This document shows, piece after piece, positions 1 through 64,000 of a stretch of DNA of 64,000 nucleotides. Numbering within the stretch: position 1 is the first letter of the stretch; each line of letters opens with the position of its first letter. Source of the stretch: Halorussus rarus (GTDB taxonomy: Archaea > Halobacteriota > Halobacteria > Halobacteriales > Haladaptataceae); assembly GCF_003369835.1 (NCBI RefSeq), contig NZ_QPMJ01000002.1, positions 1,302,001 to 1,366,000 of the forward strand, written 5' to 3'. The notes beneath the pieces were generated by a model. The model was given only the letters and a program-made list of their open reading frames with translations. It searched no databases and was not told the DNA's origin. The position numbers and the translations under genes were made by a program.

Positions 1-370
1 CGCCCACCGTCGCGTCGAGGTCGGGCCCCGAGAACTCCGCGGCGTGGGCGACGACGACTCGCGCGCGCTCGTGGACCGACACCTCGGCCTCGGGGTGGGT
101 GTCGGCCAGTCGCGCGCGGACGGCCTCGCGCTGGGTCTCGTCGGTCCGGGTGACGATGGCCCGGCCGGTGGTCTCGACCGCGGTCTCGGCGAGCGCGGCC
201 GCCTCCGCCGGCGTCTTGCCGTCGCCGAGAATCGCCTCTGGAACGCCTCTCCGGGACTCTCGGGCCGCGTCGAACCGGCCCGCGTCGCCGGTCGCGTACC
301 CCGCGAGTCGCGCCTCGGCCTCCGCCGGACTCACCTCGCCGGCGGCGACCGCTTCGAGCAGATCACGCAT
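1..370 (-). CDS. larB: Nickel-pincer cofactor biosynthesis protein LarB, N-terminal part (cut by window edge)
   Basis: About 123 N-terminal residues are visible and the rest lies left of the window. The start is the ATG whose complement ends at 370. The N-terminus has the family's helical leader (MRDLLEAVAAGEVSPAEAE) and the segment GVPEAILGDGKTPAEAA, typical of LarB, whose catalytic half resembles AIR carboxylase (PurE). LarB carboxylates and hydrolyses nicotinic acid adenine dinucleotide, the first step to the nickel-pincer nucleotide of lactate racemase-type enzymes. LarE, which adds the sulfur atoms, is encoded in this window at 12,224. The PurE-like domain itself is not in view, so the call rests on the leader. 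Confidence 0.8.
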   Translation of the reverse strand, partial: MRDLLEAVAAGEVSPAEAEARLAGYATGDAGRFDAARESRRGVPEAILGDGKTPAEAAALAETAVETTGRAIVTRTDETQREAVRARLADTHPEAEVSVHERARVVVAHAAEFSGPDLDATVG

Positions 371-551
371 GTGCGACTCTGGGCGCTCTACGTACTCCTA
401 TCCTCCGACCGCGTCCGGCCGCGGGCACACAACCGCCTAGTATTTATCCCTTTTGGCACTATAGATAGATGACCGGGAAGTGACCGACACGGAGCCGTTC
501 GCCCGGGAATTTGGGAAGCTTTATTAGGGGTGGCAGGAAAGAAAGGGTCGT

Positions 552-719
552 ATGGCAGACCTCATCGTCAAAGCCGCTGTCAAGGACGCACTGGACGACA
601 AGAACGTGGCCTCCGACTTCTACGACGCGCTCGACGAGCGCGTCGAGGAACTCCTCGACGAGGCTGCCCGCCGAGCCGAGGCGAACGACCGGAAGACCGT
701 CCAGCCCCGCGACCTGTAA
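552..719 (+). CDS. Small histone-fold-like protein (DUF1931-type), 55 aa
   Basis: A 55-residue protein beginning MADLIVKAAVKDALDD and ending with a TVQPRDL tail. It is almost entirely helical, and the ending resembles the last loop and helix of histone-fold proteins (archaeal histones, NF-YB/DUF1931 proteins). Such proteins bind DNA or pair with other histone folds. It is monocistronic. An AT-rich element (ctttattagg, near 520-529) lies about 25 bases upstream of the ATG and could be the TATA box, implying a very short leader. The exact biochemical role is unknown. Confidence 0.75.
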   Translation: MADLIVKAAVKDALDDKNVASDFYDALDERVEELLDEAARRAEANDRKTVQPRDL

Positions 720-830
720 ATCGGCACAAACTCCTTCCTTTTATCGAGCGCTACCCGCGTAGCCGGCGGCTCGGTCGTCGGTGAAGAGCTGTATCATGGA
801 ACAGTAGACGCAGAGTGGCGGACTCGGCGT

Positions 831-1517
831 TCAGAACCGGTGGACGTCCACGCCGTCGTCGGTTCCGACGTGGATCTCGTCGGCCATCCCGACGAACAGC
901 CCGTGCTCGACCGCGCCGGGGAGTCCGGACAGGTCGGCCGCGAGCGACGCGGGCTCGGCGATCTCGCCGAAGTCGCAGTCGAGCACGAGGTTCCCGTTGT
1001 CGGTCACGACCGGCCCGTCCTTGCGCTCGGCGGCCCGGAGGGCGGGCTCGCCGCCGAGCCCGCGGACCTCGTCGGCTACCGTCGTCCGGGCGTCGGGCAG
1101 CACCTCGACCGGGACGGCGCGGTCGAGCAGGTCGGCGGCCTTGCTCGGGTCCGCGACGACGAGTAGCCGGTCGGCGGCCGCGTCGACCACCTTCTCGCGG
1201 GCGTGGGCCGCGCCGCCGCCCTTCACGAGGTGGGGCCCGGAGAACTGGTCGGCGCCGTCGATGGCCAGGTCCACCGCGTCGGCCTCTTCGAGGGTCGTGA
1301 GCGGGACGCCGACCTCCCGGGCGAGCGCCCGGGACTGGAAGGAGGTCGGGATCCCGCGGACGTCGAGGCCGGCGTCGACCGCCCGGCCGACGGCCCGGAT
1401 GGCGTGGGCCGCGGTCGACCCGGTGCCGAGCCCGACGACCGTGCCGTCCTCGACCGCCTCGGCCGCGCTCTCGCCGGCCGCCCGCTTCCCCGCGTCGCTT
1501 CCGCCGGTCGTCTTCAT
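831..1517 (-). CDS. rpiA: Ribose-5-phosphate isomerase A
   Basis: A 228-residue protein, the usual length for RpiA. It interconverts ribose 5-phosphate and ribulose 5-phosphate in the cytoplasm, supplying ribose for nucleotides. Visible family motifs are the phosphate-binding [12 protein letters not shown] near residues 30-42, the catalytic DGADQ near 92-96, and the [11 protein letters not shown] loop just after it. I chose the ATG at 1517 because it precedes the [15 protein letters not shown] leader typical of haloarchaeal RpiA. The frame stays open 64 codons further upstream, but that stretch has no conserved character. It is divergent from the ABC ATPase gene at 1675. Confidence 0.95.
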
Positions 1518-1674
1518 GCGCGCACCTGCGCGGGCCGCGGTGAAAAGTCTGGTCGAACGGGCGCGACGGCGCCGGGTCGAGCGAGCCGGCGCCGGGCCGA
1601 ACGACTGCAACGGCTCGTTTCCCGACGGAACGGGCGCTAGTGTTTTGGCAGTTCCGCCCCTGATTCGAAAGACA

Positions 1675-2520
1675 ATGGCTGCCAGCGACTCGGACGCCGA
1701 GTCCGGCACGGGGACCGGGGAGGGCGACGTGTCGACCGAAGAGGACGACGCGACGACCGAGCGGGGCGAGACGACGACCGAACAGGGGGAGGCGACGACG
1801 GAGCCAGCCGAGGAGGCGGTCGCGCTCCGGGACGTGCAGAAGACGTACTACCTGGGCGAGCCCGTCCACGCGCTCGACGGGGTCGACCTCTCGATTCCGC
1901 GAGGGTCGTACACCGCGGTGATGGGGCCCAGCGGCTCGGGCAAGAGCACGCTGCTCAATCTCATCGGCTGTCTCGACACGCCCAGCGAGGGCGAGGTGTG
2001 GGTCAACGGCCGGGAGGTGTCGGCCATCTCCCAGCGCAAGCGGACCCGGGTCCGGGGCGAGGAAGTCGGCTTCGTCTTCCAGACGTTCAACCTCATGCCG
2101 AAGCTGACCGCGGCCGAGAACGTCGCGCTCCCGCTGGTCTTCCAGGGCGTGGACAAGAACGAGCGCATCGACCGGGCCGAGGACCTGCTGGCGGACGTCG
2201 GCCTCGGGGACCGGGGCGACCACCGGCCCAACGAGCTCTCGGGCGGCCAGCGCCAGCGGGTCGCCATCGCCCGGGCGCTCGCGGCCGACCCGGCCATCAT
2301 CCTGGCCGACGAGCCGACCGGGAACCTGGACCAGGAGACCGGCAAGCAGATCATGGGCCTGTTCCAGCACCTCCACGACCAGGGCAACACCATCCTGATG
2401 GTGACCCACGAGCGCCCCATCGCCGAGCACGCCGAGCGCGTCGTCCACGTCCTCGACGGCACCGTCGAGCGCATCGAGGAGATCGAGGAGCCGCGCCGGG
2501 TCGAGACCGACCTGCCCTGA
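1675..2520 (+). CDS. ABC transporter ATP-binding protein, MacB/LolD type
   Basis: A 281-residue ATPase of the MacB/LolD/FtsE group. The first ~45 residues are a low-complexity acidic/threonine stretch not needed for the fold. They are followed by Walker [10 protein letters not shown] (about residues 85-93), the Q-loop in [10 protein letters not shown], the signature [15 protein letters not shown], Walker [13 protein letters not shown] and the switch histidine in VTHE. It probably powers the FtsX-like permease at 4,067; the intervening gene (2,558-3,781) is on the opposite strand. Such pairs act on lipoproteins, peptides or drugs; the substrate here is unknown. The start is the ATG at 1675, preceding the first coherent acidic leader. 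Confidence 0.92.
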
Positions 2521-2557
2521 TTCTCGTCGCCGACGGGCCGGCGGGGGCGACCCGCGC

Positions 2558-3781
2558 TCACCCGCTGACCGGCAACGCCGAGAAGAAGAAGACGTTCATC
2601 GCGAGGTATGCGACGTACAGCCCCAGCAGCGCCGCGCCCGCGAGTCGGGTCAGCTTCCCCCGCCAGAGCAGCAGTCCGGACAGCCCCGCGATCACCAGCA
2701 GCGCCGGCAGGTGGAAGTACAGCGCCCGCGGACTGGTGGTGACCGAGCCGACCAGCGCGACGATGCCGGTGTTGGCGGTCACGAAGAACAGCAGGCTCCC
2801 GATGACGCCCCCGACCGCGATGTCGTTGTACCCCAGCCGGACCGGTTCGACCGCGAGCAGCAGGTCGTCGAGCGTGAACACGATGGTGACCATCGTCACG
2901 CCGAACGCGGTCTGGTGGAGGTCCCACGTCTCGACGATGCCCTCCGTTCCGGTCGAGGCGGTCTCGGCGCCGACGACGATGCCGCCGAGCGCCACGAGCA
3001 TCACCGCGGGCCAGAACCAGTCGCGGCGGGCGACCCGCCGGAGCGGCCCCGGCAGGTCGTCGTCCGTCACGCCGTCGCCGGCCACCGCGGCCGCCGCCTC
3101 GCCCTGACCGTCGGCGCTGGTGGCGGCCTCCATCACCTCGCCCGAGCGCATGTAGCTCCGGTCGCCCCGGAGCTCGCGGGCGGCGATGTACCCGAACACC
3201 GCGAGGTAGGCGGCGATGAGCACCACGCCGTCGACCGCGTCGATGCGGCCGGTCAGCAGGTACGGCAGCAGCACCAGCGGCGAGACGACCATGATGGCGA
3301 GGTAGTCGGTCGGGACGTCCACGTCGAACGGGTAGAGCAGCGCCGCCGCCGCGAGCGTCAGCCCGAAGATGGAGATGGCGTTGCCGATGGCCAGCCCGAA
3401 CGCGACGTTCTGCATCTCCCGGAAGCCGGTGAAGACGCCGAACGCGACGTTGTCGACCTCGGTCCCCGACACCACGACGGCCAACAGCAGCGCCGAGACG
3501 CCGAACCGCGATGCGGTCCGGACCAGCGCGTGGATGAGCACCTCGACGCTCCCCAACAGTATCAGCGACCCGAGCAGGAACGCCGCGACCGCGGCCCATC
3601 CCGACACGGAGAGCAGTTCGTCCGATTCGCCCGCTTCGTCCGACTCCTGGACCGCCCCGGCGTTCCCCGCGACGACGCCGACGACCGCGGTCGAGACGAC
3701 GACCAGTGCGACGACGAGACCGACGTGAGACGTGTTCGGACGCAAGCCTTCGAGTTCCCCCGACGACTCCACGACACCCAC
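2558..3781 (-). CDS. Sodium/calcium exchanger family (CaCA) membrane protein
   Basis: A 407-residue integral membrane protein with about 10-11 hydrophobic segments in two halves joined by an acidic loop (around residues 215-250). This matches the two alpha-repeats of the Ca2+/cation antiporter superfamily. The first repeat carries VVSGTEVDNVAFG, in place of the more common GTSLPE-type motif, and the second has TIVFTLDDLLLA. The changed motifs make the transported ion uncertain. It sits on the opposite strand between the ATPase and permease genes of an ABC system. The start follows a cat complement at 3781; residues 21-45 form the first membrane segment. Confidence 0.85.
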   Translation of the reverse strand: MGVVESSGELEGLRPNTSHVGLVVALVVVSTAVVGVVAGNAGAVQESDEAGESDELLSVSGWAAVAAFLLGSLILLGSVEVLIHALVRTASRFGVSALLLAVVVSGTEVDNVAFGVFTGFREMQNVAFGLAIGNAISIFGLTLAAAALLYPFDVDVPTDYLAIMVVSPLVLLPYLLTGRIDAVDGVVLIAAYLAVFGYIAARELRGDRSYMRSGEVMEAATSADGQGEAAAAVAGDGVTDDDLPGPLRRVARRDWFWPAVMLVALGGIVVGAETASTGTEGIVETWDLHQTAFGVTMVTIVFTLDDLLLAVEPVRLGYNDIAVGGVIGSLLFFVTANTGIVALVGSVTTSPRALYFHLPALLVIAGLSGLLLWRGKLTRLAGAALLGLYVAYLAMNVFFFSALPVSG

Positions 3782-4066
3782 CCACGTGATACTTTTCGCC
3801 CGTGTATCGGACTCCGTTGAACTCGTCTACACGGGATCGCCCGGTTGCCGCCTCCTCGCTCGCCGGAACCGTCGATTCCGCGGAGCGCCGGGGGCCGCGG
3901 GCGCGGCGGGGTACGAGCGGTCACCGGACCGCGCCAGCCGACATCTTGAATACCGTCATCCCCCTAGAACGGACACCCTCGACCGACGCCGGAACAGTCG
4001 TCCGCTCGGCCGGCCCGGCCGGTCGAAGCGACAGCGATGCGACGACCAACTACCGTCCCACACTGA

Positions 4067-5311
4067 ATGGAGTTCAGAGAGAGCCTGCGCCTCGCCTGGC
4101 GCGCGATACGCAGTCACAAGCTCCGGTCGACGCTGACGACGCTCGGGGTCGTCATCGGCGTCGCGGCGGTCGTCACCTTCGTCACGCTCGGCACCAGCCT
4201 CCAGGCCGACGTGCTCGGGCAGGTCGGGGCCGACCGCACGCCCAACGTCTACGTCTGGGCCGGCCCGGAGGGCGCCGACGGCGGGCCGGGCGCGGGCGCC
4301 CAGCCGGTGTTCACGACCCACGACCTCGACCGGCTCCGGAACGTCTCGGGGGTCGCGGAGGTCGTCCCGCGGGGCATCGTCCCCACCGCGGCCGTCTCGG
4401 CGGGGGGCCGGACGGTCGCCCAGCGGCAGGTGATCGCCACCTCGCCGGGCTACTTCGACGCCGACAGCTTCGCGGCCGGACGGGGCTTCCGGCAGGGCCG
4501 GCGCGAGGTGGTGGTCAACCGACCGGCCGCCGAGCTGTTCGACCCGGCGCTCGGCGTCGGACGGAACGTGACGCTCCGGCTCGCCTCCGGGGAGTCGATC
4601 GAGGCCGAGGTCGTCGGCCTGCTCAACGAGTCGGCCGGCGGGGCCTTCTCGACCGGGCTCGGCGAGGCCGGGCCGCTGGTGTTCACGCCGACCGACCCGT
4701 TCTACCGGACGACCATCGAGCGGCCCGGGACCGGCGAGAGTCAGCGGGTCTACCCGACGCTCACGGTCGTCGCCGAGGACTTCGCGGCGGTGCCCGACGT
4801 CAAGGACGGGGTCCGGGCGTACCTGACCAACGAGTCCGACGCCGCACAGCTGGTCCCGGACAGCTACGCCTTCGCGGTCGAGACCGACCAGGACCTCGTC
4901 GACCAGCTCAGGGAGCTCATCAACACGCTCACCAACTTCGTGACCGGCATCGCGGTCATCTCGCTGGTCGTCGGCTCCATCGGCATCGCCAACGTCATGC
5001 TGGTGTCGGTCACCGAGCGCACCAAGGAGATCGGCATCATGAAGGCGGTCGGCGCGCAGAACCGCGACGTCCTCCAGCTGTTCCTGCTGGAGGCGACGCT
5101 GCTCGGGCTGTTCGGCGCGGTGCTGGGCATCCCGGTGGGCGTCGCGGGCGCCTACGCCGCGGCCGAGTACATCGGGCTGGGCCTCGTGTTGCCCTACGAG
5201 TGGTTCGGCATCGCGGTCGCCGTGGGCGTCCTCGTCGGCGTCGTCGCGGGGCTCTATCCGGCGTGGAGCGCGGCCCGGACCGACCCCATCGACGCGCTCC
5301 GCTACGAGTGA
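4067..5311 (+). CDS. ABC transporter permease, MacB/FtsX type
   Basis: A 414-residue permease. One membrane segment lies near residues 20-45 (RSTLTTLGVVIGVAAVVTFV), followed by a ~230-residue extracytoplasmic MacB-like periplasmic core domain (about 46-285). Three membrane segments form the FtsX domain at the C-terminus, with the conserved GIANVMLVSVTERTKEIGIMK coupling region. It ends with the family-typical ARTDPIDALRYE tail. It most likely partners the ATPase at 1675-2520. No accessory membrane-fusion protein is encoded nearby. The start MEFRESLRLAWRAI is the standard N-terminal cytoplasmic helix of the family. Confidence 0.92.
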   Translation: MEFRESLRLAWRAIRSHKLRSTLTTLGVVIGVAAVVTFVTLGTSLQADVLGQVGADRTPNVYVWAGPEGADGGPGAGAQPVFTTHDLDRLRNVSGVAEVVPRGIVPTAAVSAGGRTVAQRQVIATSPGYFDADSFAAGRGFRQGRREVVVNRPAAELFDPALGVGRNVTLRLASGESIEAEVVGLLNESAGGAFSTGLGEAGPLVFTPTDPFYRTTIERPGTGESQRVYPTLTVVAEDFAAVPDVKDGVRAYLTNESDAAQLVPDSYAFAVETDQDLVDQLRELINTLTNFVTGIAVISLVVGSIGIANVMLVSVTERTKEIGIMKAVGAQNRDVLQLFLLEATLLGLFGAVLGIPVGVAGAYAAAEYIGLGLVLPYEWFGIAVAVGVLVGVVAGLYPAWSAARTDPIDALRYE

Positions 5312-5331
5312 GGGGTCCGCTCCGCGCTCCG

Positions 5332-5604
5332 CTACGAGCGACCGTCCCGCTCCACCGCGGCCAGCAGCCCGGGCACCGACGCCTCGCGGGTCTCGAACTC
5401 GACCTCCCGAATCTCGCCGACGGTCCACCCCTCCGCGAACGCCGCGCGCACGTCGTCCGGCGCGAAGGGGTTCGGGCCCCAGTCCTCGGGCGCGCCCTCG
5501 CCGAATCCGAGGGCGAACACCTCGCCGCCGGGGCGGACGACCCCGGCGAGTTCGTCGGCGTAGGCGTCGCGCCGGGCGGCGTCAGTTCCGGCGTCGTCGC
5601 CCAT
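5332..5604 (-). pseudogene. C-terminal remnant of a SAM-dependent methyltransferase
   Basis: Only 90 residues remain. They align in character with the last third of thiopurine-methyltransferase-like class I enzymes: a helix (AYADELAGVV) leading into RPGGEVFALGFGEG, then PEDWGPNPF and an AAFAEGWTVGEI strand/helix ending. The SAM-binding glycine motif and the first half of the Rossmann fold are absent. The region upstream (5,605-5,642) is only 38 bases before the amphi-Trp gene, leaving no room for the missing part. I infer an old 5' deletion; a short functional protein cannot be excluded. Confidence 0.7.
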
Positions 5605-5642
5605 ACCGCCGAGCAGTCACCCGCCGCACAAATTCCTTCGGC

Positions 5643-5945
5643 TTACTCCACGCTGAGTTCGTCGCCCCCGCGCGGCTCGGTGAACTCGAACTCGACCTCG
5701 AGTTCGGACTCGCGGCCCCCGGAGAACTCCACCTCCACCTCGACGGGTTCGCGGTACTCGAACGGGATCTCCCAGTCCTGCGAGGAGAGCGTGAGCCGGG
5801 TGTCGTTCTCGACCTGGTCGGCGAGCTCCCGGAGGAACGAGGCGGTGGCCTCCCGCGAGAGGTGAATCTCTCGCTCGAAGAAGCCGTCGGTCACGGTGGT
5901 TCGCTGTCGGTCACGGTCGTCGGGCAGATTGACCCGGTCCCCCAT
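5643..5945 (-). CDS. Amphi-Trp domain-containing protein
   Basis: A 100-residue acidic protein. After a short basic leader (MGDRVNLPDDRDRQ) it has the amphi-Trp pattern: a helix EATASFLRELADQVE, then SSQDWEIPFEYREPVEVEVEF with the conserved tryptophan, then an alternating beta-strand segment rich in E and V. The family is widespread in haloarchaea and its molecular function is not known. The ATG complement at 5945 is preferred over an in-frame upstream start, which would add an arginine-rich stretch overlapping the divergent regulator gene at 6043. Confidence 0.8.
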   Translation of the reverse strand: MGDRVNLPDDRDRQRTTVTDGFFEREIHLSREATASFLRELADQVENDTRLTLSSQDWEIPFEYREPVEVEVEFSGGRESELEVEFEFTEPRGGDELSVE

Positions 5946-6042
5946 ATCCTCGGTGTTCGGTCCGACGCGCCTAATATCGCCCGGCTCTCGGCCCCGCGAC
6001 CGCCGGTTGGCTTTTTGGTCGGGAGGTCGTATCCGTGTCACC

Positions 6043-6351
6043 GTGTCGCTCATCGACCTCCTCGGGAGCAAGGCCCGGATCGAGATCGTCCGGGAACTGT
6101 CGCGCGAACCCAGGTACGTCACTCAGCTCGCCGAGACGGTCGGCATGGACGGCAAGACCGCCGTCCACCACCTCTCGAAGCTGGAGGACGCCGGGCTCGT
6201 CGGCCACTACGAGCAGGGCAACCGGAAGTACTACTACCTCGCCAGAACCGTCGAGCTCCGGGCCGCGCCACCGCCCGAGCGCACCTTCGTCCTCCAGACC
6301 GGCGAGCGCCGGGACGACCCCACGGCGGTCGAGTCGGCGACCGACGACTGA
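6043..6351 (+). CDS. Winged-helix transcriptional regulator (ArsR-like)
   Basis: A 102-residue winged helix-turn-helix protein. VSLIDLLGSKARIEIVRELSREP forms the first helices, YVTQLAETVGMDGKTAVHHLSKLEDAGL the helix-turn-helix, and YEQGNRKYYYLA the wing. These correspond to the small haloarchaeal ArsR/MarR-like single-domain regulators. The likely start is the GTG at 6043; no ATG is in frame near the conserved N-terminus. It is divergent from the amphi-Trp gene and may control it, but no operator is obvious. No metal-binding cysteines are visible, so metal sensing is unlikely. Confidence 0.8.
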   Translation: MSLIDLLGSKARIEIVRELSREPRYVTQLAETVGMDGKTAVHHLSKLEDAGLVGHYEQGNRKYYYLARTVELRAAPPPERTFVLQTGERRDDPTAVESATDD

Positions 6352-6405
6352 GCGCCGGGTTCGTCGGCTGTCGCGCCGGTCGGCGTCGTCCCGCGAGCGC
6401 CGCGG

Positions 6406-6424
6406 CCCGGACCGACGGTCCGGG
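6406..6424 (+). terminator. Perfect GC hairpin downstream of the winged-helix gene
   Basis: CCCGGACC-GAC-GGTCCGGG is a perfect 8-bp stem with a 3-base loop, 55 bases past the stop of the regulator at 6043-6351. No U-rich tail follows. It could be a transcript end or processing hairpin; haloarchaeal termination usually relies more on T-tracts. Confidence 0.35.
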
Positions 6425-6484
6425 TCAATCCGCGCTTCGCTCGCGGTCACACGGGATTCGGGCCGACTCACGGCGTGCCTAACG

Positions 6485-6500
6485 ACAGTAGCGTTACTGT
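6485..6500. promoter_or_regulatory. Inverted repeat acagta-n4-tactgt, candidate operator
   Basis: A perfect 6-bp palindrome with a 4-base spacer, inside the 322-base gap before the exported protein gene at 6674. The gap also holds the hairpin at 6406 and an AT-rich element (atctgattta, about 6629-6638) suitable as a TATA region. The binding protein is unknown. Confidence 0.3.
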
Positions 6501-6673
6501 AACAGCGGGTTATCGACGGAGTGCGGTTGCTCGACCCGGATCGACCGGGAACGCGTCACCTCCCGCGGTCCCGGCGATTGTCGGCCGGGAAAACGCGGCT
6601 TATTCCGTCGAACGGTTCAAACAGTATATCTGATTTATCCCAGTGAGCGGGTTAGGGGTTCGTCGTGAGAGAC

Positions 6674-7645
6674 ATGAAACGACGTCAGTTCGGCGCGATG
6701 CTCGCAACCGCAACGTTCTCGCTCGGCGGAATCGGGAGCGTATCGGCCGACGCATCCGCACAGTCGACGGAACCGCTGGAGATCGAAGACGTGTCGGTCA
6801 GTGTGGGGAGCGTGACGAACAGTATCGGCCTCGCCCGGTTCGTGTACGACGACGGGACGATGGGCTTCGGCGTGCAGGACTGGACGATGGAGAGCGACGA
6901 CCGGTCGCTGTCGGTGGAGACCGCGGCCGTGACCGCGACCGACGTCTCGGAGGAGACCTACGCCACCCTGCGCGAGGGGATGGTCGAGAGCTTCGACGGC
7001 CGGACGCTCACGCCGCTGCTGGTGGCGCTGCAGGAAGCTGACGTCAACCCCGAGTCGGAGGTCCAGATGGTCCTCGAGTCGGTCGAGCAGGACGGGTCGC
7101 TGGTCGCCGACCAGGTGACCGCCAACGGCGTCGCGGGCGACATCGTGGCCGACGGCACGCGCTCGCTGCTCGACGGCGGTCCGACCCTCGAGGAGCTCGC
7201 CGCCCTGGGCCCCTCGGAGTGGGACAGCCTGACCATCCAGCGCGGCGACGCCGAGCTCACCGCCAACGACGTGGTGATGGAGGTCGACGGCGCGACGGTC
7301 GCGATCTCCGCGCCGAACGGGTCGGCCGACGTGTCCGGTCGCGCGTTCGAGTTCAGCGAGATGACCATGAACATCATGCCGCCGGGGACCATCCCCGAGG
7401 AGCACATCGAGTTCGCCTCGCGGGTGCGCGAGTCGGGCACCGAGGGCGACCTCTCGCTGTCGACCATCGTGTCGGCCGCCGAGGATTCGGGCGTGACCGC
7501 CGACAACACGGCCGAAGCGGTCCGGAACGCGCAGTTCGAGCTCTCGTTCGCCGAGGTCACCGAGGACGGCGAGACCGTGGTCTCGAACTTCGCGACCAGC
7601 GGGACGCTGGCCGAACTGCTGGCCGCGCTCCAGCAGCGGACCTGA
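6674..7645 (+). CDS. Exported protein with twin-arginine signal, function unknown
   Basis: About 323 residues. The N-terminus MKRRQFGAMLATATFSLGGIG has the paired arginines, hydrophobic stretch and small-residue region (VSADASA) of a Tat signal peptide, fitting the dominance of Tat export in haloarchaea. The mature part is acidic, rich in T, V, E and S, with no cysteines and no recognisable enzymatic motif. It contains two similar-looking beta-rich stretches (DVVMEVDGATVAIS and RAFEFSEMTMNI) followed by helical segments. I chose the ATG at 6674; a GTG three codons earlier (6665) is also possible. I do not recognise the family. Confidence 0.75.
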   Translation: MKRRQFGAMLATATFSLGGIGSVSADASAQSTEPLEIEDVSVSVGSVTNSIGLARFVYDDGTMGFGVQDWTMESDDRSLSVETAAVTATDVSEETYATLREGMVESFDGRTLTPLLVALQEADVNPESEVQMVLESVEQDGSLVADQVTANGVAGDIVADGTRSLLDGGPTLEELAALGPSEWDSLTIQRGDAELTANDVVMEVDGATVAISAPNGSADVSGRAFEFSEMTMNIMPPGTIPEEHIEFASRVRESGTEGDLSLSTIVSAAEDSGVTADNTAEAVRNAQFELSFAEVTEDGETVVSNFATSGTLAELLAALQQRT

Positions 7646-7731
7646 GGTTCCCGCAGCGGGGGTGGCCCGGGGTTCCGACCACCGAACGTACGTGCGTACT
7701 TCTTTCCGGACGCGAGTCGTCCCAGGAGTCG

Positions 7732-8305
7732 ATGACACGGACAGCCGTCGTCGCAGGCGTCGGACCGGGACTGGGGGAATCGCTCGCGCGCAAGTTCGCC
7801 GACGAGGGGTGTCGGGTGGGGCTGTTCGCCCGGTCGGGCGAGTACGTCGCTGACCTCGCCGCCGACCTCCCCGCCGACGCCGCGGGCGTCGCGGTCGACG
7901 TCGCGGACCCGGACGACGTGCGCGCGGGGTTTCGGCGCGTCCGCGAGGAGTTCGGCCCGGTGGACGTGCTCGTCAACCACGCCAGCGGCGGGTCGTGGAA
8001 GGGCCTGCGCGACCTCGGCGGTCCGGGGCCGCGGCGGCGCGCTCGGCTTCTCGTCGGCCAAGTTCGCGGCCCGCGGAATGGCCGAGTCCATGGCGCGCGA
8101 ACTCGGTCCCGAGGGCGTCCACGTCGCCCACGTCGTCGTCGACGGCCAGATTCTGCCGCCGGACGCGAGCGAGCGCGGCGACCGCGACGACGAGGAGTTC
8201 CTCGACCCCGACGAGATCGCCGAGAGCTACTGGCACCTCGTCGAGCAGGACCGGAGCGCGTGGACGCTGGAGCTCGACCTGCGACCCGACGTCGAGGACT
8301 TCTGA
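7732..8305 (+). pseudogene. Short-chain dehydrogenase/reductase, internally deleted and frameshifted
   Basis: The first frame (from ATG 7732) gives a clear SDR N-terminus: AVVAGVGPGLGESLARKFADEG with the Rossmann glycines, DVADPDDV, and the VLVNHASGGSW strand. Near 8,010-8,035 the homology jumps to another frame that reads RGRGGALGFSSAKFAARGMAE and continues to a normal SDR C-terminus ending at 8305. In intact relatives these two parts are separated by roughly 45-60 residues, including the helix and the Ser of the active site. About that much DNA is missing and the join is out of frame. The Ser-Tyr-Lys triad is not intact: only the SSAK segment remains. I infer a recent deletion because both halves are otherwise well conserved. 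Confidence 0.85.
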
Positions 8306-8459
8306 GACACCTATTCTCCCGTCGGGTGTCCTCGTGCCTGCGGCGCTGCGGGCACCGCTCGTCGCAAAAATCCGGACCGAAAAGCCGCTCGCCCGTCGCT
8401 GTCGCTCCTCGCTCGCGGCACGACTGCCGGCGCCGAGGCGGATGAGAAGATACCGGTTC

Positions 8460-9593
8460 CTACTCGTCCTGTAGCCGGTTCAGCACGGCCTCGGGCTCGT
8501 AGCGCAGCGAGAGCTGGCGCGACCGGCCGCGGCCCTCGACGTTGGTGTAGGTCGCGTCGATGATGTCGAGCTGGTCGAGCTTGTTGATGATCTCCGAATA
8601 GCGCGTGTAGCCCAGCCCGGTCTGGTCGTGAAACGCGTCGTACACGTCGCCGGCGCGCTCGCCGTCGTGCTCGGCGATGACCTCCAGCAGCTCCATCTCG
8701 CTGTCCGAGAGCGCCTGGAGGCTGTGGCTGAGGTGGACGTACTTCGACTTCTCGTAGGCCTGCTCGACGTCCTCGAGGTTGACGGTCCGGCTGGCGCGCA
8801 TCTCGGCGTTGAGCCCGGCCCGCCGGAGCAGGTCGATGCCGACCCGGAGGTCGCCGCTCTCGGCGGTGAGCTCGGCCACCTCGTCGAGCACGTCCGCGGT
8901 GATGACGCCCTCGTGGAAGCCGCGGTCGACGCGCTCCTGCAGGATGTCGACGATCTCCTCGTTGTCGTACACCGGGAAGTACACCTCCTCGGGCCGGAAG
9001 ACGCTCTGGACCCGGCCGTCGAGGTCCTCGATGACGTCGAGGTTGAGGTCCGAGGAGACGACGATGACGCCGATCTTCGCGCCGGAGTGGGCCTCGTGGG
9101 CCCGCAGCAGCGAGTAGAGCGTGTCGGAGGCCTCGCCCTCGTAGAAGAGGTAGTTGACGTCGTCGAGCGCCACGACGAGCACCTCGTCCTCCTCGACCAG
9201 CTTCTCGGTGATCTGGCGGAACAGCTTCTTGAACGAGATGCCCGACGACGGGGGCTCGTACTCGAAGATGCCCTCGAACACCCGGGAGAACACCGAATAG
9301 CGCGTCGAGTCGACCTGGCAGTTGACGCGGACCGTCCGGACGTCGGTCTGAGCGCCCAGCTCGCCGAACACCTTCTGGACCGCGGTGGTCTTGCCGGTGC
9401 CGGGCGGGCCGCGGGCGATGACGTTCAGGGGCCGGGAGCCGCGGGCGGCGGGGCGGAGCGCGTACTTCAGGCTCCGCATCTCGCTCTCGCGGTGGGCGAA
9501 CGTCTCGGGAACGTAGTCGATCTCGAAGACGTGTTCGTCGCGGAACACGGACTCGTCCCACGAGAGCATCCCCTCCTCGGGGTCGTCTGCCAT
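8460..9593 (-). CDS. Orc1/Cdc6 family replication initiation protein
   Basis: A 377-residue AAA+ protein. Walker A GPPGTGKTTA is near residues 61-70, Walker B VVALDDVNYL near 140-150, sensor-1 VIVVSSDLN near 180, and the sensor-2 arginine in GDLRVGIDLLRRAG. The C-terminal winged helix (about 290-375) binds origin DNA. Haloarchaea carry many orc paralogues and only some are paired with origins. The ATG complement at 9593 is preferred; a GTG three codons upstream (9602) is possible. The 413-base upstream gap shows no obvious repeated origin-recognition boxes, so this is probably an accessory paralogue. Confidence 0.92.
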   Translation of the reverse strand: MADDPEEGMLSWDESVFRDEHVFEIDYVPETFAHRESEMRSLKYALRPAARGSRPLNVIARGPPGTGKTTAVQKVFGELGAQTDVRTVRVNCQVDSTRYSVFSRVFEGIFEYEPPSSGISFKKLFRQITEKLVEEDEVLVVALDDVNYLFYEGEASDTLYSLLRAHEAHSGAKIGVIVVSSDLNLDVIEDLDGRVQSVFRPEEVYFPVYDNEEIVDILQERVDRGFHEGVITADVLDEVAELTAESGDLRVGIDLLRRAGLNAEMRASRTVNLEDVEQAYEKSKYVHLSHSLQALSDSEMELLEVIAEHDGERAGDVYDAFHDQTGLGYTRYSEIINKLDQLDIIDATYTNVEGRGRSRQLSLRYEPEAVLNRLQDE

Positions 9594-9767
9594 CACTTTC
9601 ACCTCGCTGTCCCAGCTACTTAACCTTTCGGCAGCCGAAATTATTAGAGCGCAGAGAGGTCCACGCGGCCGATTAGGCGGTTCTCCGGGAGACCGCGGCG
9701 ACTTCGCCGCGACTACTGACAGTCGACTTATTTCTCCGGCGAAATGGGGTGTCGGACGTGCTGATTC

Positions 9768-9932
9768 CGACTCACTTTCCGGCGCGCGCTGGCGGGACCT
9801 CGGGTCCCGCCAAGCGTGCGAGGGACGAGCATCGCAGCGAACGAAGTGAGCGAGAAGCGCAGGAGGCTGGGGAGGCGTGAGGCCCGCGGTGCAGTGCTGT
9901 GCGGAAACTCATCGGTGACGGCAGCAGCTAGC
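9768..9932 (+). repeat. Dispersed intergenic repeat, copy A, with conserved hairpin (candidate structured RNA)
   Basis: This copy matches the one at 16,637-16,790. Both start with cgactcact and share gcgagggacgagc, aggaggctggggagg, and end aactcatnggngacggcag then tagctagc. Copy A has a perfect 9-bp hairpin (9791-9799 with 9803-9811) enclosed by a second helix (9784-9790 with 9813-9819). Copy B keeps both helices with different bases in the arms, which argues for selection on RNA or cruciform structure. The orientation is arbitrary. No protein is encoded. Bases 9,594-9,767 and 9,933-10,006 of the same gap hold nothing else I can name. Confidence 0.7.
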
Positions 9933-10006
9933 TTCTCGGACGTTTGGATGGATGGCGCGACCGGACAAGCTAATCCTGTCGAGAACGCGACGCAACTCGC
10001 CGAGTT

Positions 10007-12034
10007 CTAGAACTTCCCGAGCAGCCGGTCGTAGAACTCCCCGTCGGAATCCCCGGCCAGCTTCTCGACGATGAGCTCGGGCGTCGAGCGCGCGAGGTGG
10101 TCCTTCACCGGCGAGCGGTTCACCACGAGCTCGCCGTCCTCGAGCCCCTCGGCCTCGATGCCGTCGACCGGCACGTCGTAGTCGGCCATCTCGCGGATCT
10201 CGGCCGCGAGGTGCGAGACGAACACGCCGGTGACGTCCCGGCCGCGGAGCTCCTCCAGGATGCCCGCGATGATCTTGGCGCTCGCGCCGGGTTCGGTGAT
10301 GCTCTCGAGTTCGTCGACGAGCACGAGCCGGTTTCCGGTGGCGTCGCCGGACTCGCCGCCCGAGCCGCCGTCTGTCGCCGCCGGCTCACCCCCGGTCGCC
10401 AGCCCCGCGAACTCCCGGAGCGTCGACTCGAACGCGCCGGCGTCGAGCGTCCCCTGGGTCTTGGCGTGGTAGTGGAGCTCGCCGAACCGCTCGATGCGGA
10501 CCGACTCGGCGGGCACCGGCAGCCCCATGTGGGCCAGGATGGCCACCAGCGCCACCAGGTCGAGCGTCGAGGTCTTCCCGCCGCTGTTGACCCCCGAGAG
10601 CAGCGCCACGCCCGAGACGTCGTAGTCGACCGGCTCGACCGACTCGAAGTCGACGTCGAGCAGCGGCGAGCGCCCGCCCTCGATGGCGAAGCCCGACCCC
10701 TCCGGCTCGAACTCCGGCATCACGCAGTCGAAGTCCTCGGCGAACCGGGCGACCGCCAGTTCGACGTCCAGCTCCAGTGCGGTCCGGACCAGTTGCTCGG
10801 CGTCGGCCCGGCGGTCGGCGAGGTCGGCGGCGAGCTCGCGCTTCCGGCGGGCCGCCCGGCGGTCCTTCGCGGCCTGGAGGTCCTCGCGGAGCCGGGCGAC
10901 GACCTCCTCGTCGCGCTCGACCGGGAACGTCGGCTCCTCGGGGAACGCCCGGCGGGCGACCTCGGCCTCGCCCGAATCGAGGTCGAGCGAGTCGATCAGC
11001 TCCTCGCGGGCCGCCTGGACCGCGGCGGCGTACTCGTCGCTCAGCTCCCGGGAGAGCAGCGAGTCGACGCCCGCGCCCTGCTCGACCAGCGAGAGCAGGT
11101 CCGACCCCTCGACGGTGACGTCGCGCTCCTCGATGGCGTCGCGGAGCTGGTCGTTGGCCACGCTCTCGGCGGTCGAGACCGCGGCGTCGAGGTCGTCGAC
11201 GGCGCGGGCCAGCCGGTCGAGTTCGTCGTCGCCGACGACCGTCCCGTCCGAGTCCACGTCCTCGAGCGCCGCCTCCAGCGCGTCGAGGTCCAGCGGCGGG
11301 TCGATGTCGGCGGCCCGGTGGACCCGGGCGGCCGCCCGCAGGCAGTCGCGGTTCGCGGCGTAGAACGCCAGCACGCGCTCCGGCACGACCTCGGCGGGGC
11401 GTTCCAGCGCGTCGGGCTCAACCCGGACATCGCCGTCGACGGTCACGCCCGCGAACGCCTCGTCGAGCGCGACCACGGTCGAGTAGCCCCGCGCGAGGTC
11501 CGCGAGGTCGCGGGCGTCCTCGACCACCTCGACGCTCAGCTCCGGAATCGCGCTCTGGGCCTCGCTGTAGCGCTCGGCGTCGGCGGTCGCCAGACACCGG
11601 TCGCGGACCGTCACGTCGCGGGGCTCGGCGAGCGGTTCGACGTCGGTCAGCGCGTCGAGCACGGCCGGGTCGGGTTCGCGCTCGACCGCCCGCTGGGCGA
11701 ACTCCCGGACCTCCTCGACCCGGGACGCGACCCCGCTGGGGTAGAGCGTCTCCAGGCGCTTCTCGCCGTAGCTCGTCACGGTCCGGTCGGCCAGCAGGCC
11801 GAGCGCGTCGCGGTAGATCTCCTCGGCCCGGACGGTCGCCAGGAAGCCGCCGGGGTCGCCGTGGCGCTCGCGGATGGCGCCCCGGGCGATGGCCGCCGCC
11901 CGGCCCTCGGTGACGCCGGGGGCGCCGGCGAGCTCGGCCACGTCGCCCGACCGGAGCGCGCGCTCGGGGTCGTCGAGCTCCGAGAGCGCGGCCGCGGTCT
12001 TCGCCCCGACGCCGGGTATCGCCTCCAACTCCAT
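10007..12034 (-). CDS. MutS-family ATPase with N-terminal helix-hairpin-helix
   Basis: A 675-residue protein. Residues 1-60 contain helix-hairpin-helix motifs (MELEAIPGVGAKTAAALSEL and AELAGAPGVTEGRAAAIARG). The middle is a long helical MutS core, and residues ~470-660 are the MutS domain V ATPase with Walker A LLSGVNSGGKTSTLDLV, Walker B LVLVDELESI and the trans-acting VFVSHLAAEI. The mismatch-binding domain I (with its Phe-X-Glu) is absent, so this belongs with the haloarchaeal MutS5/MutS2-like proteins rather than canonical MutS. A role in recombination or branched-DNA handling is more likely than mismatch recognition. An acidic Gly-Ser-rich insert sits near residues 547-566. Confidence 0.88.
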   Translation of the reverse strand: MELEAIPGVGAKTAAALSELDDPERALRSGDVAELAGAPGVTEGRAAAIARGAIRERHGDPGGFLATVRAEEIYRDALGLLADRTVTSYGEKRLETLYPSGVASRVEEVREFAQRAVEREPDPAVLDALTDVEPLAEPRDVTVRDRCLATADAERYSEAQSAIPELSVEVVEDARDLADLARGYSTVVALDEAFAGVTVDGDVRVEPDALERPAEVVPERVLAFYAANRDCLRAAARVHRAADIDPPLDLDALEAALEDVDSDGTVVGDDELDRLARAVDDLDAAVSTAESVANDQLRDAIEERDVTVEGSDLLSLVEQGAGVDSLLSRELSDEYAAAVQAAREELIDSLDLDSGEAEVARRAFPEEPTFPVERDEEVVARLREDLQAAKDRRAARRKRELAADLADRRADAEQLVRTALELDVELAVARFAEDFDCVMPEFEPEGSGFAIEGGRSPLLDVDFESVEPVDYDVSGVALLSGVNSGGKTSTLDLVALVAILAHMGLPVPAESVRIERFGELHYHAKTQGTLDAGAFESTLREFAGLATGGEPAATDGGSGGESGDATGNRLVLVDELESITEPGASAKIIAGILEELRGRDVTGVFVSHLAAEIREMADYDVPVDGIEAEGLEDGELVVNRSPVKDHLARSTPELIVEKLAGDSDGEFYDRLLGKF

Positions 12035-12223
12035 TCGAGGGTGAGTACCGACCCCTGGCTTAAAAATATTCGCGGACGCGGCGGCGCTTCAGGCGGGAGT
12101 ACGCTCCCTTCGCCACCGGCGGGCCGTCGAACGGGCTCTCGCCGGGGCGCGCCGACGCGAGCCCGGCCGCCGGGGTCGCCGCGTTCAATGCCCTTTTCTC
12201 CCGGTGTCCCCAATCGTCAGGAC

Positions 12224-13147
12224 ATGGCTTCCATCGAGGAGAAGACGCGGGCGCTCCGGGACGACCTCGCCGAGCGCGACGGCGCGCTGGTGGCGTTCTC
12301 GGGCGGCGTGGACTCGAGCGTCGTCGCGGCGCTGGCCCACGAGGCGCTGGGCGAGGACGCCGTGGCCTGCACCGCCAAGAGCGAGACCCTGCCGGAGGCC
12401 GAGCTCGACGACGCCAAGCGCGTCGCCGACGAGATCGGCATCCGCCACGAGATCGTGGAGTTCTCGGAGCTCGACGACCCCGACTTCGTCGCCAACGGCG
12501 ACGACCGGTGCTACCACTGCCGGACGATGCGCCTGGGCAGGATGTTCGAGGCCGCCGAGGAGCTCGGCATCCCGGTGGTCTGCGACGGCACGAACGCCAG
12601 CGACGCCGACGGCGGCCACCGACCCGGCCTCCAGGCGGTCGACGAGCTCGACGCCTACTCGCCGCTGCTGGTCCACGACATCTCCAAGGAGGAGGTCCGG
12701 GCCATCGCCGACGACCGCGACCTGACGGTCGCCGACAAGCCCTCGATGGCCTGCCTCTCCTCCCGGATTCCGACCGGGCTCGAGGTCACCGAGGCGAAGC
12801 TCTCGCGGGTCGAGAAGGCCGAGAACCTGCTCCGCCAGTGGGGGTTCTCGCAGTTCCGCGTCCGGGACCACGACGGCCTGGCCCGCATCGAGGTCGGCGA
12901 GGACGAGCTCGACGTGGCGCTCGACCCCGACTTCGCGGCGGCCGCCCGCGACCACCTGACCGACGTCGGCTTCGACCACGTGACGCTGGACCTGCAGGGC
13001 TACCGGACCGGCAGCGTCAGCCCCGCGGACGAGGCGGCCGACGAGGACGCGGTCGGCGGAGACGAGGCGGAGACGATGGACGACACTACCGCGGACGAGC
13101 CGCTGGTCGAGGACGTCTTCGCCTCGGAGTATCCGACCGCGGAATAG
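12224..13147 (+). CDS. larE: ATP-dependent sacrificial sulfur transferase LarE
   Basis: A 307-residue PP-loop ATPase. The pyrophosphate-binding SGGVDSSVVAALAHEAL is near residues 26-42, followed by AKSETLPEAELDDAKRVA, the RCYHCR segment (a Cys-x2-Cys), and ACLSSRIPTG, all matching LarE. LarE adenylates the pyridinium biscarboxylate mononucleotide and provides sulfur for the nickel-pincer cofactor. Some homologues sacrifice their own cysteine, others use an Fe-S cluster. The last ~40 residues are an acidic tail not seen in bacterial LarE. The ATG at 12,224 is chosen; one at 12,188 would add 12 residues without conserved character. LarB lies 12 kb away and LarC is not in the window. Confidence 0.93.
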   Translation: MASIEEKTRALRDDLAERDGALVAFSGGVDSSVVAALAHEALGEDAVACTAKSETLPEAELDDAKRVADEIGIRHEIVEFSELDDPDFVANGDDRCYHCRTMRLGRMFEAAEELGIPVVCDGTNASDADGGHRPGLQAVDELDAYSPLLVHDISKEEVRAIADDRDLTVADKPSMACLSSRIPTGLEVTEAKLSRVEKAENLLRQWGFSQFRVRDHDGLARIEVGEDELDVALDPDFAAAARDHLTDVGFDHVTLDLQGYRTGSVSPADEAADEDAVGGDEAETMDDTTADEPLVEDVFASEYPTAE

Positions 13148-13216
13148 CGATTCTTCTCGCCGAAGGGAATGCGCCTGTATCCGGCGTCGTCACTCCCCAG
13201 TCGGCTTCGTAGAAAG

Positions 13217-13300
13217 TGGCATGGGCGTTCGCACCCAGGGTGGCAGTTTGCTGGCACGCGAACTGCGGTTTGTAGCTGCTGGCACGCGAGCTAAGTGGCA
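13217..13300. repeat. Cluster of five TGGCA elements in the gap between larE and tatC
   Basis: TGGCA occurs at 13217, 13241, 13252, 13280 and 13296. Two copies extend to tggcacgcga. The cluster lies at the 3' side of both flanking genes, which converge, so it is unlikely to be a promoter operator. It may be a degraded repeat element. The remaining bases of the gap (13,148-13,412) show nothing else. Confidence 0.3.
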
Positions 13301-13412
13301 GGCGCGAACGCTACCTGTTCGTAGGCATCCCTACCCCTTAGTTATATGCCGATTACGCCGCGGAAACGTGCCGTTGGCGTGACGAAGGAGCGCCGGCAAG
13401 TGAGCGAAACGC

Positions 13413-14243
13413 TCAGTTGCCGGTCCACTTCAGTAGCGCCAGCGTCCCCTCGAACAGGGTGATCATCGTCAGCGTGACCAGGATGGGCGCCATCCCGGTC
13501 GGGTCCGGCGTGAAGAGGAACGAGACGCCGAGGAACGCGCCCCAGAACAGCAGCCGGCGGTCGGCGAGCCACCGGCGGGTGGTCAGGCCCATCATGATGG
13601 CGAGCATGATGAACAGCGGAATCTGGAACACGACCGCCAGGTAGCCCATCAGCATCAGGATGAGGTTGAACGTCTTGGTCAGCCCGAACGCGACGAGGGC
13701 GACGCCCTCGGTGTAGCTGATGAAGTACTGGAACACCGCGGGCAGGACGAGGAAGAACGCGAAGCTCACGCCGACGACCGCCAGCACCAGGCTCGTCGGC
13801 ACCGCCGCCAGGTAGTAGCGTCGTTCGTGTGGGTAGAGTCCGGGCCGCATGAAGAGGTACGTCTCGTAGACGAAGACGGGGAGCGCAATGATGACCCCGG
13901 CCAGGCTGGCGACCTTGAGCTCGGTCAGCACCAGCGCCAGCGGGTGGTAGAGCTTCGGCCGGGCCTGCTCGCCGAGTTGGTCGAGCGGGATGATGTTGTA
14001 CCAGAGGATGTTGATGACCCGCTCGGAGGCAGGGAGGGCGACGGCGGTGACGAGTCCGGCGACGGCGATGACCACGGCCAGCCGCTTTATCATCTCCTCG
14101 ATGTGGTCGGCCAGCGGCATCTCCTCGTCCTCCAGCGGCTCCTCGGGCGTCGCCGCCGGATTGTCCAGCGTCTCGGCCTCCCGGGTCCCGGCGTCCTCGG
14201 CGGGAGAGAAATTGCTGGCCGCCGCCTCCGATTCGTCAGCCAT
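13413..14243 (-). CDS. tatC: Twin-arginine translocase subunit TatC (single-domain)
   Basis: A 276-residue membrane protein. An acidic N-terminal extension of ~40 residues leads into the conserved MPLADHIEEMIKRL, equivalent to the H-L-E-E-L-R motif that binds the signal peptide. Six membrane segments follow, including ELKVASLAGVIIALPVFVYE and FMRPGLYPHERR, the hallmark first cytoplasmic/periplasmic loop sequences. TatC with TatA moves folded proteins across the membrane. Haloarchaea use this route for most secreted proteins. This gene corresponds to the haloarchaeal TatCo type and is divergent from the tandem TatC at 14,337; the 93-base gap must hold both promoters. Confidence 0.93.
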   Translation of the reverse strand: MADESEAAASNFSPAEDAGTREAETLDNPAATPEEPLEDEEMPLADHIEEMIKRLAVVIAVAGLVTAVALPASERVINILWYNIIPLDQLGEQARPKLYHPLALVLTELKVASLAGVIIALPVFVYETYLFMRPGLYPHERRYYLAAVPTSLVLAVVGVSFAFFLVLPAVFQYFISYTEGVALVAFGLTKTFNLILMLMGYLAVVFQIPLFIMLAIMMGLTTRRWLADRRLLFWGAFLGVSFLFTPDPTGMAPILVTLTMITLFEGTLALLKWTGN

Positions 14244-14336
14244 TCAGTCGGTCTAAACGCTCCTGTAGTTATAGGCTTTCTTCTCTCGGAGGGACGAGAA
14301 GATTGATAACTGCGACACGGCTACCACTTCCAAAGG

Positions 14337-16601
14337 ATGTCCGGGAGCAGTATCGTCGACGAGGACACCGCCCGCGCCGTCAACAGCGGTCGCGAGACCG
14401 TCGGGGCGATGCTCTCGACGGCGCAGGCCCACCTCCAGAAGGTCTTCATCGTCTTCGTCGTCGGCTTCATCGCCTCTTTCTACGCGCTCCGAGCCGTCGG
14501 CTGGCCGTTCCTCAAGAACGTCACCAAGGCCCAGATGAACCCGGACATCGCCGAGAACGTCGTCATCATCGCGGTGACGCCGTTCGACGTCATCCTCCTG
14601 CAGGCGAAGATCGGCGCGGTCGCCGGCATCGTCCTCGCGCTCCCGGTGCTGCTCTACTACTCCCGCGATTCGCTCCGACAGAGGTCCTGGTACCCGAACG
14701 GTCGGATCGCCCGGTGGAAGATCGCGGTCATCGCGCTGCTGGCGCTCGCGCTGTTCGCCGGCGGCATGCTGTACGGCTACGGCGTCTTCTTCCCGGTGAT
14801 GTTCGAGTTCCTCGCCCGGAACGCCATCAACGCCGGGTTCAGCCCGCGCTACTCCATCGTGAAGTGGACCGAGTTCATCGCCTTCCTCTCGCTGTCGTTC
14901 GGGCTGGCCGCCGAGCTCCCGCTGGCGATGAGCGGGCTCGGCTACACCGGCATCGTCCCCTACGAGACGTTCCGCGACAAGTGGCGCTACGCCATCATGG
15001 GCATCTTCGTGTTCGGGGCCGTCGCGTCGCCGCCGGACCCGTTCACCCAGATCATGTGGGCGACCCCGCTCATCCTGCTGTACGGATTCAGCCTCTATCT
15101 GACGAAGGTCGTGGTGACGCTCAAGCGCGGGAGCGAGCGGCTCAGCTTCGCCGGCGTGGTCTGGGACAACGGCATCCGGATATTCGGCGTCGCCGCGCTG
15201 GCGTTCCTGGTGGTCCGGCTGTTCCTGACCCGGGCCGGCGTCGAGGCCGTGAACGCCGAACTGCCCGCGAAGTACGCGCTCCCGACGGTCGGCGAGGCGC
15301 TCGGGCTCCCGCGGGCCGACGCCGTGCTGGTCGCGTCCGGGGCGGTCGCGCTGGTCGCGTTCGTCGTCGCGTTCCTCTACTACCTGACCCGGGCGCTCGA
15401 CGAGGCCGCCAGCGCCGCGATGGCCGCGGGCGGCGTCGGCGCGTCCCCGACCGCTCCCTCCGCGGGCGCGCCGGGCAACATCGACCTCGCGAACCTCGAC
15501 GCCGGCGCGGTCCGGGCGGCCCCGCCCGAGATATTCGTCGACATGAGCGAGGAGGAGGCGGTCGGCTTCGCCCGCGAGGCGATGGACGACGACGACCCCG
15601 AGAAGGCCCAGGCAATCCTCGACCGCTACGACGAACTCAACCCCGAGGACGAGGCCGACGACGAGGCGGCCGCGGAGGAGGCGGCTGGGGCCGCGGCCGA
15701 CGCGGAGGCCGGCGACGCCACGACCGACGAGGAGGTGCTCGAGACCGAGGCCGAGGAGTCGGGCAACGTCTTCGAGAGCACGGCCGCGGGCATGGCCAAC
15801 GCCTTCACCGAGGAGGAGACCACCGAGGACGACATCGGCGGCTGGTACTACGACATCCGGTTCATCGTCGAGAGCCTCACCTCGAAGATGGTCTACCTCG
15901 TCGCGGTGTTCATGGCGGTGCTCGCGTCGGTGTTCTTCTTCCTCTACCGGGGCGGCATCGGCGCCATCCGCGAGGACTTCCTCTCGCGGCTCCCCGCCGA
16001 GGTCCGGCCCGACGTGGGGTCGGGCGAGACGGTGCTCAACATCGTGCCGCTCCACCCCGTCGAGGTGCTGGTGTTCGAGGTCAAGATCTCGACCCTGCTG
16101 GCGGCCGTGGCGGTGCTGCCGCTGCTGCTCTACTGGTCGTGGCCCGCGCTGAAGGAGCGCGGCATCGCGTCGGGCGACCGCCGGGTGTTCGCGCTCTGGA
16201 CCGGCGTCATCGCGCTCGGACTCGTCGGCGGGAGCGCGCTGGGCTACACCGTGGTCGCGCCCAGCGTCATCTCGTGGCTGGTCGCCGACGCGGTCCGGGC
16301 CGAGATGATCATCTCCTACCGGGTCAGCAACTTCTTCTGGCTCGTGTTCTTCACTACGGCGGGCATCGGCCTGCTGGCCGACGTGCCCCTGTCGATGTGG
16401 CTGTTCGACCGCGGCGGCATCGTCTCGTTCGACGCGATGAAGGACCGCTGGCGCGAGGTCACCATCGCGGTGTTCGCGGTCGCGGGACTGGTCACGCCCG
16501 ACAGCCTCTACACGATGTTCCTGCTGGCCATCCCCATCTCGCTGTCGTACCTCGTCGGCCTCGCCGGCCTCTGGGTCGTGACGCTCGGCGGCCGGCGGTA
16601 G
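14337..16601 (+). CDS. tatCt: Tandem TatC translocase (TatCt type, two fused TatC domains)
   Basis: A 754-residue fusion of two TatC domains. Domain 1 covers roughly residues 20-335 with six or more membrane segments. An acidic alanine/glutamate-rich cytoplasmic linker spans about 365-500, and domain 2 covers about 510-750. Both domains keep the late loop pattern (ELPLAMSGLGYTGIV in the first, DVPLSMWLFDRGGIV in the second). The fused TatCt is a haloarchaeal invention and is essential in Haloferax volcanii, where it works with TatAt. No tatA gene is present here. Start is the ATG at 14,337, right after the short divergent promoter region. Confidence 0.93.
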   Translation: MSGSSIVDEDTARAVNSGRETVGAMLSTAQAHLQKVFIVFVVGFIASFYALRAVGWPFLKNVTKAQMNPDIAENVVIIAVTPFDVILLQAKIGAVAGIVLALPVLLYYSRDSLRQRSWYPNGRIARWKIAVIALLALALFAGGMLYGYGVFFPVMFEFLARNAINAGFSPRYSIVKWTEFIAFLSLSFGLAAELPLAMSGLGYTGIVPYETFRDKWRYAIMGIFVFGAVASPPDPFTQIMWATPLILLYGFSLYLTKVVVTLKRGSERLSFAGVVWDNGIRIFGVAALAFLVVRLFLTRAGVEAVNAELPAKYALPTVGEALGLPRADAVLVASGAVALVAFVVAFLYYLTRALDEAASAAMAAGGVGASPTAPSAGAPGNIDLANLDAGAVRAAPPEIFVDMSEEEAVGFAREAMDDDDPEKAQAILDRYDELNPEDEADDEAAAEEAAGAAADAEAGDATTDEEVLETEAEESGNVFESTAAGMANAFTEEETTEDDIGGWYYDIRFIVESLTSKMVYLVAVFMAVLASVFFFLYRGGIGAIREDFLSRLPAEVRPDVGSGETVLNIVPLHPVEVLVFEVKISTLLAAVAVLPLLLYWSWPALKERGIASGDRRVFALWTGVIALGLVGGSALGYTVVAPSVISWLVADAVRAEMIISYRVSNFFWLVFFTTAGIGLLADVPLSMWLFDRGGIVSFDAMKDRWREVTIAVFAVAGLVTPDSLYTMFLLAIPISLSYLVGLAGLWVVTLGGRR

Positions 16602-16636
16602 GGCTGCTCGGGGTCGGCTGATTTCCAGGAGTATCT

Positions 16637-16790
16637 CGACTCACTAAGAGTGGCGCGCGCTGGCGCGGCCCGTCAGTGGCCGCGCCGATACGCGCGAGGG
16701 ACGAGCGAGCATGACGAGCGAGGAGGCTGGGGAGGTGTGAGGGCCGTGCTGGGCGGTCGCGGTAACTCATAGGCGACGGCAGTAGCTAGC
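16637..16790 (+). repeat. Dispersed intergenic repeat, copy B, with covarying hairpin
   Basis: Second copy of the element at 9,768-9,932. Here the hairpin is GGCGCGGCC (16662-16670) pairing with GGCCGCGCC (16678-16686) around a 7-base loop. The enclosing helix is 16654-16659 with 16691-16696. The arms differ from copy A at several positions but pairing is preserved on both sides. The conserved single-stranded blocks (gcgagggacgagc, aggaggctggggagg, tagctagc) are kept. It fills most of the 313-base gap between tatCt and the RHH gene. Confidence 0.7.
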
Positions 16791-16914
16791 GAACGTCCGG
16801 TTTCTACCGACACACTCGCACCGAACGTCCGTACTCCCCCTCGCGACGGCCGAGACATCAAACTGCCTCTGTCAACATCGAACAGTTAAAGACATCGAGA
16901 GATAATACCCCAGT

Positions 16915-17088
16915 ATGAGCAAGATAAGCGTGGAGGTGCCCGACGAGCTCCTCGACGACGTCGACGCGCACGTCGGCGACGACGGCAAGTTCGTGAACCG
17001 CAGCGAGGCGGTCCGGGCCTCGCTCCGGAAGATGCTGGACCAGCTCGACGAGATCGACGAGCGCCACGGGAGGCTCGAGGATGACTGA
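16915..17088 (+). CDS. Ribbon-helix-helix DNA-binding protein, 57 aa
   Basis: A 57-residue CopG/Arc-type protein. The strand MSKISVEVPDELLDDVDAHV is followed by the two helices, with KFVNRSEAVRASLRKML between and within them, the classic RHH signature. Its stop overlaps the start of the queuosine-precursor transporter by 8 bases, so the two are co-transcribed and translationally coupled. It could autoregulate the pair, but this is inference. The gaactgtt-like aacagttaaa (about 16,881-16,890) lies at a position suited to a TATA box. Confidence 0.85.
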   Translation: MSKISVEVPDELLDDVDAHVGDDGKFVNRSEAVRASLRKMLDQLDEIDERHGRLEDD

Positions 17089-17824
17089 CGGAGCGCCCGA
17101 GCAGTACAGAGACACCACCCCGCTTCCCACCGGTCGCATCGCGCTGGTCGCGCTGTTCGTCACCGCGCTGGTGACCGCCCAGCTCACCGCGTCGAAGCTG
17201 CTGGGCTTTTCCATCCCGGTCGAGCTGCCGTTCACCGGCGCGATGCTGGCGATGCCCGGCGCGGCGCTGGCCTACGCGGTGACGTTCTTCGCCTCGGACT
17301 GCTACTCCGAGCTGTACGGCCCCGAGGAGGCCCACAAGGTGGTCAACGTCGGCTTCGCGATGAACTTCGTGATGCTCGCGCTGGTGTACTCGACCATCGC
17401 CGCGCCCGCCGCGCCGTTCAGTTCGGTCGACCCCGCGACGTTCGAGGCGGTGCTGGGCGCGAGCCTCAACATCGTGGTCGCCAGCGCGCTGGCCTACATC
17501 GTGAGCCAGCACTGGGACGTCCGGGTGTTCCACGCCATCCGCGAGCGCACCGGCGGCGAGCGGCTCTGGCTCCGGAACGTCGGCTCGACCGCGAGCAGCC
17601 AGCTCGTCGACACCGTCATCTTCGTCGGCGTCGGGTTCGCCGCGATGCCCGCGCTCCGGGGCGGCGACCCGATGGCGCTGAACGCGCTGCTCGGCCTCGC
17701 GCTGGGCCAGTACCTGCTGAAGCTGCTCATTGCAGTGGCCGACACGCCGTTCGTCTACGCCGTGGTCGGCTACCTCCGGTCGCGGGCGTCGGCCGCGACG
17801 CCCGCCGCCCGGACCGCCGACTGA
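17081..17824 (+). CDS. Queuosine precursor transporter (QPTR/VUT family)
   Basis: A 247-residue membrane protein with six predicted segments. Family features are TAQLTASKLLGF in the first segment, the ASDCYSELYGPEEAHKVVNVGF loop, and LRNVGSTASSQLVDTVIF with conserved Ser-Gln-Asp. Relatives (YhhQ) import the 7-deazaguanine precursors preQ0 or queuine. In haloarchaea such precursors feed archaeosine in tRNA and, in some strains, 7-deazaguanine DNA modification. The ATG at 17,081 overlaps the RHH stop. The final 20 residues are alanine/arginine-rich and cytoplasmic. Confidence 0.88.
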   Translation: MTDGAPEQYRDTTPLPTGRIALVALFVTALVTAQLTASKLLGFSIPVELPFTGAMLAMPGAALAYAVTFFASDCYSELYGPEEAHKVVNVGFAMNFVMLALVYSTIAAPAAPFSSVDPATFEAVLGASLNIVVASALAYIVSQHWDVRVFHAIRERTGGERLWLRNVGSTASSQLVDTVIFVGVGFAAMPALRGGDPMALNALLGLALGQYLLKLLIAVADTPFVYAVVGYLRSRASAATPAARTAD

Positions 17825-17984
17825 GACCGGCGCCGAGCACCGAAGCGACGCCAGGTATCGAGACCGACGCCGAGTACCGAGGCCTGCACCGAATCGCAGT
17901 TTATCCGACCGCGACCTACCGAAACACGGACACGCGAGGCCGACACCGACACACCTTTCTTCCCGCTCTGGCACGGTGGCGTAC

Positions 17985-18752
17985 ATGCGACGCAGAGTCC
18001 TCCAGTTGCTCGTAGTCAGTTGCCTCGTCGCCCTCGCCGGCTGCTCCGGCGCGCTCACGGACGGCGGCGGGGCGGGCGAACGGACCCTCGACGACGTCGG
18101 CTACCCCGCGGGCGTCTCGGAGAACGGGACGAACGTGTCGGCGCTCGCGGCCGCCCACGAGTCGTACCTCCAGAACCGGAGCCTCACGCTCGAAGTGAGT
18201 TCGACCGTCAACACGTCGGCCGGTAACCGGTCGGTGGCGCTCGACGCCGCGGTCGGCGCCGACCGCGACAACGTGCTGGTCGACGGGACCACGATGGGCC
18301 AGCAGGTGTCGGTGTACCTGACCCCCGACCGGCAGTTCACCCGCATCGCCGGCGGGAGCGGCGAGGCCGCCTACCGGGCGACCAACCGCACGCCCGGGGC
18401 GGCACAGCTCGTCCCGTCGTCGTACTCCGGCGCGGGCTACCTCGACCAGTTCGGCGGCGCCGCCAACTTCACGCCGACCGGCGTCCGGACGGTCGACGGC
18501 ACCCCGCTGGTCGTGCTCCGGGCCGACGGGAGCAACGCCACCGCGACCCCGGCGGCGAACGTCACCGACTACGAGGCGACCATGCTCGTCGACGAGCACG
18601 GCGTCGTCCGGTCGGTGACCGTCGAGGCGACCAGCGAGCGCGACGGCCAGCAGATCGGGACGAACTACTCGCTGAACGTCTCGGACGTGGGCGAGACGAC
18701 CGTCGAGGCGCCCGCGTGGCTCGACGAGGCGAAGAACCAGACGAGTAACTGA
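17985..18752 (+). CDS. Secreted lipoprotein, LolA-like (DUF7537-type)
   Basis: A 255-residue protein with a lipoprotein signal: MRRRVLQLLVVSCLVALAGC has two basic residues, a hydrophobic core and the lipobox ALAGC, so it is probably lipid-anchored outside the membrane. The leader arginines would allow Tat routing. The mature region is threonine/asparagine-rich with several N-glycosylation sequons and a beta-strand pattern (QQVSVYLTPDRQFTRIAGG and VRSVTVEATSERDGQQIGTN) as in LolA-like lipid-binding folds. This resembles a haloarchaeal lipoprotein family of unknown function. Start is the ATG at 17,985; upstream in-frame sequence is coding-like only by GC bias. Confidence 0.8.
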   Translation: MRRRVLQLLVVSCLVALAGCSGALTDGGGAGERTLDDVGYPAGVSENGTNVSALAAAHESYLQNRSLTLEVSSTVNTSAGNRSVALDAAVGADRDNVLVDGTTMGQQVSVYLTPDRQFTRIAGGSGEAAYRATNRTPGAAQLVPSSYSGAGYLDQFGGAANFTPTGVRTVDGTPLVVLRADGSNATATPAANVTDYEATMLVDEHGVVRSVTVEATSERDGQQIGTNYSLNVSDVGETTVEAPAWLDEAKNQTSN

Positions 18753-18809
18753 CTGGTCTCTTTTCGGCCAAAAACGTTTCGTCGGCGCGGTAAAGTGAAG
18801 CAGACGAAC

Positions 18810-19016
18810 ATGCGAAAACTACTCGGCGGGGCGACCGCGCTCTTCGGGCTCGCCGTGACGGCGCTCGGCGGCTGGATGCTGGTCCGCGGACCCTTCCTCG
18901 GCGGCCCGGCGCTCGACCCCGCGGCGATGCTCGCGGCGTTGACCGCGTTCCTCGTCGGAGTGGTGGTCTTCTTCAGGGGTCTGGTCCGGTGGGCCGGCGT
19001 CGGCGCGCGGCTCTGA
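18810..19016 (+). CDS. Small membrane protein, 68 aa
   Basis: Two hydrophobic segments (GATALFGLAVTALGGWMLV and AAMLAALTAFLVGVVVFF) with a short loop between and an arginine-containing tail. It follows the lipoprotein gene by 57 bases on the same strand. A GTG five codons earlier (18795) is a possible start; the ATG gives the more typical short basic N-terminus. Function unknown; similar tiny membrane proteins are common in haloarchaea. Confidence 0.65.
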   Translation: MRKLLGGATALFGLAVTALGGWMLVRGPFLGGPALDPAAMLAALTAFLVGVVVFFRGLVRWAGVGARL

Positions 19017-19094
19017 GCCGCGGCCGGGGTCGCCACCGGTTCGGCGGGCTGACCCGCCCGTCCGGCTTTTCAGCCTGTGCGTCGATGCGTCGGC

Positions 19095-19304
19095 ATGGGC
19101 AGCGACGGTCTCATCGAACTCGACGAGTCGTGCTGGTCGGCGCTGGCGAAGTACAACCTCGTGCTGGCGACAGTGTTCGCGGTCCTGCTGCTGGTCGTCC
19201 GGCAGGTGGAGCCGGGACAGGCCCAGCTGTTCCTCCTGGTGGAGAACGGGGTGCTGGCGCTGCTGTTCGGCGCCATCCAGACGTACTGCTGGATCTCGCG
19301 GTAG
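19095..19304 (+). CDS. Small membrane protein, 69 aa
   Basis: Two membrane segments (NLVLATVFAVLLLVV and LFLLVENGVLALLFGAI), separated by VRQVEPGQAQ. The N-terminus MGSDGLIELDESCW is acidic and probably cytoplasmic. It is in the same direction as the preceding small membrane gene, 78 bases apart. It converges with rlmE. Function unknown. Confidence 0.6.
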   Translation: MGSDGLIELDESCWSALAKYNLVLATVFAVLLLVVRQVEPGQAQLFLLVENGVLALLFGAIQTYCWISR

Positions 19305-19343
19305 CCGAGCGGCGAGACGCGGCAGAAATCGCCCGCGACCGAC

Positions 19344-20102
19344 TCAGACCCGCTCGGCGAACCCGAAACGGGGCTTGACCTCGGTGACCTCGACCTCGAC
19401 CGTCTCGCCCGTCTCCGCGCCGGGGACGAACAGCGTGAAGTTCTCGACCTTGGCGACGCCGTCGCCCTCCGACCCCTCGTCGACGACCTCGACCTCGACG
19501 ACGTCGCCCACGTCGACCGGCGCGATCGTCCGGCCCTTCGCGACCAGGTACACCTCCGAGGAGGAGTCCCGGGAGGCGTCGGGCCGGAGCGTCCGGACGT
19601 ACTGGAACTCGGATTCGAGGTCCTCCCGGAAGTCGTCCAGGTCCTGGCCCTCGAACACCTTCACCGCGAAGTCGCCGCCGGTGTCGAGCACGTCGAGCGC
19701 GGTCTCGAACGCCTGGCGGGCGAGGTGGACCGACCGGGCGTGGTCGACGCTGTACTCGCCGGTCATGTTCGGCGCCATGTCCGAGAGCACGACGTCGACC
19801 GCGCCGCCGGCGACCTCCCGGACCTCCTCCTTCGTCGACTCCTCGGTCATGTCGCCGCGAACGGTCTCGACCCCGTCGATGGAGTCGATGCGCTGGAGGT
19901 CGACGCCGACGACGGTGCCCGCGTCGCCGACCGCCTCGGCGGCGACCTGGAGCCACCCGCCGGGCGCGGCCCCCAGGTCCACGACGGTCTTGCCCTCGTG
20001 GAGGAGGTCCTCCTCGCGGTCGAGCTGCTTGAGCTTGTAGGCGGCCCGCGAGCGGTAGCCCTCCTGCTTGGACTTGTTGTAGTACTTATCTTTTCCTGCC
20101 AT
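19344..20102 (-). CDS. rlmE: 23S rRNA (uridine-2'-O)-methyltransferase RlmE with C-terminal TRAM domain
   Basis: A 252-residue FtsJ-type enzyme. The start MAGKDKYYNKSKQEGYRSRA leads into the conserved YRSRAAYKL, then SAM motif I VVDLGAAPGGW (about 40-50), the DMAPN motif near 110 and KVFEG near 150, so the K-D-K-E catalytic tetrad is represented. Residues ~195-252 form a TRAM RNA-binding domain, an arrangement normal in haloarchaea. It methylates the ribose of a 23S rRNA uridine in the peptidyl-transferase region. The ATG at 20,102 is chosen among three closely spaced candidates. It is the last clear core gene before the island. Confidence 0.93.
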   Translation of the reverse strand: MAGKDKYYNKSKQEGYRSRAAYKLKQLDREEDLLHEGKTVVDLGAAPGGWLQVAAEAVGDAGTVVGVDLQRIDSIDGVETVRGDMTEESTKEEVREVAGGAVDVVLSDMAPNMTGEYSVDHARSVHLARQAFETALDVLDTGGDFAVKVFEGQDLDDFREDLESEFQYVRTLRPDASRDSSSEVYLVAKGRTIAPVDVGDVVEVEVVDEGSEGDGVAKVENFTLFVPGAETGETVEVEVTEVKPRFGFAERV

Positions 20103-20338
20103 CATTACCACCCAAAATTCCTTGACACTTTCATCGGGGGAAGGCGGCCATCCGGCGACCGCGCGGGCGAGGTTGCCTCAGTCATAGACTAATAAATGTG
20201 GCGTGTGCTGAAATGGTTGACGCAACCACTTCGATGAACAGATGTGGATTGGTGGGGGTATGTACGCTAAGAAGGCGTAGCAGGCTGTTAGGCCTACTAT
20301 GCCGGCATTTATGGGCATGTATTGGCACCCGTAAGGGT
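20103..20338. other. Left island boundary region, no gene
   Basis: This 236-base stretch separates rlmE from the integrase gene. It includes the shared upstream region of rlmE (AT-rich, ccaaaattcc), the palindrome atgccggcat near 20,306 and an AT-rich segment (ctaataaatg). The change to mixed codon use begins just after it. The left attachment site should be here or slightly left, but I found no tRNA and no convincing matching repeat on the right side. Confidence 0.4.
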
Positions 20339-21874
20339 ATGCCTCATGGCAGCGATCCCGGACGCGTCGAGCGGTACGTCGAGAGACAGGTGGAACGCGT
20401 CAAACTCCAAGTCTCAGACCCCAACAGCAAGGACATCCGCAAGACCATTCGTAAAGGCCGTCGGGGCTCCATCCCGTCGCCGAAACGAAATCGGCGTAAT
20501 AAGGACTCGTGGGGTCAGCAAACCGTCCGCAACAACGCCCGCAATCTCCGAATTCTCGCAGGACAGACGGAGGGACTTGAGGAGGTCAAGTACGAGGGAA
20601 CCACGTGGAAAGGCCGTGAGGGCCGTGACGACTACTCTGACCGTCTCCTCGACCTTGACCCCGAAGAGGTGACGGAACTGATCGAGGACATGTCCATCGA
20701 GCGGCAGTGGAGTAAAGGCACGGAGCGCGACTACTGCCTGTCGATGAGGAACCTCTTCTTGGCCAACGGCCGCATCGAAGATGCTACCGAGATCGACTAC
20801 CCGCAGATCGGTAACGATGACGCCGCCGTCGACATCGATACCGTTCCTTCCCGAGAAGACCTACATGCCATCATCGAAGGCGAGAACGTCCGCGACAAGG
20901 CGCTCTACACGGTGTTGTGGGAGTCGGGATGTCGGGTGACGGCCCTCGCCTCGCTGAAGATCAAGCACTGGCAGCCGATGGGTGATGGGCACGGGATCAT
21001 CCAGCTCCCGGGCAACCACGTGGTTGGGATGAAGGGTGCAGGACACGATGCCAAACCCATCACGTTCTCGAGGGGCTACCTCGACAACTGGCTCGCCGAA
21101 CATCCGCTCGCCGACGATCCCGAGGCACCGCTGTTCTGTCCGACCCGGCCGCAGGACGATCCTTCGGAACACCTTCATCCGCACTCGATCGCGACCCAAC
21201 TGTCTCGGCTCGCCCGGCGCACCGACGAAGTCGACGAGGAACACATCTCGCCTCACACGTTCAAACACGGTAGGGCGAGCGAGATGCGGGCGAGCGAGCG
21301 GTTCGATAAGGGTGACATCGAGCAGATTCTCGACTGGGAAGAGGGGACGCCAATGCATTCGCGCTACGAACACGTCACGCAGACAGACGAAGCAGAGCGA
21401 ATCCTCCGGAAACAGGGCTACGAGCCCGACGGGGACGACGATGGTGATCCCATCGATCAGTATCCCTGTCCACGGTGTGGAACGATGGTTGATTCCCACG
21501 CGGATTATTGCCCGAGCTGCTCCTTGAGGCAGACGGACGGCCAGCCGCGTTGGTGGCGTATCTACCGTGACGTTGCAGCAGAGGACGATCCTGTTCGAGA
21601 GCAGTATAGCGACGACATCCCGCCTGCCTCGATGAGCCAGCTCTCACCGGGGTACTTCGAGCACGTGTTGGACGTTTTCAGCGTCGCACTTGTCCAGCAG
21701 ATCACCGACGCGATTCCGATGGGGGATTTCGATATGGGTGCCAGTGTCGACGGGCTCGCCGCCGAACCCGAGATGAGCGGCGAGGATGCGAAGTGGCTCA
21801 GGGAAAATTACTCCGAACTCGAGGATCGACATCAGGACGAATACCCAGCCAGTATCGATCTCCGCACCGAATAG
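20339..21874 (+). CDS. Tyrosine recombinase/integrase with C-terminal zinc ribbon
   Basis: A 511-residue integrase. The N-terminal region is basic and helical (DNA-binding arm and SAM-like core, about 30-170). Catalytic-domain landmarks are the arginine in WESGCRVTALASLKI (~199), PHTFKHGRASEM (~305, H-x-x-K) and the nucleophile tyrosine in HSRYEHV (~343). Behind it is a Cys4 zinc ribbon (CPRCG then CPSC, about 375-395) and a ~115-residue helical tail. This arrangement is typical of haloarchaeal mobile-element integrases. Start is the ATG at 20,339; the frame is open earlier but that stretch has no coding look. It marks the left end of the island. Confidence 0.9.
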   Translation: MPHGSDPGRVERYVERQVERVKLQVSDPNSKDIRKTIRKGRRGSIPSPKRNRRNKDSWGQQTVRNNARNLRILAGQTEGLEEVKYEGTTWKGREGRDDYSDRLLDLDPEEVTELIEDMSIERQWSKGTERDYCLSMRNLFLANGRIEDATEIDYPQIGNDDAAVDIDTVPSREDLHAIIEGENVRDKALYTVLWESGCRVTALASLKIKHWQPMGDGHGIIQLPGNHVVGMKGAGHDAKPITFSRGYLDNWLAEHPLADDPEAPLFCPTRPQDDPSEHLHPHSIATQLSRLARRTDEVDEEHISPHTFKHGRASEMRASERFDKGDIEQILDWEEGTPMHSRYEHVTQTDEAERILRKQGYEPDGDDDGDPIDQYPCPRCGTMVDSHADYCPSCSLRQTDGQPRWWRIYRDVAAEDDPVREQYSDDIPPASMSQLSPGYFEHVLDVFSVALVQQITDAIPMGDFDMGASVDGLAAEPEMSGEDAKWLRENYSELEDRHQDEYPASIDLRTE

Positions 21875-21947
21875 TTGTACTGGGCTGCCGTCGGCAGGTT
21901 TTGAGTGTGTGCGTTTATAAGCAATCAGCGTCCACGTCGGTGATGCA

Positions 21948-22295
21948 ATGGCCGAAATCAAGGAACTTGAAGAAGGGGATCGTGTGCATTTGGAGACCGT
22001 GGAAGCGGTTCACGCCGAAGATGACTCGGCGGAAATCTACTGTCGGGGTGACGATCATCTGATTAACGACACCGGTACTGTCATTGATGTCCGCGACGGT
22101 GAATCCATCATCGAACTGGACAAGCAGCGGCTGACGTACCCTGATGACGATGATTACGTTTCGCCTCGTGTGCGTGTGAGTGAGGGTACTGTCTATCCGA
22201 AGTGGGAACTGGTGGATGATGCTCCGGAGGACAAGTGGAAGCCGATCCCGGCGCCTGCTGCGTTCGTCGAGGAGATCGAACTGGTGGAGGAGTGA
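21948..22295 (+). CDS. Hypothetical acidic protein with SH3-like beta region
   Basis: A 115-residue protein. Residues ~5-70 (ELEEGDRVHLETVEAV, then NDTGTVIDVRDGESIIEL) have the strand-turn pattern of KOW/SH3-like barrels: a G-D-R-V start and a G-T-V-I-D-V turn. The same style is seen in the small protein at 43,837. The C-terminal part is acidic. It leads a two-gene unit with the 22,298 gene, only 2 bases apart. No function can be assigned. Confidence 0.7.
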   Translation: MAEIKELEEGDRVHLETVEAVHAEDDSAEIYCRGDDHLINDTGTVIDVRDGESIIELDKQRLTYPDDDDYVSPRVRVSEGTVYPKWELVDDAPEDKWKPIPAPAAFVEEIELVEE

Positions 22296-22297
22296 CG

Positions 22298-22543
22298 ATG
22301 GGTGAGGATCAGTCCGACGCGATGTTCGATCTCGCCGAGGAGTTGCGCAAGCGTGTGGATGACCCGGATGGCGTGTCGTCGGGGCGGTTGGACGGTGGCC
22401 GTGCGTACGTCGTGCCCGCGGAGACCGAGGCAGAAGCCGACGAGATCGCCGACTGGGACGTGGACGCGACTGACGAGACAGAGGTTGTTCAGACGCGGGC
22501 GGTTGACACCGAGTACGGTGTCGCATTCAAAGTCGAAGAATAG
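22298..22543 (+). CDS. Hypothetical acidic protein, 81 aa
   Basis: The ATG at 22,298 lies 2 bases after the stop of the previous gene, so the pair is co-transcribed. The sequence is strongly acidic, with a helical N-terminus (MFDLAEELRKRVDDP) followed by a beta-like region (RAYVVPAETEAEADEIADW). No motif is recognised. Similar small genes follow integrases in many haloarchaeal elements. Confidence 0.6.
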   Translation: MGEDQSDAMFDLAEELRKRVDDPDGVSSGRLDGGRAYVVPAETEAEADEIADWDVDATDETEVVQTRAVDTEYGVAFKVEE

Positions 22544-22552
22544 CCGGCGGCG

Positions 22553-22720
22553 TCAGTCGTCTCGGTAGGAGAACCACATCTGTTCGGGTTCGACGAAGTA
22601 GTTGGCGTCGCGTGAATTCCAGTTGTAGCTATCCTCGTCGGACTTGTACGTTTCACCGGGTTGTAGTTGATCTTTGGAAGTGGTGAAACGGCCTCTCGCC
22701 TTGACGCCGCGGCTGCGGTG
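22553..22720 (-). pseudogene. Possible gene remnant without start codon
   Basis: A minus-strand frame reads LQPGETYKSDEDSYNWNSRD and then an acidic/aromatic ending that stops at 22,553. It looks like protein by composition, but no ATG or GTG is in frame between it and the neighbouring gene at 22,728. I infer a 3' fragment of a lost gene, or a coding tail reached by a frameshift. Confidence 0.3.
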
Positions 22721-22727
22721 AAAGGGA

Positions 22728-23366
22728 TTAATTCCGCGTAACGATCTGGATGGCCTCGGTGACGGCCAGACCGAAATCGTCGCTGGTGAGCCCCTTTGGT
22801 AGCTTACCCGGAGTTCCGTGATACGTTACGAACTGATGCTCTTCGACGCTACCCCTGTAGTGGATTGAGAGGTAGTAGTCTTCGCACGCAACGTTCGTCG
22901 TAACGTACTCGATCTCGTCCGATTTTATCGGTGCCTCGATCACTCGCCACCCATCTTGAATCTCCGCCGCATCCACTATTTCTCGGAAACCATCGGCAAC
23001 GTCCTCTGTGCCGGGAGTGCCGTCGAGGCCTGCGTTGTCGATCCAATTGCGTAGTGCAGCGGCCACACGCCACGAATCCTCCCACATCTCGTCGAGTGTC
23101 GGTGAGTCGGGCTCCTCCGCTGTCGCGTACCACTGACCGTCGGTAGTGTGGTTGATAGCGACCGACGACTCGTCGCGGTCGGCGGTGAGGGATTTTTCAC
23201 CGTCGGTGCGATGAGCCACCCAAATGTCGTAGCCGCGCCTGTGCATCAGATCTGCACAGTCCTGCAGCCCTTTCGGAAGTTCATCGTATCCCGGTACGTC
23301 GCATATACCGCCGTGACTGGTTTGATTGGTGGGCGTACCGTTCGTGTTCGCAGTCTGCTGCGTCAC
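22728..23366 (-). CDS. Hypothetical protein, 212 aa
   Basis: A soluble protein. A threonine/asparagine-rich leader is followed by CDVPGYDELPKGLQDCADLM, a tryptophan-rich middle (WYATAEE and MWEDSWRVAAALRNWIDNAG) and a C-terminal beta/alpha part ending AVTEAIQIVTRN. No catalytic pattern is evident. It is the first of a run of minus-strand orphan genes, and an AT-rich element (aaggtataagc, about 23,393-23,403 on the plus strand) lies upstream. Function unknown. Confidence 0.6.
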   Translation of the reverse strand: MTQQTANTNGTPTNQTSHGGICDVPGYDELPKGLQDCADLMHRRGYDIWVAHRTDGEKSLTADRDESSVAINHTTDGQWYATAEEPDSPTLDEMWEDSWRVAAALRNWIDNAGLDGTPGTEDVADGFREIVDAAEIQDGWRVIEAPIKSDEIEYVTTNVACEDYYLSIHYRGSVEEHQFVTYHGTPGKLPKGLTSDDFGLAVTEAIQIVTRN

Positions 23367-23638
23367 GTTTCACCCTAAAATCCGCCAGTGGAAGGTATAA
23401 GCACACTGTCCGAGGGGGTCGGAGAAACAGCGGGCGTGTTGGGAGTTAGTCCGATATTGTCGTTGTGGTGGCCGCCGCCGAATACCTCCTTCCGACGTGA
23501 TCGATGAGGCGGCTTCTTCTCACGCAGCCTGTATGCCGGCAATCAAGTCGAAAGCACTCCGAAGAATCAGGTGGGTGGTAAGGGTGACCGCCCGGGTGGA
23601 TGGGGGGTGACAGCCGGTGCGGGACGGGAGGCCCGTGC

Positions 23639-23962
23639 CTACCCCTCGCTGTCTCTAAACCGCGTGTCTCCATACTGTTTCCAGTCCTTGATTACATCGG
23701 CGAGAGCCTGTTTCGCACCTTCACGAAAGTCTGCCACGTCCTCTTCGTGGAGCCCCGGCCCCGCGACGCCCTCCGGATAGTCCTTCTCACCCATCTCCTG
23801 CATCCGCAGAGCCCGTTCCTCAATCAGGCTACCCATCCACTCCTCGTGATTCGCCAACCATGAGAGAGCGGCAATCACGGTCTTCACGTTCAGATCGCGT
23901 TCCTCGGCATACTCCTCGATGGTCACGTCGGTGCCGCCGATCTGCAGGGCGACAGTCAGCAC
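23639..23962 (-). CDS. Hypothetical small protein with HTH-like segment
   Basis: A 107-residue protein starting at a GTG. VTIEEYAEERDLNVKTVIAALSWLA has the spacing of a helix-turn-helix, and the rest is helical and acidic. The GTG overlaps the stop of a 23-codon frame (24,027 to 23,956, minus), which itself overlaps the end of the gene at 24,020. If that tiny frame is real, three genes are chained by overlaps. Alternatively, the two frames were once one protein separated by a frameshift. Confidence 0.5.
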   Translation of the reverse strand: MLTVALQIGGTDVTIEEYAEERDLNVKTVIAALSWLANHEEWMGSLIEERALRMQEMGEKDYPEGVAGPGLHEEDVADFREGAKQALADVIKDWKQYGDTRFRDSEG

Positions 23963-24019
23963 GGGCAGGCGACGGCCCGCGATCCGAGGCTCCCCTCCTC
24001 GGGTATCTCGACATGCACG

Positions 24020-24340
24020 TCAACCATCGAGAACCTCCTCGATCATCTCCCGCACGTGCCTGTTCTGGCGCCAGTAGTACGCGACGCGGCGCCGTTCCCG
24101 CCGCTCGTCCGCGTCCATCTCCTCGCTGATGCTCTCCAGCAACTCCTCGGGAGAGTCGACGCCGTACTCGTCGCGCCACTCCCGCTCCTCCTTTTCCTGC
24201 CGCGCGAGTTCCGCTCGGAGTTCCTCGTCGGGGCAGTCGGCCAGTTGCTCGCGTTTCTTGCGGCGCAACTCCTCCTCGTCGTAGTCGGGGAGCGACAACG
24301 GCTCCGTCTCGCCGTCGACGTCCTCGATGTCCTCGAGCAT
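24020..24340 (-). CDS. Hypothetical acidic coiled-coil protein, 106 aa
   Basis: Highly charged and helical: LPDYDEEELRRKKREQLADC, then EELRAELARQEKEEREWRDE and DADERRERRRVAYYWRQNRH. This is the pattern of a coiled coil with a basic C-terminal patch. The ATG at 24,340 is chosen over a TTG 13 codons upstream. Function unknown. Confidence 0.5.
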   Translation of the reverse strand: MLEDIEDVDGETEPLSLPDYDEEELRRKKREQLADCPDEELRAELARQEKEEREWRDEYGVDSPEELLESISEEMDADERRERRRVAYYWRQNRHVREMIEEVLDG

Positions 24341-24658
24341 ACACGGGTCTACGCGGTCGCGGCACTTCGTTCCTGTCAACCCATATATGGATAGTCAAGG
24401 GCAGTAAGACGGGAGCGTAGTCCGCCTGCCGAACGCGGCGGACGGAAGCTCCTCCAGAACCGTGGAGATGCCGCCCGAGGCGCACGGACGGAGACTCCAC
24501 CTAGCCTATCACCGAAGCGGGCGTCGGAGTGGGCGTTGCGTTCCTCCAACCCGCCCGGCACACGCGTCTCCATCGGCGAGCATCAAAAACGCTGCCCCGC
24601 GGGCATTAACGCCGGCTACACGCCGGCACTTATCCGACATGGTAGCACCAAAGCAGGT
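24341..24658. other. Gap with several hairpins upstream of a small gene
   Basis: No gene is seen in these 318 bases. It contains a perfect 7-bp hairpin (24420-24426 with 24437-24443), weaker ones just after it, and GCCGGC-tacac-GCCGGC at 24,611-24,627. These sit ahead of the 57-residue gene at 24,659 and could be a structured leader or termination signals; the sequence alone does not decide. Confidence 0.3.
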
Positions 24659-24832
24659 ATGGACGAACTCGAAGAAGTCAAAGCGAAACTCGCCATGGCG
24701 GCCAGCGGCCTCGCCAAGACCCACGAGAACGCCGAAGGTCTCGACGAGGTGGACGACGAAGCCCTCGCCGACATCGAGAACGCGAGGGAGTCCGTCCGTA
24801 GTGCGTTGGAACGCATCGACAACGAGGAGTAG
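24659..24832 (+). CDS. Hypothetical small helical protein, 57 aa
   Basis: An acidic, fully helical 57-mer (MDELEEVKAKLAMAASGLAK at the start, ESVRSALERIDNEE at the end). It is probably a two-helix hairpin or coiled coil. It converges with the serine recombinase gene, 9 bases apart. The frame extends upstream but the ATG at 24,659 is preceded by aagcaggt, which contains a plausible ribosome-binding site. Function unknown. Confidence 0.55.
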   Translation: MDELEEVKAKLAMAASGLAKTHENAEGLDEVDDEALADIENARESVRSALERIDNEE

Positions 24833-24841
24833 CTCGCCGAG

Positions 24842-25585
24842 TCAGTCGTCGTCGGGCGCGGGTGCCTCGTCCGGCCAGACGACGCGCCTCTCCCATCCGA
24901 TCTTCGCGCCGTCATCGAGAGCACGGTACTCGTCAACCCGGTCAATCACTCGGCGCACAGTCCCTCGAGAGAGTCCGGTCTCTCGGGCGAGTCCACGCTT
25001 CGATGCCTCGCCGTCCGACTCTTCCCACCGATCGACGACTTCCATCACGGCGTCCCACTCATCGTTGTACGCGGGGACGAGGTACCTGCCGGCGGCATCG
25101 AACTCGGTTCCCGTCCACGGCCGTCCCTGATACTCGCCGCGGTCAATCCGCCGCTCGATCTCCTCGATGGCGTCCTCGATCTCCGCCTGCTTCTTCGCGT
25201 CGTCGGCGGCGGCCAGCATAGCCTCCTTGGCAGCGGCCCACGGATCGGAGATGTCGATGCGGTCGCGTTGGTGGCTGTGCAGCTCAACGCCGCGCCGCCG
25301 CATCGTGATCATCAAGTCCATCCGCTCGTCGAAGTCGCGCCCGAGGCGGGAGAGCGACTTGACGACAACCGCATCCACGTTACCGGCCCGAATCCGGTCG
25401 ATCAGCGACTGATAGGCCTCCCTGTCCGGATCGTAGCCACTCTCGTGTTCACCATCGTTGTGGATGGCCCGAAGTTCCAGATCGTCGTGTTCCCGGCAGT
25501 GGTCGGTGATAAGCCGTCCCTGAGTCGGGATGTTGTCCTCGGCGCCCGACTGAGAGAGACGCGTGTAGCCCTCTGCTCGCTTCAT
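24842..25585 (-). CDS. Serine recombinase/resolvase-family protein
   Basis: A 247-residue protein. Residues ~5-115 match a resolvase catalytic domain: GYTRLSQSG carries the nucleophile serine after the conserved arginine, NIPTQGRLITDHC is the Q-region, and VDAVVVKSLSRLGRDFDERM is the helix with the second arginine set. Residues ~185-215 look like a helix-turn-helix (SKRGLARETGLSRGTVRRVI). Its start overlaps the stop of the AbrB-like gene by 4 bases. It may be a resolvase of the mobile element or a DNA invertase; no crossover site was spotted. Confidence 0.8.
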   Translation of the reverse strand: MKRAEGYTRLSQSGAEDNIPTQGRLITDHCREHDDLELRAIHNDGEHESGYDPDREAYQSLIDRIRAGNVDAVVVKSLSRLGRDFDERMDLMITMRRRGVELHSHQRDRIDISDPWAAAKEAMLAAADDAKKQAEIEDAIEEIERRIDRGEYQGRPWTGTEFDAAGRYLVPAYNDEWDAVMEVVDRWEESDGEASKRGLARETGLSRGTVRRVIDRVDEYRALDDGAKIGWERRVVWPDEAPAPDDD

Positions 25586-25962
25586 AGGTCATCACCCTCC
25601 TCATCGGAGACGAACTCGGGGCGGACAGGATGCTTCTCGTCCAAGTCGAACCTCCAGACCACCTTGTCGGCGTCCGCCGCCCCCTCGCCGCGGAGGACGT
25701 CGACGGGGATGGTGGTAGCGCGACTACCCTCCGAACGCTTCTGAATGGTGGTAGTGCGGCTGTAGATGTCGTCCGCGCGTTCATCGGATGCGCGCCCGAA
25801 CTCGACGTAGATGCGGCGGTTGTCATCGTAGAGCCAGCGCACTTCGGCGTCCTCGGCGTCGGGGGCTTGAGTCCACATCAGGATTCGTGGGGGAATGGTG
25901 GTTCCGCGGGAGCCGCCAAGTGGCCAAATGTCGGTCTCGACCTCGTTTTCGCCGTGTTCCAT
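25582..25962 (-). CDS. Tandem AbrB/MazE-like swapped-hairpin protein
   Basis: A 126-residue protein with two copies of one ~45-residue unit. The first is SRGTTIPPRILMW then VRWLYDDNRRIYVEF; the second is SRATTIPVDVLRG then VVWRFDLDEKHPVRPEF. The T-T-I-P turn and the following strand match AbrB-type DNA-binding barrels, so one polypeptide can form a full swapped-hairpin barrel. It overlaps the serine recombinase gene by 4 bases (ATGA), so it is probably its regulator or accessory DNA-binding subunit; that role is inferred. Confidence 0.6.
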   Translation of the reverse strand: MEHGENEVETDIWPLGGSRGTTIPPRILMWTQAPDAEDAEVRWLYDDNRRIYVEFGRASDERADDIYSRTTTIQKRSEGSRATTIPVDVLRGEGAADADKVVWRFDLDEKHPVRPEFVSDEEGDDL

Positions 25963-26115
25963 CAGCGTGTGTAAGTACGTGTCTAATTTTTATAATTCCA
26001 GTTCTGGGCTGCTGATGTGGCCAGAAGCCCCGGTATCTGGCCACCTCTATACATCACTCTCCGAGGGGAGTAACATTACTTGGGCAAAAGATGACCTATA
26101 CTCTACGTGAACGCG

Positions 26116-26334
26116 CTACGCTTCCGAAACGACCTCGACGACTTCTAACCGAGACTTGCGTCGTGTGCAGGAAGGGCACTGTTCCCGAATCACGTCTCCC
26201 TCCTGCACTGGCGGAAGTTCGTTGGCGTCGATGAGAACTGTGTCACCGCAACCGGGTAGCTTCTCGGTGTTTACCTCGTCATTGTAGTCGGACTGTTCGG
26301 GGTTCGGGTGCAGGGCTCGGATGTAGTCTACCAT
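26116..26334 (-). CDS. Hypothetical zinc-binding-like protein, 72 aa
   Basis: A 72-residue protein. LPGCGDTVLIDANELPPV is followed by VIREQCPSCTRRKSRLEVV, giving three cysteines (C-G then C-P-S-C) that could bind a metal together with a histidine. The upstream bases (26,335-26,380) contain AT-rich elements. Function unknown. Confidence 0.45.
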   Translation of the reverse strand: MVDYIRALHPNPEQSDYNDEVNTEKLPGCGDTVLIDANELPPVQEGDVIREQCPSCTRRKSRLEVVEVVSEA

Positions 26335-26391
26335 GCGATTTTCGCATATCCAATCACCGTATGTAAATGTAGAACCGGAAAGGCTGCTAAT

Positions 26392-26484
26392 TCAGGACAG
26401 TATTCTCCCTGTCCACTCGGTCAGGAATTCCCGACTACTAGAACAGTCTCGGTGCCCGCATTCTCGACAGCGCGGCCACTTCAT
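26392..26484 (-). CDS. Possible tiny zinc-finger protein or remnant, 30 aa
   Basis: The frame reads MKWPRCRECGHRDCSSSREF and stops at 26,392. The C-x2-C and later Cys/His look like a small zinc knuckle. The same frame extends upstream without a start codon (DELVARLRNELESV), so this may be the tail of a decayed gene. The rest of the 26,335-26,606 gap shows nothing. Confidence 0.25.
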   Translation of the reverse strand: MKWPRCRECGHRDCSSSREFLTEWTGRILS

Positions 26485-26606
26485 TGCAGAACCCCGAACT
26501 GATTCAAGTTCATTTCGTAACCTCGCAACGAGTTCATCAAGTTGTGTCTGCGATCGCCGGGATCGCGGATACCCCTACCCACAAATCAAACCCGTTGACT
26601 CACCAT

Positions 26607-27011
26607 CTACAACCCGAGCAACTCCTCGAGTTTGTTACGCATCTCGTCGTTCCACTCCACGCGACCACGTTGAAGTGAGTTCGACAGGCCAATCAACTGT
26701 CGCTTCGCCTCCAACACGTCCTCCCTCGGCGGAACGAGTCCCAGTCGTGCCCCATACATCGGGATGTCATCAATAGCCGCCTTCAGCTTCGACGCGTGGC
26801 TCCTGAAGGCTTCCTCTGCCTCGTCAATCCGATCCGACTCACCACTTCCCGGGTTCGCGATCAGGTTCGCGTAATCCACCAAGTCCTGTGAAACATCTCG
26901 GCGAACCTGCCGGTATTCGCGTATTGGATCTACGATGAACACCTTCGCTGCATACGTGCCGAGACCACCGGCTGCGAAGAGACCGCCGATAATAGCGATG
27001 AGAGACACCAT
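26607..27011 (-). CDS. Membrane-anchored hypothetical protein, 134 aa
   Basis: An N-terminal membrane segment (LIAIIGGLFAAGGLGTYAAK) is followed by a helical cytoplasmic domain (REYRQVRRDVSQDLVDYANL, then EAFRSHASKLKAAIDD and EDVLEAKRQLIGLSNSL). The architecture resembles the larger protein at 27,849. A role in sensing or anchoring is possible; nothing specific can be claimed. Confidence 0.6.
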   Translation of the reverse strand: MVSLIAIIGGLFAAGGLGTYAAKVFIVDPIREYRQVRRDVSQDLVDYANLIANPGSGESDRIDEAEEAFRSHASKLKAAIDDIPMYGARLGLVPPREDVLEAKRQLIGLSNSLQRGRVEWNDEMRNKLEELLGL

Positions 27012-27146
27012 GATCCATCATTTTGAATGGGACATAATAGAACACGGTAGGTGCGTGCCCCGCTCGCTGCGGTGGAGTCTGCTAGACATTCTTGACGTGG
27101 GGTGCGACGCGACCGCCGGCAGAGCCAAGCAGATCACGCTACCACC

Positions 27147-27509
27147 TCATCGCAATCGACGCGGGTTCTCGCTCGCCCGCTCAGTCGCGTCCTCAACCGT
27201 CTCGAAGTAGACGTGGTACCGGTTCCGTCGAACGCCCTCGTCGCTGATCTCCACTTCGCCTTCGCCGAGCCGCTCCCTGACCACAGACTGCACCTGTTCG
27301 ACGTCCGTGTCCGCCGCAGCCGCAATCCACTCCATCCCGCGCCAACGTGGGTACTCCCCCTTGAGGACGTGATCGACACGATCCTCGGGAGTGTAGTCTG
27401 TCGGGTAGTCGGGGTCAAGATCGTCGGGATCATCCGACGGAAGCATCGCCTCTGTAGCACGCCCAAGCGCCTCCTCGCAAGCGTCCAGTTCCTCGTCATC
27501 GTCGGTCAT
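27147..27509 (-). CDS. Hypothetical acidic protein, 120 aa
   Basis: An acidic leader with many D/E residues precedes YTPEDRVDHVLKGEYPRWRG and WIAAAADTDVEQVQSVVRER, which could be a helix-turn-helix, and a beta ending NRYHVYFETVEDA. It is divergent from the winged-helix gene at 27,518 with only 8 bases between start codons, so the two likely share a promoter region or have leaderless transcripts. Function unknown. Confidence 0.55.
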   Translation of the reverse strand: MTDDDEELDACEEALGRATEAMLPSDDPDDLDPDYPTDYTPEDRVDHVLKGEYPRWRGMEWIAAAADTDVEQVQSVVRERLGEGEVEISDEGVRRNRYHVYFETVEDATERASENPRRLR

Positions 27510-27517
27510 ACTACCCG

Positions 27518-27787
27518 ATGGTTCTCCCTCGACTTATGCGCCGGCGTCTGCGAGCACTTACCGTCGCTGACACCGGATTCTCCGGTCGCGTGCAACTCGA
27601 CGACGTCGACAGCCCCCGAGCAAAGCTTGTCCTCCTCTACCTCCAGACGAACAGCCCCTGCCCGCCGCGCCACCTCGCCGAAGATCTCGACGCCAGCCTG
27701 CTCACCATTCTCGGCGTCCTCGACATGATGCGTCGAAACTGGCACGTGGAGAGACGCAACGGAAACGTCACTCTTCCACCGGACTAA
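27518..27787 (+). CDS. Small winged-helix protein
   Basis: An 89-residue protein. KLVLLYLQTNSPCPPRHLAEDL then LLTILGVLDMMRR and WHVERRNGNVTLPPD give the helix-turn-helix and wing of a small MarR/ArsR-like regulator. A second ATG at 27,536 would trim six residues. It precedes the membrane protein gene at 27,849 on the same strand. Likely an element-encoded regulator of this neighbourhood. Confidence 0.6.
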   Translation: MVLPRLMRRRLRALTVADTGFSGRVQLDDVDSPRAKLVLLYLQTNSPCPPRHLAEDLDASLLTILGVLDMMRRNWHVERRNGNVTLPPD

Positions 27788-27848
27788 CCCGCAAACGCCT
27801 CTAACCAACCATACATTTAACGTGAATATACCCCCTCACCTGAACCAA

Positions 27849-28604
27849 ATGCCGGTAACTCTTCTTGGAGTCGGTGCGGGCATTCTCATCGGCGCGGCAG
27901 GGGGAATCATCGTCCAACGCTACCGCCATCGACTCGAACGCAAGCAAACAGCCGACAAATGGTACGCCGACGCGCTCGGACTCATCAGCCGAGCAGAACG
28001 CATCGGCCACCGAACAACCGAGTATCAAGAAGAAACCGACACCGAAACCCTCCGATCGAACCTCGAACCACTATCGGAAGACCTCAAGGAACACGCCGCC
28101 AGAGCACCTTCATCCATCCCACAAGAAGCCCGTGACCGGCTTGACGTCCTCGCCGACATCACGACCGGACTCATCATCGTCTCCGAGAAGGATGACAACA
28201 TGACCGGTACCGAGATGCTCGCCAACCTTCAGATGTTCGTCAGCGAACGCGTTGACGACGAGGACGAAGACCTCCTCGACATTGAGCAGGTCAACGAGAT
28301 TATCTCCACTGTCGACACGGACTCTATGGCCGAAGACCTCCCCGCCGAAGACGTGGACTTCGACGAAGAGGAACTCGAAGACCTCCTTGCACAGGTCAGC
28401 GACGAGACCCTTCAAGCACAGCAGATCCAATCGGTTGACGACGCGGTCAACTTCCCCTTTATGGAGGCGAACGAACTCCTCGACGACGTGGACATCGTGG
28501 ATGAGGTGATGAACGACGGGATGCGGGAGTACGTCCGACTCTGGTTGATAGATGCCACCGACGACATGTTCAACGAGATGGAAGTCTGCCGAAAACGTGT
28601 CTGA
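27849..28604 (+). CDS. Membrane-anchored acidic helical protein
   Basis: About 251 residues. A single membrane segment (TLLGVGAGILIGAAGGIIV) is followed by a basic patch and a very acidic helical domain with repeated E/D runs (VDFDEEELEDLLAQVSDET). The start is uncertain: a GTG at 27,822 is possible, but the TATA-like acatttaa at 27,813-27,820 would then sit on top of it. The ATG at 27,849 is spaced correctly downstream of that element, so I prefer it. Function unknown. Confidence 0.6.
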   Translation: MPVTLLGVGAGILIGAAGGIIVQRYRHRLERKQTADKWYADALGLISRAERIGHRTTEYQEETDTETLRSNLEPLSEDLKEHAARAPSSIPQEARDRLDVLADITTGLIIVSEKDDNMTGTEMLANLQMFVSERVDDEDEDLLDIEQVNEIISTVDTDSMAEDLPAEDVDFDEEELEDLLAQVSDETLQAQQIQSVDDAVNFPFMEANELLDDVDIVDEVMNDGMREYVRLWLIDATDDMFNEMEVCRKRV

Positions 28605-28798
28605 GAATATTATATTTGTAATCTAACAGTACTCGTTCGCGAAAGGTGGCTACTTCTACAATGGCCTCTGCAAAGCCTGAAGGTCGCTCCACAAACCGCA
28701 TGGTGAATTTTCTACGAAGTCCGTAGACCTTGTCAGTTTCTCTCGGGATTGCCCCTTCTATCGAGGAAAGTCAAAGAAGTTCAAACGTAGCGAAAATG

Positions 28799-29683
28799 TT
28801 ATTGAGACCTCTCTTGCCAACTCATCCACCGCTCGAGAGCGGAACGCTGCTCAATTACACGCCACTTCTTTCGACCACCGTCGTACACCCACCCGAAATC
28901 CGTCTCAATCTTTTCGATGAGCTCTTGCGAGTTAAGGTTCTGGCCAGAATCGCGTTTAAGCACCGACTCGTCGACCTTTGCAGCCTCTTGAATCATCAGG
29001 TCACCCACTAACTTCGTTGCAGCAATACTTCCGAGACTGAACGTACCGTAATCGTACTTCGTTTTCAGCCACGTTTGATGGCCTGCGTCGTTTCGAAGTT
29101 CAATGACGAAGTGAACCAGCTTTCGGTCTTCAGACGAGATTAGGTCAGCATCCTCTGCTCTGTTAGCGTACCAAGCTGTCGACTTATCCCTATTTGGCAA
29201 GTCTGGATGGTCTTTGAAATAGTGTTCAAAAAGAGATGCGGCACGCATTACTGCAGTATGATGTTGTCCAATATCTGCCAGTTGCTCGATCTCCATTGTT
29301 TCGACGAAGAGGGGAAAGTACCATTGGTCGTAGGCCTGCGAGGTAATCCTGAAGAGATTATAGAGACCAGCTAAGATCAGACCTCGACTCTCGCCGGAAT
29401 TCGTCGATACCGCAGCTTCCCAATAAACCCGACCACGCTGGTTCAAATCTCGGTCACCTTCAGCGACCGATTGAAATGCCTGTTCCTTGTACTCTTCATA
29501 CTTTTCTGAATGAATATTAAACCCGTAGTACAATGCGCGCGCGGTGTCGATGAGTTCCTCCTCACACCAATTTGGGCCGTTCCCCTCGTCAAAGACTTCC
29601 GTGAGCCCTAGAGAGTCTAAATTGATTTCAGAACTAGTATCACTTCCTTCAGATCCCAACTCGTCAGAGGGGGGCATACCCAC
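28799..29683 (-). CDS. HEPN-like helical protein, possible ribonuclease
   Basis: A 294-residue, mainly helical protein. An all-alpha core (ELIDTARALYYGFNIHSEKY, then HTAVMRAASLFEHYF) is followed by VIELRNDAGHQTW near residue 196, which fits the R-x4-H active-site motif of HEPN RNases. Such proteins are common toxins or effectors in defence islands. It is divergent from the AddB/AddA-like operon (96-base gap), so the three genes may form a unit. The motif match is short and could be chance. Base composition is markedly AT-richer than the host core. Confidence 0.45.
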   Translation of the reverse strand: MGMPPSDELGSEGSDTSSEINLDSLGLTEVFDEGNGPNWCEEELIDTARALYYGFNIHSEKYEEYKEQAFQSVAEGDRDLNQRGRVYWEAAVSTNSGESRGLILAGLYNLFRITSQAYDQWYFPLFVETMEIEQLADIGQHHTAVMRAASLFEHYFKDHPDLPNRDKSTAWYANRAEDADLISSEDRKLVHFVIELRNDAGHQTWLKTKYDYGTFSLGSIAATKLVGDLMIQEAAKVDESVLKRDSGQNLNSQELIEKIETDFGWVYDGGRKKWRVIEQRSALERWMSWQERSQ

Positions 29684-29779
29684 GCACTTCTCTTGATAGC
29701 ATAAACCAATTCCTTTCGAGGTTCCCCGGTTTTCACTCTGACAAGATTTAACACATCTCCCTAGGTATAGGAGAGTATC

Positions 29780-32700
29780 GTGACAGTGAATGTTTCATAT
29801 GGATCGCTCATCTCGTTCTTTGAGCAGCAATCATCTGATACCAACTCCGACACGCCCACTACAGAAACGAACGGTCTGTGTCTTCTCGCGGGCGAAATCG
29901 TTGGTCGGAACCTTCGGAATGCCCTCGCTCGAAGGGGTATCAAGGCCGGGCGAACGACAAACATCACTACTATCGAGGACACCGCGGTTAGACTGCTAGA
30001 AGAACATCATCGAAACGAATCGGCTGATTGGCCTCAGGTTCGCCAATTAGACGGGAAAATATACGAACAATTCGTTCTTGACGCAATCACCGAAGCTGCA
30101 GACGACGATGGGTTGGATGTCGTAGAATCCTTCTTGGGTCGTATTAATTGGGAAGACAGAGATGACCTGTTGGAGACGCTTGTGGATGAGCTTGACCGCT
30201 ACTATCGATGCACAGATGCTGGCGATAACCACGAAGAAGTTACTCAGATAGCATCCAATCTCGGGGACGAATATGCCAAACAGCGTTCCAGTCGGGCATT
30301 GTCGGCCTTTGATCAACTCCATAACTATCTACAAAACAGAACAGAACCACTTCCCGACACGGAATACCTGTCAAGAAGCCATTTAGTCAAGGCCGCTCGT
30401 GAGCGAATGGCAGAAAACTGGTCATCAGCTTATCCCGACGTTGAGTGGGTCGCAGTTGCGACGATCAACGTTCTCGATAACCCAACTCTCCGATTTTTTG
30501 AAGAGCTGGCATCAATTGACGCCGGGCCAGAAGTTTATTTTTTCTTTAATGAAGACGGGTCTGGCGAAGACCTCAAAGACAGATTGGATAGCACCTCCGT
30601 AGATGTCTCTGAGACGGATCAATTCGATCGAGTACCACAGAGCCCAGTCTCGGAATTGATGGACACAGCAGCGGGATTACCACCAAGCCACATCGATGAT
30701 GTCGAATTCGTTGAGGCTCCGGACACTCGACGGGAGTTAGAACATATTGCGAGAAGGATTCGAGAGATTACCGGTCAGGGAGTGTCAGATGCAGATTCAC
30801 TCGTAGAGGACGCGTCCGAAACCGAACTAGGAGATATTATAATCGCGGCCAAGGACGTGATTCCCTACCGGTCGACGATTTCGGATGTATTCACCACCCA
30901 TTCGATACCGTTCCACGTCGAGGGGCGGCGGCCGATGATGCAAACGACTGCATATCGGTACCTCCAGTCCGTCTTTGAGTTACTAAACTCGGCGCATCAC
31001 GATGAGCCAGTAGATTACTGGGAGTTGATCGATCCACTTCGCCTTGGATTCTGTCCTCCAGAAGATTACTCTGAAATGTGGCCAGTCAGTGACGATGTCT
31101 TCCTTGAATTCGAACAACGCCTACACGAGGTGCAACGGGAGGCCGGGCGTCCGATGGGAGTCGAAGCGGGTGCAATGACACTTGAGGATTGGCGTGCTGA
31201 GATCGAAGCATTGTATGTGCGCAGTGATGCTGAGCAGTTATTCGATTTGATTGATTGGATCGACGACACCAGCAGCGGTTCTCCAGAGTCGGGAGATGCA
31301 ATTGCAACTCTTACCCGCGATCTCTTACAGGTACATCTATTCCACTTGACTTCGGGAGGCGTCCGAACTGCCTCTGGCCCGGGAGTCGATCCTTCTCGCA
31401 CCGCCATCAATATTAAACACGACTCACACGTTGCTCGCCGATTGTTGGACAACGCTGAGAGACTTCAGTCGTACTTTGATTATTGTGTAGAAACTGGTCT
31501 CGGCGACCCGGGCTGGGAACTAGCCCTTCAATCGTTCACCGACGTGTTTGGAGGGGAGTCCTTCTGGGAACGGAATGCCGACGGAAACGCTGTCCGAGTC
31601 ATCAACGCAGCGAACGCGTTCTTTGCTGAAGCAGATCATGTGTTTGTTATCGGTCTTGCCTCAGAAGAGTTCCCGTCAGAGCGGAGCCCGCCGAGCTTTC
31701 TCCACGATGAACTATATCAGGAGACTTGGCAGGTCGCTCAAGAGGCAGATCATTCTGAAAGCCCGCGGCCGTATCTCTACTTCCCATCTCCCGAAGACCA
31801 CTTCCAGCAGGATCTGGATGAGTACAAAGCAGCTGTAGAAACAAGCTCTGACCAAGTTTGGTTACTTCGCCAATTCAGAGATGCAGAAGGAGATGCAGTT
31901 CCTTGGTCATCATTTGTAGATGCTTTCACATCCCGTGATACCTTCGACGACATACATCACATCCAATTGAGCGACTGGCTCCCTTCGGGCAATCGCTACG
32001 GGAGTTGGCAAACCGCGACTCTGAATGCTACTACCCGCGACCGGTTGCGGATGTCGCTTTATCATCTACCAGACGGCTTGAACGCAGATACGTACACCCC
32101 CCGGCTTTCACCACACCCATTAGATAGTGAGCGGGGGCTGGTTGAACTACTTGCTCGGGTAGATGGTAGGGCCTTCGAGAACGAACTCGAACCACGCCGG
32201 AGTCGATACCTCGGTGACGACATCGGCCAGATCGAAGTCAACCCCGAGTCATCCGTCTTCAATCGCTACCTAAACCTTGAGGAGATCGTTGGCGGCCCAG
32301 TCCGACTTCATGAGCTTGATCTGTATGCTAAGTGTTCACTCAAGTACTATTTCTACCAGTATCTGTTTGCAGCGGGCGGAAGCACGATTGAGCGTGACGA
32401 GATTCCCGGAGATATGGATCCGTATTCGACCGAGGAGTACGGGCAGGTACCGACGATTCTCCGGGCCCATTACGCGAAGCGTGAACACCGAGAGGGTATG
32501 AGGCATCTCATCGAGTCCCCTGACCGCCTAGCCGATCGACAAGGCGCGTTAAGAGGATATAGTAGTGTGAGGGATCTTCGTGATGATCTTCGTGAGTGGA
32601 TAGCTGCCGATGACATCACGAGTTCGGTCATCCAGCCGGTACTTAGTGAGTATCTGGCTGTTTCTCAAGAGGACGACGCTGGTATCGAACGTTCTTGGGA

Positions 32701-33301
32701 GTGGGTAGACGAAGGTACTGTGGCCTTTGACGACACCGACGTAGTGATTCCGGGACACAGAGTCGATACCTTCCCAGAACGTGATTCATATCTCCCAGTC
32801 TGGTACACAGGTCAACCCAGCACCGCGAAAATTGCGACAAAACGTTGTTGGCACGGGTCTGGTGTCAGTTCACCGGATGACCGAGAGATATGCCGGAATT
32901 GTGGTGCAAGCGAGTACTGCGATTACGATGCAAAGTTCATTCTCGACCACAGGCTCAAGACGGCCAGATTCGCCACTTCGGATTTCGAGGGTGTAATGTT
33001 TCAAGAGCCGTATAGAACGGCCCCTTCGTCACGACAAGGTGTGGTAGTCGGCTTGGACAATACAATCCCCGAGGAAATACCACACGAAGCCAATCTCGAA
33101 CAGGTATCTGAGGGGGACTGGGACGATTGGGACAATTACTGGGAAACCGCAATTAGCACAAACACAAACCATATGACAGGCACGGACTCAGCAATCGAGT
33201 ATTCGGTATCCGATCGATTTGTGGCAGAGGGCGGCTGTGAAGGCTGTGCGTTCAGGGATCTCTGTCAAGTTCCCTTCCAACAAGAAAGAGGTGATAACTA
33301 A
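29780..33301 (+). CDS. AddB/RecC-like helicase-nuclease subunit, nuclease motif degenerate
   Basis: An 1173-residue protein with the layout of AddB: an SF1-helicase-like N-terminal half without an intact Walker A, a middle segment with VFVIGLASEEFPSERSPPSF (typical of AddB-type inactive helicase domains), and a C-terminal PD-(D/E)XK-like region. Fe-S-type cysteines are present: AKCSLKYYFYQYLF (~851) and C-x2-C-x5-C at ~1153-1162 (CEGCAFRDLC). The expected nuclease segment reads GHRVD then LPVWYTG, where D-x-K-T-G would be expected, so the active site looks lost. A further Cys cluster (about 1022-1047) is inserted there. It overlaps the AddA-like gene by one base. AT-rich composition indicates transfer. 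Confidence 0.75.
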   Translation: MTVNVSYGSLISFFEQQSSDTNSDTPTTETNGLCLLAGEIVGRNLRNALARRGIKAGRTTNITTIEDTAVRLLEEHHRNESADWPQVRQLDGKIYEQFVLDAITEAADDDGLDVVESFLGRINWEDRDDLLETLVDELDRYYRCTDAGDNHEEVTQIASNLGDEYAKQRSSRALSAFDQLHNYLQNRTEPLPDTEYLSRSHLVKAARERMAENWSSAYPDVEWVAVATINVLDNPTLRFFEELASIDAGPEVYFFFNEDGSGEDLKDRLDSTSVDVSETDQFDRVPQSPVSELMDTAAGLPPSHIDDVEFVEAPDTRRELEHIARRIREITGQGVSDADSLVEDASETELGDIIIAAKDVIPYRSTISDVFTTHSIPFHVEGRRPMMQTTAYRYLQSVFELLNSAHHDEPVDYWELIDPLRLGFCPPEDYSEMWPVSDDVFLEFEQRLHEVQREAGRPMGVEAGAMTLEDWRAEIEALYVRSDAEQLFDLIDWIDDTSSGSPESGDAIATLTRDLLQVHLFHLTSGGVRTASGPGVDPSRTAINIKHDSHVARRLLDNAERLQSYFDYCVETGLGDPGWELALQSFTDVFGGESFWERNADGNAVRVINAANAFFAEADHVFVIGLASEEFPSERSPPSFLHDELYQETWQVAQEADHSESPRPYLYFPSPEDHFQQDLDEYKAAVETSSDQVWLLRQFRDAEGDAVPWSSFVDAFTSRDTFDDIHHIQLSDWLPSGNRYGSWQTATLNATTRDRLRMSLYHLPDGLNADTYTPRLSPHPLDSERGLVELLARVDGRAFENELEPRRSRYLGDDIGQIEVNPESSVFNRYLNLEEIVGGPVRLHELDLYAKCSLKYYFYQYLFAAGGSTIERDEIPGDMDPYSTEEYGQVPTILRAHYAKREHREGMRHLIESPDRLADRQGALRGYSSVRDLRDDLREWIAADDITSSVIQPVLSEYLAVSQEDDAGIERSWEWVDEGTVAFDDTDVVIPGHRVDTFPERDSYLPVWYTGQPSTAKIATKRCWHGSGVSSPDDREICRNCGASEYCDYDAKFILDHRLKTARFATSDFEGVMFQEPYRTAPSSRQGVVVGLDNTIPEEIPHEANLEQVSEGDWDDWDNYWETAISTNTNHMTGTDSAIEYSVSDRFVAEGGCEGCAFRDLCQVPFQQERGDN

Positions 33302-36300
33302 TGAGTAGTGAAGAACAGGAGGTCTCCGCATACGCCGAGGAGATGGAACTTGAATTCGGGAATAGAGGAGAGCCACCGTTCCGCCCAACACCTGACCAAG
33401 GCGAAGTGATTAGGTCGTATTTCGAGGAGAGCGGACGCGTCGCGGTTGACGCCTCGGCAGGGACTGGAAAGACCACGACCCTCATCCTAACATTGGCAGA
33501 GATGGTTGTACGCGAGGCGTCCAGCGACTACAACCCGCTCGAGAATACGTTAGTAACTACGTTCACGAAGGATGCGACGAAAGAGTTGAAAACACGCCTC
33601 AAACGCATTCTGAGATTGCATGGAGACGTACCTCCTCACGTGTTCCGGTGGATAGAAACGGGGAGCCATATCCAGACGCTCGATTCGTTCTTCAAGGAGT
33701 TACTTCAGGAAATCTCGATCGATCTGAATATCCCACCAGACTTTGAACTTGACTCGGCGGTCGAACTTCAGCAGATACGAGAAGAAATATTTGAGGAACT
33801 TCGTCGAACCAATAGAGAAGAATTCGAAACTCTGAGTCAAGAGTTCCCGACGGAGGACTGGCGAGAGTACTCGCCAGACACCGTCGAGGAGATGATTCAA
33901 CAAGCACAACAAAAGTGCAGAGAATTTGGAATTTCACCAGATGAAGCAATCTCACAGCTACGGGCAAGCCTCGATGTAAGCCACGGCGTAGCACATCCTG
34001 ATTGGCCCGATGATGGAGATAGTTTAGCTCCATTAACCAACGGGCCCGATACCGCTCCCCCGGATGATATTGACGATGTTGAGCAGTTGCTACAAGCTGT
34101 CGTGAACCCGGGTGCGGAGCTTCGGTTTGATTCTCGACTGAATGACGACGAGAGAGAGCAAAGACAGCAGATGCTCCTTGAACATGTCCGAGACACATAC
34201 TTTCGAACAGAGGAAGCTATCGAAGCGTTTGGCACCCTTCTAAATGAGTTCGAACAACGATACGACGAACGAACCCGTGGCGAGGGTCAATTCTCGTTCC
34301 AAGATATTTCTCATCTGTTACGCAATCACATACAATCGCAAGGCGAGGACGATCCCTTCGTACAGAGTCTGGGGAGTAGGTTTGACCATGTTTTCGTCGA
34401 TGAATTCCAAGATACGAGCATAGTCCAGTGCGAGATTATCCGGCATCTCGTCGACTCAGGGTGCGATGAAAGCATCTTGACTGGTGAAAGTGAAGACGAC
34501 CCTGATGAGACCGGGGACGACAATATATTGATGATCGGGGACGTGAAACAATCGATTTACGAATGGCGTTCAGCCGATCCCGCCCTATTCGCAGACATAA
34601 TCCAAGCAACGCGAGATGCCCGTCCCGGAACGGCAGTGGTACCACACCTCTTTATTAGGAATGTCCGCTATCACGCCTTGACTTCCGTCTTCCGCCACCA
34701 TCCTGACATCGCTTATGCTGCGAATCACGTCTTCCAAGACGTACTAGAAGATGATGGAAGAGGTGCAATAGGTGGGATCCAGCCGAACTATGTGCCGATT
34801 CAACCACGGGGTGACGGACTGGAGTGGGACGACGAAACGGCTCATATTCATGTATTAGATATTGATGCGGCCTCCAACGACAATCACCGGAGTTGGGTTC
34901 GTACTGACAATTGGGCACGGGACGAATCCCGACGGGTTGCTGAAACCATCGCCGCGATGGTTGACGAAGAGAACGCGGATGACCCTCCTATACAGGTTCA
35001 ACGAGGTGTCGATGAGGATGGTGAACCGATTCTCGATCAGCCTGTTCCGGGAGACATCACACTCCTATTCCGGTCGAAACGGAAGATGCAGGACTTCGCC
35101 GATGTTTTGAGAGACAATTACGGAATCGACGCCGCACCAATCGCTACGGACGACCTCTTCGAACAACCAGAGATCAAACTTCTGACTGACATCCTTTATT
35201 GGTTTGCTAACCCACATAATAGTGGAGCTCTCCTTCGGATACTTAGATCACCTCTGGTTGCAGTTTCTGATGGGACACTCCGAGCATTAGCTTTCGAGGA
35301 TTACTATATCGGAGACCTATTGGATTCGTGGCCGGACGAGCTTCCCTTAGATGATAAGGAACGACTCGAACACCTCGTCACCCTTAGAGACGATCTCCGG
35401 TGGGATCGAGAGAACTCCAAAACAGATCTTGTCAACCGAATCTTGCAGCACTCTGGTTTCGATTCGGTCGTGCTTGCGGATACTGATGCACTTCGGAGAT
35501 ACGGGAACCTTTGGTTATTCTCGGAGCTAATCGACGACTGGGAGGAAGACGAACTTCTTCCATACCGTGACTTCGTCGACCGGCTAGTCACGCTGCGTGA
35601 CCGTGCTGACAGCTCGAACCCGCAATTCGAGGTAGCAGAAATTGCAGATCAGGATAATGATAGTGCGGTCACTCTCACGACGGTTCATAAAGCGAAGGGC
35701 CGGGAATTCCCCATCGTCTTCCTTTGCGATCTTGTCAAGCAGTCTCGTTTCCCACCAGAGCAACACGACCGGCTGCTGACGAGTCGACGCTATGGAATGG
35801 CACTCCGCCCCCGACCTAGTGATCTCCCATTCCCTGACGGTGTCCATTTCCCAACTCCGGAAGATGATTTGGGCTCTTCGACGTGGTTTAACGATGACTT
35901 TGACGTAGACAGTTTCCCTACGGCTACAGGCCCGACTTGGGTTTCATATGACCGAGATGCGACATCTGGACAATTCAGCTATTCCAACCCACTCAACAAT
36001 CACCTTGCAGAAAGTGAAGCAGAGTTCTGGCGAATGGCATACGTTGGGTTCACGCGAGCAGAAGATCATATCTTCTTCGGGCTATCCGACTTGGACGAGT
36101 CTTCAGACTACTACGACGAAGTGCAATGGTCGATGTGGTTAGCAGCATTGAACGATACACTCCAGCCCTTTGGTGGCTGGTCGAACGTGTCGCAGCGTGA
36201 TCGGTCAGATAGAGTCATCGATCGCGATCTCAGGTGGGAGACAGATCAAGGAGACCCAGTTACGGAGACTATCCGAATCGGGGTCGACGAAGTAGAACCT

Positions 36301-37176
36301 AGCTCAGAGCGAACACTCGATGAAATCGACGCATCGGGCCTCGACTTTCACCTCGAGACCGATGGGATGCCGGTCGAACACCCCGAATACAGACCACTCA
36401 CACTGGCAGCATCCTCACTCTTCGACCTGATCGAGTGCCCAAGGGCTTACCAGTATCAGCACGCACAAGAGATTGAACCAGTTCGTGGAAACGGTGCTGA
36501 ATCCACAAGCACCCCCGGTGATCGACTTCCAGATGAATGGGGAGAGAGTGTCCATCGAAGCATAGAACTTCGATTACAGGATGAAGCCCTGTTCAATAGT
36601 TATGCCAGAGGAAACGAGGATATTGAAGACCTGCTGAGACACGTAGTCCTCGATAATCTCACGGACACAGATGCCTTCTCAGCTGCCGATAGAGCGACTG
36701 AAGATGACGTGTTCACCGAGATCTCGGTATCTACACTTTATGAAATCTCAGGGAGAGAGATCCGAGTTAACGGCGATATAGATTTACTCTACCGAAAAGA
36801 TGGGGATTGGCACTTAGCTGACTGGAAAACCGGAGGACATTACGAAGATGGTGACTACCAACATCGCAAGTACATTCACCAGTTGTCCGTTTACGCGTGG
36901 TTACTCAGGCGTGAGTTCGGGATTGAGATGTCGAGTGCAACTCTCGTCTATATCGATGTGAATGGCAGTCCGGTTGTGAAGGAACAAGAAGTGACCAGTG
37001 ACTTGGTGACTGGTACACTCAACCGCGTCATCGAAGAAGACGTACTGGGATTAGATGTTCAGGACTCTGATGGCTTAGAAGCCAATCCGGGAACTGATAG
37101 ATGTGGGGCCTGTCCATACGGAGCGAACAAGGGTGGGCCTTGTTTAGACGACGCTCTATTCGACGCTGGTGACTAA
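33301..37176 (+). CDS. AddA-like UvrD/Rep helicase with C-terminal nuclease
   Basis: A 1291-residue SF1 helicase. Walker A ASAGTGKTTTL is at ~51-61, Walker B VFVDEFQDT at ~364, motif III GDVKQSIYEWR at ~412, VTLTTVHKAKGREFP at ~790 and VGFTRAEDH at ~914. The C-terminal PD-(D/E)XK nuclease is intact: WGESVHRSIEL, then VNGDIDLLYR (~1155) and ADWKTG (~1173). Cysteines in IECPRAYQYQ (~1046) and CGACPY...C (~1268-1281) fit an Fe-S nuclease of the Cas4/AddB type. It should resect or degrade DNA ends with its AddB-like partner. The role could be defence or recombination of the element. Confidence 0.85.
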   Translation: MSSEEQEVSAYAEEMELEFGNRGEPPFRPTPDQGEVIRSYFEESGRVAVDASAGTGKTTTLILTLAEMVVREASSDYNPLENTLVTTFTKDATKELKTRLKRILRLHGDVPPHVFRWIETGSHIQTLDSFFKELLQEISIDLNIPPDFELDSAVELQQIREEIFEELRRTNREEFETLSQEFPTEDWREYSPDTVEEMIQQAQQKCREFGISPDEAISQLRASLDVSHGVAHPDWPDDGDSLAPLTNGPDTAPPDDIDDVEQLLQAVVNPGAELRFDSRLNDDEREQRQQMLLEHVRDTYFRTEEAIEAFGTLLNEFEQRYDERTRGEGQFSFQDISHLLRNHIQSQGEDDPFVQSLGSRFDHVFVDEFQDTSIVQCEIIRHLVDSGCDESILTGESEDDPDETGDDNILMIGDVKQSIYEWRSADPALFADIIQATRDARPGTAVVPHLFIRNVRYHALTSVFRHHPDIAYAANHVFQDVLEDDGRGAIGGIQPNYVPIQPRGDGLEWDDETAHIHVLDIDAASNDNHRSWVRTDNWARDESRRVAETIAAMVDEENADDPPIQVQRGVDEDGEPILDQPVPGDITLLFRSKRKMQDFADVLRDNYGIDAAPIATDDLFEQPEIKLLTDILYWFANPHNSGALLRILRSPLVAVSDGTLRALAFEDYYIGDLLDSWPDELPLDDKERLEHLVTLRDDLRWDRENSKTDLVNRILQHSGFDSVVLADTDALRRYGNLWLFSELIDDWEEDELLPYRDFVDRLVTLRDRADSSNPQFEVAEIADQDNDSAVTLTTVHKAKGREFPIVFLCDLVKQSRFPPEQHDRLLTSRRYGMALRPRPSDLPFPDGVHFPTPEDDLGSSTWFNDDFDVDSFPTATGPTWVSYDRDATSGQFSYSNPLNNHLAESEAEFWRMAYVGFTRAEDHIFFGLSDLDESSDYYDEVQWSMWLAALNDTLQPFGGWSNVSQRDRSDRVIDRDLRWETDQGDPVTETIRIGVDEVEPSSERTLDEIDASGLDFHLETDGMPVEHPEYRPLTLAASSLFDLIECPRAYQYQHAQEIEPVRGNGAESTSTPGDRLPDEWGESVHRSIELRLQDEALFNSYARGNEDIEDLLRHVVLDNLTDTDAFSAADRATEDDVFTEISVSTLYEISGREIRVNGDIDLLYRKDGDWHLADWKTGGHYEDGDYQHRKYIHQLSVYAWLLRREFGIEMSSATLVYIDVNGSPVVKEQEVTSDLVTGTLNRVIEEDVLGLDVQDSDGLEANPGTDRCGACPYGANKGGPCLDDALFDAGD

Positions 37177-37356
37177 AAGAACACATCCCGTACCTCACTC
37201 AACCAATTTCATAGAGGCCACCTCGGATAGGACGTTGATCATCGGGACTCCCTTGCTCTGTACCTACCACCAAGAAAAGTCCACCATTGTCACGATTCAA
37301 ATACCAGTCAGAATCCTAGGAGAACCGTTATTACCGCGAGATTCCCAAGTCGACGT

Positions 37357-37794
37357 ATGGCCTACTGGAAGTTCACCTGCACGTGGGACACCGAACGGGA
37401 GTGCATGATCCGTCGCCTGTTCGGCAACCACCAACGAGAGACCGACGAGGGTGAACCCCTTGACGTGGAGCAGAACGATACCCTGTTCCTTCACCGAATG
37501 ATGACCAAGCAAAGCGACAGACACGGATACCTTCTCGGCCCCTTTGTCGCCACCTCCGACGCCAAAGAGAACATCAATCCTGACGCGTGGAACCACCTCG
37601 GCAGTATCGACTGGCAAGTTGAGATTGACTGGGTAGAACCCGTCTACAGCCTCAACTTAGATGACTGGACGGATGACGATGGAGAGTCCACGATGGATGT
37701 CACTCAGTACGCACAGAAGTTCAACGAGGTGCAGGGCATCTTCTTCGAAGGACGGTTGAGGAACGAAGGCAACCTCATCATCAACTACCCCTGA
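37357..37794 (+). CDS. EVE/PUA-superfamily-like protein, putative modified-base reader
   Basis: A 145-residue protein. MAYWKFTCTWDTERECMIRR, then VEQNDTLFLHRM, YLLGPFVATSDAKENI and an aromatic-rich WQVEIDWVEPVYSL match the strand order and aromatic cage style of EVE/DCD domains in the PUA superfamily. EVE domains are linked to recognition of modified bases, and they recur in restriction systems. The stop overlaps the ATG of the TBP gene by one base, so translation is coupled. The assignment is by pattern only. Confidence 0.5.
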   Translation: MAYWKFTCTWDTERECMIRRLFGNHQRETDEGEPLDVEQNDTLFLHRMMTKQSDRHGYLLGPFVATSDAKENINPDAWNHLGSIDWQVEIDWVEPVYSLNLDDWTDDDGESTMDVTQYAQKFNEVQGIFFEGRLRNEGNLIINYP

Positions 37795-38336
37795 TGCCAG
37801 AGATAGTGAACGTCGTCGCAGCGGGGAAGCTCGGCCGGGAGATGGACATTCCCGCTATCACCGAGGACATCGACGCCGCCGTCGTCAAACTCTCCGACGA
37901 GAGCTACTCCCACCGAGTCGTCTACCTGCGGCGCGATGAAGGCGGCCCGATGGCGACGCTGTTCCGATCCGGTAGCTACCACATCACAGGTGCCGACAGC
38001 ACCGAAGGGGCGGAGGAATTGAAGGACTGGATGGTGGCCGCACTCGAAGACCTCGGCATCGAAGTCACAGCTACGTTCGCCATCAAGAACGTCGTTCTCA
38101 CCGGCGACTTAGAGGAGCAGGTTAACTTGAACACGCTCGTTACCGCACTCGGACTCGAGAAGACCGAGTATGAACCGGAACAGTTCCCGGGTGTCGTCTA
38201 CCGTCCGCCGGACATCGACTGTGTGTTTCTCATTTTTGGAAGCGGAAAGGTGGTGATCACCGGTTCGCCGGACGTGGAGACCGCCGTCGAGGGGTTCCAG
38301 AAGGTGACGGAGCGGCTAAAACAGACCGTCGGTTGA
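37794..38336 (+). CDS. tbp: Mobile-element-encoded TATA-box-binding protein
   Basis: A 180-residue TBP, the normal archaeal length, with two saddle repeats. Repeat 2 is canonical: YEPEQFPGVVYRPP and FLIFGSGKVVITG, including both DNA-intercalating phenylalanines. Repeat 1 begins EIVNVVAAGKLGREMD but has SYSHRVVYLRR where the F-P-G motif is expected, then ATLFRSGSYHITGA. DNA binding may therefore be altered on one half-site. In archaea TBP recruits TFB and RNA polymerase. A divergent TBP on an island could redirect transcription to island promoters. It is coupled to the EVE-like gene and runs into the convergent gene at 38,316. Confidence 0.92.
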   Translation: MPEIVNVVAAGKLGREMDIPAITEDIDAAVVKLSDESYSHRVVYLRRDEGGPMATLFRSGSYHITGADSTEGAEELKDWMVAALEDLGIEVTATFAIKNVVLTGDLEEQVNLNTLVTALGLEKTEYEPEQFPGVVYRPPDIDCVFLIFGSGKVVITGSPDVETAVEGFQKVTERLKQTVG

Positions 38337-38747
38337 CTCGGCGGACTTGAACTCGGCCAGTGTCGTGTAGTTGAACGGCGGGAACACGACACGGTTCTCG
38401 TACGGGATTGGGTCTTCTATCTCGTACACTGAGTTCTCCTCGAAGAATAACACCTTCTTCCCCGAGTCGTAGCCCTCGTACTCCTCCACTGGCCGGGCGA
38501 GATTGGCCTCATCGGCTTCAACAATCTCCCGCACCTTTCCAATGTACTTCACCTGCCTCACGTCCTCGCTGATGTAGATTGCCACGTAGTCCGGTTCTCG
38601 GTTCATCCGGACGAACCCCCAAGCGTTGTTCTCTCGGATGAAATCCACACCCTCCTTGCGCGAGGGTGCAACGGCGACGAGGTCGTCGTCATCCCCCTCG
38701 ACTTCGGAGCGGGCAATCGTCCCAGCAAACTCGGTGTCTGCGCTCAT
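38316..38747 (-). CDS. Hypothetical restriction-associated PUA-like protein
   Basis: A 143-residue protein. APSRKEGVDFIRENNAWGFV, then DYVAIYISEDVRQVKYIGKV and KKVLFFEENSVYEI give a beta-rich pattern like small PUA/EVE-style modules found beside restriction genes. Its 3' end overlaps the end of the TBP gene by 21 bases (convergent). The divergent neighbour is the XamI-like endonuclease at 38,855. Function inferred only from context. Confidence 0.5.
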   Translation of the reverse strand: MSADTEFAGTIARSEVEGDDDDLVAVAPSRKEGVDFIRENNAWGFVRMNREPDYVAIYISEDVRQVKYIGKVREIVEADEANLARPVEEYEGYDSGKKVLFFEENSVYEIEDPIPYENRVVFPPFNYTTLAEFKSAESTDGLF

Positions 38748-38854
38748 ACTTTACTGATAAACATGTCCACTCTTGATGTTTGTGTCTCGCCGCGGTGGCA
38801 TCAGTATGTTTTACAGTAGGGACTGAGAAGCGGGCAAAAAGGGGAACCGATGGG

Positions 38855-39757
38855 ATGAGTACATCAGACAAGTCGATGGAAGAGCTAGCCGAGGAAAGCC
38901 GTAAACAAGAGAAGGAGCGGTATGTGAAGAAGTGCGCCACGTTCCAACGGGAGATATTCCGAACCACCGAGGTGAAATTCCGAGAGTTAGCCGAGACCTC
39001 GGACAACTTCAGGAACGTCAACGTCGACTTCGTCCGGGAGAACCCCCTCACCGTCCGCATTCTCCGTTACCTCACCGAGCCGATTCTGAGCCGCGACAAG
39101 TTTAGCGAGTACTGCGACGTCGGCGATCAGACCCTCGGAAAGTACGAGGATTACGAGGACGACACCACGCCGCGGGCGGAGACCGCCGAGAAGATCATCG
39201 ACACGTTCGAGGACTACCGGAACGAGAGCTTGCTGCCGTGGCTGGAGATCGGCGAACTGGAATATCACGAGTACGACGAGGACGCACTTATCAAGAAGCT
39301 CCAGACCTCCATCGCCTACAACGTGGCCACTTCCGAGGCGAACACTGAGTACCGGAACTGGCGGGCGACAAAACAGCACGATTACATCGCGGACGAACTG
39401 GTAGAGGCCGGATTCGAGAAGGTGGAAGCAAGCGACGTGACCGAATTGGAACCGGGGCAGTACGAGACCGAGTTGAACGTCTCTAACGAGGAAGCCGACT
39501 TCGCCATCAAGAACCACGGTGGGGAACTCATCCTGACCGAGGCGAAGATGAGCGGCACCGAGATCAACTTCCGCAAGCGGCGGAAAGAGATGATCAACGA
39601 CTACACCGAATGGACGGACGACAGACCGGACGCTCGCATCGTGGGCGTCATCGGCGGCGTGATCAACACCGACGACGTGGAGCTACTCCAAGAAGCCGGT
39701 ATCACGGTGTTCTGGGATCACGAGCTTGACGGCCTATCCGACTTCGTCTCTGACTAA
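38855..39757 (+). CDS. XamI-like type II restriction endonuclease, first copy
   Basis: A 300-residue protein. The N-terminal half is helical with FRNVNVDFVRENPLTVRILR and YLTEPILSRDKFSEYC. The C-terminal half has a PD-(D/E)XK core: EEADFAIKNHGG (D ~213) then LILTEAKMSG (E-x-K ~227). Length and arrangement fit the XamI family, whose type member cuts GTCGAC. The ATG at 38,855 is chosen because homology with the second copy (42,062) begins close to it. It converges with the methylase gene, one base apart. Confidence 0.75.
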   Translation: MSTSDKSMEELAEESRKQEKERYVKKCATFQREIFRTTEVKFRELAETSDNFRNVNVDFVRENPLTVRILRYLTEPILSRDKFSEYCDVGDQTLGKYEDYEDDTTPRAETAEKIIDTFEDYRNESLLPWLEIGELEYHEYDEDALIKKLQTSIAYNVATSEANTEYRNWRATKQHDYIADELVEAGFEKVEASDVTELEPGQYETELNVSNEEADFAIKNHGGELILTEAKMSGTEINFRKRRKEMINDYTEWTDDRPDARIVGVIGGVINTDDVELLQEAGITVFWDHELDGLSDFVSD

Positions 39758-39758
39758 A

Positions 39759-41906
39759 TCACACGTCGAGAACGTCATCGAGCGCGTCGCTCAACTCGCC
39801 GAGCACCTCGTCCTCGTCACCGTTCCGACTCGCCTCGCACAGATCATCAAACAACTCGGCCAACTCCTCCACGACTTCTCGGTCAAGCTCGCGAGGATCG
39901 ATGACCGGAACACCCTCCAGTTCGTTCGGTTCCACTTTGTCCATACCCGTGCTGTACGTCCTCCCGTGCCGCTTCACGATCTCGTCAGCGAAGGGGCTGT
40001 TCAGGTAGGCGAGGAGAGCCTTGGTCTCCGTCTCATCCAGTTCGACGTCGAGATAGACACAGTGCAGGTTCGTCAGGTTCCGGGCACCGGTCTTGTTCTG
40101 GACGAATCTGCCACGTGACCGACTCATGTACGTGTAAAGGATAGGAGCAGGATCGCGGCGGTCAAACACGTACCACGGTTCGCGGTTACTGGCGAGATAC
40201 CCCTCGTGAACCTCCAACTCCTCCATACCGTACTTCAGATACTCCACGACACCCGGCCTTTCCCCACCGCCACCACCACCCGTCGAGAAGTCGCTGATGC
40301 GGGTGTTCTGCCCATCCTCTTCTTCGGTACCGTCAGGGTGAATCTCCGGCACCCACTCAAGATCGTCAAGGTGGTAGGGGATCCACACCTCCCTACCCTC
40401 GTCACGCTGCTGCTCCCAGTCCTCTTCCCGATAGTCGAAGTGAGGAACGGCCCGGGCGTTGCGGATGAGCGGAGACAGCCACCGATCCTCGATGTCCCAC
40501 TCGTACCCACCCGACGAACTGGAGAGTTCCTCCTCGCTCAAGCAGAAGTAGTCGTTCTTTCCCGTGGCGATGCCACGGTTGACCTCGCCGATCTCCGAGA
40601 ACGGGACGAGTTGCTCGTCCTCGCCGATGTCGAGCGGGTCGAGGAGATCATCCCACTTGTCATCGGGTTCCAGCGCAGACTGCCTGACCGTATTGACGAA
40701 TCCCCACTCGGTCTCGCCTTCGGTGCCGTCCTCGATGGCGTCCAACACAACATCCTGACCCGGCCAGTCGTCCACGCGCACGAATTTCGTCAGTTCCTCG
40801 TCGTCCTCCTCGTCCTCGGTCTTCCGCTCGAGGAAACTGATGAATGACGTGGTAAGCGCCTCGTCAAACTGCGAGTCGGCTTCCCTGTCGTACAGGACGA
40901 ATCCGCGGATGTGGTAGTTGTCCAGCAGAAACGCCTTCAAGTCCTCTCCGTACTTCGTCTCGAGGAACTCGGAGGGTGTGATGAACGTCGAACGGCCGTC
41001 GTCGGTGAGGAATTGCGTGGCGTGGATGTAGAAGTAGGCGTAGAGCGGCGAAAGTGTCGAAATCGAACGCCCCGCCACATCCTCCATCTGACTGTTCATC
41101 TCTGCCTTCACGTCCTCATCGAACTCGTGATGGCGAGTATAGGGCGGATTCGAGATGACCGCGTCCACCTCTCCGACGTCTTCCGGCTGGAGATCGAGGA
41201 AGTTTCGCGTTTGGAGATTCGGCCGGCCACCACCATTCGAGAGCCGAAGCGAGACGTCCGCCATCAAGACGGAGAGCGGACTCAAGTCCACACCACTCAT
41301 CTCGCCAAGAGTATTCTCACCACTACGCGACTTCTTGACTTCATACGCACTCGTCGAGAGTGCGGCTGCACCGATGCCCGGATCGAGAACGATGTCGTCA
41401 GCATCCCGAACCACCCACTCCGCCATCAAGTCAGCGATGACTGGCGGTGTGCGGAACTGGCCGAGTTTGTGCCTGTCCTTCCGCGGCACGAGCGACTCAT
41501 GGACGTGGCCGATAGCCTCGGCGGGATCGTCTTCCGAAGCGAACCGCTCCCCGGCCTCAATGAGCCGTTCGAGATCGTCCTCGCCGAACAACTGTGCAGC
41601 GTCGGCGAGGAAGTACGTTGAGAAGGACTCGTCTCCGGTCACCTCTTCAGCCTCACCGACGGCATCGTGGAACGACGTAGCATCCAGCTCTGAGAGTCCC
41701 TCCTTAGAACGGTAGGACTTGTAGAGCGTTGCGGCGAGGGCGACATGGAACGCCGCCTGTCGTGCGACGATGGCTTCAGACGAGTCTGTCCGCCCCAGTC
41801 CATGACTCTCAACCCACTCTTCGAACCCGTCCACGTCGCTGATGTCCGACTCGATGGACTGGGCCGCGTCCGTCACGATTTCTTCGACTGTTCCGGCACT
41901 ACTCAT
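39759..41906 (-). CDS. N6-adenine DNA methyltransferase (Eco57I/XamI-associated type)
   Basis: A 715-residue methylase. A helical N-terminal part is followed by SAM motif I VLDPGIGAAALS near residue 172 and catalytic motif IV VISNPPYTRHH near 252, the N-P-P-Y of N6-adenine enzymes of the gamma type. A target-recognition region fills the C-terminal half (GGGGGERPGVVEYLKYGMEE and SRGRFVQNKTGARNLTN). It should modify the site cut by the flanking endonucleases. It starts with the ATG complement at 41,906; the shared upstream region with the second endonuclease is 155 bases. Confidence 0.88.
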   Translation of the reverse strand: MSSAGTVEEIVTDAAQSIESDISDVDGFEEWVESHGLGRTDSSEAIVARQAAFHVALAATLYKSYRSKEGLSELDATSFHDAVGEAEEVTGDESFSTYFLADAAQLFGEDDLERLIEAGERFASEDDPAEAIGHVHESLVPRKDRHKLGQFRTPPVIADLMAEWVVRDADDIVLDPGIGAAALSTSAYEVKKSRSGENTLGEMSGVDLSPLSVLMADVSLRLSNGGGRPNLQTRNFLDLQPEDVGEVDAVISNPPYTRHHEFDEDVKAEMNSQMEDVAGRSISTLSPLYAYFYIHATQFLTDDGRSTFITPSEFLETKYGEDLKAFLLDNYHIRGFVLYDREADSQFDEALTTSFISFLERKTEDEEDDEELTKFVRVDDWPGQDVVLDAIEDGTEGETEWGFVNTVRQSALEPDDKWDDLLDPLDIGEDEQLVPFSEIGEVNRGIATGKNDYFCLSEEELSSSSGGYEWDIEDRWLSPLIRNARAVPHFDYREEDWEQQRDEGREVWIPYHLDDLEWVPEIHPDGTEEEDGQNTRISDFSTGGGGGGERPGVVEYLKYGMEELEVHEGYLASNREPWYVFDRRDPAPILYTYMSRSRGRFVQNKTGARNLTNLHCVYLDVELDETETKALLAYLNSPFADEIVKRHGRTYSTGMDKVEPNELEGVPVIDPRELDREVVEELAELFDDLCEASRNGDEDEVLGELSDALDDVLDV

Positions 41907-42061
41907 TCAATCACTCCCGTTGCGGGCGTCAGACCGTAGATGCTCACGTTGCTCTGATGTTCTGACTCTCCCTGTATGTATCTACCTGACTCCATCATCC
42001 GGCGCCGACGTCGTCACTCCTCTCATAAAAAGCTATCAACGGGGCATGTATCTGGTTCGTT

Positions 42062-42964
42062 ATGCAGCTCTCTAGCAACGAATCTGTAGACGACGTGGCC
42101 AAGGAAAGCCAACGATTTGAAGAAGAACTCTTCCTCGACGCGATCCGTGACTTCTACGAACAAGAGTTCGAGGAACACCGTGAACTCTTCGACTACGCGG
42201 CCGAGCACACCAACAACTTCCGTGATTTCGGCTCGTCCGTCATCCGCAACAACCCGAACGTGGTAAAGGTACTCCGCTACCTCGTCAAGCCACCAATTTC
42301 CCAGATGAAGTTCGGCCAGTTCGCTGGCATCAACAGTACTGACTCCTACGAAAAAGACAGCCCGACGACGCCACAGCACGACACGGCAGAGCAGATGGCT
42401 GACTTCGTGGAAAGCAACCTCGACGAGCGGAAGGTGCCGTGGCTGCACGAGAACGTTGATGAGGAACTGGAACTGGAACAGTCCCGTGAATGGGTGTGCG
42501 ACATCATCGCCCAGTCCGAGGCCAAAACACGCTACCGGAACTGGCGCAAAGACGTGCAAGAGGAGAAGGTAGCCGAGACCATGATGGAGGCCGGATTGGA
42601 GAAAGTAAGTCGCAGTTCGACACTTGAGTCCAAGGACGACATCCCCTGCGGCTCGTTCGTCCCCGAAACCAAGGTGAACGTCACCGGTGGAGACCACCAG
42701 AAAGCAGACATCGTAGCCCGCGACAAGGACGGAGAACTCGTATTCATTGAAGCGAAGGCCATCGGAGTAAAAATCGACTCCTACAAGCGGATCAAAGAAA
42801 TTCGCAACAAGGAATCCGACTGGCGCCGCACCTACCCCGACGCTGATGTGGCAGCCGCCCTCTCTGGCTGGATTCCCGAAAGTCAGCTCGAGACCCTCAT
42901 CAACGACGACATCACCATCTTCTGGGAACACCGGCTGGAAACCCTACACGACTACTTCGCCTGA
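42062..42964 (+). CDS. XamI-like type II restriction endonuclease, second copy
   Basis: A 300-residue paralogue of the protein at 38,855, with the same length and matching blocks: FRDFGSSVIRNNPNVVKVLR, YLVKPPISQMKFGQFAG, the EAKTRYRNWRKD segment, and the core QKADIVARDKDG (D ~215) with VFIEAKAIGV (E-x-K ~229). The catalytic residues look intact. It is divergent from the methylase. Overall similarity to the first copy is moderate, so the duplication is old or the two were acquired separately. Confidence 0.75.
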   Translation: MQLSSNESVDDVAKESQRFEEELFLDAIRDFYEQEFEEHRELFDYAAEHTNNFRDFGSSVIRNNPNVVKVLRYLVKPPISQMKFGQFAGINSTDSYEKDSPTTPQHDTAEQMADFVESNLDERKVPWLHENVDEELELEQSREWVCDIIAQSEAKTRYRNWRKDVQEEKVAETMMEAGLEKVSRSSTLESKDDIPCGSFVPETKVNVTGGDHQKADIVARDKDGELVFIEAKAIGVKIDSYKRIKEIRNKESDWRRTYPDADVAAALSGWIPESQLETLINDDITIFWEHRLETLHDYFA

Positions 42965-43009
42965 CCCCGTCTCCAGAAACCTCATGGTTCACTATTGGAA
43001 TGGGAAAGC

Positions 43010-43840
43010 ATGGACATCGGAAAAATCCCCCGCGGCGAAGACTTCGCCCATAAATTCGCACGTGGAGAATGGGCCGAAACAGTCCTCCTAGAAACTATTG
43101 AACGACAGGACGGTGTCTTCGCCTTCCAGTACGGCGTCTCCCGCGGCGACGCTCTCGACACCAAGGACGAACTAGACCAAGTGAAGGAACCCGGCGTTGA
43201 GGAGATGAAACGACCGGATGTCCTCGTGTTCGAGGAGGAACGGCTGAATGACCTCGATGAGAACACACAGGGGCTAATCCATGATTACATCTCAGCAGAC
43301 CCGGACGGGATGGCGGAGATCCTCCCCCTACTCGAACAGGCTGACGCACCGTCGGCCGCCACGATGGCTCTCGAGGCCGAGTCAAGCAAATTTCACATCG
43401 GCGAGCGGAGCTACAACAGCTCGCTTTCCGCCTACGTGAAGGACGAGGACTACCCTCGCCTCCAGTCGTGGCGAGACCAGCACGAGGTACCCATCTTCGT
43501 CTGCCAACTCTTCTTCGACAGAGGCTACATCATTCCGTTCGCCGCCTACGAGGAGTACGCGGAGGGCGCCCGGAACGGCTCCACATCCGTTCCCGGATTT
43601 GAACACGACACCATCCCCGTGATCTGGAAGGACGGACTGCAGGCGAAGGTAGAGAACTTCCCCTACTCGGAGCTGCTTGGCACGTTCACCGAAGACCCGT
43701 CCGTCGTCCGACACACCAACAACGACATCGAGGAAACCGACTTCGACTGGTCACGCTCCGGCCAGCTGGACGCCGTTGACTCGGCGTTCTTCAGTGGCGG
43801 AACGCTCTCGCTCGAAAACCCGTTCACCGACTATCTGTGA
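43010..43840 (+). CDS. AccI-like type II restriction endonuclease
   Basis: A 276-residue protein. ARGEWAETVLLETIERQDG then FAFQYGVSRGDALDTKDEL and VEEMKRPDVLVFE (~67) followed by MALEAESSKFH (~121) match the order of the AccI family. The acidic motif is E-x-E, as in BamHI, rather than E-x-K. AccI recognises GTMKAC, a set that includes the XamI site GTCGAC. It follows the second XamI-like gene by 45 bases and overlaps the next small gene by 4, so the three are one unit. The family call is moderate. Confidence 0.6.
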   Translation: MDIGKIPRGEDFAHKFARGEWAETVLLETIERQDGVFAFQYGVSRGDALDTKDELDQVKEPGVEEMKRPDVLVFEEERLNDLDENTQGLIHDYISADPDGMAEILPLLEQADAPSAATMALEAESSKFHIGERSYNSSLSAYVKDEDYPRLQSWRDQHEVPIFVCQLFFDRGYIIPFAAYEEYAEGARNGSTSVPGFEHDTIPVIWKDGLQAKVENFPYSELLGTFTEDPSVVRHTNNDIEETDFDWSRSGQLDAVDSAFFSGGTLSLENPFTDYL

Positions 43841-44091
43841 CCGAAGACATTCCCCAGCCCGCTACCGAGCCCTACTCCGAGGGCGATCGGGTGAAGGTCT
43901 ACCTCGCTAAAGACGACACAGACTCTGCCCTCCACGGTACAACGGGAGTAGTCGACGAAACACTCCGCGACTCCCTTGGCGAGGAAACAGGGCGTAGCAC
44001 CGATTCGGTAAGCTATCGGATCGAAACCGACGAGGGCGTACTCAACACGTGGTTTCGTCACCACGACTTGGTTCCTGCAACTGAGGAATAG
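43837..44091 (+). CDS. Small KOW/SH3-like protein, 84 aa
   Basis: Starts at a GTG overlapping the endonuclease stop by 4 bases. EPYSEGDRVKVYLAKDDTDS then LHGTTGVVDET and VSYRIETDEGVLNTWFRHHD have the strand-turn order of an SH3-like barrel, similar in style to the protein at 21,948. It may be a DNA-binding or accessory subunit of the restriction unit. Function inferred from coupling only. Confidence 0.6.
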   Translation: MTEDIPQPATEPYSEGDRVKVYLAKDDTDSALHGTTGVVDETLRDSLGEETGRSTDSVSYRIETDEGVLNTWFRHHDLVPATEE

Positions 44092-44254
44092 ATCCCTCCC
44101 GAAGCGGGTTATCGCGGAAAGAGTTCGGTGAGCTGCACAGCGCTAGCTCAGTTAGTCCTTCATCACGACGCTGGCACCGACGCCAGCAACTGACCCCACT
44201 AAGCAGCCCGCCAGCAGATCCATTTATCCCATCACCGGCAACCTGAAGGTGCGT

Positions 44255-44479
44255 ATGAATACCCCAGACTATCCACGGATGATTCGCCCACGTGACCGCG
44301 AATTCGACTCCGACGGCGAGTACGAATTCCAAGAGTTCGGTCTCGCGGACAGCGACTTGTCGCTGAACGTCACCCACCGCCCAGACGGCGACACGACGAT
44401 CCTCCTCGTCCGCGACGGTGTCGAAGCGGGAATCATCGCCGACGAAGACGACAACATTACTATCAAAACCCAAGATTAA
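44255..44479 (+). CDS. Hypothetical small acidic protein, 74 aa
   Basis: MNTPDYPRMIRPRDREFDSD then FGLADSDLSLNVTHRPDGDT and TILLVRDGVEAGIIADEDDN suggest a small beta-sandwich. A GTG two codons earlier is possible. A TATA-like catttatccc lies at about 44,221-44,230, 25 bases upstream. Function unknown. Confidence 0.55.
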   Translation: MNTPDYPRMIRPRDREFDSDGEYEFQEFGLADSDLSLNVTHRPDGDTTILLVRDGVEAGIIADEDDNITIKTQD

Positions 44480-44551
44480 CAACGCCCCTGACATTTCACT
44501 TTCACCGTGGACGGCGGAGCCTTATGCCGATTCCATCCATAACTACCGAGT

Positions 44552-45508
44552 ATGCTATCCAACTACCTACCAGATGAATACGAAGATGGAGACCTCTACC
44601 TCCGATCAACCCTATCCGGTCATATCGACAGCCAACTACACGCCCGCCCTGTCCCCGGAAACACCCACCTCTCAGCCTATCCCCGCGAATCGCCTATCAA
44701 CAAGCCCGCACTCTCCGCGCGGAGCATCACAGACACCATCGACTGGCACTCCCTCCCAGACAACCACCGACTCAAACCCGACACCCATGGCGACGGCTAC
44801 ACACCCGATGAATGGCAGCTCGTGCGCGAGTACAGCCGCATCCGCGGCGCTGCCGCTCACGCCCTCCACTCCACGTACGACGCAGAAGAAGCCGCCAAAG
44901 CCCTACGGGACGAACTCGACGCCCTCAACGACGCCGATGACCCGGACGCGATGCTCGACGTCGTCCACCGATGGGACGGATCACACCGCGTCACTTCTCC
45001 CGAGGACGCCGACGTACTCGGCAAGACCCCGGTGGACGCCCTCTTAGAAGCCGCGGAAGACGGCGCGCACATCTGCGCGGATAACTGGGACATGGCCTCT
45101 CGCGAACACGGGATGGACGCACTCGCCGTCGAACCCACCATTCCCGAGGAAGTCGATGGCGTGACGTACTGTCCGTGTCCCGACGAAACCGTCGCAATCA
45201 TCGACTCCGATACGCTCCCTGATGGCGTCTACACCGTCGACGGAAAAACAGGAAAAAGCATCAAACCCGCGCACATCGTCCAAGCCGAAGCCCAGCGCCG
45301 CGCTCTCGACGAACGGCTCTACGACGACGTTCACGGCCTGATCCTTCGTCTCGGCCCCGAGCGCGGCAACTGGAGCATCCTATCCAGCCACGATGATGAC
45401 TGGCTCGCCGACGAAGCGTGGACGTTGTTCCTACGGAAGGCAGAGAAACTCTACGACGACACGCACGTGCAGGCTGGCCTGCGACGGCTCGAAAAAGACG
45501 GTCGCTGA
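44552..45508 (+). CDS. Hypothetical protein, 318 aa
   Basis: A soluble acidic protein. The N-terminal ~90 residues are proline-rich and poorly structured; the middle is helical (EEAAKALRDELDALNDADDP); the C-terminal part has VDGVTYCPCPDETVAIIDSD with a C-P-C and YTVDGKTGKSIKPAHIVQAE. No enzymatic motif is recognised. It precedes the convergent coiled-coil gene at 45,570. Such proteins accompany haloarchaeal integrative elements; function unknown. Confidence 0.6.
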   Translation: MLSNYLPDEYEDGDLYLRSTLSGHIDSQLHARPVPGNTHLSAYPRESPINKPALSARSITDTIDWHSLPDNHRLKPDTHGDGYTPDEWQLVREYSRIRGAAAHALHSTYDAEEAAKALRDELDALNDADDPDAMLDVVHRWDGSHRVTSPEDADVLGKTPVDALLEAAEDGAHICADNWDMASREHGMDALAVEPTIPEEVDGVTYCPCPDETVAIIDSDTLPDGVYTVDGKTGKSIKPAHIVQAEAQRRALDERLYDDVHGLILRLGPERGNWSILSSHDDDWLADEAWTLFLRKAEKLYDDTHVQAGLRRLEKDGR

Positions 45509-45569
45509 ATAAGTCGTCGCCGAACTCCAACTCGGTGGCACAGCCCGCCAGACATCGATCGCAGCCCTG

Positions 45570-46403
45570 CTACCCGAACAGACCACCGCTGTCGTCGTCT
45601 TCATCGTCACTGAGATTGAACACGGACTCGGCGAGTGACTCCTTCTTCTGCTTGATGCCGTGTTCAGGGATGAGGCCGGCACCGACGCGCTTCCAGAGCT
45701 TGGCGATGTAGTTCCGGTTCTCGTTCACCATCTCGGCTAGCGTCTCCTCGTCGCGGCCCTCCAGTATCGCCTGCACGTCGCCGACGGACTTCCCCAACGA
45801 CTCCACCTTCTCCTCGAGATCCTCGACGTCACCGCGGAGGTCTTTGATCTCCTGCTCACGGTCAACGTCCTCGCTGATAAGACGGTTGAGACGGTTAAGG
45901 CGGTTGTCCACGCGGTCAACGTCACTCTGGAGGGCGTCCATCTGACCGTCCCACCCGTCGACAGTCTCCTTAATGTCGTCGATCCGGTTGTTCGCCGTGA
46001 TTGCACGAGTAGTCGCACCCTCAGCGTGCTGACGGGTCAGATCGACGTTCTGGAGGAGCTGGTCAATCTGTTGTTCCAGTTGGCCGCGGTGGAGTTCCGG
46101 GGCGAGATCAAGGTTCTGCCGGAGAGCGAACGCCTCACCTTCGTCGGTGAGTTGGTAGACGGTGGACTCGTGACCGTTGTGTTCGCGGGTCTCGCCGGTG
46201 TCCTCGACAAGACCGCGCTCGGCGAGAGCCGACCGGCCACCAGTGTCGGAATCGCACCTGTAGTGGACTTGCTGAGTCTGATCGAAGCCGACTTGTTCCT
46301 TGATGAACCCGGCGGTGGTACTACCACCGGTGTTGAGCAGCACTTCAAGTGTCATCTGACTGTGGAAATCGAGGTCACCCCCGTTTTCTTTCGCTTCTTC
46401 CAT
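45570..46403 (-). CDS. Winged-helix protein with long coiled coil
   Basis: A 277-residue protein. Residues ~12-95 look like a winged helix (TLEVLLNTGGSTTAGFIKEQ, SALAERGLVEDT, YQLTDEGEAFAL). Residues ~105-220 are a heptad-rich coiled coil (IDDIKETVDGWDGQMDALQS and IKDLRGDVEDLEEKVESLGK), and the C-terminus is acidic. DNA-binding plus coiled coil fits a repressor or a partition/segregation protein of a mobile element. It is divergent from the hairpin-rich region; two TTTGACGG repeats (46480-46487, 46490-46497) lie upstream of its start. Confidence 0.65.
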   Translation of the reverse strand: MEEAKENGGDLDFHSQMTLEVLLNTGGSTTAGFIKEQVGFDQTQQVHYRCDSDTGGRSALAERGLVEDTGETREHNGHESTVYQLTDEGEAFALRQNLDLAPELHRGQLEQQIDQLLQNVDLTRQHAEGATTRAITANNRIDDIKETVDGWDGQMDALQSDVDRVDNRLNRLNRLISEDVDREQEIKDLRGDVEDLEEKVESLGKSVGDVQAILEGRDEETLAEMVNENRNYIAKLWKRVGAGLIPEHGIKQKKESLAESVFNLSDDEDDDSGGLFG

Positions 46404-46479
46404 ACGTGTTCTAATAGGCCCTCGTACCGGTTAAAAACCTCGTTAAAATTAAGAGATGTCTATTAATAGAGAGGGTATA

Positions 46480-46497
46480 TTTGACGGCATTTGACGG
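46480..46497. promoter_or_regulatory. Tandem TTTGACGG repeats upstream of the coiled-coil winged-helix gene
   Basis: TTTGACGG occurs twice with a two-base spacer, 77-94 bases upstream of the start at 46,403. The AT-rich segment between (ttaaaattaagag, attaataga) can hold the promoter. The repeats may be binding sites for the winged-helix protein itself. Confidence 0.35.
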
Positions 46498-46499
46498 AA

Positions 46500-46940
46500 A
46501 ATCGGGGCCGCGACTAGAACAACCCCCGGTGTTCCCCCGAATGGCTCCGGGGCCACATGGCCCGATGAGGACTGGGGCCTCAAACACCGGCCCCGTGACC
46601 CCCGCTTAGAAAAGCGTTAGATAGGTGAGGAATCCTCGAGGAGAGCAGGGCTCCCGAGCCCGGAAAGGGCTGCTCCGCAGGCTCCGCGAGCGGAATTCCC
46701 GCCGGGGTGCCACCGCAGGCAGAACAGGGGTTCTCAACGTCGAAGGGCTGAGCCCCACCAGTCCCCCGGGCCACCAAAGTACTACCTCGAGGAAGTGTCT
46801 CGACGCATCGCATCGACAGAGAGGGGCACCGGCGTTGTCGAGGAGGGCAGGCCCGCATCGCGGGAGGACTTCCCAGTGAAGCCTCGCTGCGAGGGCAGCG
46901 GAGCAGGTACCTCGAGCAGGTAGGGTTCCCGAGACACTAT
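46500..46940. ncRNA. Hairpin-rich gene-free segment, candidate structured RNA
   Basis: No frame in this ~440-base stretch looks like protein. It has an unusual density of short perfect hairpins: CGCTT-aga-AAGCG near 46,605, CCCGC-atc-GCGGG at about 46,852-46,864, CCTCG-ctg-CGAGG near 46,882, and several larger imperfect ones (gagcagggctcccgagcccg). GC content is high compared with the flanking AT-rich promoter region. This composition is typical of large structured RNAs or a replication/transfer region. Strand and ends are unknown. Confidence 0.4.
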
Positions 46941-46983
46941 CAACTAAGAACGACGACACACCAACGTGACCAGCGACAACGAG

Positions 46984-47103
46984 ATGACCGTGCGCGAAGA
47001 ACAGGTCATCGAAGAGCAGTTTGACGAAATCCGCGACGAAGACACGCGATACACCACCGACGAAGTAGCTAACCACCTCGGCATCGATCTCGACGGCGAA
47101 TAA
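46984..47103 (+). CDS. Tiny protein with HTH-like segment, 39 aa
   Basis: Reads MTVREEQVIEEQFDEIRDED then YTTDEVANHLGIDLDGE. The second part has a helix-turn-helix-like rhythm. An in-frame GTG at 46,966 would add six residues. It is immediately downstream of the hairpin-rich segment. Too short for family assignment. Confidence 0.4.
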   Translation: MTVREEQVIEEQFDEIRDEDTRYTTDEVANHLGIDLDGE

Positions 47104-47706
47104 CCATCGTTCTACGCACACGCAGGGTTCCCGATGTCGACGCCCGGGGAGACGCCGCCACGACAGGCGGACACTAGACGATTTCCCGAGCGCGGCCAAA
47201 CACGCCCCCGGCAGAAGGCCCAACTCTCACACGGTATCACGTCGGCGAAGGGAATGGCCCCACCTCGTCCGGCAGTCGGCGTCGATGTCTCTCCTGTAGC
47301 GGGACGCGGTGGATTCTGCCGATTCACGTCCGGAGTCGGTCGGATGTCACCTGTCTCGTTCTTAGCCGATCGCCGCCGTGCTATGGACGGCTGAAAACCA
47401 CTCTTTGAAGTGTTCTCTCAGAGCAAAGCCCCCAACCCCCTCTGTTAACACAACAATATTATGTTATGTTAACCGGGGTGCTTTCTGCTCCTCCTCGTGG
47501 GAGCGGTAGTAAGAGAGGTAACGACATCCGAGCGATTGAAGCAGTCATTCCTTCGCTTACAGCGGCTCTAACCGGGTTTCCTTCCTCAGACGAGAGGGCG
47601 TGGTTTCATACGAAACAGACGAAATAGGAGAAATAACTGTATGATTTTTAACATACCCCCTCGGTGTTAGCTCTTTTATCTCCTGACGGGTGAGTGACGA
47701 GCGCTG
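47104..47706. other. Gene-free gap with a palindrome and promoter-like AT-rich region
   Basis: No credible gene in these 603 bases. The left half is GC-rich and repeats agggttcccga, also found at about 46,921 and, changed by one base, near 46,648. The right half is AT-rich, with the 30-base palindrome at 47,444-47,473, and close to the RHH gene the segment tgatttttaacat (about 47,643-47,655). The gap could serve as an origin, transfer site or shared control region. Confidence 0.4.
47444..47473. promoter_or_regulatory. 30-base near-palindrome with GTTAAC ends
   Basis: gttaaca at the left end and tgttaac at the right end are exact inverted repeats, and the AT-rich centre (caatattatg) nearly continues the symmetry. 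It lies 234 bases upstream of the RHH/coiled-coil gene at 47,707. A dimeric repressor site or an unwinding element are both possible. Confidence 0.45.
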
Positions 47707-48462
47707 ATGGCGAAGTCAGACTGGGAGGTTATCGGGTTCCGTCTTCCAGACATCCAGAGACAGAAGCTTGGACAGTTTATCGAGGAGAGTGACGAGTGGG
47801 ACAATCGGCAGGATTACCTGCACGAGCAGGTGCTTGAGGACATCCGCGAGGTCGAACTTGCCAATCCCCGTGACGAGCTCAAGGACATCCGACGTCAGAA
47901 GGATGAACTCCGTGACGAGATCAACGACATCGTCTGTGAACTGGAGGAGATGCGCGACCGGCTCGGCGAACTGGAAGAGCAGGAGTCCGAACTCCAGTCC
48001 ATCGTTGAGGATCACGATGCGACTTCTACAGAGTCCTACGAGGCGTCTGTGCGGGAGGCAACCGAGGAGATCATCAACAACGAATTGATCATCTCTGAGC
48101 GGTGGGAACGTATTCAGCGTATCAGCGAGAAGTGGCAGGTGGAGCCGATGGAGGTTCTACGCGACATCTTCGAGCAAGACCCCCGCATCGACGCAAAAAC
48201 TGCAAAGCCATACGGCTCTCCGTCGGTGCCGGATGATTGGCGGACGCGTACTGGAGAGAGTTACGAGGAGGCTGTCCACCTCGTCCGTATTTACTGCGAG
48301 GAACGCAAGGGCGACGACGTAGGGTACCGTTCAGGCATTTACGTCGAAGACGAGTATGTGAGTCGGGTAGCCGAGGAGCATGAAGTGGAGTGCAAGGTGC
48401 TGCTCCGCGAGGCGGTTTCGGAGATGGATGAGGAGTTCGACGAGATTGTCTACAGTAGTTGA
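47707..48462 (+). CDS. Ribbon-helix-helix protein with coiled coil, 251 aa
   Basis: The start WEVIGFRLPDIQRQKLGQFI then SDEWDNRQDYLHEQVLEDI has the strand-helix-helix pattern of an RHH DNA-binding domain. Residues ~55-105 are a heptad coiled coil (LKDIRRQKDELRDEINDIV, LEEMRDRLGELEEQE). The C-terminal half is helical and acidic. It may regulate element maintenance or copy control, and resembles in design the winged-helix/coiled-coil protein on the other side of the gap. Confidence 0.65.
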   Translation: MAKSDWEVIGFRLPDIQRQKLGQFIEESDEWDNRQDYLHEQVLEDIREVELANPRDELKDIRRQKDELRDEINDIVCELEEMRDRLGELEEQESELQSIVEDHDATSTESYEASVREATEEIINNELIISERWERIQRISEKWQVEPMEVLRDIFEQDPRIDAKTAKPYGSPSVPDDWRTRTGESYEEAVHLVRIYCEERKGDDVGYRSGIYVEDEYVSRVAEEHEVECKVLLREAVSEMDEEFDEIVYSS

Positions 48463-48525
48463 GGGGCCCTTCGGTCGAATTTCGAGTCTTCTTTCTAAGG
48501 TGCAGTACTGTGGTTCGAGCGAAAG

Positions 48526-49338
48526 ATGCAGCAGAAGTTCGAGATCGTGATTGGTACTGGCGGGGAGCCAGAGCAGCTCTTGAGCGGTACGTTCGATGAC
48601 CCGGAAACCGGTGGGGTGATTGAGGTATCACTGGTGCGTGGCGGCGTAGAACACGAGGGGCGGATGGTGGCCGAGCCGCGGATGGGGAATAGTCCTATGG
48701 AGCGTATGAGTGTACTTGCGAACCAACGGCTTGCCGTAGGGTATCTGATTCAGTTCGTGGAACAGCTCGACATCGCCAAAGAGGCAGCATGGGAGTGGGT
48801 GTCTGATGAGGTAGATACGAGCGGGTACCGCGAGTGGGTGGACTCGTTAACGGTTGAGGAGCGTCGCGACCGTCTGATTGAACAGGCCGAGACGGTCGGC
48901 GAGCAAGACCCGCCTGTTGGGAAGGCATTAGAGGTGGGTGAGTGGCGCAACACCGATCTTAGTTCGGAGTCTGCCGACCTCGTTAAGGAACTGACACGGA
49001 GCGTCGACAGGAACGGAAGGAAGTGCTACGAGACTGCGCAGAAGGAGATCGAGGCGATGTGGGAGCACGAGGATCGGGTGAAGTACTGTGAAGGATACGT
49101 GTTGCCGAAGCAGGGCGTGCGGGGAACGCGGCACGCGTGGGTAGAGGTCGACGGTTCTGTCTTCGAGTTGACGTGGCCGTGGCACGCGCCTGTGGACGGT
49201 GACGCGGTTTACTACGGGACTGAGATTCCGCGAGACGTGTTGTCCGATCGGATGGAAGAGCGGGGTAGTGATCCGATGATACTTGACGAGAATGAGTGGG
49301 GTAATTATATTGATATGATGGATGAAGTGATGGGGTAG
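48526..49338 (+). CDS. Cys-His transglutaminase/papain-like protein, 270 aa
   Basis: The C-terminal ~110 residues have KCYETAQKEIEAMW (Cys ~167), a YCEGYVLP strand, TRHAWVEVDG (His ~203) and VFELTWP. The order Cys, then Y-x-E-G, then H-A-W, then an acidic residue is that of papain/transglutaminase-fold hydrolases. The small protein at 53,276 has the same signature. The N-terminal ~150 residues are unique (IVIGTGGEPEQLLSGTFDDP). Substrate unknown; the acidic triad residue is Glu here. Codon use is less G/C-ending than core genes. Confidence 0.6.
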   Translation: MQQKFEIVIGTGGEPEQLLSGTFDDPETGGVIEVSLVRGGVEHEGRMVAEPRMGNSPMERMSVLANQRLAVGYLIQFVEQLDIAKEAAWEWVSDEVDTSGYREWVDSLTVEERRDRLIEQAETVGEQDPPVGKALEVGEWRNTDLSSESADLVKELTRSVDRNGRKCYETAQKEIEAMWEHEDRVKYCEGYVLPKQGVRGTRHAWVEVDGSVFELTWPWHAPVDGDAVYYGTEIPRDVLSDRMEERGSDPMILDENEWGNYIDMMDEVMG

Positions 49339-49532
49339 ACTGGTTCTGTCTGATTGAGGTCGTGTGGGATGGCTGGCCCTGTGTGGCACTTGAGATAGTA
49401 TTCGGGTAATAGCTCCCGCGGCGGCGACCGGGATCGAGTCCGGTCTTCGGCGAAGGTGACACGTTAATTCACAGCGGATAAAGGCTTGTACGGCAGGGTT
49501 GCAGACCCCACGCCAGCGTTTATCTGGGGGTC

Positions 49533-49898
49533 ATGAATACCGTAGGGGCGCCGATGATGACGGCACCCATCGACGACGACAGCATCGAAGAACAGATCGA
49601 GAACCCAGAACCCAAGCACCTGCTTCGGCTCCACGAGGGCGACCTCATCCACGCTCAGACAAAGAGTCACGATGTCCTCGGGTACGTGACGGAAGAGGGC
49701 GAGTTGGAAGAATGGAGCGGTGGTGAGACTTTGATTAACGTCTGTATTTACGTCCCGACGGAGACCGGGAAGAATCAGCACGCGACGCTAGTCTACTACA
49801 ACGATCCTCGAGATGAGGGATTGGTGCTGGACAGCCTCGGCTGGGACGTTGACGGTCGCGAGGAACTGCGGTCGCTCGAGGTGATCTGCGATGAGTGA
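49533..49898 (+). CDS. Hypothetical protein, 121 aa
   Basis: An acidic leader (DDDSIEEQIENPEPKHLLRL) precedes a beta-rich part (VLGYVTEEGELEEWSGGETL, INVCIYVPTETGKNQHATLV). The start may be either the ATG at 49,533 or the ATG at 49,554. Its end overlaps the next gene by 8 bases. Function unknown. Confidence 0.5.
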   Translation: MNTVGAPMMTAPIDDDSIEEQIENPEPKHLLRLHEGDLIHAQTKSHDVLGYVTEEGELEEWSGGETLINVCIYVPTETGKNQHATLVYYNDPRDEGLVLDSLGWDVDGREELRSLEVICDE

Positions 49899-50262
49899 CA
49901 CGCCCGCCGAGATCATCGACGCCGTGCGACGAGCCAGCGAGACGGCCTCGCGAGTCCGACTTGAGACGGAGGATGGCCACGTTGTGGAGACAGGCATCGA
50001 CACCGTCGACCTCGACAAGCCGCTCGCCGAGGAAACGCCCCACCGTCCGCCGTATGGCGAGTTCAGCGCCGTCCTGCTCCCCGGGGGAATGCACGACATC
50101 GAGAACTGGGTGATTGGCGGTACGATTCTCACCATCGAGCAAAACGGTGGTGGCTGGCAGCCGGTGACTGTGGGCTGGACAACCGAGGTGGATGAGGACG
50201 GCAACGCAATCGATGGATATAGTGGCGAAGTCGTGGCGGCCGAGGTGGTCAGCGATGAGTGA
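49891..50262 (+). CDS. Hypothetical protein, 123 aa
   Basis: MSDTPAEIIDAVRRASETAS is a helix followed by a small beta domain (VRLETEDGHVVETGIDTVDL, AVLLPGGMHDIENWVIGGTI). The start overlaps the preceding gene and the end overlaps the decayed nuclease gene by 8 bases, showing an original operon of three. No motif is recognised. Confidence 0.5.
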   Translation: MSDTPAEIIDAVRRASETASRVRLETEDGHVVETGIDTVDLDKPLAEETPHRPPYGEFSAVLLPGGMHDIENWVIGGTILTIEQNGGGWQPVTVGWTTEVDEDGNAIDGYSGEVVAAEVVSDE

Positions 50263-50813
50263 CTTCGCGGAGACCTTCACCGCGAATCGGAGCGGCGAGG
50301 CGCACGGAGCTGACGAGATCATCGATCTGATTCCTCGCCGACCATAACCCGTCGATCAAGGAGCCCGCCGAGGTCGACGGCAACACGTGGACGTTCGACA
50401 TCGGAGCGAATCTCTACGGTGTGCTCGGAGAGGCCATTCTCTTAGAGTCCCCGAAGCCGCACGCGCTGGTTTACTTCGTTCGACAGGATCTGGACATCGA
50501 CGAGGGCGGCCTCGAGTGGGGGCTAAACGTGGATGTCACCCGTGGCTGTCTGCTCTCGGTCGACGGCTCCGACAGGGCAAGTCGGTGGACGCCGGACTGC
50601 GTCATTTAGGCCAAGGACGGGTGGGACGGCGACTTGCTGGAACGGTACTACTGCGAGATCAAGACCGGGAACGCGTCCTTCGAGCGGTCGCAGGTCGACG
50701 CGGTGAAGGCGCTGGCGCGAAAAGAGCGCGTCCTGAAGATCCGGGTCATCATCGAGAATCTCCCCGACCAGTATTCGCTCCGGATTCACGAGGTTGAATC
50801 CCTGACTACCTAA
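50255..50813 (+). pseudogene. PD-(D/E)XK-like nuclease gene broken by a frameshift and a nonsense codon
   Basis: The gene starts at the ATG 50,255 (MSDFAETFTANRSGEAHGAD). Near 50,330 the sequence attcctcgcc appears to carry one base too many: the continuation LADHNPSIKEPAEVDGN lies in the next frame and runs to 50,606. A TAG at 50,607-50,609 interrupts that frame, and the same frame resumes with LERYYCEIKTGNASFERSQV to the stop at 50,811. E-I-K-T-G followed by S-F-E-R-S-Q is a nuclease-like core. Two independent lesions show decay. An intact product would be about 185 residues. Confidence 0.8.
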
Positions 50814-50847
50814 ACCGCGTGTACGACACTCTAATCTTCCTCCGAGA

Positions 50848-51834
50848 TTAGTCGACTAACTCGAACAGGGGGTCGATGTCCGCGACCGTATAATGCCGCA
50901 ACAGTTCCCGAAGAGCACGCCGCTCGCGACCATCCGCGTTCTCATCGCACAGTTCGAGGTATCGCTCCCCGAAATGGGGAACGTCAGTGTTCGTGACCCG
51001 AGGGTCGGAGATGTCGCCGCTGTACCGGGGGTGATCTGTCCGCCACTCCGCAGGGTCAAGCGCGTGGTCGTAGATGTCCCAGTACGTCGGCGGCACGTCG
51101 GCGTTTTCCTCAAGTGACCCCCATGGATCCAAATTCACGACCTCCCGTTCGACGAATATGGACTCGATGCGTGCGTCAAGCTCGGACTCAAGATCGACGA
51201 GGCGCTCGGCTCGGCCGAGGAGGTGTCGCCTATCGAAGTCCCCCTTGAACATAACGAGTTGATCGGGATCACGCGCTTCGACGTATCCGCAAAACTCCTC
51301 GAGGAGGGAGGCCTCGGTCGCCGGCGCCGTACCAGTGCGGAACAGCACCTCCGAGGCTCCCGGCGTTCCGAGGTTCGGCGTGTACCCAACTCCGATGCAC
51401 AAGAGTTCGACATGATCCGAATTCTCGAAGTCGAACTCCTCTTCCGGAACTTGGCTGATGGTCTCGATGTCGAGGGCGACCGCATCTCCTACGATCTGCT
51501 CAATAGGCTCCTCTTGTTCCCGTTCATTGGTGGCGCCTCCGGGCGGTTCCGGAAGGTGCCTGAGCTGCAGCTTGCCGCGGTTCGACCCGAGGCCGACCTT
51601 TCCGTTGTAGACGTCCCCCTCGGCGTTCTCGAAGCAGTACCACTCGCCGTCCTCCAGCCCATCAGTCTCAAGGTCACCCGCCCAGATCTTCAGCTCCAAC
51701 TGCTCCCCCTCAATGTCTTCCAACAGAACCTGCGTGTTTCCGTCATCGAAAGCTCGTTGCTGAATGACTTTTGCGGCGATATTGATCGACTCACCATCCA
51801 CTATGTCCTCTTTGACTGTTTGTGAGTGACTCAT
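50848..51834 (-). CDS. OB-fold plus DEDDy 3'-5' exonuclease-like protein
   Basis: A 328-residue fusion. Residues ~10-90 look like an OB-fold of the RPA type (INIAAKVIQQRAFDDGNTQV, GEWYCFENAEGDVYNGKVGL). Residues ~115-328 resemble a DEDD exonuclease: AVALDIETISQVPE (~121), FKGDFDRRHLLGR (~198) and HYTVADIDPLFEL (~314, Y-x3-D). It could trim single strands bound by the OB domain. ATG complement at 51,834 is chosen. It is divergent from the NucS-like nuclease gene at 52,063, separated by 228 bases. Confidence 0.65.
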   Translation of the reverse strand: MSHSQTVKEDIVDGESINIAAKVIQQRAFDDGNTQVLLEDIEGEQLELKIWAGDLETDGLEDGEWYCFENAEGDVYNGKVGLGSNRGKLQLRHLPEPPGGATNEREQEEPIEQIVGDAVALDIETISQVPEEEFDFENSDHVELLCIGVGYTPNLGTPGASEVLFRTGTAPATEASLLEEFCGYVEARDPDQLVMFKGDFDRRHLLGRAERLVDLESELDARIESIFVEREVVNLDPWGSLEENADVPPTYWDIYDHALDPAEWRTDHPRYSGDISDPRVTNTDVPHFGERYLELCDENADGRERRALRELLRHYTVADIDPLFELVD

Positions 51835-52062
51835 CCCTATCGGATAGCTACATCCTTGGCCACATAGATAAGTTTTCAAGAGAAATCATATTTTCACCAT
51901 TACAGCACGATACTGTGTGACACGGCGTGGGATCTTCCACCGGGTGCCGACCGGTATTTCGAGACCCCGTTCGCGCTCAACAATATTGTCCCGACGTGTC
52001 CTGTTCCAGACTGTCCAGTCGACGGGAAAGATCCTTTGAGCGGCCACCCACATCTATCGGCA

Positions 52063-53151
52063 ATGTCACTGATCGGCTTTCGCCGCGAGGAGGGCGAAAT
52101 CGAGTACCTCGAGGAGGTGGAGTACAGCGAGGAGCATCTGGAGGACGACCTCCACGAAGTGATCCACAGCGACCCAAGGTTAGTGATGGGAACGCTGACA
52201 ACCCGGGAGAACGTCGTTCTCGGGAGCAAGCTCCAGTTGCCGACCGGGAAGGAGCCCGATCTGCTCGTGTGCGACAAGCGGGGGACACTCACGACGATTG
52301 AGTTCAAGCGCGACCGGTCGCCGCGCTCGGCCGTGACCCAGCTCTTCGACTATGCGTCTTCTCTGGCCCGGCTGAATCTGGACGAGTTCTTCGATCTCAC
52401 TGACTACGAGTCGTTGGAGGAACTCTACGAGGCGTTCGAACACGAGGAGGACGCGGAATTCGACATCGACGATTTCGAGCGGGAATTCACCGAGGGTCTA
52501 CAGTCGCCCCAGCTCATGCTGGTAGCATACACTATCACCGATGACGTTCGCCGGATGACGCGTTGGCTACGGGACGCCCACGACTTGAAGATCAACTGCG
52601 TCGAGTTCGACTACTACGAGAAGGACGACGCCGAAATGTTCGTTCCGACGGTGATCGGCGTCGACGAGACGCAGGAGATCAAGGAGAAGGAGGAGTCGCC
52701 CAAGCAGAAGAAGTACCGGCGGTTCTTCGGCGAGGTTCTCGAACGCTTCAAGCAGGAACTCCCCGGCGTCACGAGCAGGAGCGCCAGCAGCGACAGCTGG
52801 CTCACGATCCCGGCTGGCCACTCGGACGTCGAGTTCGTCTGGCACTTCAAAGGCGATCCCGGCGACAAGGAGTTCCACGTCGTGATGAACTTCCAGTTCG
52901 ACGATTACGCACGGAACGAGGAGATGCTCGAGACGATGCAGTCGACGATTGAAGACCGTTCGCTGGATGTGCCAGAGGAGATCCATTACGAGGAGTACGG
53001 CAGTAGCGGGTACACGCGGCTCTATGTCAAGCGCGAGGTCGGACGGCTAGACGACGCGCTGGACGACGAGGAACTCAAAGAGTGGGCAGTCGATCGGCTG
53101 GCGGAGTTCCACGAACAACTGACGCCCGTCTTGGAAGAGGAGCTTCGATAG
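52063..53151 (+). CDS. NucS-like PD-(D/E)XK endonuclease
   Basis: A 362-residue protein. KEPDLLVCDKRGTLTTIEFK (~63-82) gives P-D and E-x-K, followed by the helix SAVTQLFDYASSLARL, as in NucS/DUF91 nucleases and other PD-(D/E)XK families. The C-terminal half (FFGEVLERFKQELPGVTSRS, then EFHVVMNFQFDDYA) resembles the DUF4268-type module often attached to such nucleases. Start is the ATG at 52,063. It may act in repair or defence; substrate not known. Divergent from the OB-exonuclease. Confidence 0.7.
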   Translation: MSLIGFRREEGEIEYLEEVEYSEEHLEDDLHEVIHSDPRLVMGTLTTRENVVLGSKLQLPTGKEPDLLVCDKRGTLTTIEFKRDRSPRSAVTQLFDYASSLARLNLDEFFDLTDYESLEELYEAFEHEEDAEFDIDDFEREFTEGLQSPQLMLVAYTITDDVRRMTRWLRDAHDLKINCVEFDYYEKDDAEMFVPTVIGVDETQEIKEKEESPKQKKYRRFFGEVLERFKQELPGVTSRSASSDSWLTIPAGHSDVEFVWHFKGDPGDKEFHVVMNFQFDDYARNEEMLETMQSTIEDRSLDVPEEIHYEEYGSSGYTRLYVKREVGRLDDALDDEELKEWAVDRLAEFHEQLTPVLEEELR

Positions 53152-53275
53152 ATGCACCAGAAGGGTATCTGCCCACCTGTGGTCTTTACATCGGAACCGA
53201 GGGGTGGGTGGATCAACGAATAGCGACCCCCCGAGGCGATGTGGCTAAATCGGTCAGTCGGCCACGCGTGGGTGG

Positions 53276-53788
53276 ATGGAAAATCCCGCTACCGAGTACG
53301 TCCACGCGTCGCGCGAGTTGTCGCCGGTTCACACGTACATCGCCGATCACGGTGAAGCCGTGGACAGTAGCACCATTAAACAGGAAACGATAGCCGGGCA
53401 TTCCGTTGCAGTCACGGACGCCCTGACGGAGGACGAAAGAGAACTCGTCGCGGATGCCATCCGCGCGACCGACCCTCAGATGAAGGCCTGCTTCGCCAAC
53501 GCCCTCCAGATGTGGGCGTACGACAGCCGGTTCAAATACGCCGAGGGATTCGCTGCCGTCTCAGACCTTAACATCGGGGGAATTGAGCATGCTTGGTGTC
53601 TGCTCGATGGGTCGAAACTCGTAGACGTGACGCGGCCATTCGACCATTACCACGGCGCTATCATTACGGACGACGAGATCTTGCAACGCTACTATGAGTA
53701 TGGGATGGAGCGAGGTAGCTGGGGAATCGTCGGCAATCATCATAACCAGTTTCAATTCCTCCGGAACCGGGGCTACGCCTATGGATAA
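53276..53788 (+). CDS. Cys-His papain/transglutaminase-like protein, 170 aa
   Basis: Carries KACFANALQMWAYDS (Cys ~72), FKYAEGFAAVS, then IEHAWCLLDG (His ~105) and LVDVTRPFDH (Asp ~117), the order of a papain/transglutaminase triad and the same signature as the 48,526 protein. It is a shorter version without the unique N-terminal domain. Comparable proteins occur on phages and mobile elements, and may be peptidases or effectors. The first ~60 residues are acidic (LTEDERELVADAIRATDPQ). Confidence 0.6.
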   Translation: MENPATEYVHASRELSPVHTYIADHGEAVDSSTIKQETIAGHSVAVTDALTEDERELVADAIRATDPQMKACFANALQMWAYDSRFKYAEGFAAVSDLNIGGIEHAWCLLDGSKLVDVTRPFDHYHGAIITDDEILQRYYEYGMERGSWGIVGNHHNQFQFLRNRGYAYG

Positions 53789-53810
53789 CCCGACTTAGGG
53801 AGTGGACGCC

Positions 53811-54515
53811 CTATTGGATCGAATTCAGGAACTGGTTCTTAGTGATGGCAGCCGTAATCACGGGTTTGATCCCCCCGAGGTATTCAGTCGAGGGTTCCCA
53901 CGCGTCTATCCATTTCTCGCGAAAGTAGTAGTTCGATGCGTCGGGGCGACCCCCACTCAACTTGATAGCTTCATCCAGTTGGCCGCCCGGTTGTTTCCCC
54001 TGTACGATCACCAAGTCTGAGAGATGTCGGGGATCTCGGCTGGCCAAGTAGCGTTTGATATGCGCATTCTCCCTATTGTTCTCGACTTCATTTTCAATTT
54101 CAGCCTCCCTGAGGGAGTTAAAATCGATAACCCTGTCAACGGTGAAGTAACCAATCAGATACCGGTGCTTTGGGCGCGAGTAACCCGGTGGTGTCAGGCC
54201 ACAGTAGAACCCGAGAACATCATCCTCGCTAAGTGAGAGAAGCTTGCTCCGCGACTTGCCGGGGTCGCCGAACGTCAGCGTCTCAAAGTTCGGATCGTGA
54301 TGGATGGGAACTTCATCAAAGGTTGTCGTCTCTTGTTCGCGGTGAACCACGTGGGAGAGGTACTCGCTGAATCCCTCGCTGTGGTAAGTCGCAGTTTCGG
54401 TCGTTTCGTACTGTTCGGGGATGGGGATGTACTCAAACGTTCCATCCTCAAAGATCGGCGGGCAATTCGAGGTGTTGTCCGAATCTGCCGCAATGCCAAC
54501 AAGTACTACGCTCAT
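53811..54515 (-). CDS. Nucleotide-modification-associated domain 3 (Nmad3) protein
   Basis: A 234-residue protein. MSVVLVGIAADSDNTSNCPP, FEDGTFEYIPIPE, VPIHHDPNFETLTFGDPGKS and VLGFYCGLTPPGY with YLIGYFTVD match the Nmad3 pattern. This family was defined by its co-occurrence with base-modifying enzymes and is thought to act on or read modified nucleotides. It overlaps the upstream Nmad2-like gene by one base. Composition is AT-rich compared with the core. Confidence 0.8.
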   Translation of the reverse strand: MSVVLVGIAADSDNTSNCPPIFEDGTFEYIPIPEQYETTETATYHSEGFSEYLSHVVHREQETTTFDEVPIHHDPNFETLTFGDPGKSRSKLLSLSEDDVLGFYCGLTPPGYSRPKHRYLIGYFTVDRVIDFNSLREAEIENEVENNRENAHIKRYLASRDPRHLSDLVIVQGKQPGGQLDEAIKLSGGRPDASNYYFREKWIDAWEPSTEYLGGIKPVITAAITKNQFLNSIQ

Positions 54516-55408
54516 CAGGTGGCCCCCCCGACTGGTTCGAACCGCTCCAAGAGATCATCGAACCCCTTCGCAGTTCGGTGGTTCTGGTTGAACTCCTCCT
54601 CCGGTTTGAGGGCGAACTGGGGTTCTGTCCAACCCAGCCAGTACCCCCGCTCGGAGACACATTTGACGTGATCCTCGCTGTTGTCGATATGTTCCTCTGG
54701 GTTTCGGGAGGGATTACTATTACAGTCACATTCGGCTTCTACTTCACCATCTCCATGCTGGTGGTTTGCTGGCGGGTACCGAACAGATCTTGAATCGTCT
54801 ATATGGCAGTCGCCCCGGTTCTCCGCAAAGGGTGTGCGGTCAGACGCGTGGGTGAGGCGGTGCCTGACGGCCTCCTCGTCGTATGTACGACGAAGGTACT
54901 GACCGTAGTCTTCCATCTTGTCGAACCCGTGTGTGACCATCGCGGCACTCGCCAGCCAGTTTCGGTGAGAGTTGGCGTCCTCGGGTTTGTCGTGCGCCTT
55001 ACTTCTGGATGCACAGGTCAAGATGAAAACCGGATATTTCGGCCGTCTGATCCCCTCGTCATCTGGTTCTTGGAACAGTCTCTGAAACGGATGATCTGGG
55101 TTGGCAGAGTTGCTTCGCTCTGGTTCGCCTCGCATCCCCTTCTTACATGTTGCCAGACTCCAAAGGCCGCCGAAGAAACTGGGCGCACTACCAGTCTGGG
55201 CCAAGCCGCTGTCGGACTGGTACTGAATGCTTCTGGCAACGTAGACACGACCACGAGGCGTGTTCGAATTGAACCCTGCTTCCTCGTCTTCGTATCTATC
55301 GGCACAATTCTGCATCCATTCTCGTAGATCGTCCACCTGCTGCACTTCTCCTGCATTTACTGGTTCGACTGGAGAAGTTCCAACTGCGTAATCAAGATCC
55401 GACGGCAT
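54515..55408 (-). CDS. Nmad2-like nucleotide-modification-associated protein
   Basis: A 297-residue protein. GSAPSFFGGLWSLATCKKGM is reminiscent of the GFAPNPF...LATCKP segment of Nmad2, followed by YPVFILTCAS and YGQYLRRTYDEEAVRHRL. Flanking parts (an acidic N-terminus and a Cys/His-rich 205-260 region) are unlike the family. It is coupled to Nmad3 by a one-base overlap. I give moderate confidence to the family and none to activity. Confidence 0.5.
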   Translation of the reverse strand: MPSDLDYAVGTSPVEPVNAGEVQQVDDLREWMQNCADRYEDEEAGFNSNTPRGRVYVARSIQYQSDSGLAQTGSAPSFFGGLWSLATCKKGMRGEPERSNSANPDHPFQRLFQEPDDEGIRRPKYPVFILTCASRSKAHDKPEDANSHRNWLASAAMVTHGFDKMEDYGQYLRRTYDEEAVRHRLTHASDRTPFAENRGDCHIDDSRSVRYPPANHQHGDGEVEAECDCNSNPSRNPEEHIDNSEDHVKCVSERGYWLGWTEPQFALKPEEEFNQNHRTAKGFDDLLERFEPVGGAT

Positions 55409-55510
55409 CTATAAGCGAAGGAGATAGTCGCCTCACTTAGTGGTTCTCCCATACGTCACTCAATCCGACATTCTCCCTTTTCGGCCGCCAGCTGTTACTG
55501 GTCTACTACA

Positions 55511-56686
55511 TCATTTCTCAATCTCGACTGCCGGACACGCTGGAAGATGCTCAGAGTATCCTCGAATAGTCTCTCCACACCAATCACACGTCTTTCGTTG
55601 CTCAACCGTCGCTTCCTTAGTGAGGTGTTGGCGACAGTGAATGCAGTTTTGTTTCTCGCGTGGCGTTTTCTGGTGACATCGAGGACACTCAATAGGTGCA
55701 GTTGGGTCTGGTTCTTCATCTGCATCAACGTCAATTCCGTGGATCCTAGCAACTTCCCGATCGGTGTCTTCGGCGAACACCGAGACATATCGCGAGGCGA
55801 CGTCGCTCCCACGCGTCCACCCGTGGTGATCTTCGATGTGAGCCTGATTCATCCCTCGGGAAGCCAGATGAGACGCGCTTGATTTTCGGAAGTTCGTAAA
55901 TGTGACTGGTTTATTGATGTCTGCACGTTCGGCTGCGTCCTTGATCGCCGTCCGAAGGGCGTTGTAAGTCGGTGCCGTCGGTTCCTCCAACTTGCTCCAC
56001 AGCGGATCATCGAGTGCATCACCGGGGTGGGCCTCCAGCCACCGCTGTAGGAACGGAACGCTTGGAACTAACCCGACCGACCGCTGTCCCATTTTCCCAC
56101 GTACCGTTACCTGATAGCCGTGTTCGTAATCTGTGACGTCTCCAAGCGTGAGACTTCGAAGCTCTCCTGAGCGAGGGCCAGCATCCCATGCAACAGCGAC
56201 CAAAGCCGCATCACGTGGATTTCGTGTTTCCTCGATCAGAGGGAGGACATCGTCTTCCCATTTCAGCATATCACTGGGCTCAGGTGCCGGATCATACGTA
56301 CTGGGAGTATTTGACGGAATCCACTCCATGGTCTCCGGTGGAGAATCGCCATTTACCTCTGTAGCTCGCCGGCCGAATTGCTTCAAAGCTACTCGGTAAT
56401 CGCGATTTGTCTCTGGATTATCGTAGGTTCGATGAATCCACCGAACGATCTCCTTCACTTCTTCTTCATCCTCCAAAGCATCGACCAGACTCCCAGCGTG
56501 CTCTGCCATTCGGACATTGTGACGAAGAAGTTTGAGGTGCCGATGATCGCCTACTTGACTCGGGATGAGCATCAGCTCGTCACTAAATTTCAGTAATGCA
56601 TCTCGATTCGCTTCGTCTACATCCCGGCGACCGTTCTGTATCTTATTGCGGAGGGTCTCCAATTGTTGGCTAACGTCCTGCGTCAT
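55511..56686 (-). CDS. Tyrosine recombinase/integrase with two zinc ribbons (second integrase)
   Basis: A 391-residue integrase. The SAM-like N-terminal domain covers about 1-130. Catalytic residues are DAGPRSGELRSL (Arg), TFTNFRKSSASHL (Arg, with Asn where His is common) and SRYVSVF (Tyr). C-terminal zinc ribbons are CPRCHQKTPREKQNCIHC and CDWCGETIRGYSEHLPACP. The start is the ATG at 56,686, with the AT-rich ccagttataga (about 56,700-56,710) upstream as promoter; the frame is open further but has no conserved content. It points leftward, opposite to the first integrase. Confidence 0.88.
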   Translation of the reverse strand: MTQDVSQQLETLRNKIQNGRRDVDEANRDALLKFSDELMLIPSQVGDHRHLKLLRHNVRMAEHAGSLVDALEDEEEVKEIVRWIHRTYDNPETNRDYRVALKQFGRRATEVNGDSPPETMEWIPSNTPSTYDPAPEPSDMLKWEDDVLPLIEETRNPRDAALVAVAWDAGPRSGELRSLTLGDVTDYEHGYQVTVRGKMGQRSVGLVPSVPFLQRWLEAHPGDALDDPLWSKLEEPTAPTYNALRTAIKDAAERADINKPVTFTNFRKSSASHLASRGMNQAHIEDHHGWTRGSDVASRYVSVFAEDTDREVARIHGIDVDADEEPDPTAPIECPRCHQKTPREKQNCIHCRQHLTKEATVEQRKTCDWCGETIRGYSEHLPACPAVEIEK

Positions 56687-56929
56687 ATCGGATTTTAGCC
56701 CAGTTATAGAATGCTGGTTAGCGGGTTTTCTATTTTCGCTGTCTTGGAGGATACTTCGAGGGGTTTGGGACTTGGATGATCCTGATGGATTGACTTCTGC
56801 GGGCACACGCACCGTGGCTGGCACCGGGGCCGGGCACTCAACTCCGCCCCACCTGAAGAAGGTGCGGAAGGGGTACTTGGGGCCTACTTCATCGTCGAAC
56901 TGGACGAGGATGGTCTGAAGGTCGAGTGC

Positions 56930-57272
56930 CGAGGAATCGACGAGCCGTGGACGGCAATCGAGTGCCCGACCACGGTTGGTACGGGACGCAGTTCCAGCCC
57001 GAGAAGTTCGGCTGCCGGCTCTGCAAATTCAGGCCGGCGGAGGCGCTTCGGGAGGTGGCGTGGACGGCGTACGCGTCTCACGTCGACGAGCCGGGCGAGG
57101 ACGCGTCGACGCGACCGACCTCGTGTCTGGCGTCCTTGCGTTTCTCGATGGTGCGGACGGCGCCGAGGAGCAGTTCCGGGCGTACCTTGATACTCTGTTG
57201 GAGCAGCCCGGCCCGCACGACCCGCTCCAGCCATCCGACGGCAACCCGACGAGACTCATCCCGCGGTGAACG
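56930..57272 (+). pseudogene. Decayed gene fragments right of the second integrase
   Basis: Two overlapping plus frames look like pieces of one protein: one has DHGWYGTQFQPEKFGCRLCK and the other DLVSGVLAFLDGADGAEEQF. A small C-x2-C is present. Neither has a proper start and stop with continuous sense, so a frameshifted remnant is likely. Bases 56,687-56,929 hold the integrase promoter and nothing else recognisable. Confidence 0.4.
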
Positions 57273-57303
57273 GTCAGCTGTAGACGTGGTGCTTTGGTCG
57301 TCG

Positions 57304-57417
57304 CTACGCTCGGTGCCACCGCCACGCGATCGAGAGGGCCCCAACGCCTGTCACGACTGAGACCAGCGTCGAGAGGCTGAGGAACCCGAACAGGTCAGGC
57401 GCGACGAACGGAATCTC
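57304..57417 (-). pseudogene. Membrane-protein C-terminal remnant
   Basis: A minus-strand frame bounded by stops reads IPFVAPDLFGFLSLSTLVSV then VTGVGALSIAWRWHRA. This looks like one membrane segment with a basic end. There is no start codon. It is probably what remains of a gene truncated during insertion. Confidence 0.3.
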
Positions 57418-57436
57418 CTACAGCGTTCGACACTCC

Positions 57437-57482
57437 AAACTCAGGACGTATATCACTAATCCTCTCCTCGAAAACTCAGGAC
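57437..57482. promoter_or_regulatory. Direct repeat AAACTCAGGAC, two copies, upstream of the RAMA-like gene
   Basis: AAACTCAGGAC occurs at 57,437-57,447 and 57,472-57,482, 35 bases apart, just left of the TATA-like ctttatac (57,486-57,493). The spacing, about three helical turns, fits two sites for one regulator on the same DNA face, possibly the antitoxin-like protein encoded next. Confidence 0.4.
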
Positions 57483-57517
57483 AAACTTTATACTCCGGCT
57501 GTCCGAATGATGAGTTG

Positions 57518-57970
57518 ATGGTAGGAACCATCAACTTGGACGAGGATCTCTACCGGGAACTCGGCCAGTACGGCAACCGGGACGAATCGTGGAATGACAT
57601 CGTGGCTCGCGTGCTGGAGCATCTCGACGAAGAGGCCGCCCGCGAAGATCGAGAGAACCGCACCACGACCTTCGACAGGGAACGGCCAGAGGGAGGAAAC
57701 CCGGCGGCACAGGCGTTGGAAGACGGGACTGTGGTACGGCACCAGTACAACCGCGGGGAGTACGACGGCCAGACAGTCGAGGCGACGGTGAGGGGCGGCC
57801 AGCTCGAGTATGATGGGGAACTGTGGAGCCCATCGGGAGCTGCCCGCGAGGCGGATCGCGACGTTCGCGGAACGGATGCTCGCGACAGCGGATACCGCGG
57901 GCCGACGTGGTGGGAGTACCAAGACGAGAGTGGGGAGTGGGTTCCGCTCAACACAGCAACGTCGGAGTAG
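57518..57970 (+). CDS. Antitoxin-like N-terminus fused to RAMA/DUF4357-like domain
   Basis: A 150-residue protein. MVGTINLDEDLYRELGQYGN then WNDIVARVLEHLDEEA resembles the VapB-like RHH N-terminus. Residues ~70-150 (VRHQYNRGEYDGQTVEATVR, LWSPSGAAREADRDV, PTWWEYQDESGEWVPL) match the RAMA/DUF4357 pattern of S-P-S-x-A-A and a W-W motif, seen in restriction and modification proteins. The combination suggests a regulator that could sense modified DNA. Preceded by the AAACTCAGGAC repeats. Confidence 0.6.
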   Translation: MVGTINLDEDLYRELGQYGNRDESWNDIVARVLEHLDEEAAREDRENRTTTFDRERPEGGNPAAQALEDGTVVRHQYNRGEYDGQTVEATVRGGQLEYDGELWSPSGAAREADRDVRGTDARDSGYRGPTWWEYQDESGEWVPLNTATSE

Positions 57971-58093
57971 GCCGTTTACGCCGCTGCGTTTCGTTCTTCT
58001 GAGCTATTGGCGTCGAGACAACCCCGTGGCCTGTCGTCCGTTCTTCGTTCGTGTCGTTCAGCGGATTTCCCACGCAGATGCCGTGTTTCTCTA

Positions 58094-58140
58094 AGATTTT
58101 TCTAAATAGGGAAATCTCTGTCTCTAATCGGGGGAAATCT
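58094..58140. promoter_or_regulatory. GGGAAATCT repeats near the 58,226 gene
   Basis: GGGAAATCT is present twice (58,109-58,117 and 58,132-58,140), and its inverse AGATTT occurs at 58,094-58,099, producing an imperfect hairpin around taaata. They lie about 90-130 bases upstream of the ATG at 58,226, so they may be regulator sites. Confidence 0.3.
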
Positions 58141-58225
58141 TATGTGTTTTCTTTCTCTATACAGAGTTGAAGATTGGCTGCGAAGGAGCTGGAGTAACGC
58201 ACAAGAAAGAACGAAGGTAACCAAA

Positions 58226-58954
58226 ATGACGTACTACCCTGACCGGAACGACGAGATCGAGGAGAAGCGAGAACTGGCTAAGGCGTTCCTTGAGAACCCG
58301 GCGCGCGACGCCTTCGCGGAGCTGGTCGCCCACGACGGCTTCTGGGCAACCGAGCCTCGCCGAAGCATTGACTACTACGTCGACGACATCGTCTTCGACG
58401 ACCAGACGCCCAACGAGGTCGCCGCCGCGGTCGAGCGCGCGCTCGGGGACACCGACGCACTCAAGGAGGTACTGGAACTCGACGGCTTCGGCTGGGCCAC
58501 TGCGACCGAGTTACTCCACGTCCTCGCCCCGGACACCTACGCGATCCTCAACAAGCGGGCCGTGCTCGGAATGGAGGCGCTCGGCTACGAGCCCCCCAAT
58601 CGGCAGACGGCGTCCGTCGAGGAGTACTGGGACTTCGCCGACGACGTGCGTGAGGCGTACGCGGAGTACGACCTTCGTGCGGTAGTCAACGAGGCCGAGT
58701 CGGCGCCGGGCGTCCCCGAGGCTCACACCGACCTTGAGGCGGCCGACGCCGCGTTCAACGCCCACTACGACGAGGACGCGTACGACATCGATCTCGAGGT
58801 GCTGCGGGAAGCACGGACGGGCGGCCGACAGGTCGAGGTGCCCGAAGACCTGTGGCAGATGATCGAGGAGGAGGTTGAAGGCGACCCGATGTACCGGGAC
58901 GCGGAGGACTTCCTCTACTCGGCGGTCAGAAACGAGCTGTCGCGCGCGGACTGA
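58226..58954 (+). CDS. Hypothetical protein with HhH-like segment, 242 aa
   Basis: An acidic protein. The middle part EVLELDGFGWATATELLHVL then PDTYAILNKRAVLGMEAL has the rhythm of a helix-hairpin-helix as in HhH-GPD DNA glycosylases, but the catalytic Asp region is not evident. The C-terminal ~80 residues are acidic and helical (VEVPEDLWQMIEEEVEGDP). The ATG at 58,226 follows a GGT-like site, and an upstream extension in the same frame is not conserved in style. Function unknown. Confidence 0.55.
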   Translation: MTYYPDRNDEIEEKRELAKAFLENPARDAFAELVAHDGFWATEPRRSIDYYVDDIVFDDQTPNEVAAAVERALGDTDALKEVLELDGFGWATATELLHVLAPDTYAILNKRAVLGMEALGYEPPNRQTASVEEYWDFADDVREAYAEYDLRAVVNEAESAPGVPEAHTDLEAADAAFNAHYDEDAYDIDLEVLREARTGGRQVEVPEDLWQMIEEEVEGDPMYRDAEDFLYSAVRNELSRAD

Positions 58955-58957
58955 CGG

Positions 58958-59221
58958 CTACACCTCGTCGAGGAGGACAGGATCACGCTCGATCACGCCG
59001 AGGTCAACCAGCCGGCGGTGGAGTTCGCGCTCTTCCTCGGTGATCGGGCCGTCGGTGTACGTGCCCTGCTTACGGTACTCTTCCTTCGCCTCTTGCTGGA
59101 GCTTCTCGGCGGTCGCTCGAGCCACGAACTCGTCGACGGTGTCGAACTGGTCGTGGTCGGCGATCTGTTCCTCGATGAGGTCGCGGAACTCCTGTGGGAG
59201 TTCGACGGATGCTGTCGGCAT
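58958..59221 (-). CDS. RHH-like antitoxin-type protein, 87 aa
   Basis: MPTASVELPQEFRDLIEEQI then DEFVARATAEKLQQEAKEEY has the strand-helix-helix pattern of CopG/VapB-like proteins. The C-terminal part (ITEEERELHRRLVDLGVIER) would bind a partner. No VapC or other toxin is next to it, so it is an orphan. The ATG complement at 59,221 is preferred over one at 59,248. It converges with the gene at 58,226, 3 bases apart. Confidence 0.55.
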   Translation of the reverse strand: MPTASVELPQEFRDLIEEQIADHDQFDTVDEFVARATAEKLQQEAKEEYRKQGTYTDGPITEEERELHRRLVDLGVIERDPVLLDEV

Positions 59222-59386
59222 CGCGATGGGCCCCGCAGCAGCGGACATCCTAATAACTATCGGCTATTTGATGTCTCTCGACCCTTCCTACCCCCTCGGT
59301 TCTGATGAAAAACAGATCGTAGTGTTCTCGAGGGCAGAGAAGTCCAAATACAGGGCCTGAAAATATCGATTCTCCGATGACTCTAC

Positions 59387-59596
59387 TTGATAGGTGTGAT
59401 TCGCGTTCGCCGAAGAAGCGATGAGTATGGATGTCAGTTCGTCGCCGGTGTCTGCGACAAGGATACCACGAGGCAGTTGCTAGCGGAGGCGAGCGAGGTG
59501 CTGTACCGATACGTGGATGGGGACGGGCCGGACGCGTCGAAGCGGACAGCGTGGGACGTAGTGTTCGCCTTGCAGCACTTCCGCGGCGAGGATTGA
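59387..59596 (+). CDS. Possible small protein, 69 aa
   Basis: A frame starting at a TTG (59,387) reads IGVIRVRRRSDEYGCQFVAG then LLAEASEVLYRYVDGDGP. It has a beta-then-helix look. Nothing supports translation beyond composition. Start is uncertain. Confidence 0.35.
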   Translation: MIGVIRVRRRSDEYGCQFVAGVCDKDTTRQLLAEASEVLYRYVDGDGPDASKRTAWDVVFALQHFRGED

Positions 59597-59909
59597 GCGC
59601 GCCTGTCAGCGAGCGGGTTACGATCTCTTTCTTGCGACTGGTAGAATGTGTCGTCGGTAAAGTGAGTTCGTTCTGATCGGTGGCCGAGCTACAGCCCTTC
59701 TTCGCCGAGAGGGCGTGATGCTGTGAGAGAAGTAGTAGGCGTAACAGACCGTTGGGAGTGGTTGTAGTAGTGGTCCTTGTGACTCATCTGATTGCCGGAG
59801 GATAGTTCGGCGAGGGGTTTACGCGCTTCGTTCGTCCGGGCGCGGTGTCGGGACGGGTCGATGAGGGGGAGGAGGGGCGCAGTTACGCTCCCGGGATGGA
59901 GACGTCCGG
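59597..59909. other. Right island boundary region
   Basis: This gap of 313 bases goes from the last island-like gene to the core-like small genes. It includes a doubtful 32-codon frame (59,787 to 59,689, minus, MSHKDHYYNHSQRSV...). No tRNA or clear repeat of the left boundary was found. Confidence 0.3.
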
Positions 59910-60056
59910 TTACGGTTCGACGTCGACGGGGTGGCTCGACTGGATCCACTCGCCGTCGTCGCCGTCGGCCTCGATGACGTAGACGGGGCCGTGCTGGGGG
60001 TCGTAGTCGCTGTAGCCGGTGCGCTCGGTCGTCGCGTCGAGGATGAAGTTAGCCAT
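59910..60056 (-). CDS. Small haloarchaeal orphan protein (DUF7331-like), 48 aa
   Basis: MANFILDATTERTGYSDYDP then VYVIEADGDDGEWIQSSHPV and VDVEP. The E-W-I-Q-S ending parallels the next gene, so the two are paralogues. Very small acidic beta-like proteins of this kind are conserved across haloarchaea, function unknown. The gene is too short for most gene finders, but the codon use is strongly core-like. Confidence 0.6.
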   Translation of the reverse strand: MANFILDATTERTGYSDYDPQHGPVYVIEADGDDGEWIQSSHPVDVEP

Positions 60057-60064
60057 GGGACGGG

Positions 60065-60220
60065 TCAGGGTTCGACGTCGACGGTGGTCGCGGCCTGAAT
60101 CCAGGCCTCCTCGTTCTCCGAGTCCTGGATGACGGAGACGGTGCCGTACGAGTCTTCGTATTCGACGAGGCGATAGCGCGGTTCGGGGGTCGTGTACTTC
60201 GTGGGGGTCGATTCGGTCAT
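60065..60220 (-). CDS. Small haloarchaeal orphan protein (DUF7331-like), 51 aa
   Basis: MTESTPTKYTTPEPRYRLVE then DSYGTVSVIQDSENEEAWIQ and TTVDVEP. The Y-G-T-V-S-V-I and A-W-I-Q elements match the DUF7331 style, and parallel the neighbour 59,910 (8 bases apart). They form a small tandem unit on the minus strand. Function unknown. Confidence 0.65.
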   Translation of the reverse strand: MTESTPTKYTTPEPRYRLVEYEDSYGTVSVIQDSENEEAWIQAATTVDVEP

Positions 60221-60254
60221 GCTGTGGTAGTGTCGTTCGATGGGTCGACGCTCG

Positions 60255-60464
60255 CTAGTCGCGTGCTGCTTGCCACTCGGTCTTGCACCCTTCGGTGCAG
60301 AAGAGGTAGATGACGACCTCTCCCGCCTCGGTGACGCGCGTCGTCGCTGGATGCCAGTCCGAGTCCTCCACGACGGCGTCGCAGGCGGCGCAGATCCGGA
60401 CCGGGTCGGCCTCGGTGTCGGGGTGCTCGCGGAGGGACGCGTCGGCGATGGAGTCCTCGGACAT
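60255..60464 (-). CDS. Small zinc-ribbon protein, 69 aa
   Basis: MSEDSIADASLREHPDTEAD precedes VRICAACDAVVEDSDWHPAT and YLFCTEGCKTEWQAARD. Two C-x2/3-C pairs, with the second in F-C-T-E-G-C, form a treble-clef or zinc ribbon as in DUF7576/TRASH-like proteins common in haloarchaea. Co-directional with the next genes to 60,751. Likely a metal-dependent binding protein. Confidence 0.7.
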   Translation of the reverse strand: MSEDSIADASLREHPDTEADPVRICAACDAVVEDSDWHPATTRVTEAGEVVIYLFCTEGCKTEWQAARD

Positions 60465-60469
60465 CCACC

Positions 60470-60751
60470 TCACCGAGGTGCGACGGCGTCGGCGGGGTCG
60501 GCCGAGACGGCGACGCCGTCGCCGGAGGAGACGGTCACGACGCAGTCGGCGAAGTCGAACGTCACCTCGAGGCCGGCCGACCGGCGGCCGACGCGGGGCG
60601 GACGGTTCGCGAGCGCCTCCAGCGCGTCGGGGTCGACCACGTCGTAGAGCGGCGGCAGAGTCTCGGGGGCGCGACCGGTCGCGTCGGCGACGGCGGCCAC
60701 GACGTCCTGGGTGACGGAATCGGCGGGCGTGTCGAGAGTGTGTGCGGGCAT
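60470..60751 (-). CDS. HalOD1 output domain protein
   Basis: A 93-residue protein: VTQDVVAAVADATGRAPETL then PPLYDVVDPDALEAL and VTFDFADCVVTVSSGDGVAV. The L-P-P-L-Y-D-V-V-D-P-D-A-L-E block is the HalOD1 hallmark. These domains are stand-alone or attached to receivers in haloarchaeal signal systems; function of the small form is unknown. It overlaps nothing and starts at the ATG complement 60,751, 83 bases from the regulator gene stop. Confidence 0.85.
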   Translation of the reverse strand: MPAHTLDTPADSVTQDVVAAVADATGRAPETLPPLYDVVDPDALEALANRPPRVGRRSAGLEVTFDFADCVVTVSSGDGVAVSADPADAVAPR

Positions 60752-60834
60752 GAGCGTCTACCGTAGTGGAGGCACGTCCGCCCCATAGCCCTGTTCCGTT
60801 TCTATATGCATCGCCGTCGGGAGCGGTCGTATAG

Positions 60835-62955
60835 CTATTCACGGCGTGGCTCACTCGCGGACGGGCGGTCCTCGAACACCATCTCGAGGAGCTTGCGCTC
60901 GCCGCTGCGGAGGTGGCGGTTCACCGTCGGCTGGGAGACGCCCAGCAGCTCGGCCACCTCGCTCCCCGAGCTCCGGCGCGGCGACTCGAAGAAGCCGGCG
61001 TAGAACGCCGTCCGGAGCACCTCCTCCTCGCGGTCGGTCAGCCGCTCGGCGTAGTGGGCGCGGAACTCGGCGTCGGACTGGACGGGGCGGTCGAGCTCCC
61101 GGCGCGCGACCATCTCGACGCCGTCGTGGGTGTCGAGCATCATCCGCAGGAACGGTTGGGTGTCGCCGCCCTGGGGCAGTTCGACCGTGAGCGACGCCCC
61201 GGTCGGCGTCGCCGCCAGCTCGGTCGGGTACGCCCCGTAGTCGAGCAGCTTCGCGAGGAACGTCTCGCGGCCGACCGTGGCCTCGAACAGGTCGCCCTCG
61301 TCGGTCTCCGAGACGTGGGTCGGGTCGGTGACGTGAGGCGAACGCGCGGCGAACTCGACGACCTCGTCGACCGACGCGCCGTCGACGACGAAGAAGACCC
61401 GGAGCGACCCGTCGTCGCGCTCGACCACCGACTCGATCCGCACGCTGCTGTCGGTCTCGCGGGCGAACTCCGCGACGAGGAGGTCGGGGTCGGCGATCTC
61501 GAACCGGAGTTCGACCGTCGAGTCGCTCGCCAGCGCCGCGCTGCGCGCGACCGCGTTCGTCGCGTAGGCGACCATCCGGCCTAGTTCGTCCAGCACCGCC
61601 ACCTCGAGCTCGTCGAACGCGCCGGGCTCGCCCGCGTACAGGGTCAGCACGCCGTACAGCAGGTCCTTGTAGACGAGCGGGACCGAGATGGCGGCGCGGT
61701 AGCCCCGCTGGAGCGCCTCCTTGCGCCACGGCTCGAACGGCGGGTTCGTCGCGAGGTCGTCGTGGACCTGGAGTTCCCGCGTGGCCGCGGCCCGGCCCGG
61801 CGGCCCGCTCTCTGCCCCTCCGGCGATGGCGTCGAGGTAGCCGCGCTCGACGCCCGCCGACGCCCGGGGTCGGAGCTCGCCCCCGGTCGCCGCGGGCGTG
61901 CCGATCCACGCGAACCGGTAGGGCTCGACGTTCACGAGCTCGGTGCAGACCGCCTGCTCGAGCTCCTCGCGCGAGTCGGCCCGGACCAGCGCCGTCGTCA
62001 GGTCCCGGATCACGTCGTTGACCCGGTTGAGTCGCTCCAGGGTGGCGACGTGGTCCTCGAGTTCGGCGGCGCGGTCACGGAGGTCCGCCTCGCGCTCGAC
62101 CCGGTCGAGCGCGGTCTCGACGTCGGCCGCGAGCAGCGAGAGGACGCGCACGTCGTCGCGGTCGAAGGCGTCGGGCGCGGTCGCGCCGCTCACGATCACG
62201 CCGTACGAGCCGACCGGGATGGCGACGAGGCTCCCCAGCGGCGTCCCCGAGTCGGCCGCGGCCGGGTCGGACCGGGTGTCGTCGCAGACGAGGCGCTCCT
62301 GGGTCTGGTAGACGTCCCACAGGACCGTCCGGTCGTCCGGGAACAGCGAGCCGGAGTCGGCGGCGACCTGTGGCACGTCGGGCGTGTGGGAGACGGGCGA
62401 GAGCCGCCCCTCGTCGGAGTCGTAGAGGTACGCGGTCGTGTGAAGGTGCGGGAGCACGTCGTCCGCGGTCGCCATCGCGAGGTGGCAGACGCCGTCCGCG
62501 GTCTCGACGGCGGTGAGCGACTGGGCGAACCGGTGGAGCGCGGACAGCCGCCGCTCCTGACGCTGGCGGTCGGAGACGTCCCGGAGGATGCCGGTGAAGA
62601 ACCGCTCGCCGTTCGCGGTGAACTCGCTGAACGAGACGCTCAGCGGCACCGCCGAGCCGTCCTTCCGCTCGCCGGGGAGCCGGGCGTCGGTCCAGTCGAG
62701 GGCGCGCTCGCCGGTCTCCAGGTAGTCGGCCAACCCCTCGCGGTGTCGGTCGGCGAATTCGGCGGACATGATCAGCGATAGCGGCTCGCCCTCGAGTTCG
62801 TCGGGCGAGTAGCCGAGGATCGACTCGACCGCCGGGTTCGCGAACCGGACGGTGCTCTCGGCGTCGATGGTGAGGATGCCGTCCGACGTGGTGTTCGCGA
62901 GCGCTCGCAGCTGGGCGCTCGCGGGAGGGGCGACCGAGCGCGTTGTCCGTTCCAT
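60835..62955 (-). CDS. PAS/GAF sensor with bacterio-opsin-activator HTH (HTH-10)
   Basis: A 706-residue regulator. A PAS domain (about 15-130, with DGILTIDAESTVRFANPAVE) is followed by two GAF-like domains (about 150-290 and 320-480), a BAT-type domain (about 495-630) and the C-terminal HTH-10 (about 645-690, RLTDREEEVLRTAFYAGFFE and VAELLGVSQPTVNRHLR). This is the Bat/DmsR-like layout seen in haloarchaeal redox- or light-responsive regulators. Start ATG complement at 62,955. Upstream is the gap to PCNA with its promoter. Target genes unknown. Confidence 0.9.
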   Translation of the reverse strand: MERTTRSVAPPASAQLRALANTTSDGILTIDAESTVRFANPAVESILGYSPDELEGEPLSLIMSAEFADRHREGLADYLETGERALDWTDARLPGERKDGSAVPLSVSFSEFTANGERFFTGILRDVSDRQRQERRLSALHRFAQSLTAVETADGVCHLAMATADDVLPHLHTTAYLYDSDEGRLSPVSHTPDVPQVAADSGSLFPDDRTVLWDVYQTQERLVCDDTRSDPAAADSGTPLGSLVAIPVGSYGVIVSGATAPDAFDRDDVRVLSLLAADVETALDRVEREADLRDRAAELEDHVATLERLNRVNDVIRDLTTALVRADSREELEQAVCTELVNVEPYRFAWIGTPAATGGELRPRASAGVERGYLDAIAGGAESGPPGRAAATRELQVHDDLATNPPFEPWRKEALQRGYRAAISVPLVYKDLLYGVLTLYAGEPGAFDELEVAVLDELGRMVAYATNAVARSAALASDSTVELRFEIADPDLLVAEFARETDSSVRIESVVERDDGSLRVFFVVDGASVDEVVEFAARSPHVTDPTHVSETDEGDLFEATVGRETFLAKLLDYGAYPTELAATPTGASLTVELPQGGDTQPFLRMMLDTHDGVEMVARRELDRPVQSDAEFRAHYAERLTDREEEVLRTAFYAGFFESPRRSSGSEVAELLGVSQPTVNRHLRSGERKLLEMVFEDRPSASEPRRE

Positions 62956-63221
62956 CGTATCGCAGCGCTGTTATTTACCGTAGGGGACGTCGATAGAAAA
63001 AGCACACGGCCGAGGAACGCGAGTCCGACCCCGCCGGCGAGCGGGACGGCCCGTCGGTGAGCGCGTCCGACCGCTCTTTGCAGGCGGGCAGGACGGTCTC
63101 TTCGGGGCCGAGCGACGGGGCGTTCGAGCGAGCCAACGGCGCGCCGTCGGCTCGTCGCTCTCACACGCGCACGCGCCCGAACGGGTCTTTTTTATGCCGG
63201 GGGTTCGTACCTCCGGCCAAG

Positions 63222-63965
63222 ATGTTTAAGGCTATCGTGAGCGCCGACACGCTCAAGGACACTATCGACTCCGTGAGCGTGCTGGTGGACGAGTGCAAGA
63301 TCCACCTCGAAGAGGACGGGCTGGCTATCCGGGCGGTCGACCCCGCCAACGTGGGGATGGTGGACCTCGAACTCGACGCGGCCGCTTTCGAGTCCTACGA
63401 GGCCGACGGCGGCATCATCGGCGTGAACCTCGACCGGCTCGAGGACATCGCGGGGATGGCGAGCGGCGACCAGCCGGTCCACCTCGAGCTCGACGAGGAG
63501 ACCCGCAAGCTCCACATCCAGATCGACGGGCTGGAGTACACCCTGGCGCTCATCGACCCCGACTCCATCCGGCAGGAGCCCGACATCCCGGACCTCGACC
63601 TCCCGGCCGAGATCGTCGTCGAGGGCAAGGACATCGACCGCTCGGTGACGGCCGCCGACATGGTCAGCGACCACATCGCGCTGGCGGTCGACGCCGACGC
63701 CGAGACGTTCGTCGTCGAGGCCGAGGGCGACACCGACGACGTCCGGCTCGAACTCGACCGCGAGGACCTGGTGGACCTCCAGGCCGGCCCCGCCCGGTCG
63801 CTGTTCAGCCTCGACTACCTCAAGGACATGAACAAGGCCATCCCGAAGGACGCCGAGGTCACCATCGAACTCGGCGAGGAGTTCCCGGTCAAGCTCCACT
63901 TCGACATCGCCGAGGGCCAGGGCAACGTCACGTTCATGCTGGCGCCCCGCATCCAGAACAACTGA
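63222..63965 (+). CDS. pcn: DNA polymerase sliding clamp PCNA
   Basis: A 247-residue clamp. [20 protein letters not shown], then [18 protein letters not shown], the inter-domain region and the closing [10 protein letters not shown] match archaeal PCNA throughout. It forms the trimeric ring that tethers polymerases and processing enzymes. Haloarchaeal clamps are highly acidic, as here. The ATG at 63,222 is preceded by a T-rich element (gtctttttta, 63,185-63,194) at the right distance for a promoter. The last 35 bases of the window are non-coding. Confidence 0.97.
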
Positions 63966-64000
63966 GCGCGCCCGCTCGGACTCTCTCCTTCCGACCGACT

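Follow-up and report, generated by a model that had tools for sequence, protein, structure and literature searches.

Variant TBP genes beside N6-adenine-methylation defence genes in haloarchaea: a predicted restriction-modification cassette of Halorussus rarus and its relatives

Introduction

Why haloarchaea keep many TBP genes, and what purpose is served by the TbpC-type copies, whose DNA-binding face looks broken, are old questions, to which a small gene pair of Halorussus rarus leads. The TbpC class was defined by the loss of the N-terminal Phe pair in a study that left open whether its members are functional and did not mention restriction (Becker et al. 2014, PMC4230888), and deletion of tbpC in Halobacterium NRC-1 had no apparent phenotype (PMC2121645). 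In the window considered here (the whole stretch of DNA that was analysed, 64,000 nucleotides), a divergent TBP gene directly follows a gene for a putative reader of modified bases, a pair which, according to the original prediction, would be a new regulatory arrangement within a defence-like island. The answer that we offer is that TbpC-type TBPs belong to mobile defence systems. If true, a core initiation factor has been recruited as a system-specific regulator, which would explain why it is dispensable in the laboratory.

Results and discussion

The gene pair opens a conserved eight-gene cassette

The DCD-TBP pair stands at the start of a cassette of eight genes (37357-44091):

P1, 37357..37794, plus strand: 145 aa, DCD domain (EVE-like, PUA superfamily), predicted modified-base reader (PF10539, 1.8e-6)
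P2, 37794..38336, plus strand: 180 aa, variant TBP with Y, F, F, F at the intercalating positions (PF00352, signature, tree, dN/dS)
P3, 38316..38747, minus strand: 143 aa, PUA-superfamily protein (ASCH-like), convergent with P2, the 3' ends overlapping by 21 bp
P4, 38855..39757, plus strand: XamI-like restriction endonuclease, ATG at 38855, longest ORF from 38780 (PF09572, 2e-13)
P5, 39759..41906, minus strand: N6-adenine DNA methyltransferase (Eco57I type), 715 aa (PF07669, 3.6e-18; PF02384, 3.9e-14; PADLOC MTase_II, 1.5e-52)
P6, 42062..42964, plus strand: second XamI-like endonuclease, ~35% identical to P4 (PF09572, 1.6e-15)
P7, 42995..43840, plus strand: AccI-like endonuclease family, weak match (PF09545, 7.4e-6)
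P8, 43837..44091, plus strand: small conserved protein, 84 aa, overlapping P7 by 4 bp

The order (DCD, TBP, convergent 143-aa gene, XamI-like, convergent N6-adenine methylase, second XamI-like, AccI-like, 84-aa protein) and the orientation of these genes are the same in the source genome and in two others (G311 and G179; 30-kb stretches compared), which together represent three haloarchaeal families and have unrelated flanks. Identity between orthologues at the three loci ranges from 54 to 91%; the orthologues of P4 are 86% and 77% identical, those of P7 in G311 and G179 76-80%, and those of P8, for which the family scan returned no match, 54-60%, in the same place in the cassette. Every gene tested is under purifying selection, and since orthologues 71-91% identical display dN/dS values of ~0.06-0.22, P1 and P2 are not chance ORFs. 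No relatives of P4 were found in the viral contigs searched. The paralogous XamI-like genes P4 and P6 are both retained at all three loci, perhaps as a heterodimer or for two specificities.

Judged from the methyltransferase and endonuclease genes conserved together at the three loci, the cassette is a predicted restriction-modification system, which upholds the defence setting originally proposed, now with a methyltransferase and XamI-like and AccI-like endonucleases as its named components. The EVE-TBP pair, which had been put forward as the arrangement in itself, is real, but it only opens a cassette of eight genes.

For P3, a profile search of the PDB gave no significant match, and fold comparison was needed: its AlphaFold model (pLDDT 86) has ZmASCH as the top Foldseek match (E 2.8e-4, TM about 0.5). 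In 49 of 391 haloarchaeal genomes, a similar ASCH-fold domain forms the C-terminal part of proteins of ~390 aa (L017-L046); two such proteins, borne on plasmids, carry the annotation HsdR N-terminal domain protein. Some genes with P3-like domains directly adjoin variant TBPs (G312, G270).

The first gene encodes a predicted modified-base reader

Bell, Wolf and Koonin (2020, PMC7641849) place DCD, the domain assigned to P1, within the PUA superfamily as an EVE-like domain. The match is marginal, with 28.2 bits against a curated cut-off of 27.8 for PF10539 and the G179 orthologue falling under that cut-off, and the Pfam scan of P1 gave DCD and one weak unrelated match only, with no match to the EVE profile. 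Since a sequence search of the PDB likewise returned no significant match, fold comparison was required; the AlphaFold model (pLDDT 84, pTM 0.82) resembles VcaM4I, an EVE-HNH nuclease, and EVE-fold proteins of archaea (E 2.5e-4 to 7e-4, TM 0.56-0.63), followed by YTH domains. The claim that the first gene encodes an EVE/PUA-type protein, for which structure prediction had been named as a check, is thus borne out by both profile and fold.

In G140, G129, and G173, McrB-like proteins carry a domain homologous to P1 on the N-terminal side of their AAA domain; in two of these three genomes the gene that follows, to judge from its place and size, is probably McrC-like. On the basis of its fold and of these fusions, P1 is predicted to read a modified base. 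Most probably, this DCD protein takes part in restriction. DCD and EVE domains are known from defence systems, in which they are fused to McrB and to nucleases and associated with type I restriction (PMC7641849); unlike in those systems, the DCD gene stands alone here, and its pairing with a TBP is not described there.

The P1 and P2 genes are joined by TGATG, stop and start overlapping by one base at 37794, so that the overlap behind the translational coupling noticed at the outset is confirmed. A class-wide search of Halobacteria for P1 orthologues beyond the source genome identified them in 2 of 390 genomes, both of other families, and the DCD-TBP pair is accordingly present in 3 of 391, the source included; the pair had been expected to recur elsewhere if meaningful, and it does. 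In G179, the two genes are set apart by ~470 bp containing a 110-aa ORF, indicating that the coupling is not strict. The DCD-TBP link may be merely operonic, and a putative partnership of the two proteins, or binding to modified promoters, would be suggested by no more than their adjacency. Relatives of P1 were absent from both the viral contigs and the plasmids searched, and a profile search of genome contigs with the P1 alignment returned one locus (Halorubrum sp. JWXQ-INN 858), taken as G311:C13, and nothing further. The P1 of the source is an outlier (71-75%) relative to those of G311 and G179, whereas its P2 is 91% identical to that of G179, which points to recombination inside the cassette near the P1/P2 joint.

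P2 is a two-repeat TBP with an altered first repeat

P2 matches PF00352 in two stretches (E 6e-34; 116 bits against a cut-off of 22.9), and its best match in the PDB is the TBP of M. jannaschii (2z8u, E 2e-33). The only other TBP of the source genome keeps all four intercalating phenylalanines. Repeat 1 of P2 reads DESYSHRVVYLRR...TLFRSGS, compared with DYDPEQFPGLVYRT...LIFRSGK in that ordinary TBP, and repeat 2 reads YEPEQFPGVVYR...LIFGSGK. The alignment and the family match agree with the initial description of a divergent TBP with a normal second and an altered first repeat, with one correction: only the first intercalating Phe of repeat 1 is changed, to Tyr, and the second remains Phe, so that P2 does not carry all four. 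The loop YEPEQFPG is present in repeat 2 of P2; in solved TBP structures, the loop EYEPEQFPG makes the contact with TFB/TFIIB. It is chiefly the conservation of this loop in the altered TBPs that speaks for a function in transcription initiation rather than a mere DNA-binding relic; the dN/dS of P2 (~0.1) indicates purifying selection, and hence P2 is not a relic.

Altered TBPs resemble the ordinary TBP less in repeat 1 (mean identity 32%) than in repeat 2 (51%), and each position of the loop is kept in at least 74 of 77 of them. The change in repeat 1 is specific: most often both Phe are replaced by Tyr, rather than by any residue, and at least 53 rows are YYFF, with Tyr at both repeat-1 and Phe at both repeat-2 intercalating positions. 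The YFFF pattern of P2 is shared by its three nearest relatives, and all four fall inside a group of nine rows (SH-aLRT 99), which also holds TBPs coupled to single-protein methylase/IIG enzymes. Like the TbpC class, most altered TBPs have lost the N-terminal intercalating Phe pair, keep the C-terminal pair, and are mobile and patchy in distribution; unlike that class, P2 retains the second repeat-1 Phe. With one of its two N-terminal Phe lost, P2 is placed by the tree with the YYFF rows, in a set of 68, with weak support (87).

Variant TBPs adjoin N6-adenine methylation systems across haloarchaea

The TBPs of 391 Halobacteria were ranked by similarity to P2, and the 20-kb neighbourhoods of the best ~60 and of 20 lower-ranking controls were compared. 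The TBPs were picked from their own sequences, with neighbours ignored, giving a sample of ~95; genes in unannotated genomes were called by a simple script that favours acidic proteins. Controls L137-L139 were left out (no TBP call), and the nominal control L146, which has an altered TBP, was counted as altered. Restriction or methylase genes lie within two genes of 72 of the 77 altered TBPs and of none of the 16 ordinary TBPs (FFFF). When only Pfam-checked families are considered, 64 of 77 are linked, the other eight having been recognized by an NPPY-type motif; the corresponding p-values, 5e-14 and 2e-10, are overstated, since the loci include related ones, which do not count as independent observations. 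The linkage label requires 5 changes on the tree, against 20.0 expected, and 0 of 500 shuffles came so low.

The partners of the altered TBPs are diverse and comprise HsdM-HsdS-HsdR operons, the XamI-type cassette of P1-P8, a ~1400-aa DrmMI-like methylase with a ~988-aa SNF2 helicase resembling BrxHII/DrmD, and Eco57I-type methylase/IIG proteins of ~981 and ~1200 aa. All methylases beside altered TBPs that were identified by Pfam or PADLOC belong to N6-adenine families. Twenty-nine altered TBPs and their large partner genes share a strand and are at most 10 nt apart, mostly with 4-bp overlaps. The EVE/DCD protein does not hold up as a general partner of altered TBPs, which usually accompany N6-adenine methyltransferase systems (type I, type IIG, the DrmMI/SNF2-helicase pair, or BREX).

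Annotated plasmid records (n = 11), which were read separately, give the same picture: all 9 altered TBPs, including that of Halobacterium salinarum R1 pHS4, adjoin methylase, restriction, or BREX genes, and both FFFF TBPs are without such neighbours. BREX-linked altered TBPs were identified in Haloarcula halophila, Halorarius halobius, and Halanaeroarchaeum sulfurireducens, and TBPs annotated as TbpC in Halobacterium sp. DL1 and Halorarius were found beside defence genes. Collectively, the altered TBPs, Halobacterium TbpC-type genes included, appear from these neighbourhoods to be a set built into DNA N6-adenine-methylation defence systems. The TBP is not obligatory, being absent from 7 of 15 HsdM loci (43 genomes), present within ~10 kb of the other 8, and absent also from some XamI-methylase cores.

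In the open-access literature, we found no report linking TBP or TbpC to restriction, methyltransferase, DISARM, or BREX in haloarchaea. A repeat 1 with Tyr-Tyr or another alteration, next to an intact repeat 2, could serve as a sequence signature when archaeal genomes are searched for restriction, BREX, and related systems, uncharacterised ones included.

Several further arrangements were encountered. Named haloarchaeal plasmids carry TBP genes inside or adjoining BREX and BREX-5 loci (L206, L207, and L211). Some systems contain two different variant TBPs (L127, L163, L115, L128, and L160), as where a pair flanks an HsdM-HsdS-HsdR operon or brackets a helicase gene. An IMG/VR viral contig (L203:5902-8322) encodes a TBP without both repeat-1 aromatics, followed by a methyltransferase-like protein with an SPPY motif.

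Promoter elements and other candidate regulators

No element common to the cassette promoters was found among exact 7-8-mers or among 9-10-mers with one mismatch; in all three species, the two divergent intergenic regions contain conserved blocks. In another group of loci, a near-invariant palindrome, TAGTCT-AAGTAA-AGACTA, then TAT, precedes by 33 nt a 63-aa AbrB-like gene, which heads the DrmMI-like/SNF2-helicase/TBP operon (L108, L110, L115, L117, L119, L120, L124, L125, L128, L155, L160, and L169), and is likely the operator or promoter of the DrmMI-type defence system. The palindrome TAGTCTAAGTAAAGACTATAT of these operons was dropped as a candidate TBP site, because it tracks the AbrB-like gene and not the TBP clade; always preceding that gene, even where the TBP is of a different clade, it is more likely the operator of the AbrB-like protein. 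Where methylase-XamI cores have no attached TBP (including G076 and G172; L130, L131, and L129), a gene for a 74-82-aa protein (74-78 aa in G076 and G172) adjoins the methylase. This protein, judged by eye, may be ribbon-helix-helix-like, as if one regulator had replaced another, which lends weak support to the view of the TBP as a regulator of its cassette.

Proposed role and alternatives

We propose, with a probability of roughly 0.55, that P2 is the cassette's own transcription initiation factor and a member of the TBP set built into N6-adenine-methylation defence. Its ordinary repeat 2 and TFB-contact loop would enable P2 to recruit TFB and RNA polymerase, and the altered repeat 1 would change the mode or place of its DNA binding, presumably conferring promoter selectivity. 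P2 could then drive or time the transcription of the defence genes once the cassette enters a new host, as C proteins do in bacterial restriction-modification, while the DCD and ASCH-like proteins would act as the modified-base readers of the system, with no need for contact with the TBP. A dedicated initiation factor is favoured because purifying selection is combined with an intact TFB-contact loop. Against it stand the failure to find a common promoter element in the cassette, the palindrome of the DrmMI operons, which goes with an AbrB-like gene and not with a TBP clade, the lack of a TBP in some related systems, and the tbpC deletion in NRC-1, although the lack of a phenotype in the laboratory is what would be expected of a regulator of a defence system.

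Controller (C) proteins of type II restriction-modification systems are small, cassette-encoded helix-turn-helix regulators with a proposed timing role. By analogy, P2 would likewise be a small regulator encoded within a restriction-modification cassette, with a similar role in timing; unlike C proteins, it is of the general transcription factor type and not a helix-turn-helix protein. We know of no earlier case in which a general transcription factor takes the place of a restriction-modification controller.

TBP domains have also been described within conflict systems, namely TOTE and TALON (PMC12458937, after Aravind et al. 2022). These systems are bacterial and have TPR-CSD proteins and other effectors; the cassette resembles them in containing a TBP and differs in that this is a full archaeal-type two-repeat protein. 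Membership in TOTE was rejected, as no TPR or OB/CSD family was found in the cassette proteins scanned.

A rather unlikely alternative casts the variant TBP not as a transcription factor but as a structural or recognition subunit that bends DNA within the defence complex, helping the methylase or nuclease to engage or distort it. Translational coupling to a methylase or helicase gene is typical of subunits, and TOTE systems contain TBP domains (PMC12458937); yet it is the TFB-contact loop that is best conserved while repeat 1 diverges, and the partner machines (type I, IIG, helicase pair, BREX, XamI) are unrelated, making one common binding surface unlikely.

Less probably still, the TBP might be a methylation sensor: by reading whether TATA-like sites in its own promoters carry N6-methyl groups, it would adjust the expression of methylase or nuclease. 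The uniform N6-adenine type of the neighbouring methylases, the A-rich target of TBP, the specific Phe-to-Tyr change at the intercalating positions, and the coupling to a DCD reader in the P1-P8 cassette are all consistent with sensing. However, N6-adenine methylases dominate such system types anyway, and the DCD coupling is confined to three loci. A combined scenario, in which a general transcription factor has turned into a dedicated mobile defence regulator and its sensing of promoter N6-methylation gives self-methylation feedback on expression, is in our estimate distinctly improbable.

It is very improbable that the variant TBP serves as a decoy or back-up that sustains transcription of the defence genes, or of the host, while the ordinary TBP is blocked by a virus. 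An altered repeat-1 surface could evade an inhibitor, and an altered TBP does lie beside a methylase-like gene on the viral contig mentioned above, but we know of no virus-encoded TBP inhibitor in haloarchaea, which counts against a decoy, and this reading would not explain why the tight linkage is restricted to methylase systems. Finally, hitch-hiking, a chance meeting on plasmids and islands where TBP copies and restriction genes both abound, is hardly credible: many loci do lie on such elements and GC dips at the source locus, but chance co-residence is rejected because ordinary TBPs, some of them plasmid-borne, are unlinked in both samples, and it fits poorly with so many altered copies being closely apposed to a same-strand partner.

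Surroundings of the cassette

Upstream of P1, outside the conserved cassette, the window contains a further gene pair:

29780..37176, plus strand: 1173-aa ORF, then a UvrD/PD-(D/E)XK helicase-nuclease (PF00580 and PF12705 on the second ORF)

The pair, which is probably AddAB-like, is missing upstream of P1 in G311 and G179. A similar PD-(D/E)XK/UvrD pair adjoins a variant TBP in Halorientalis marina (L205), and a homologue of the UvrD ORF adjoins the TBP operon of G249 (L117), so that the pair, or its UvrD member, recurs in unrelated cassettes. The surrounding low-GC island, of ~40 kb, carries genes for a serine resolvase (24845-25585) and a tyrosine integrase (55514-56824).
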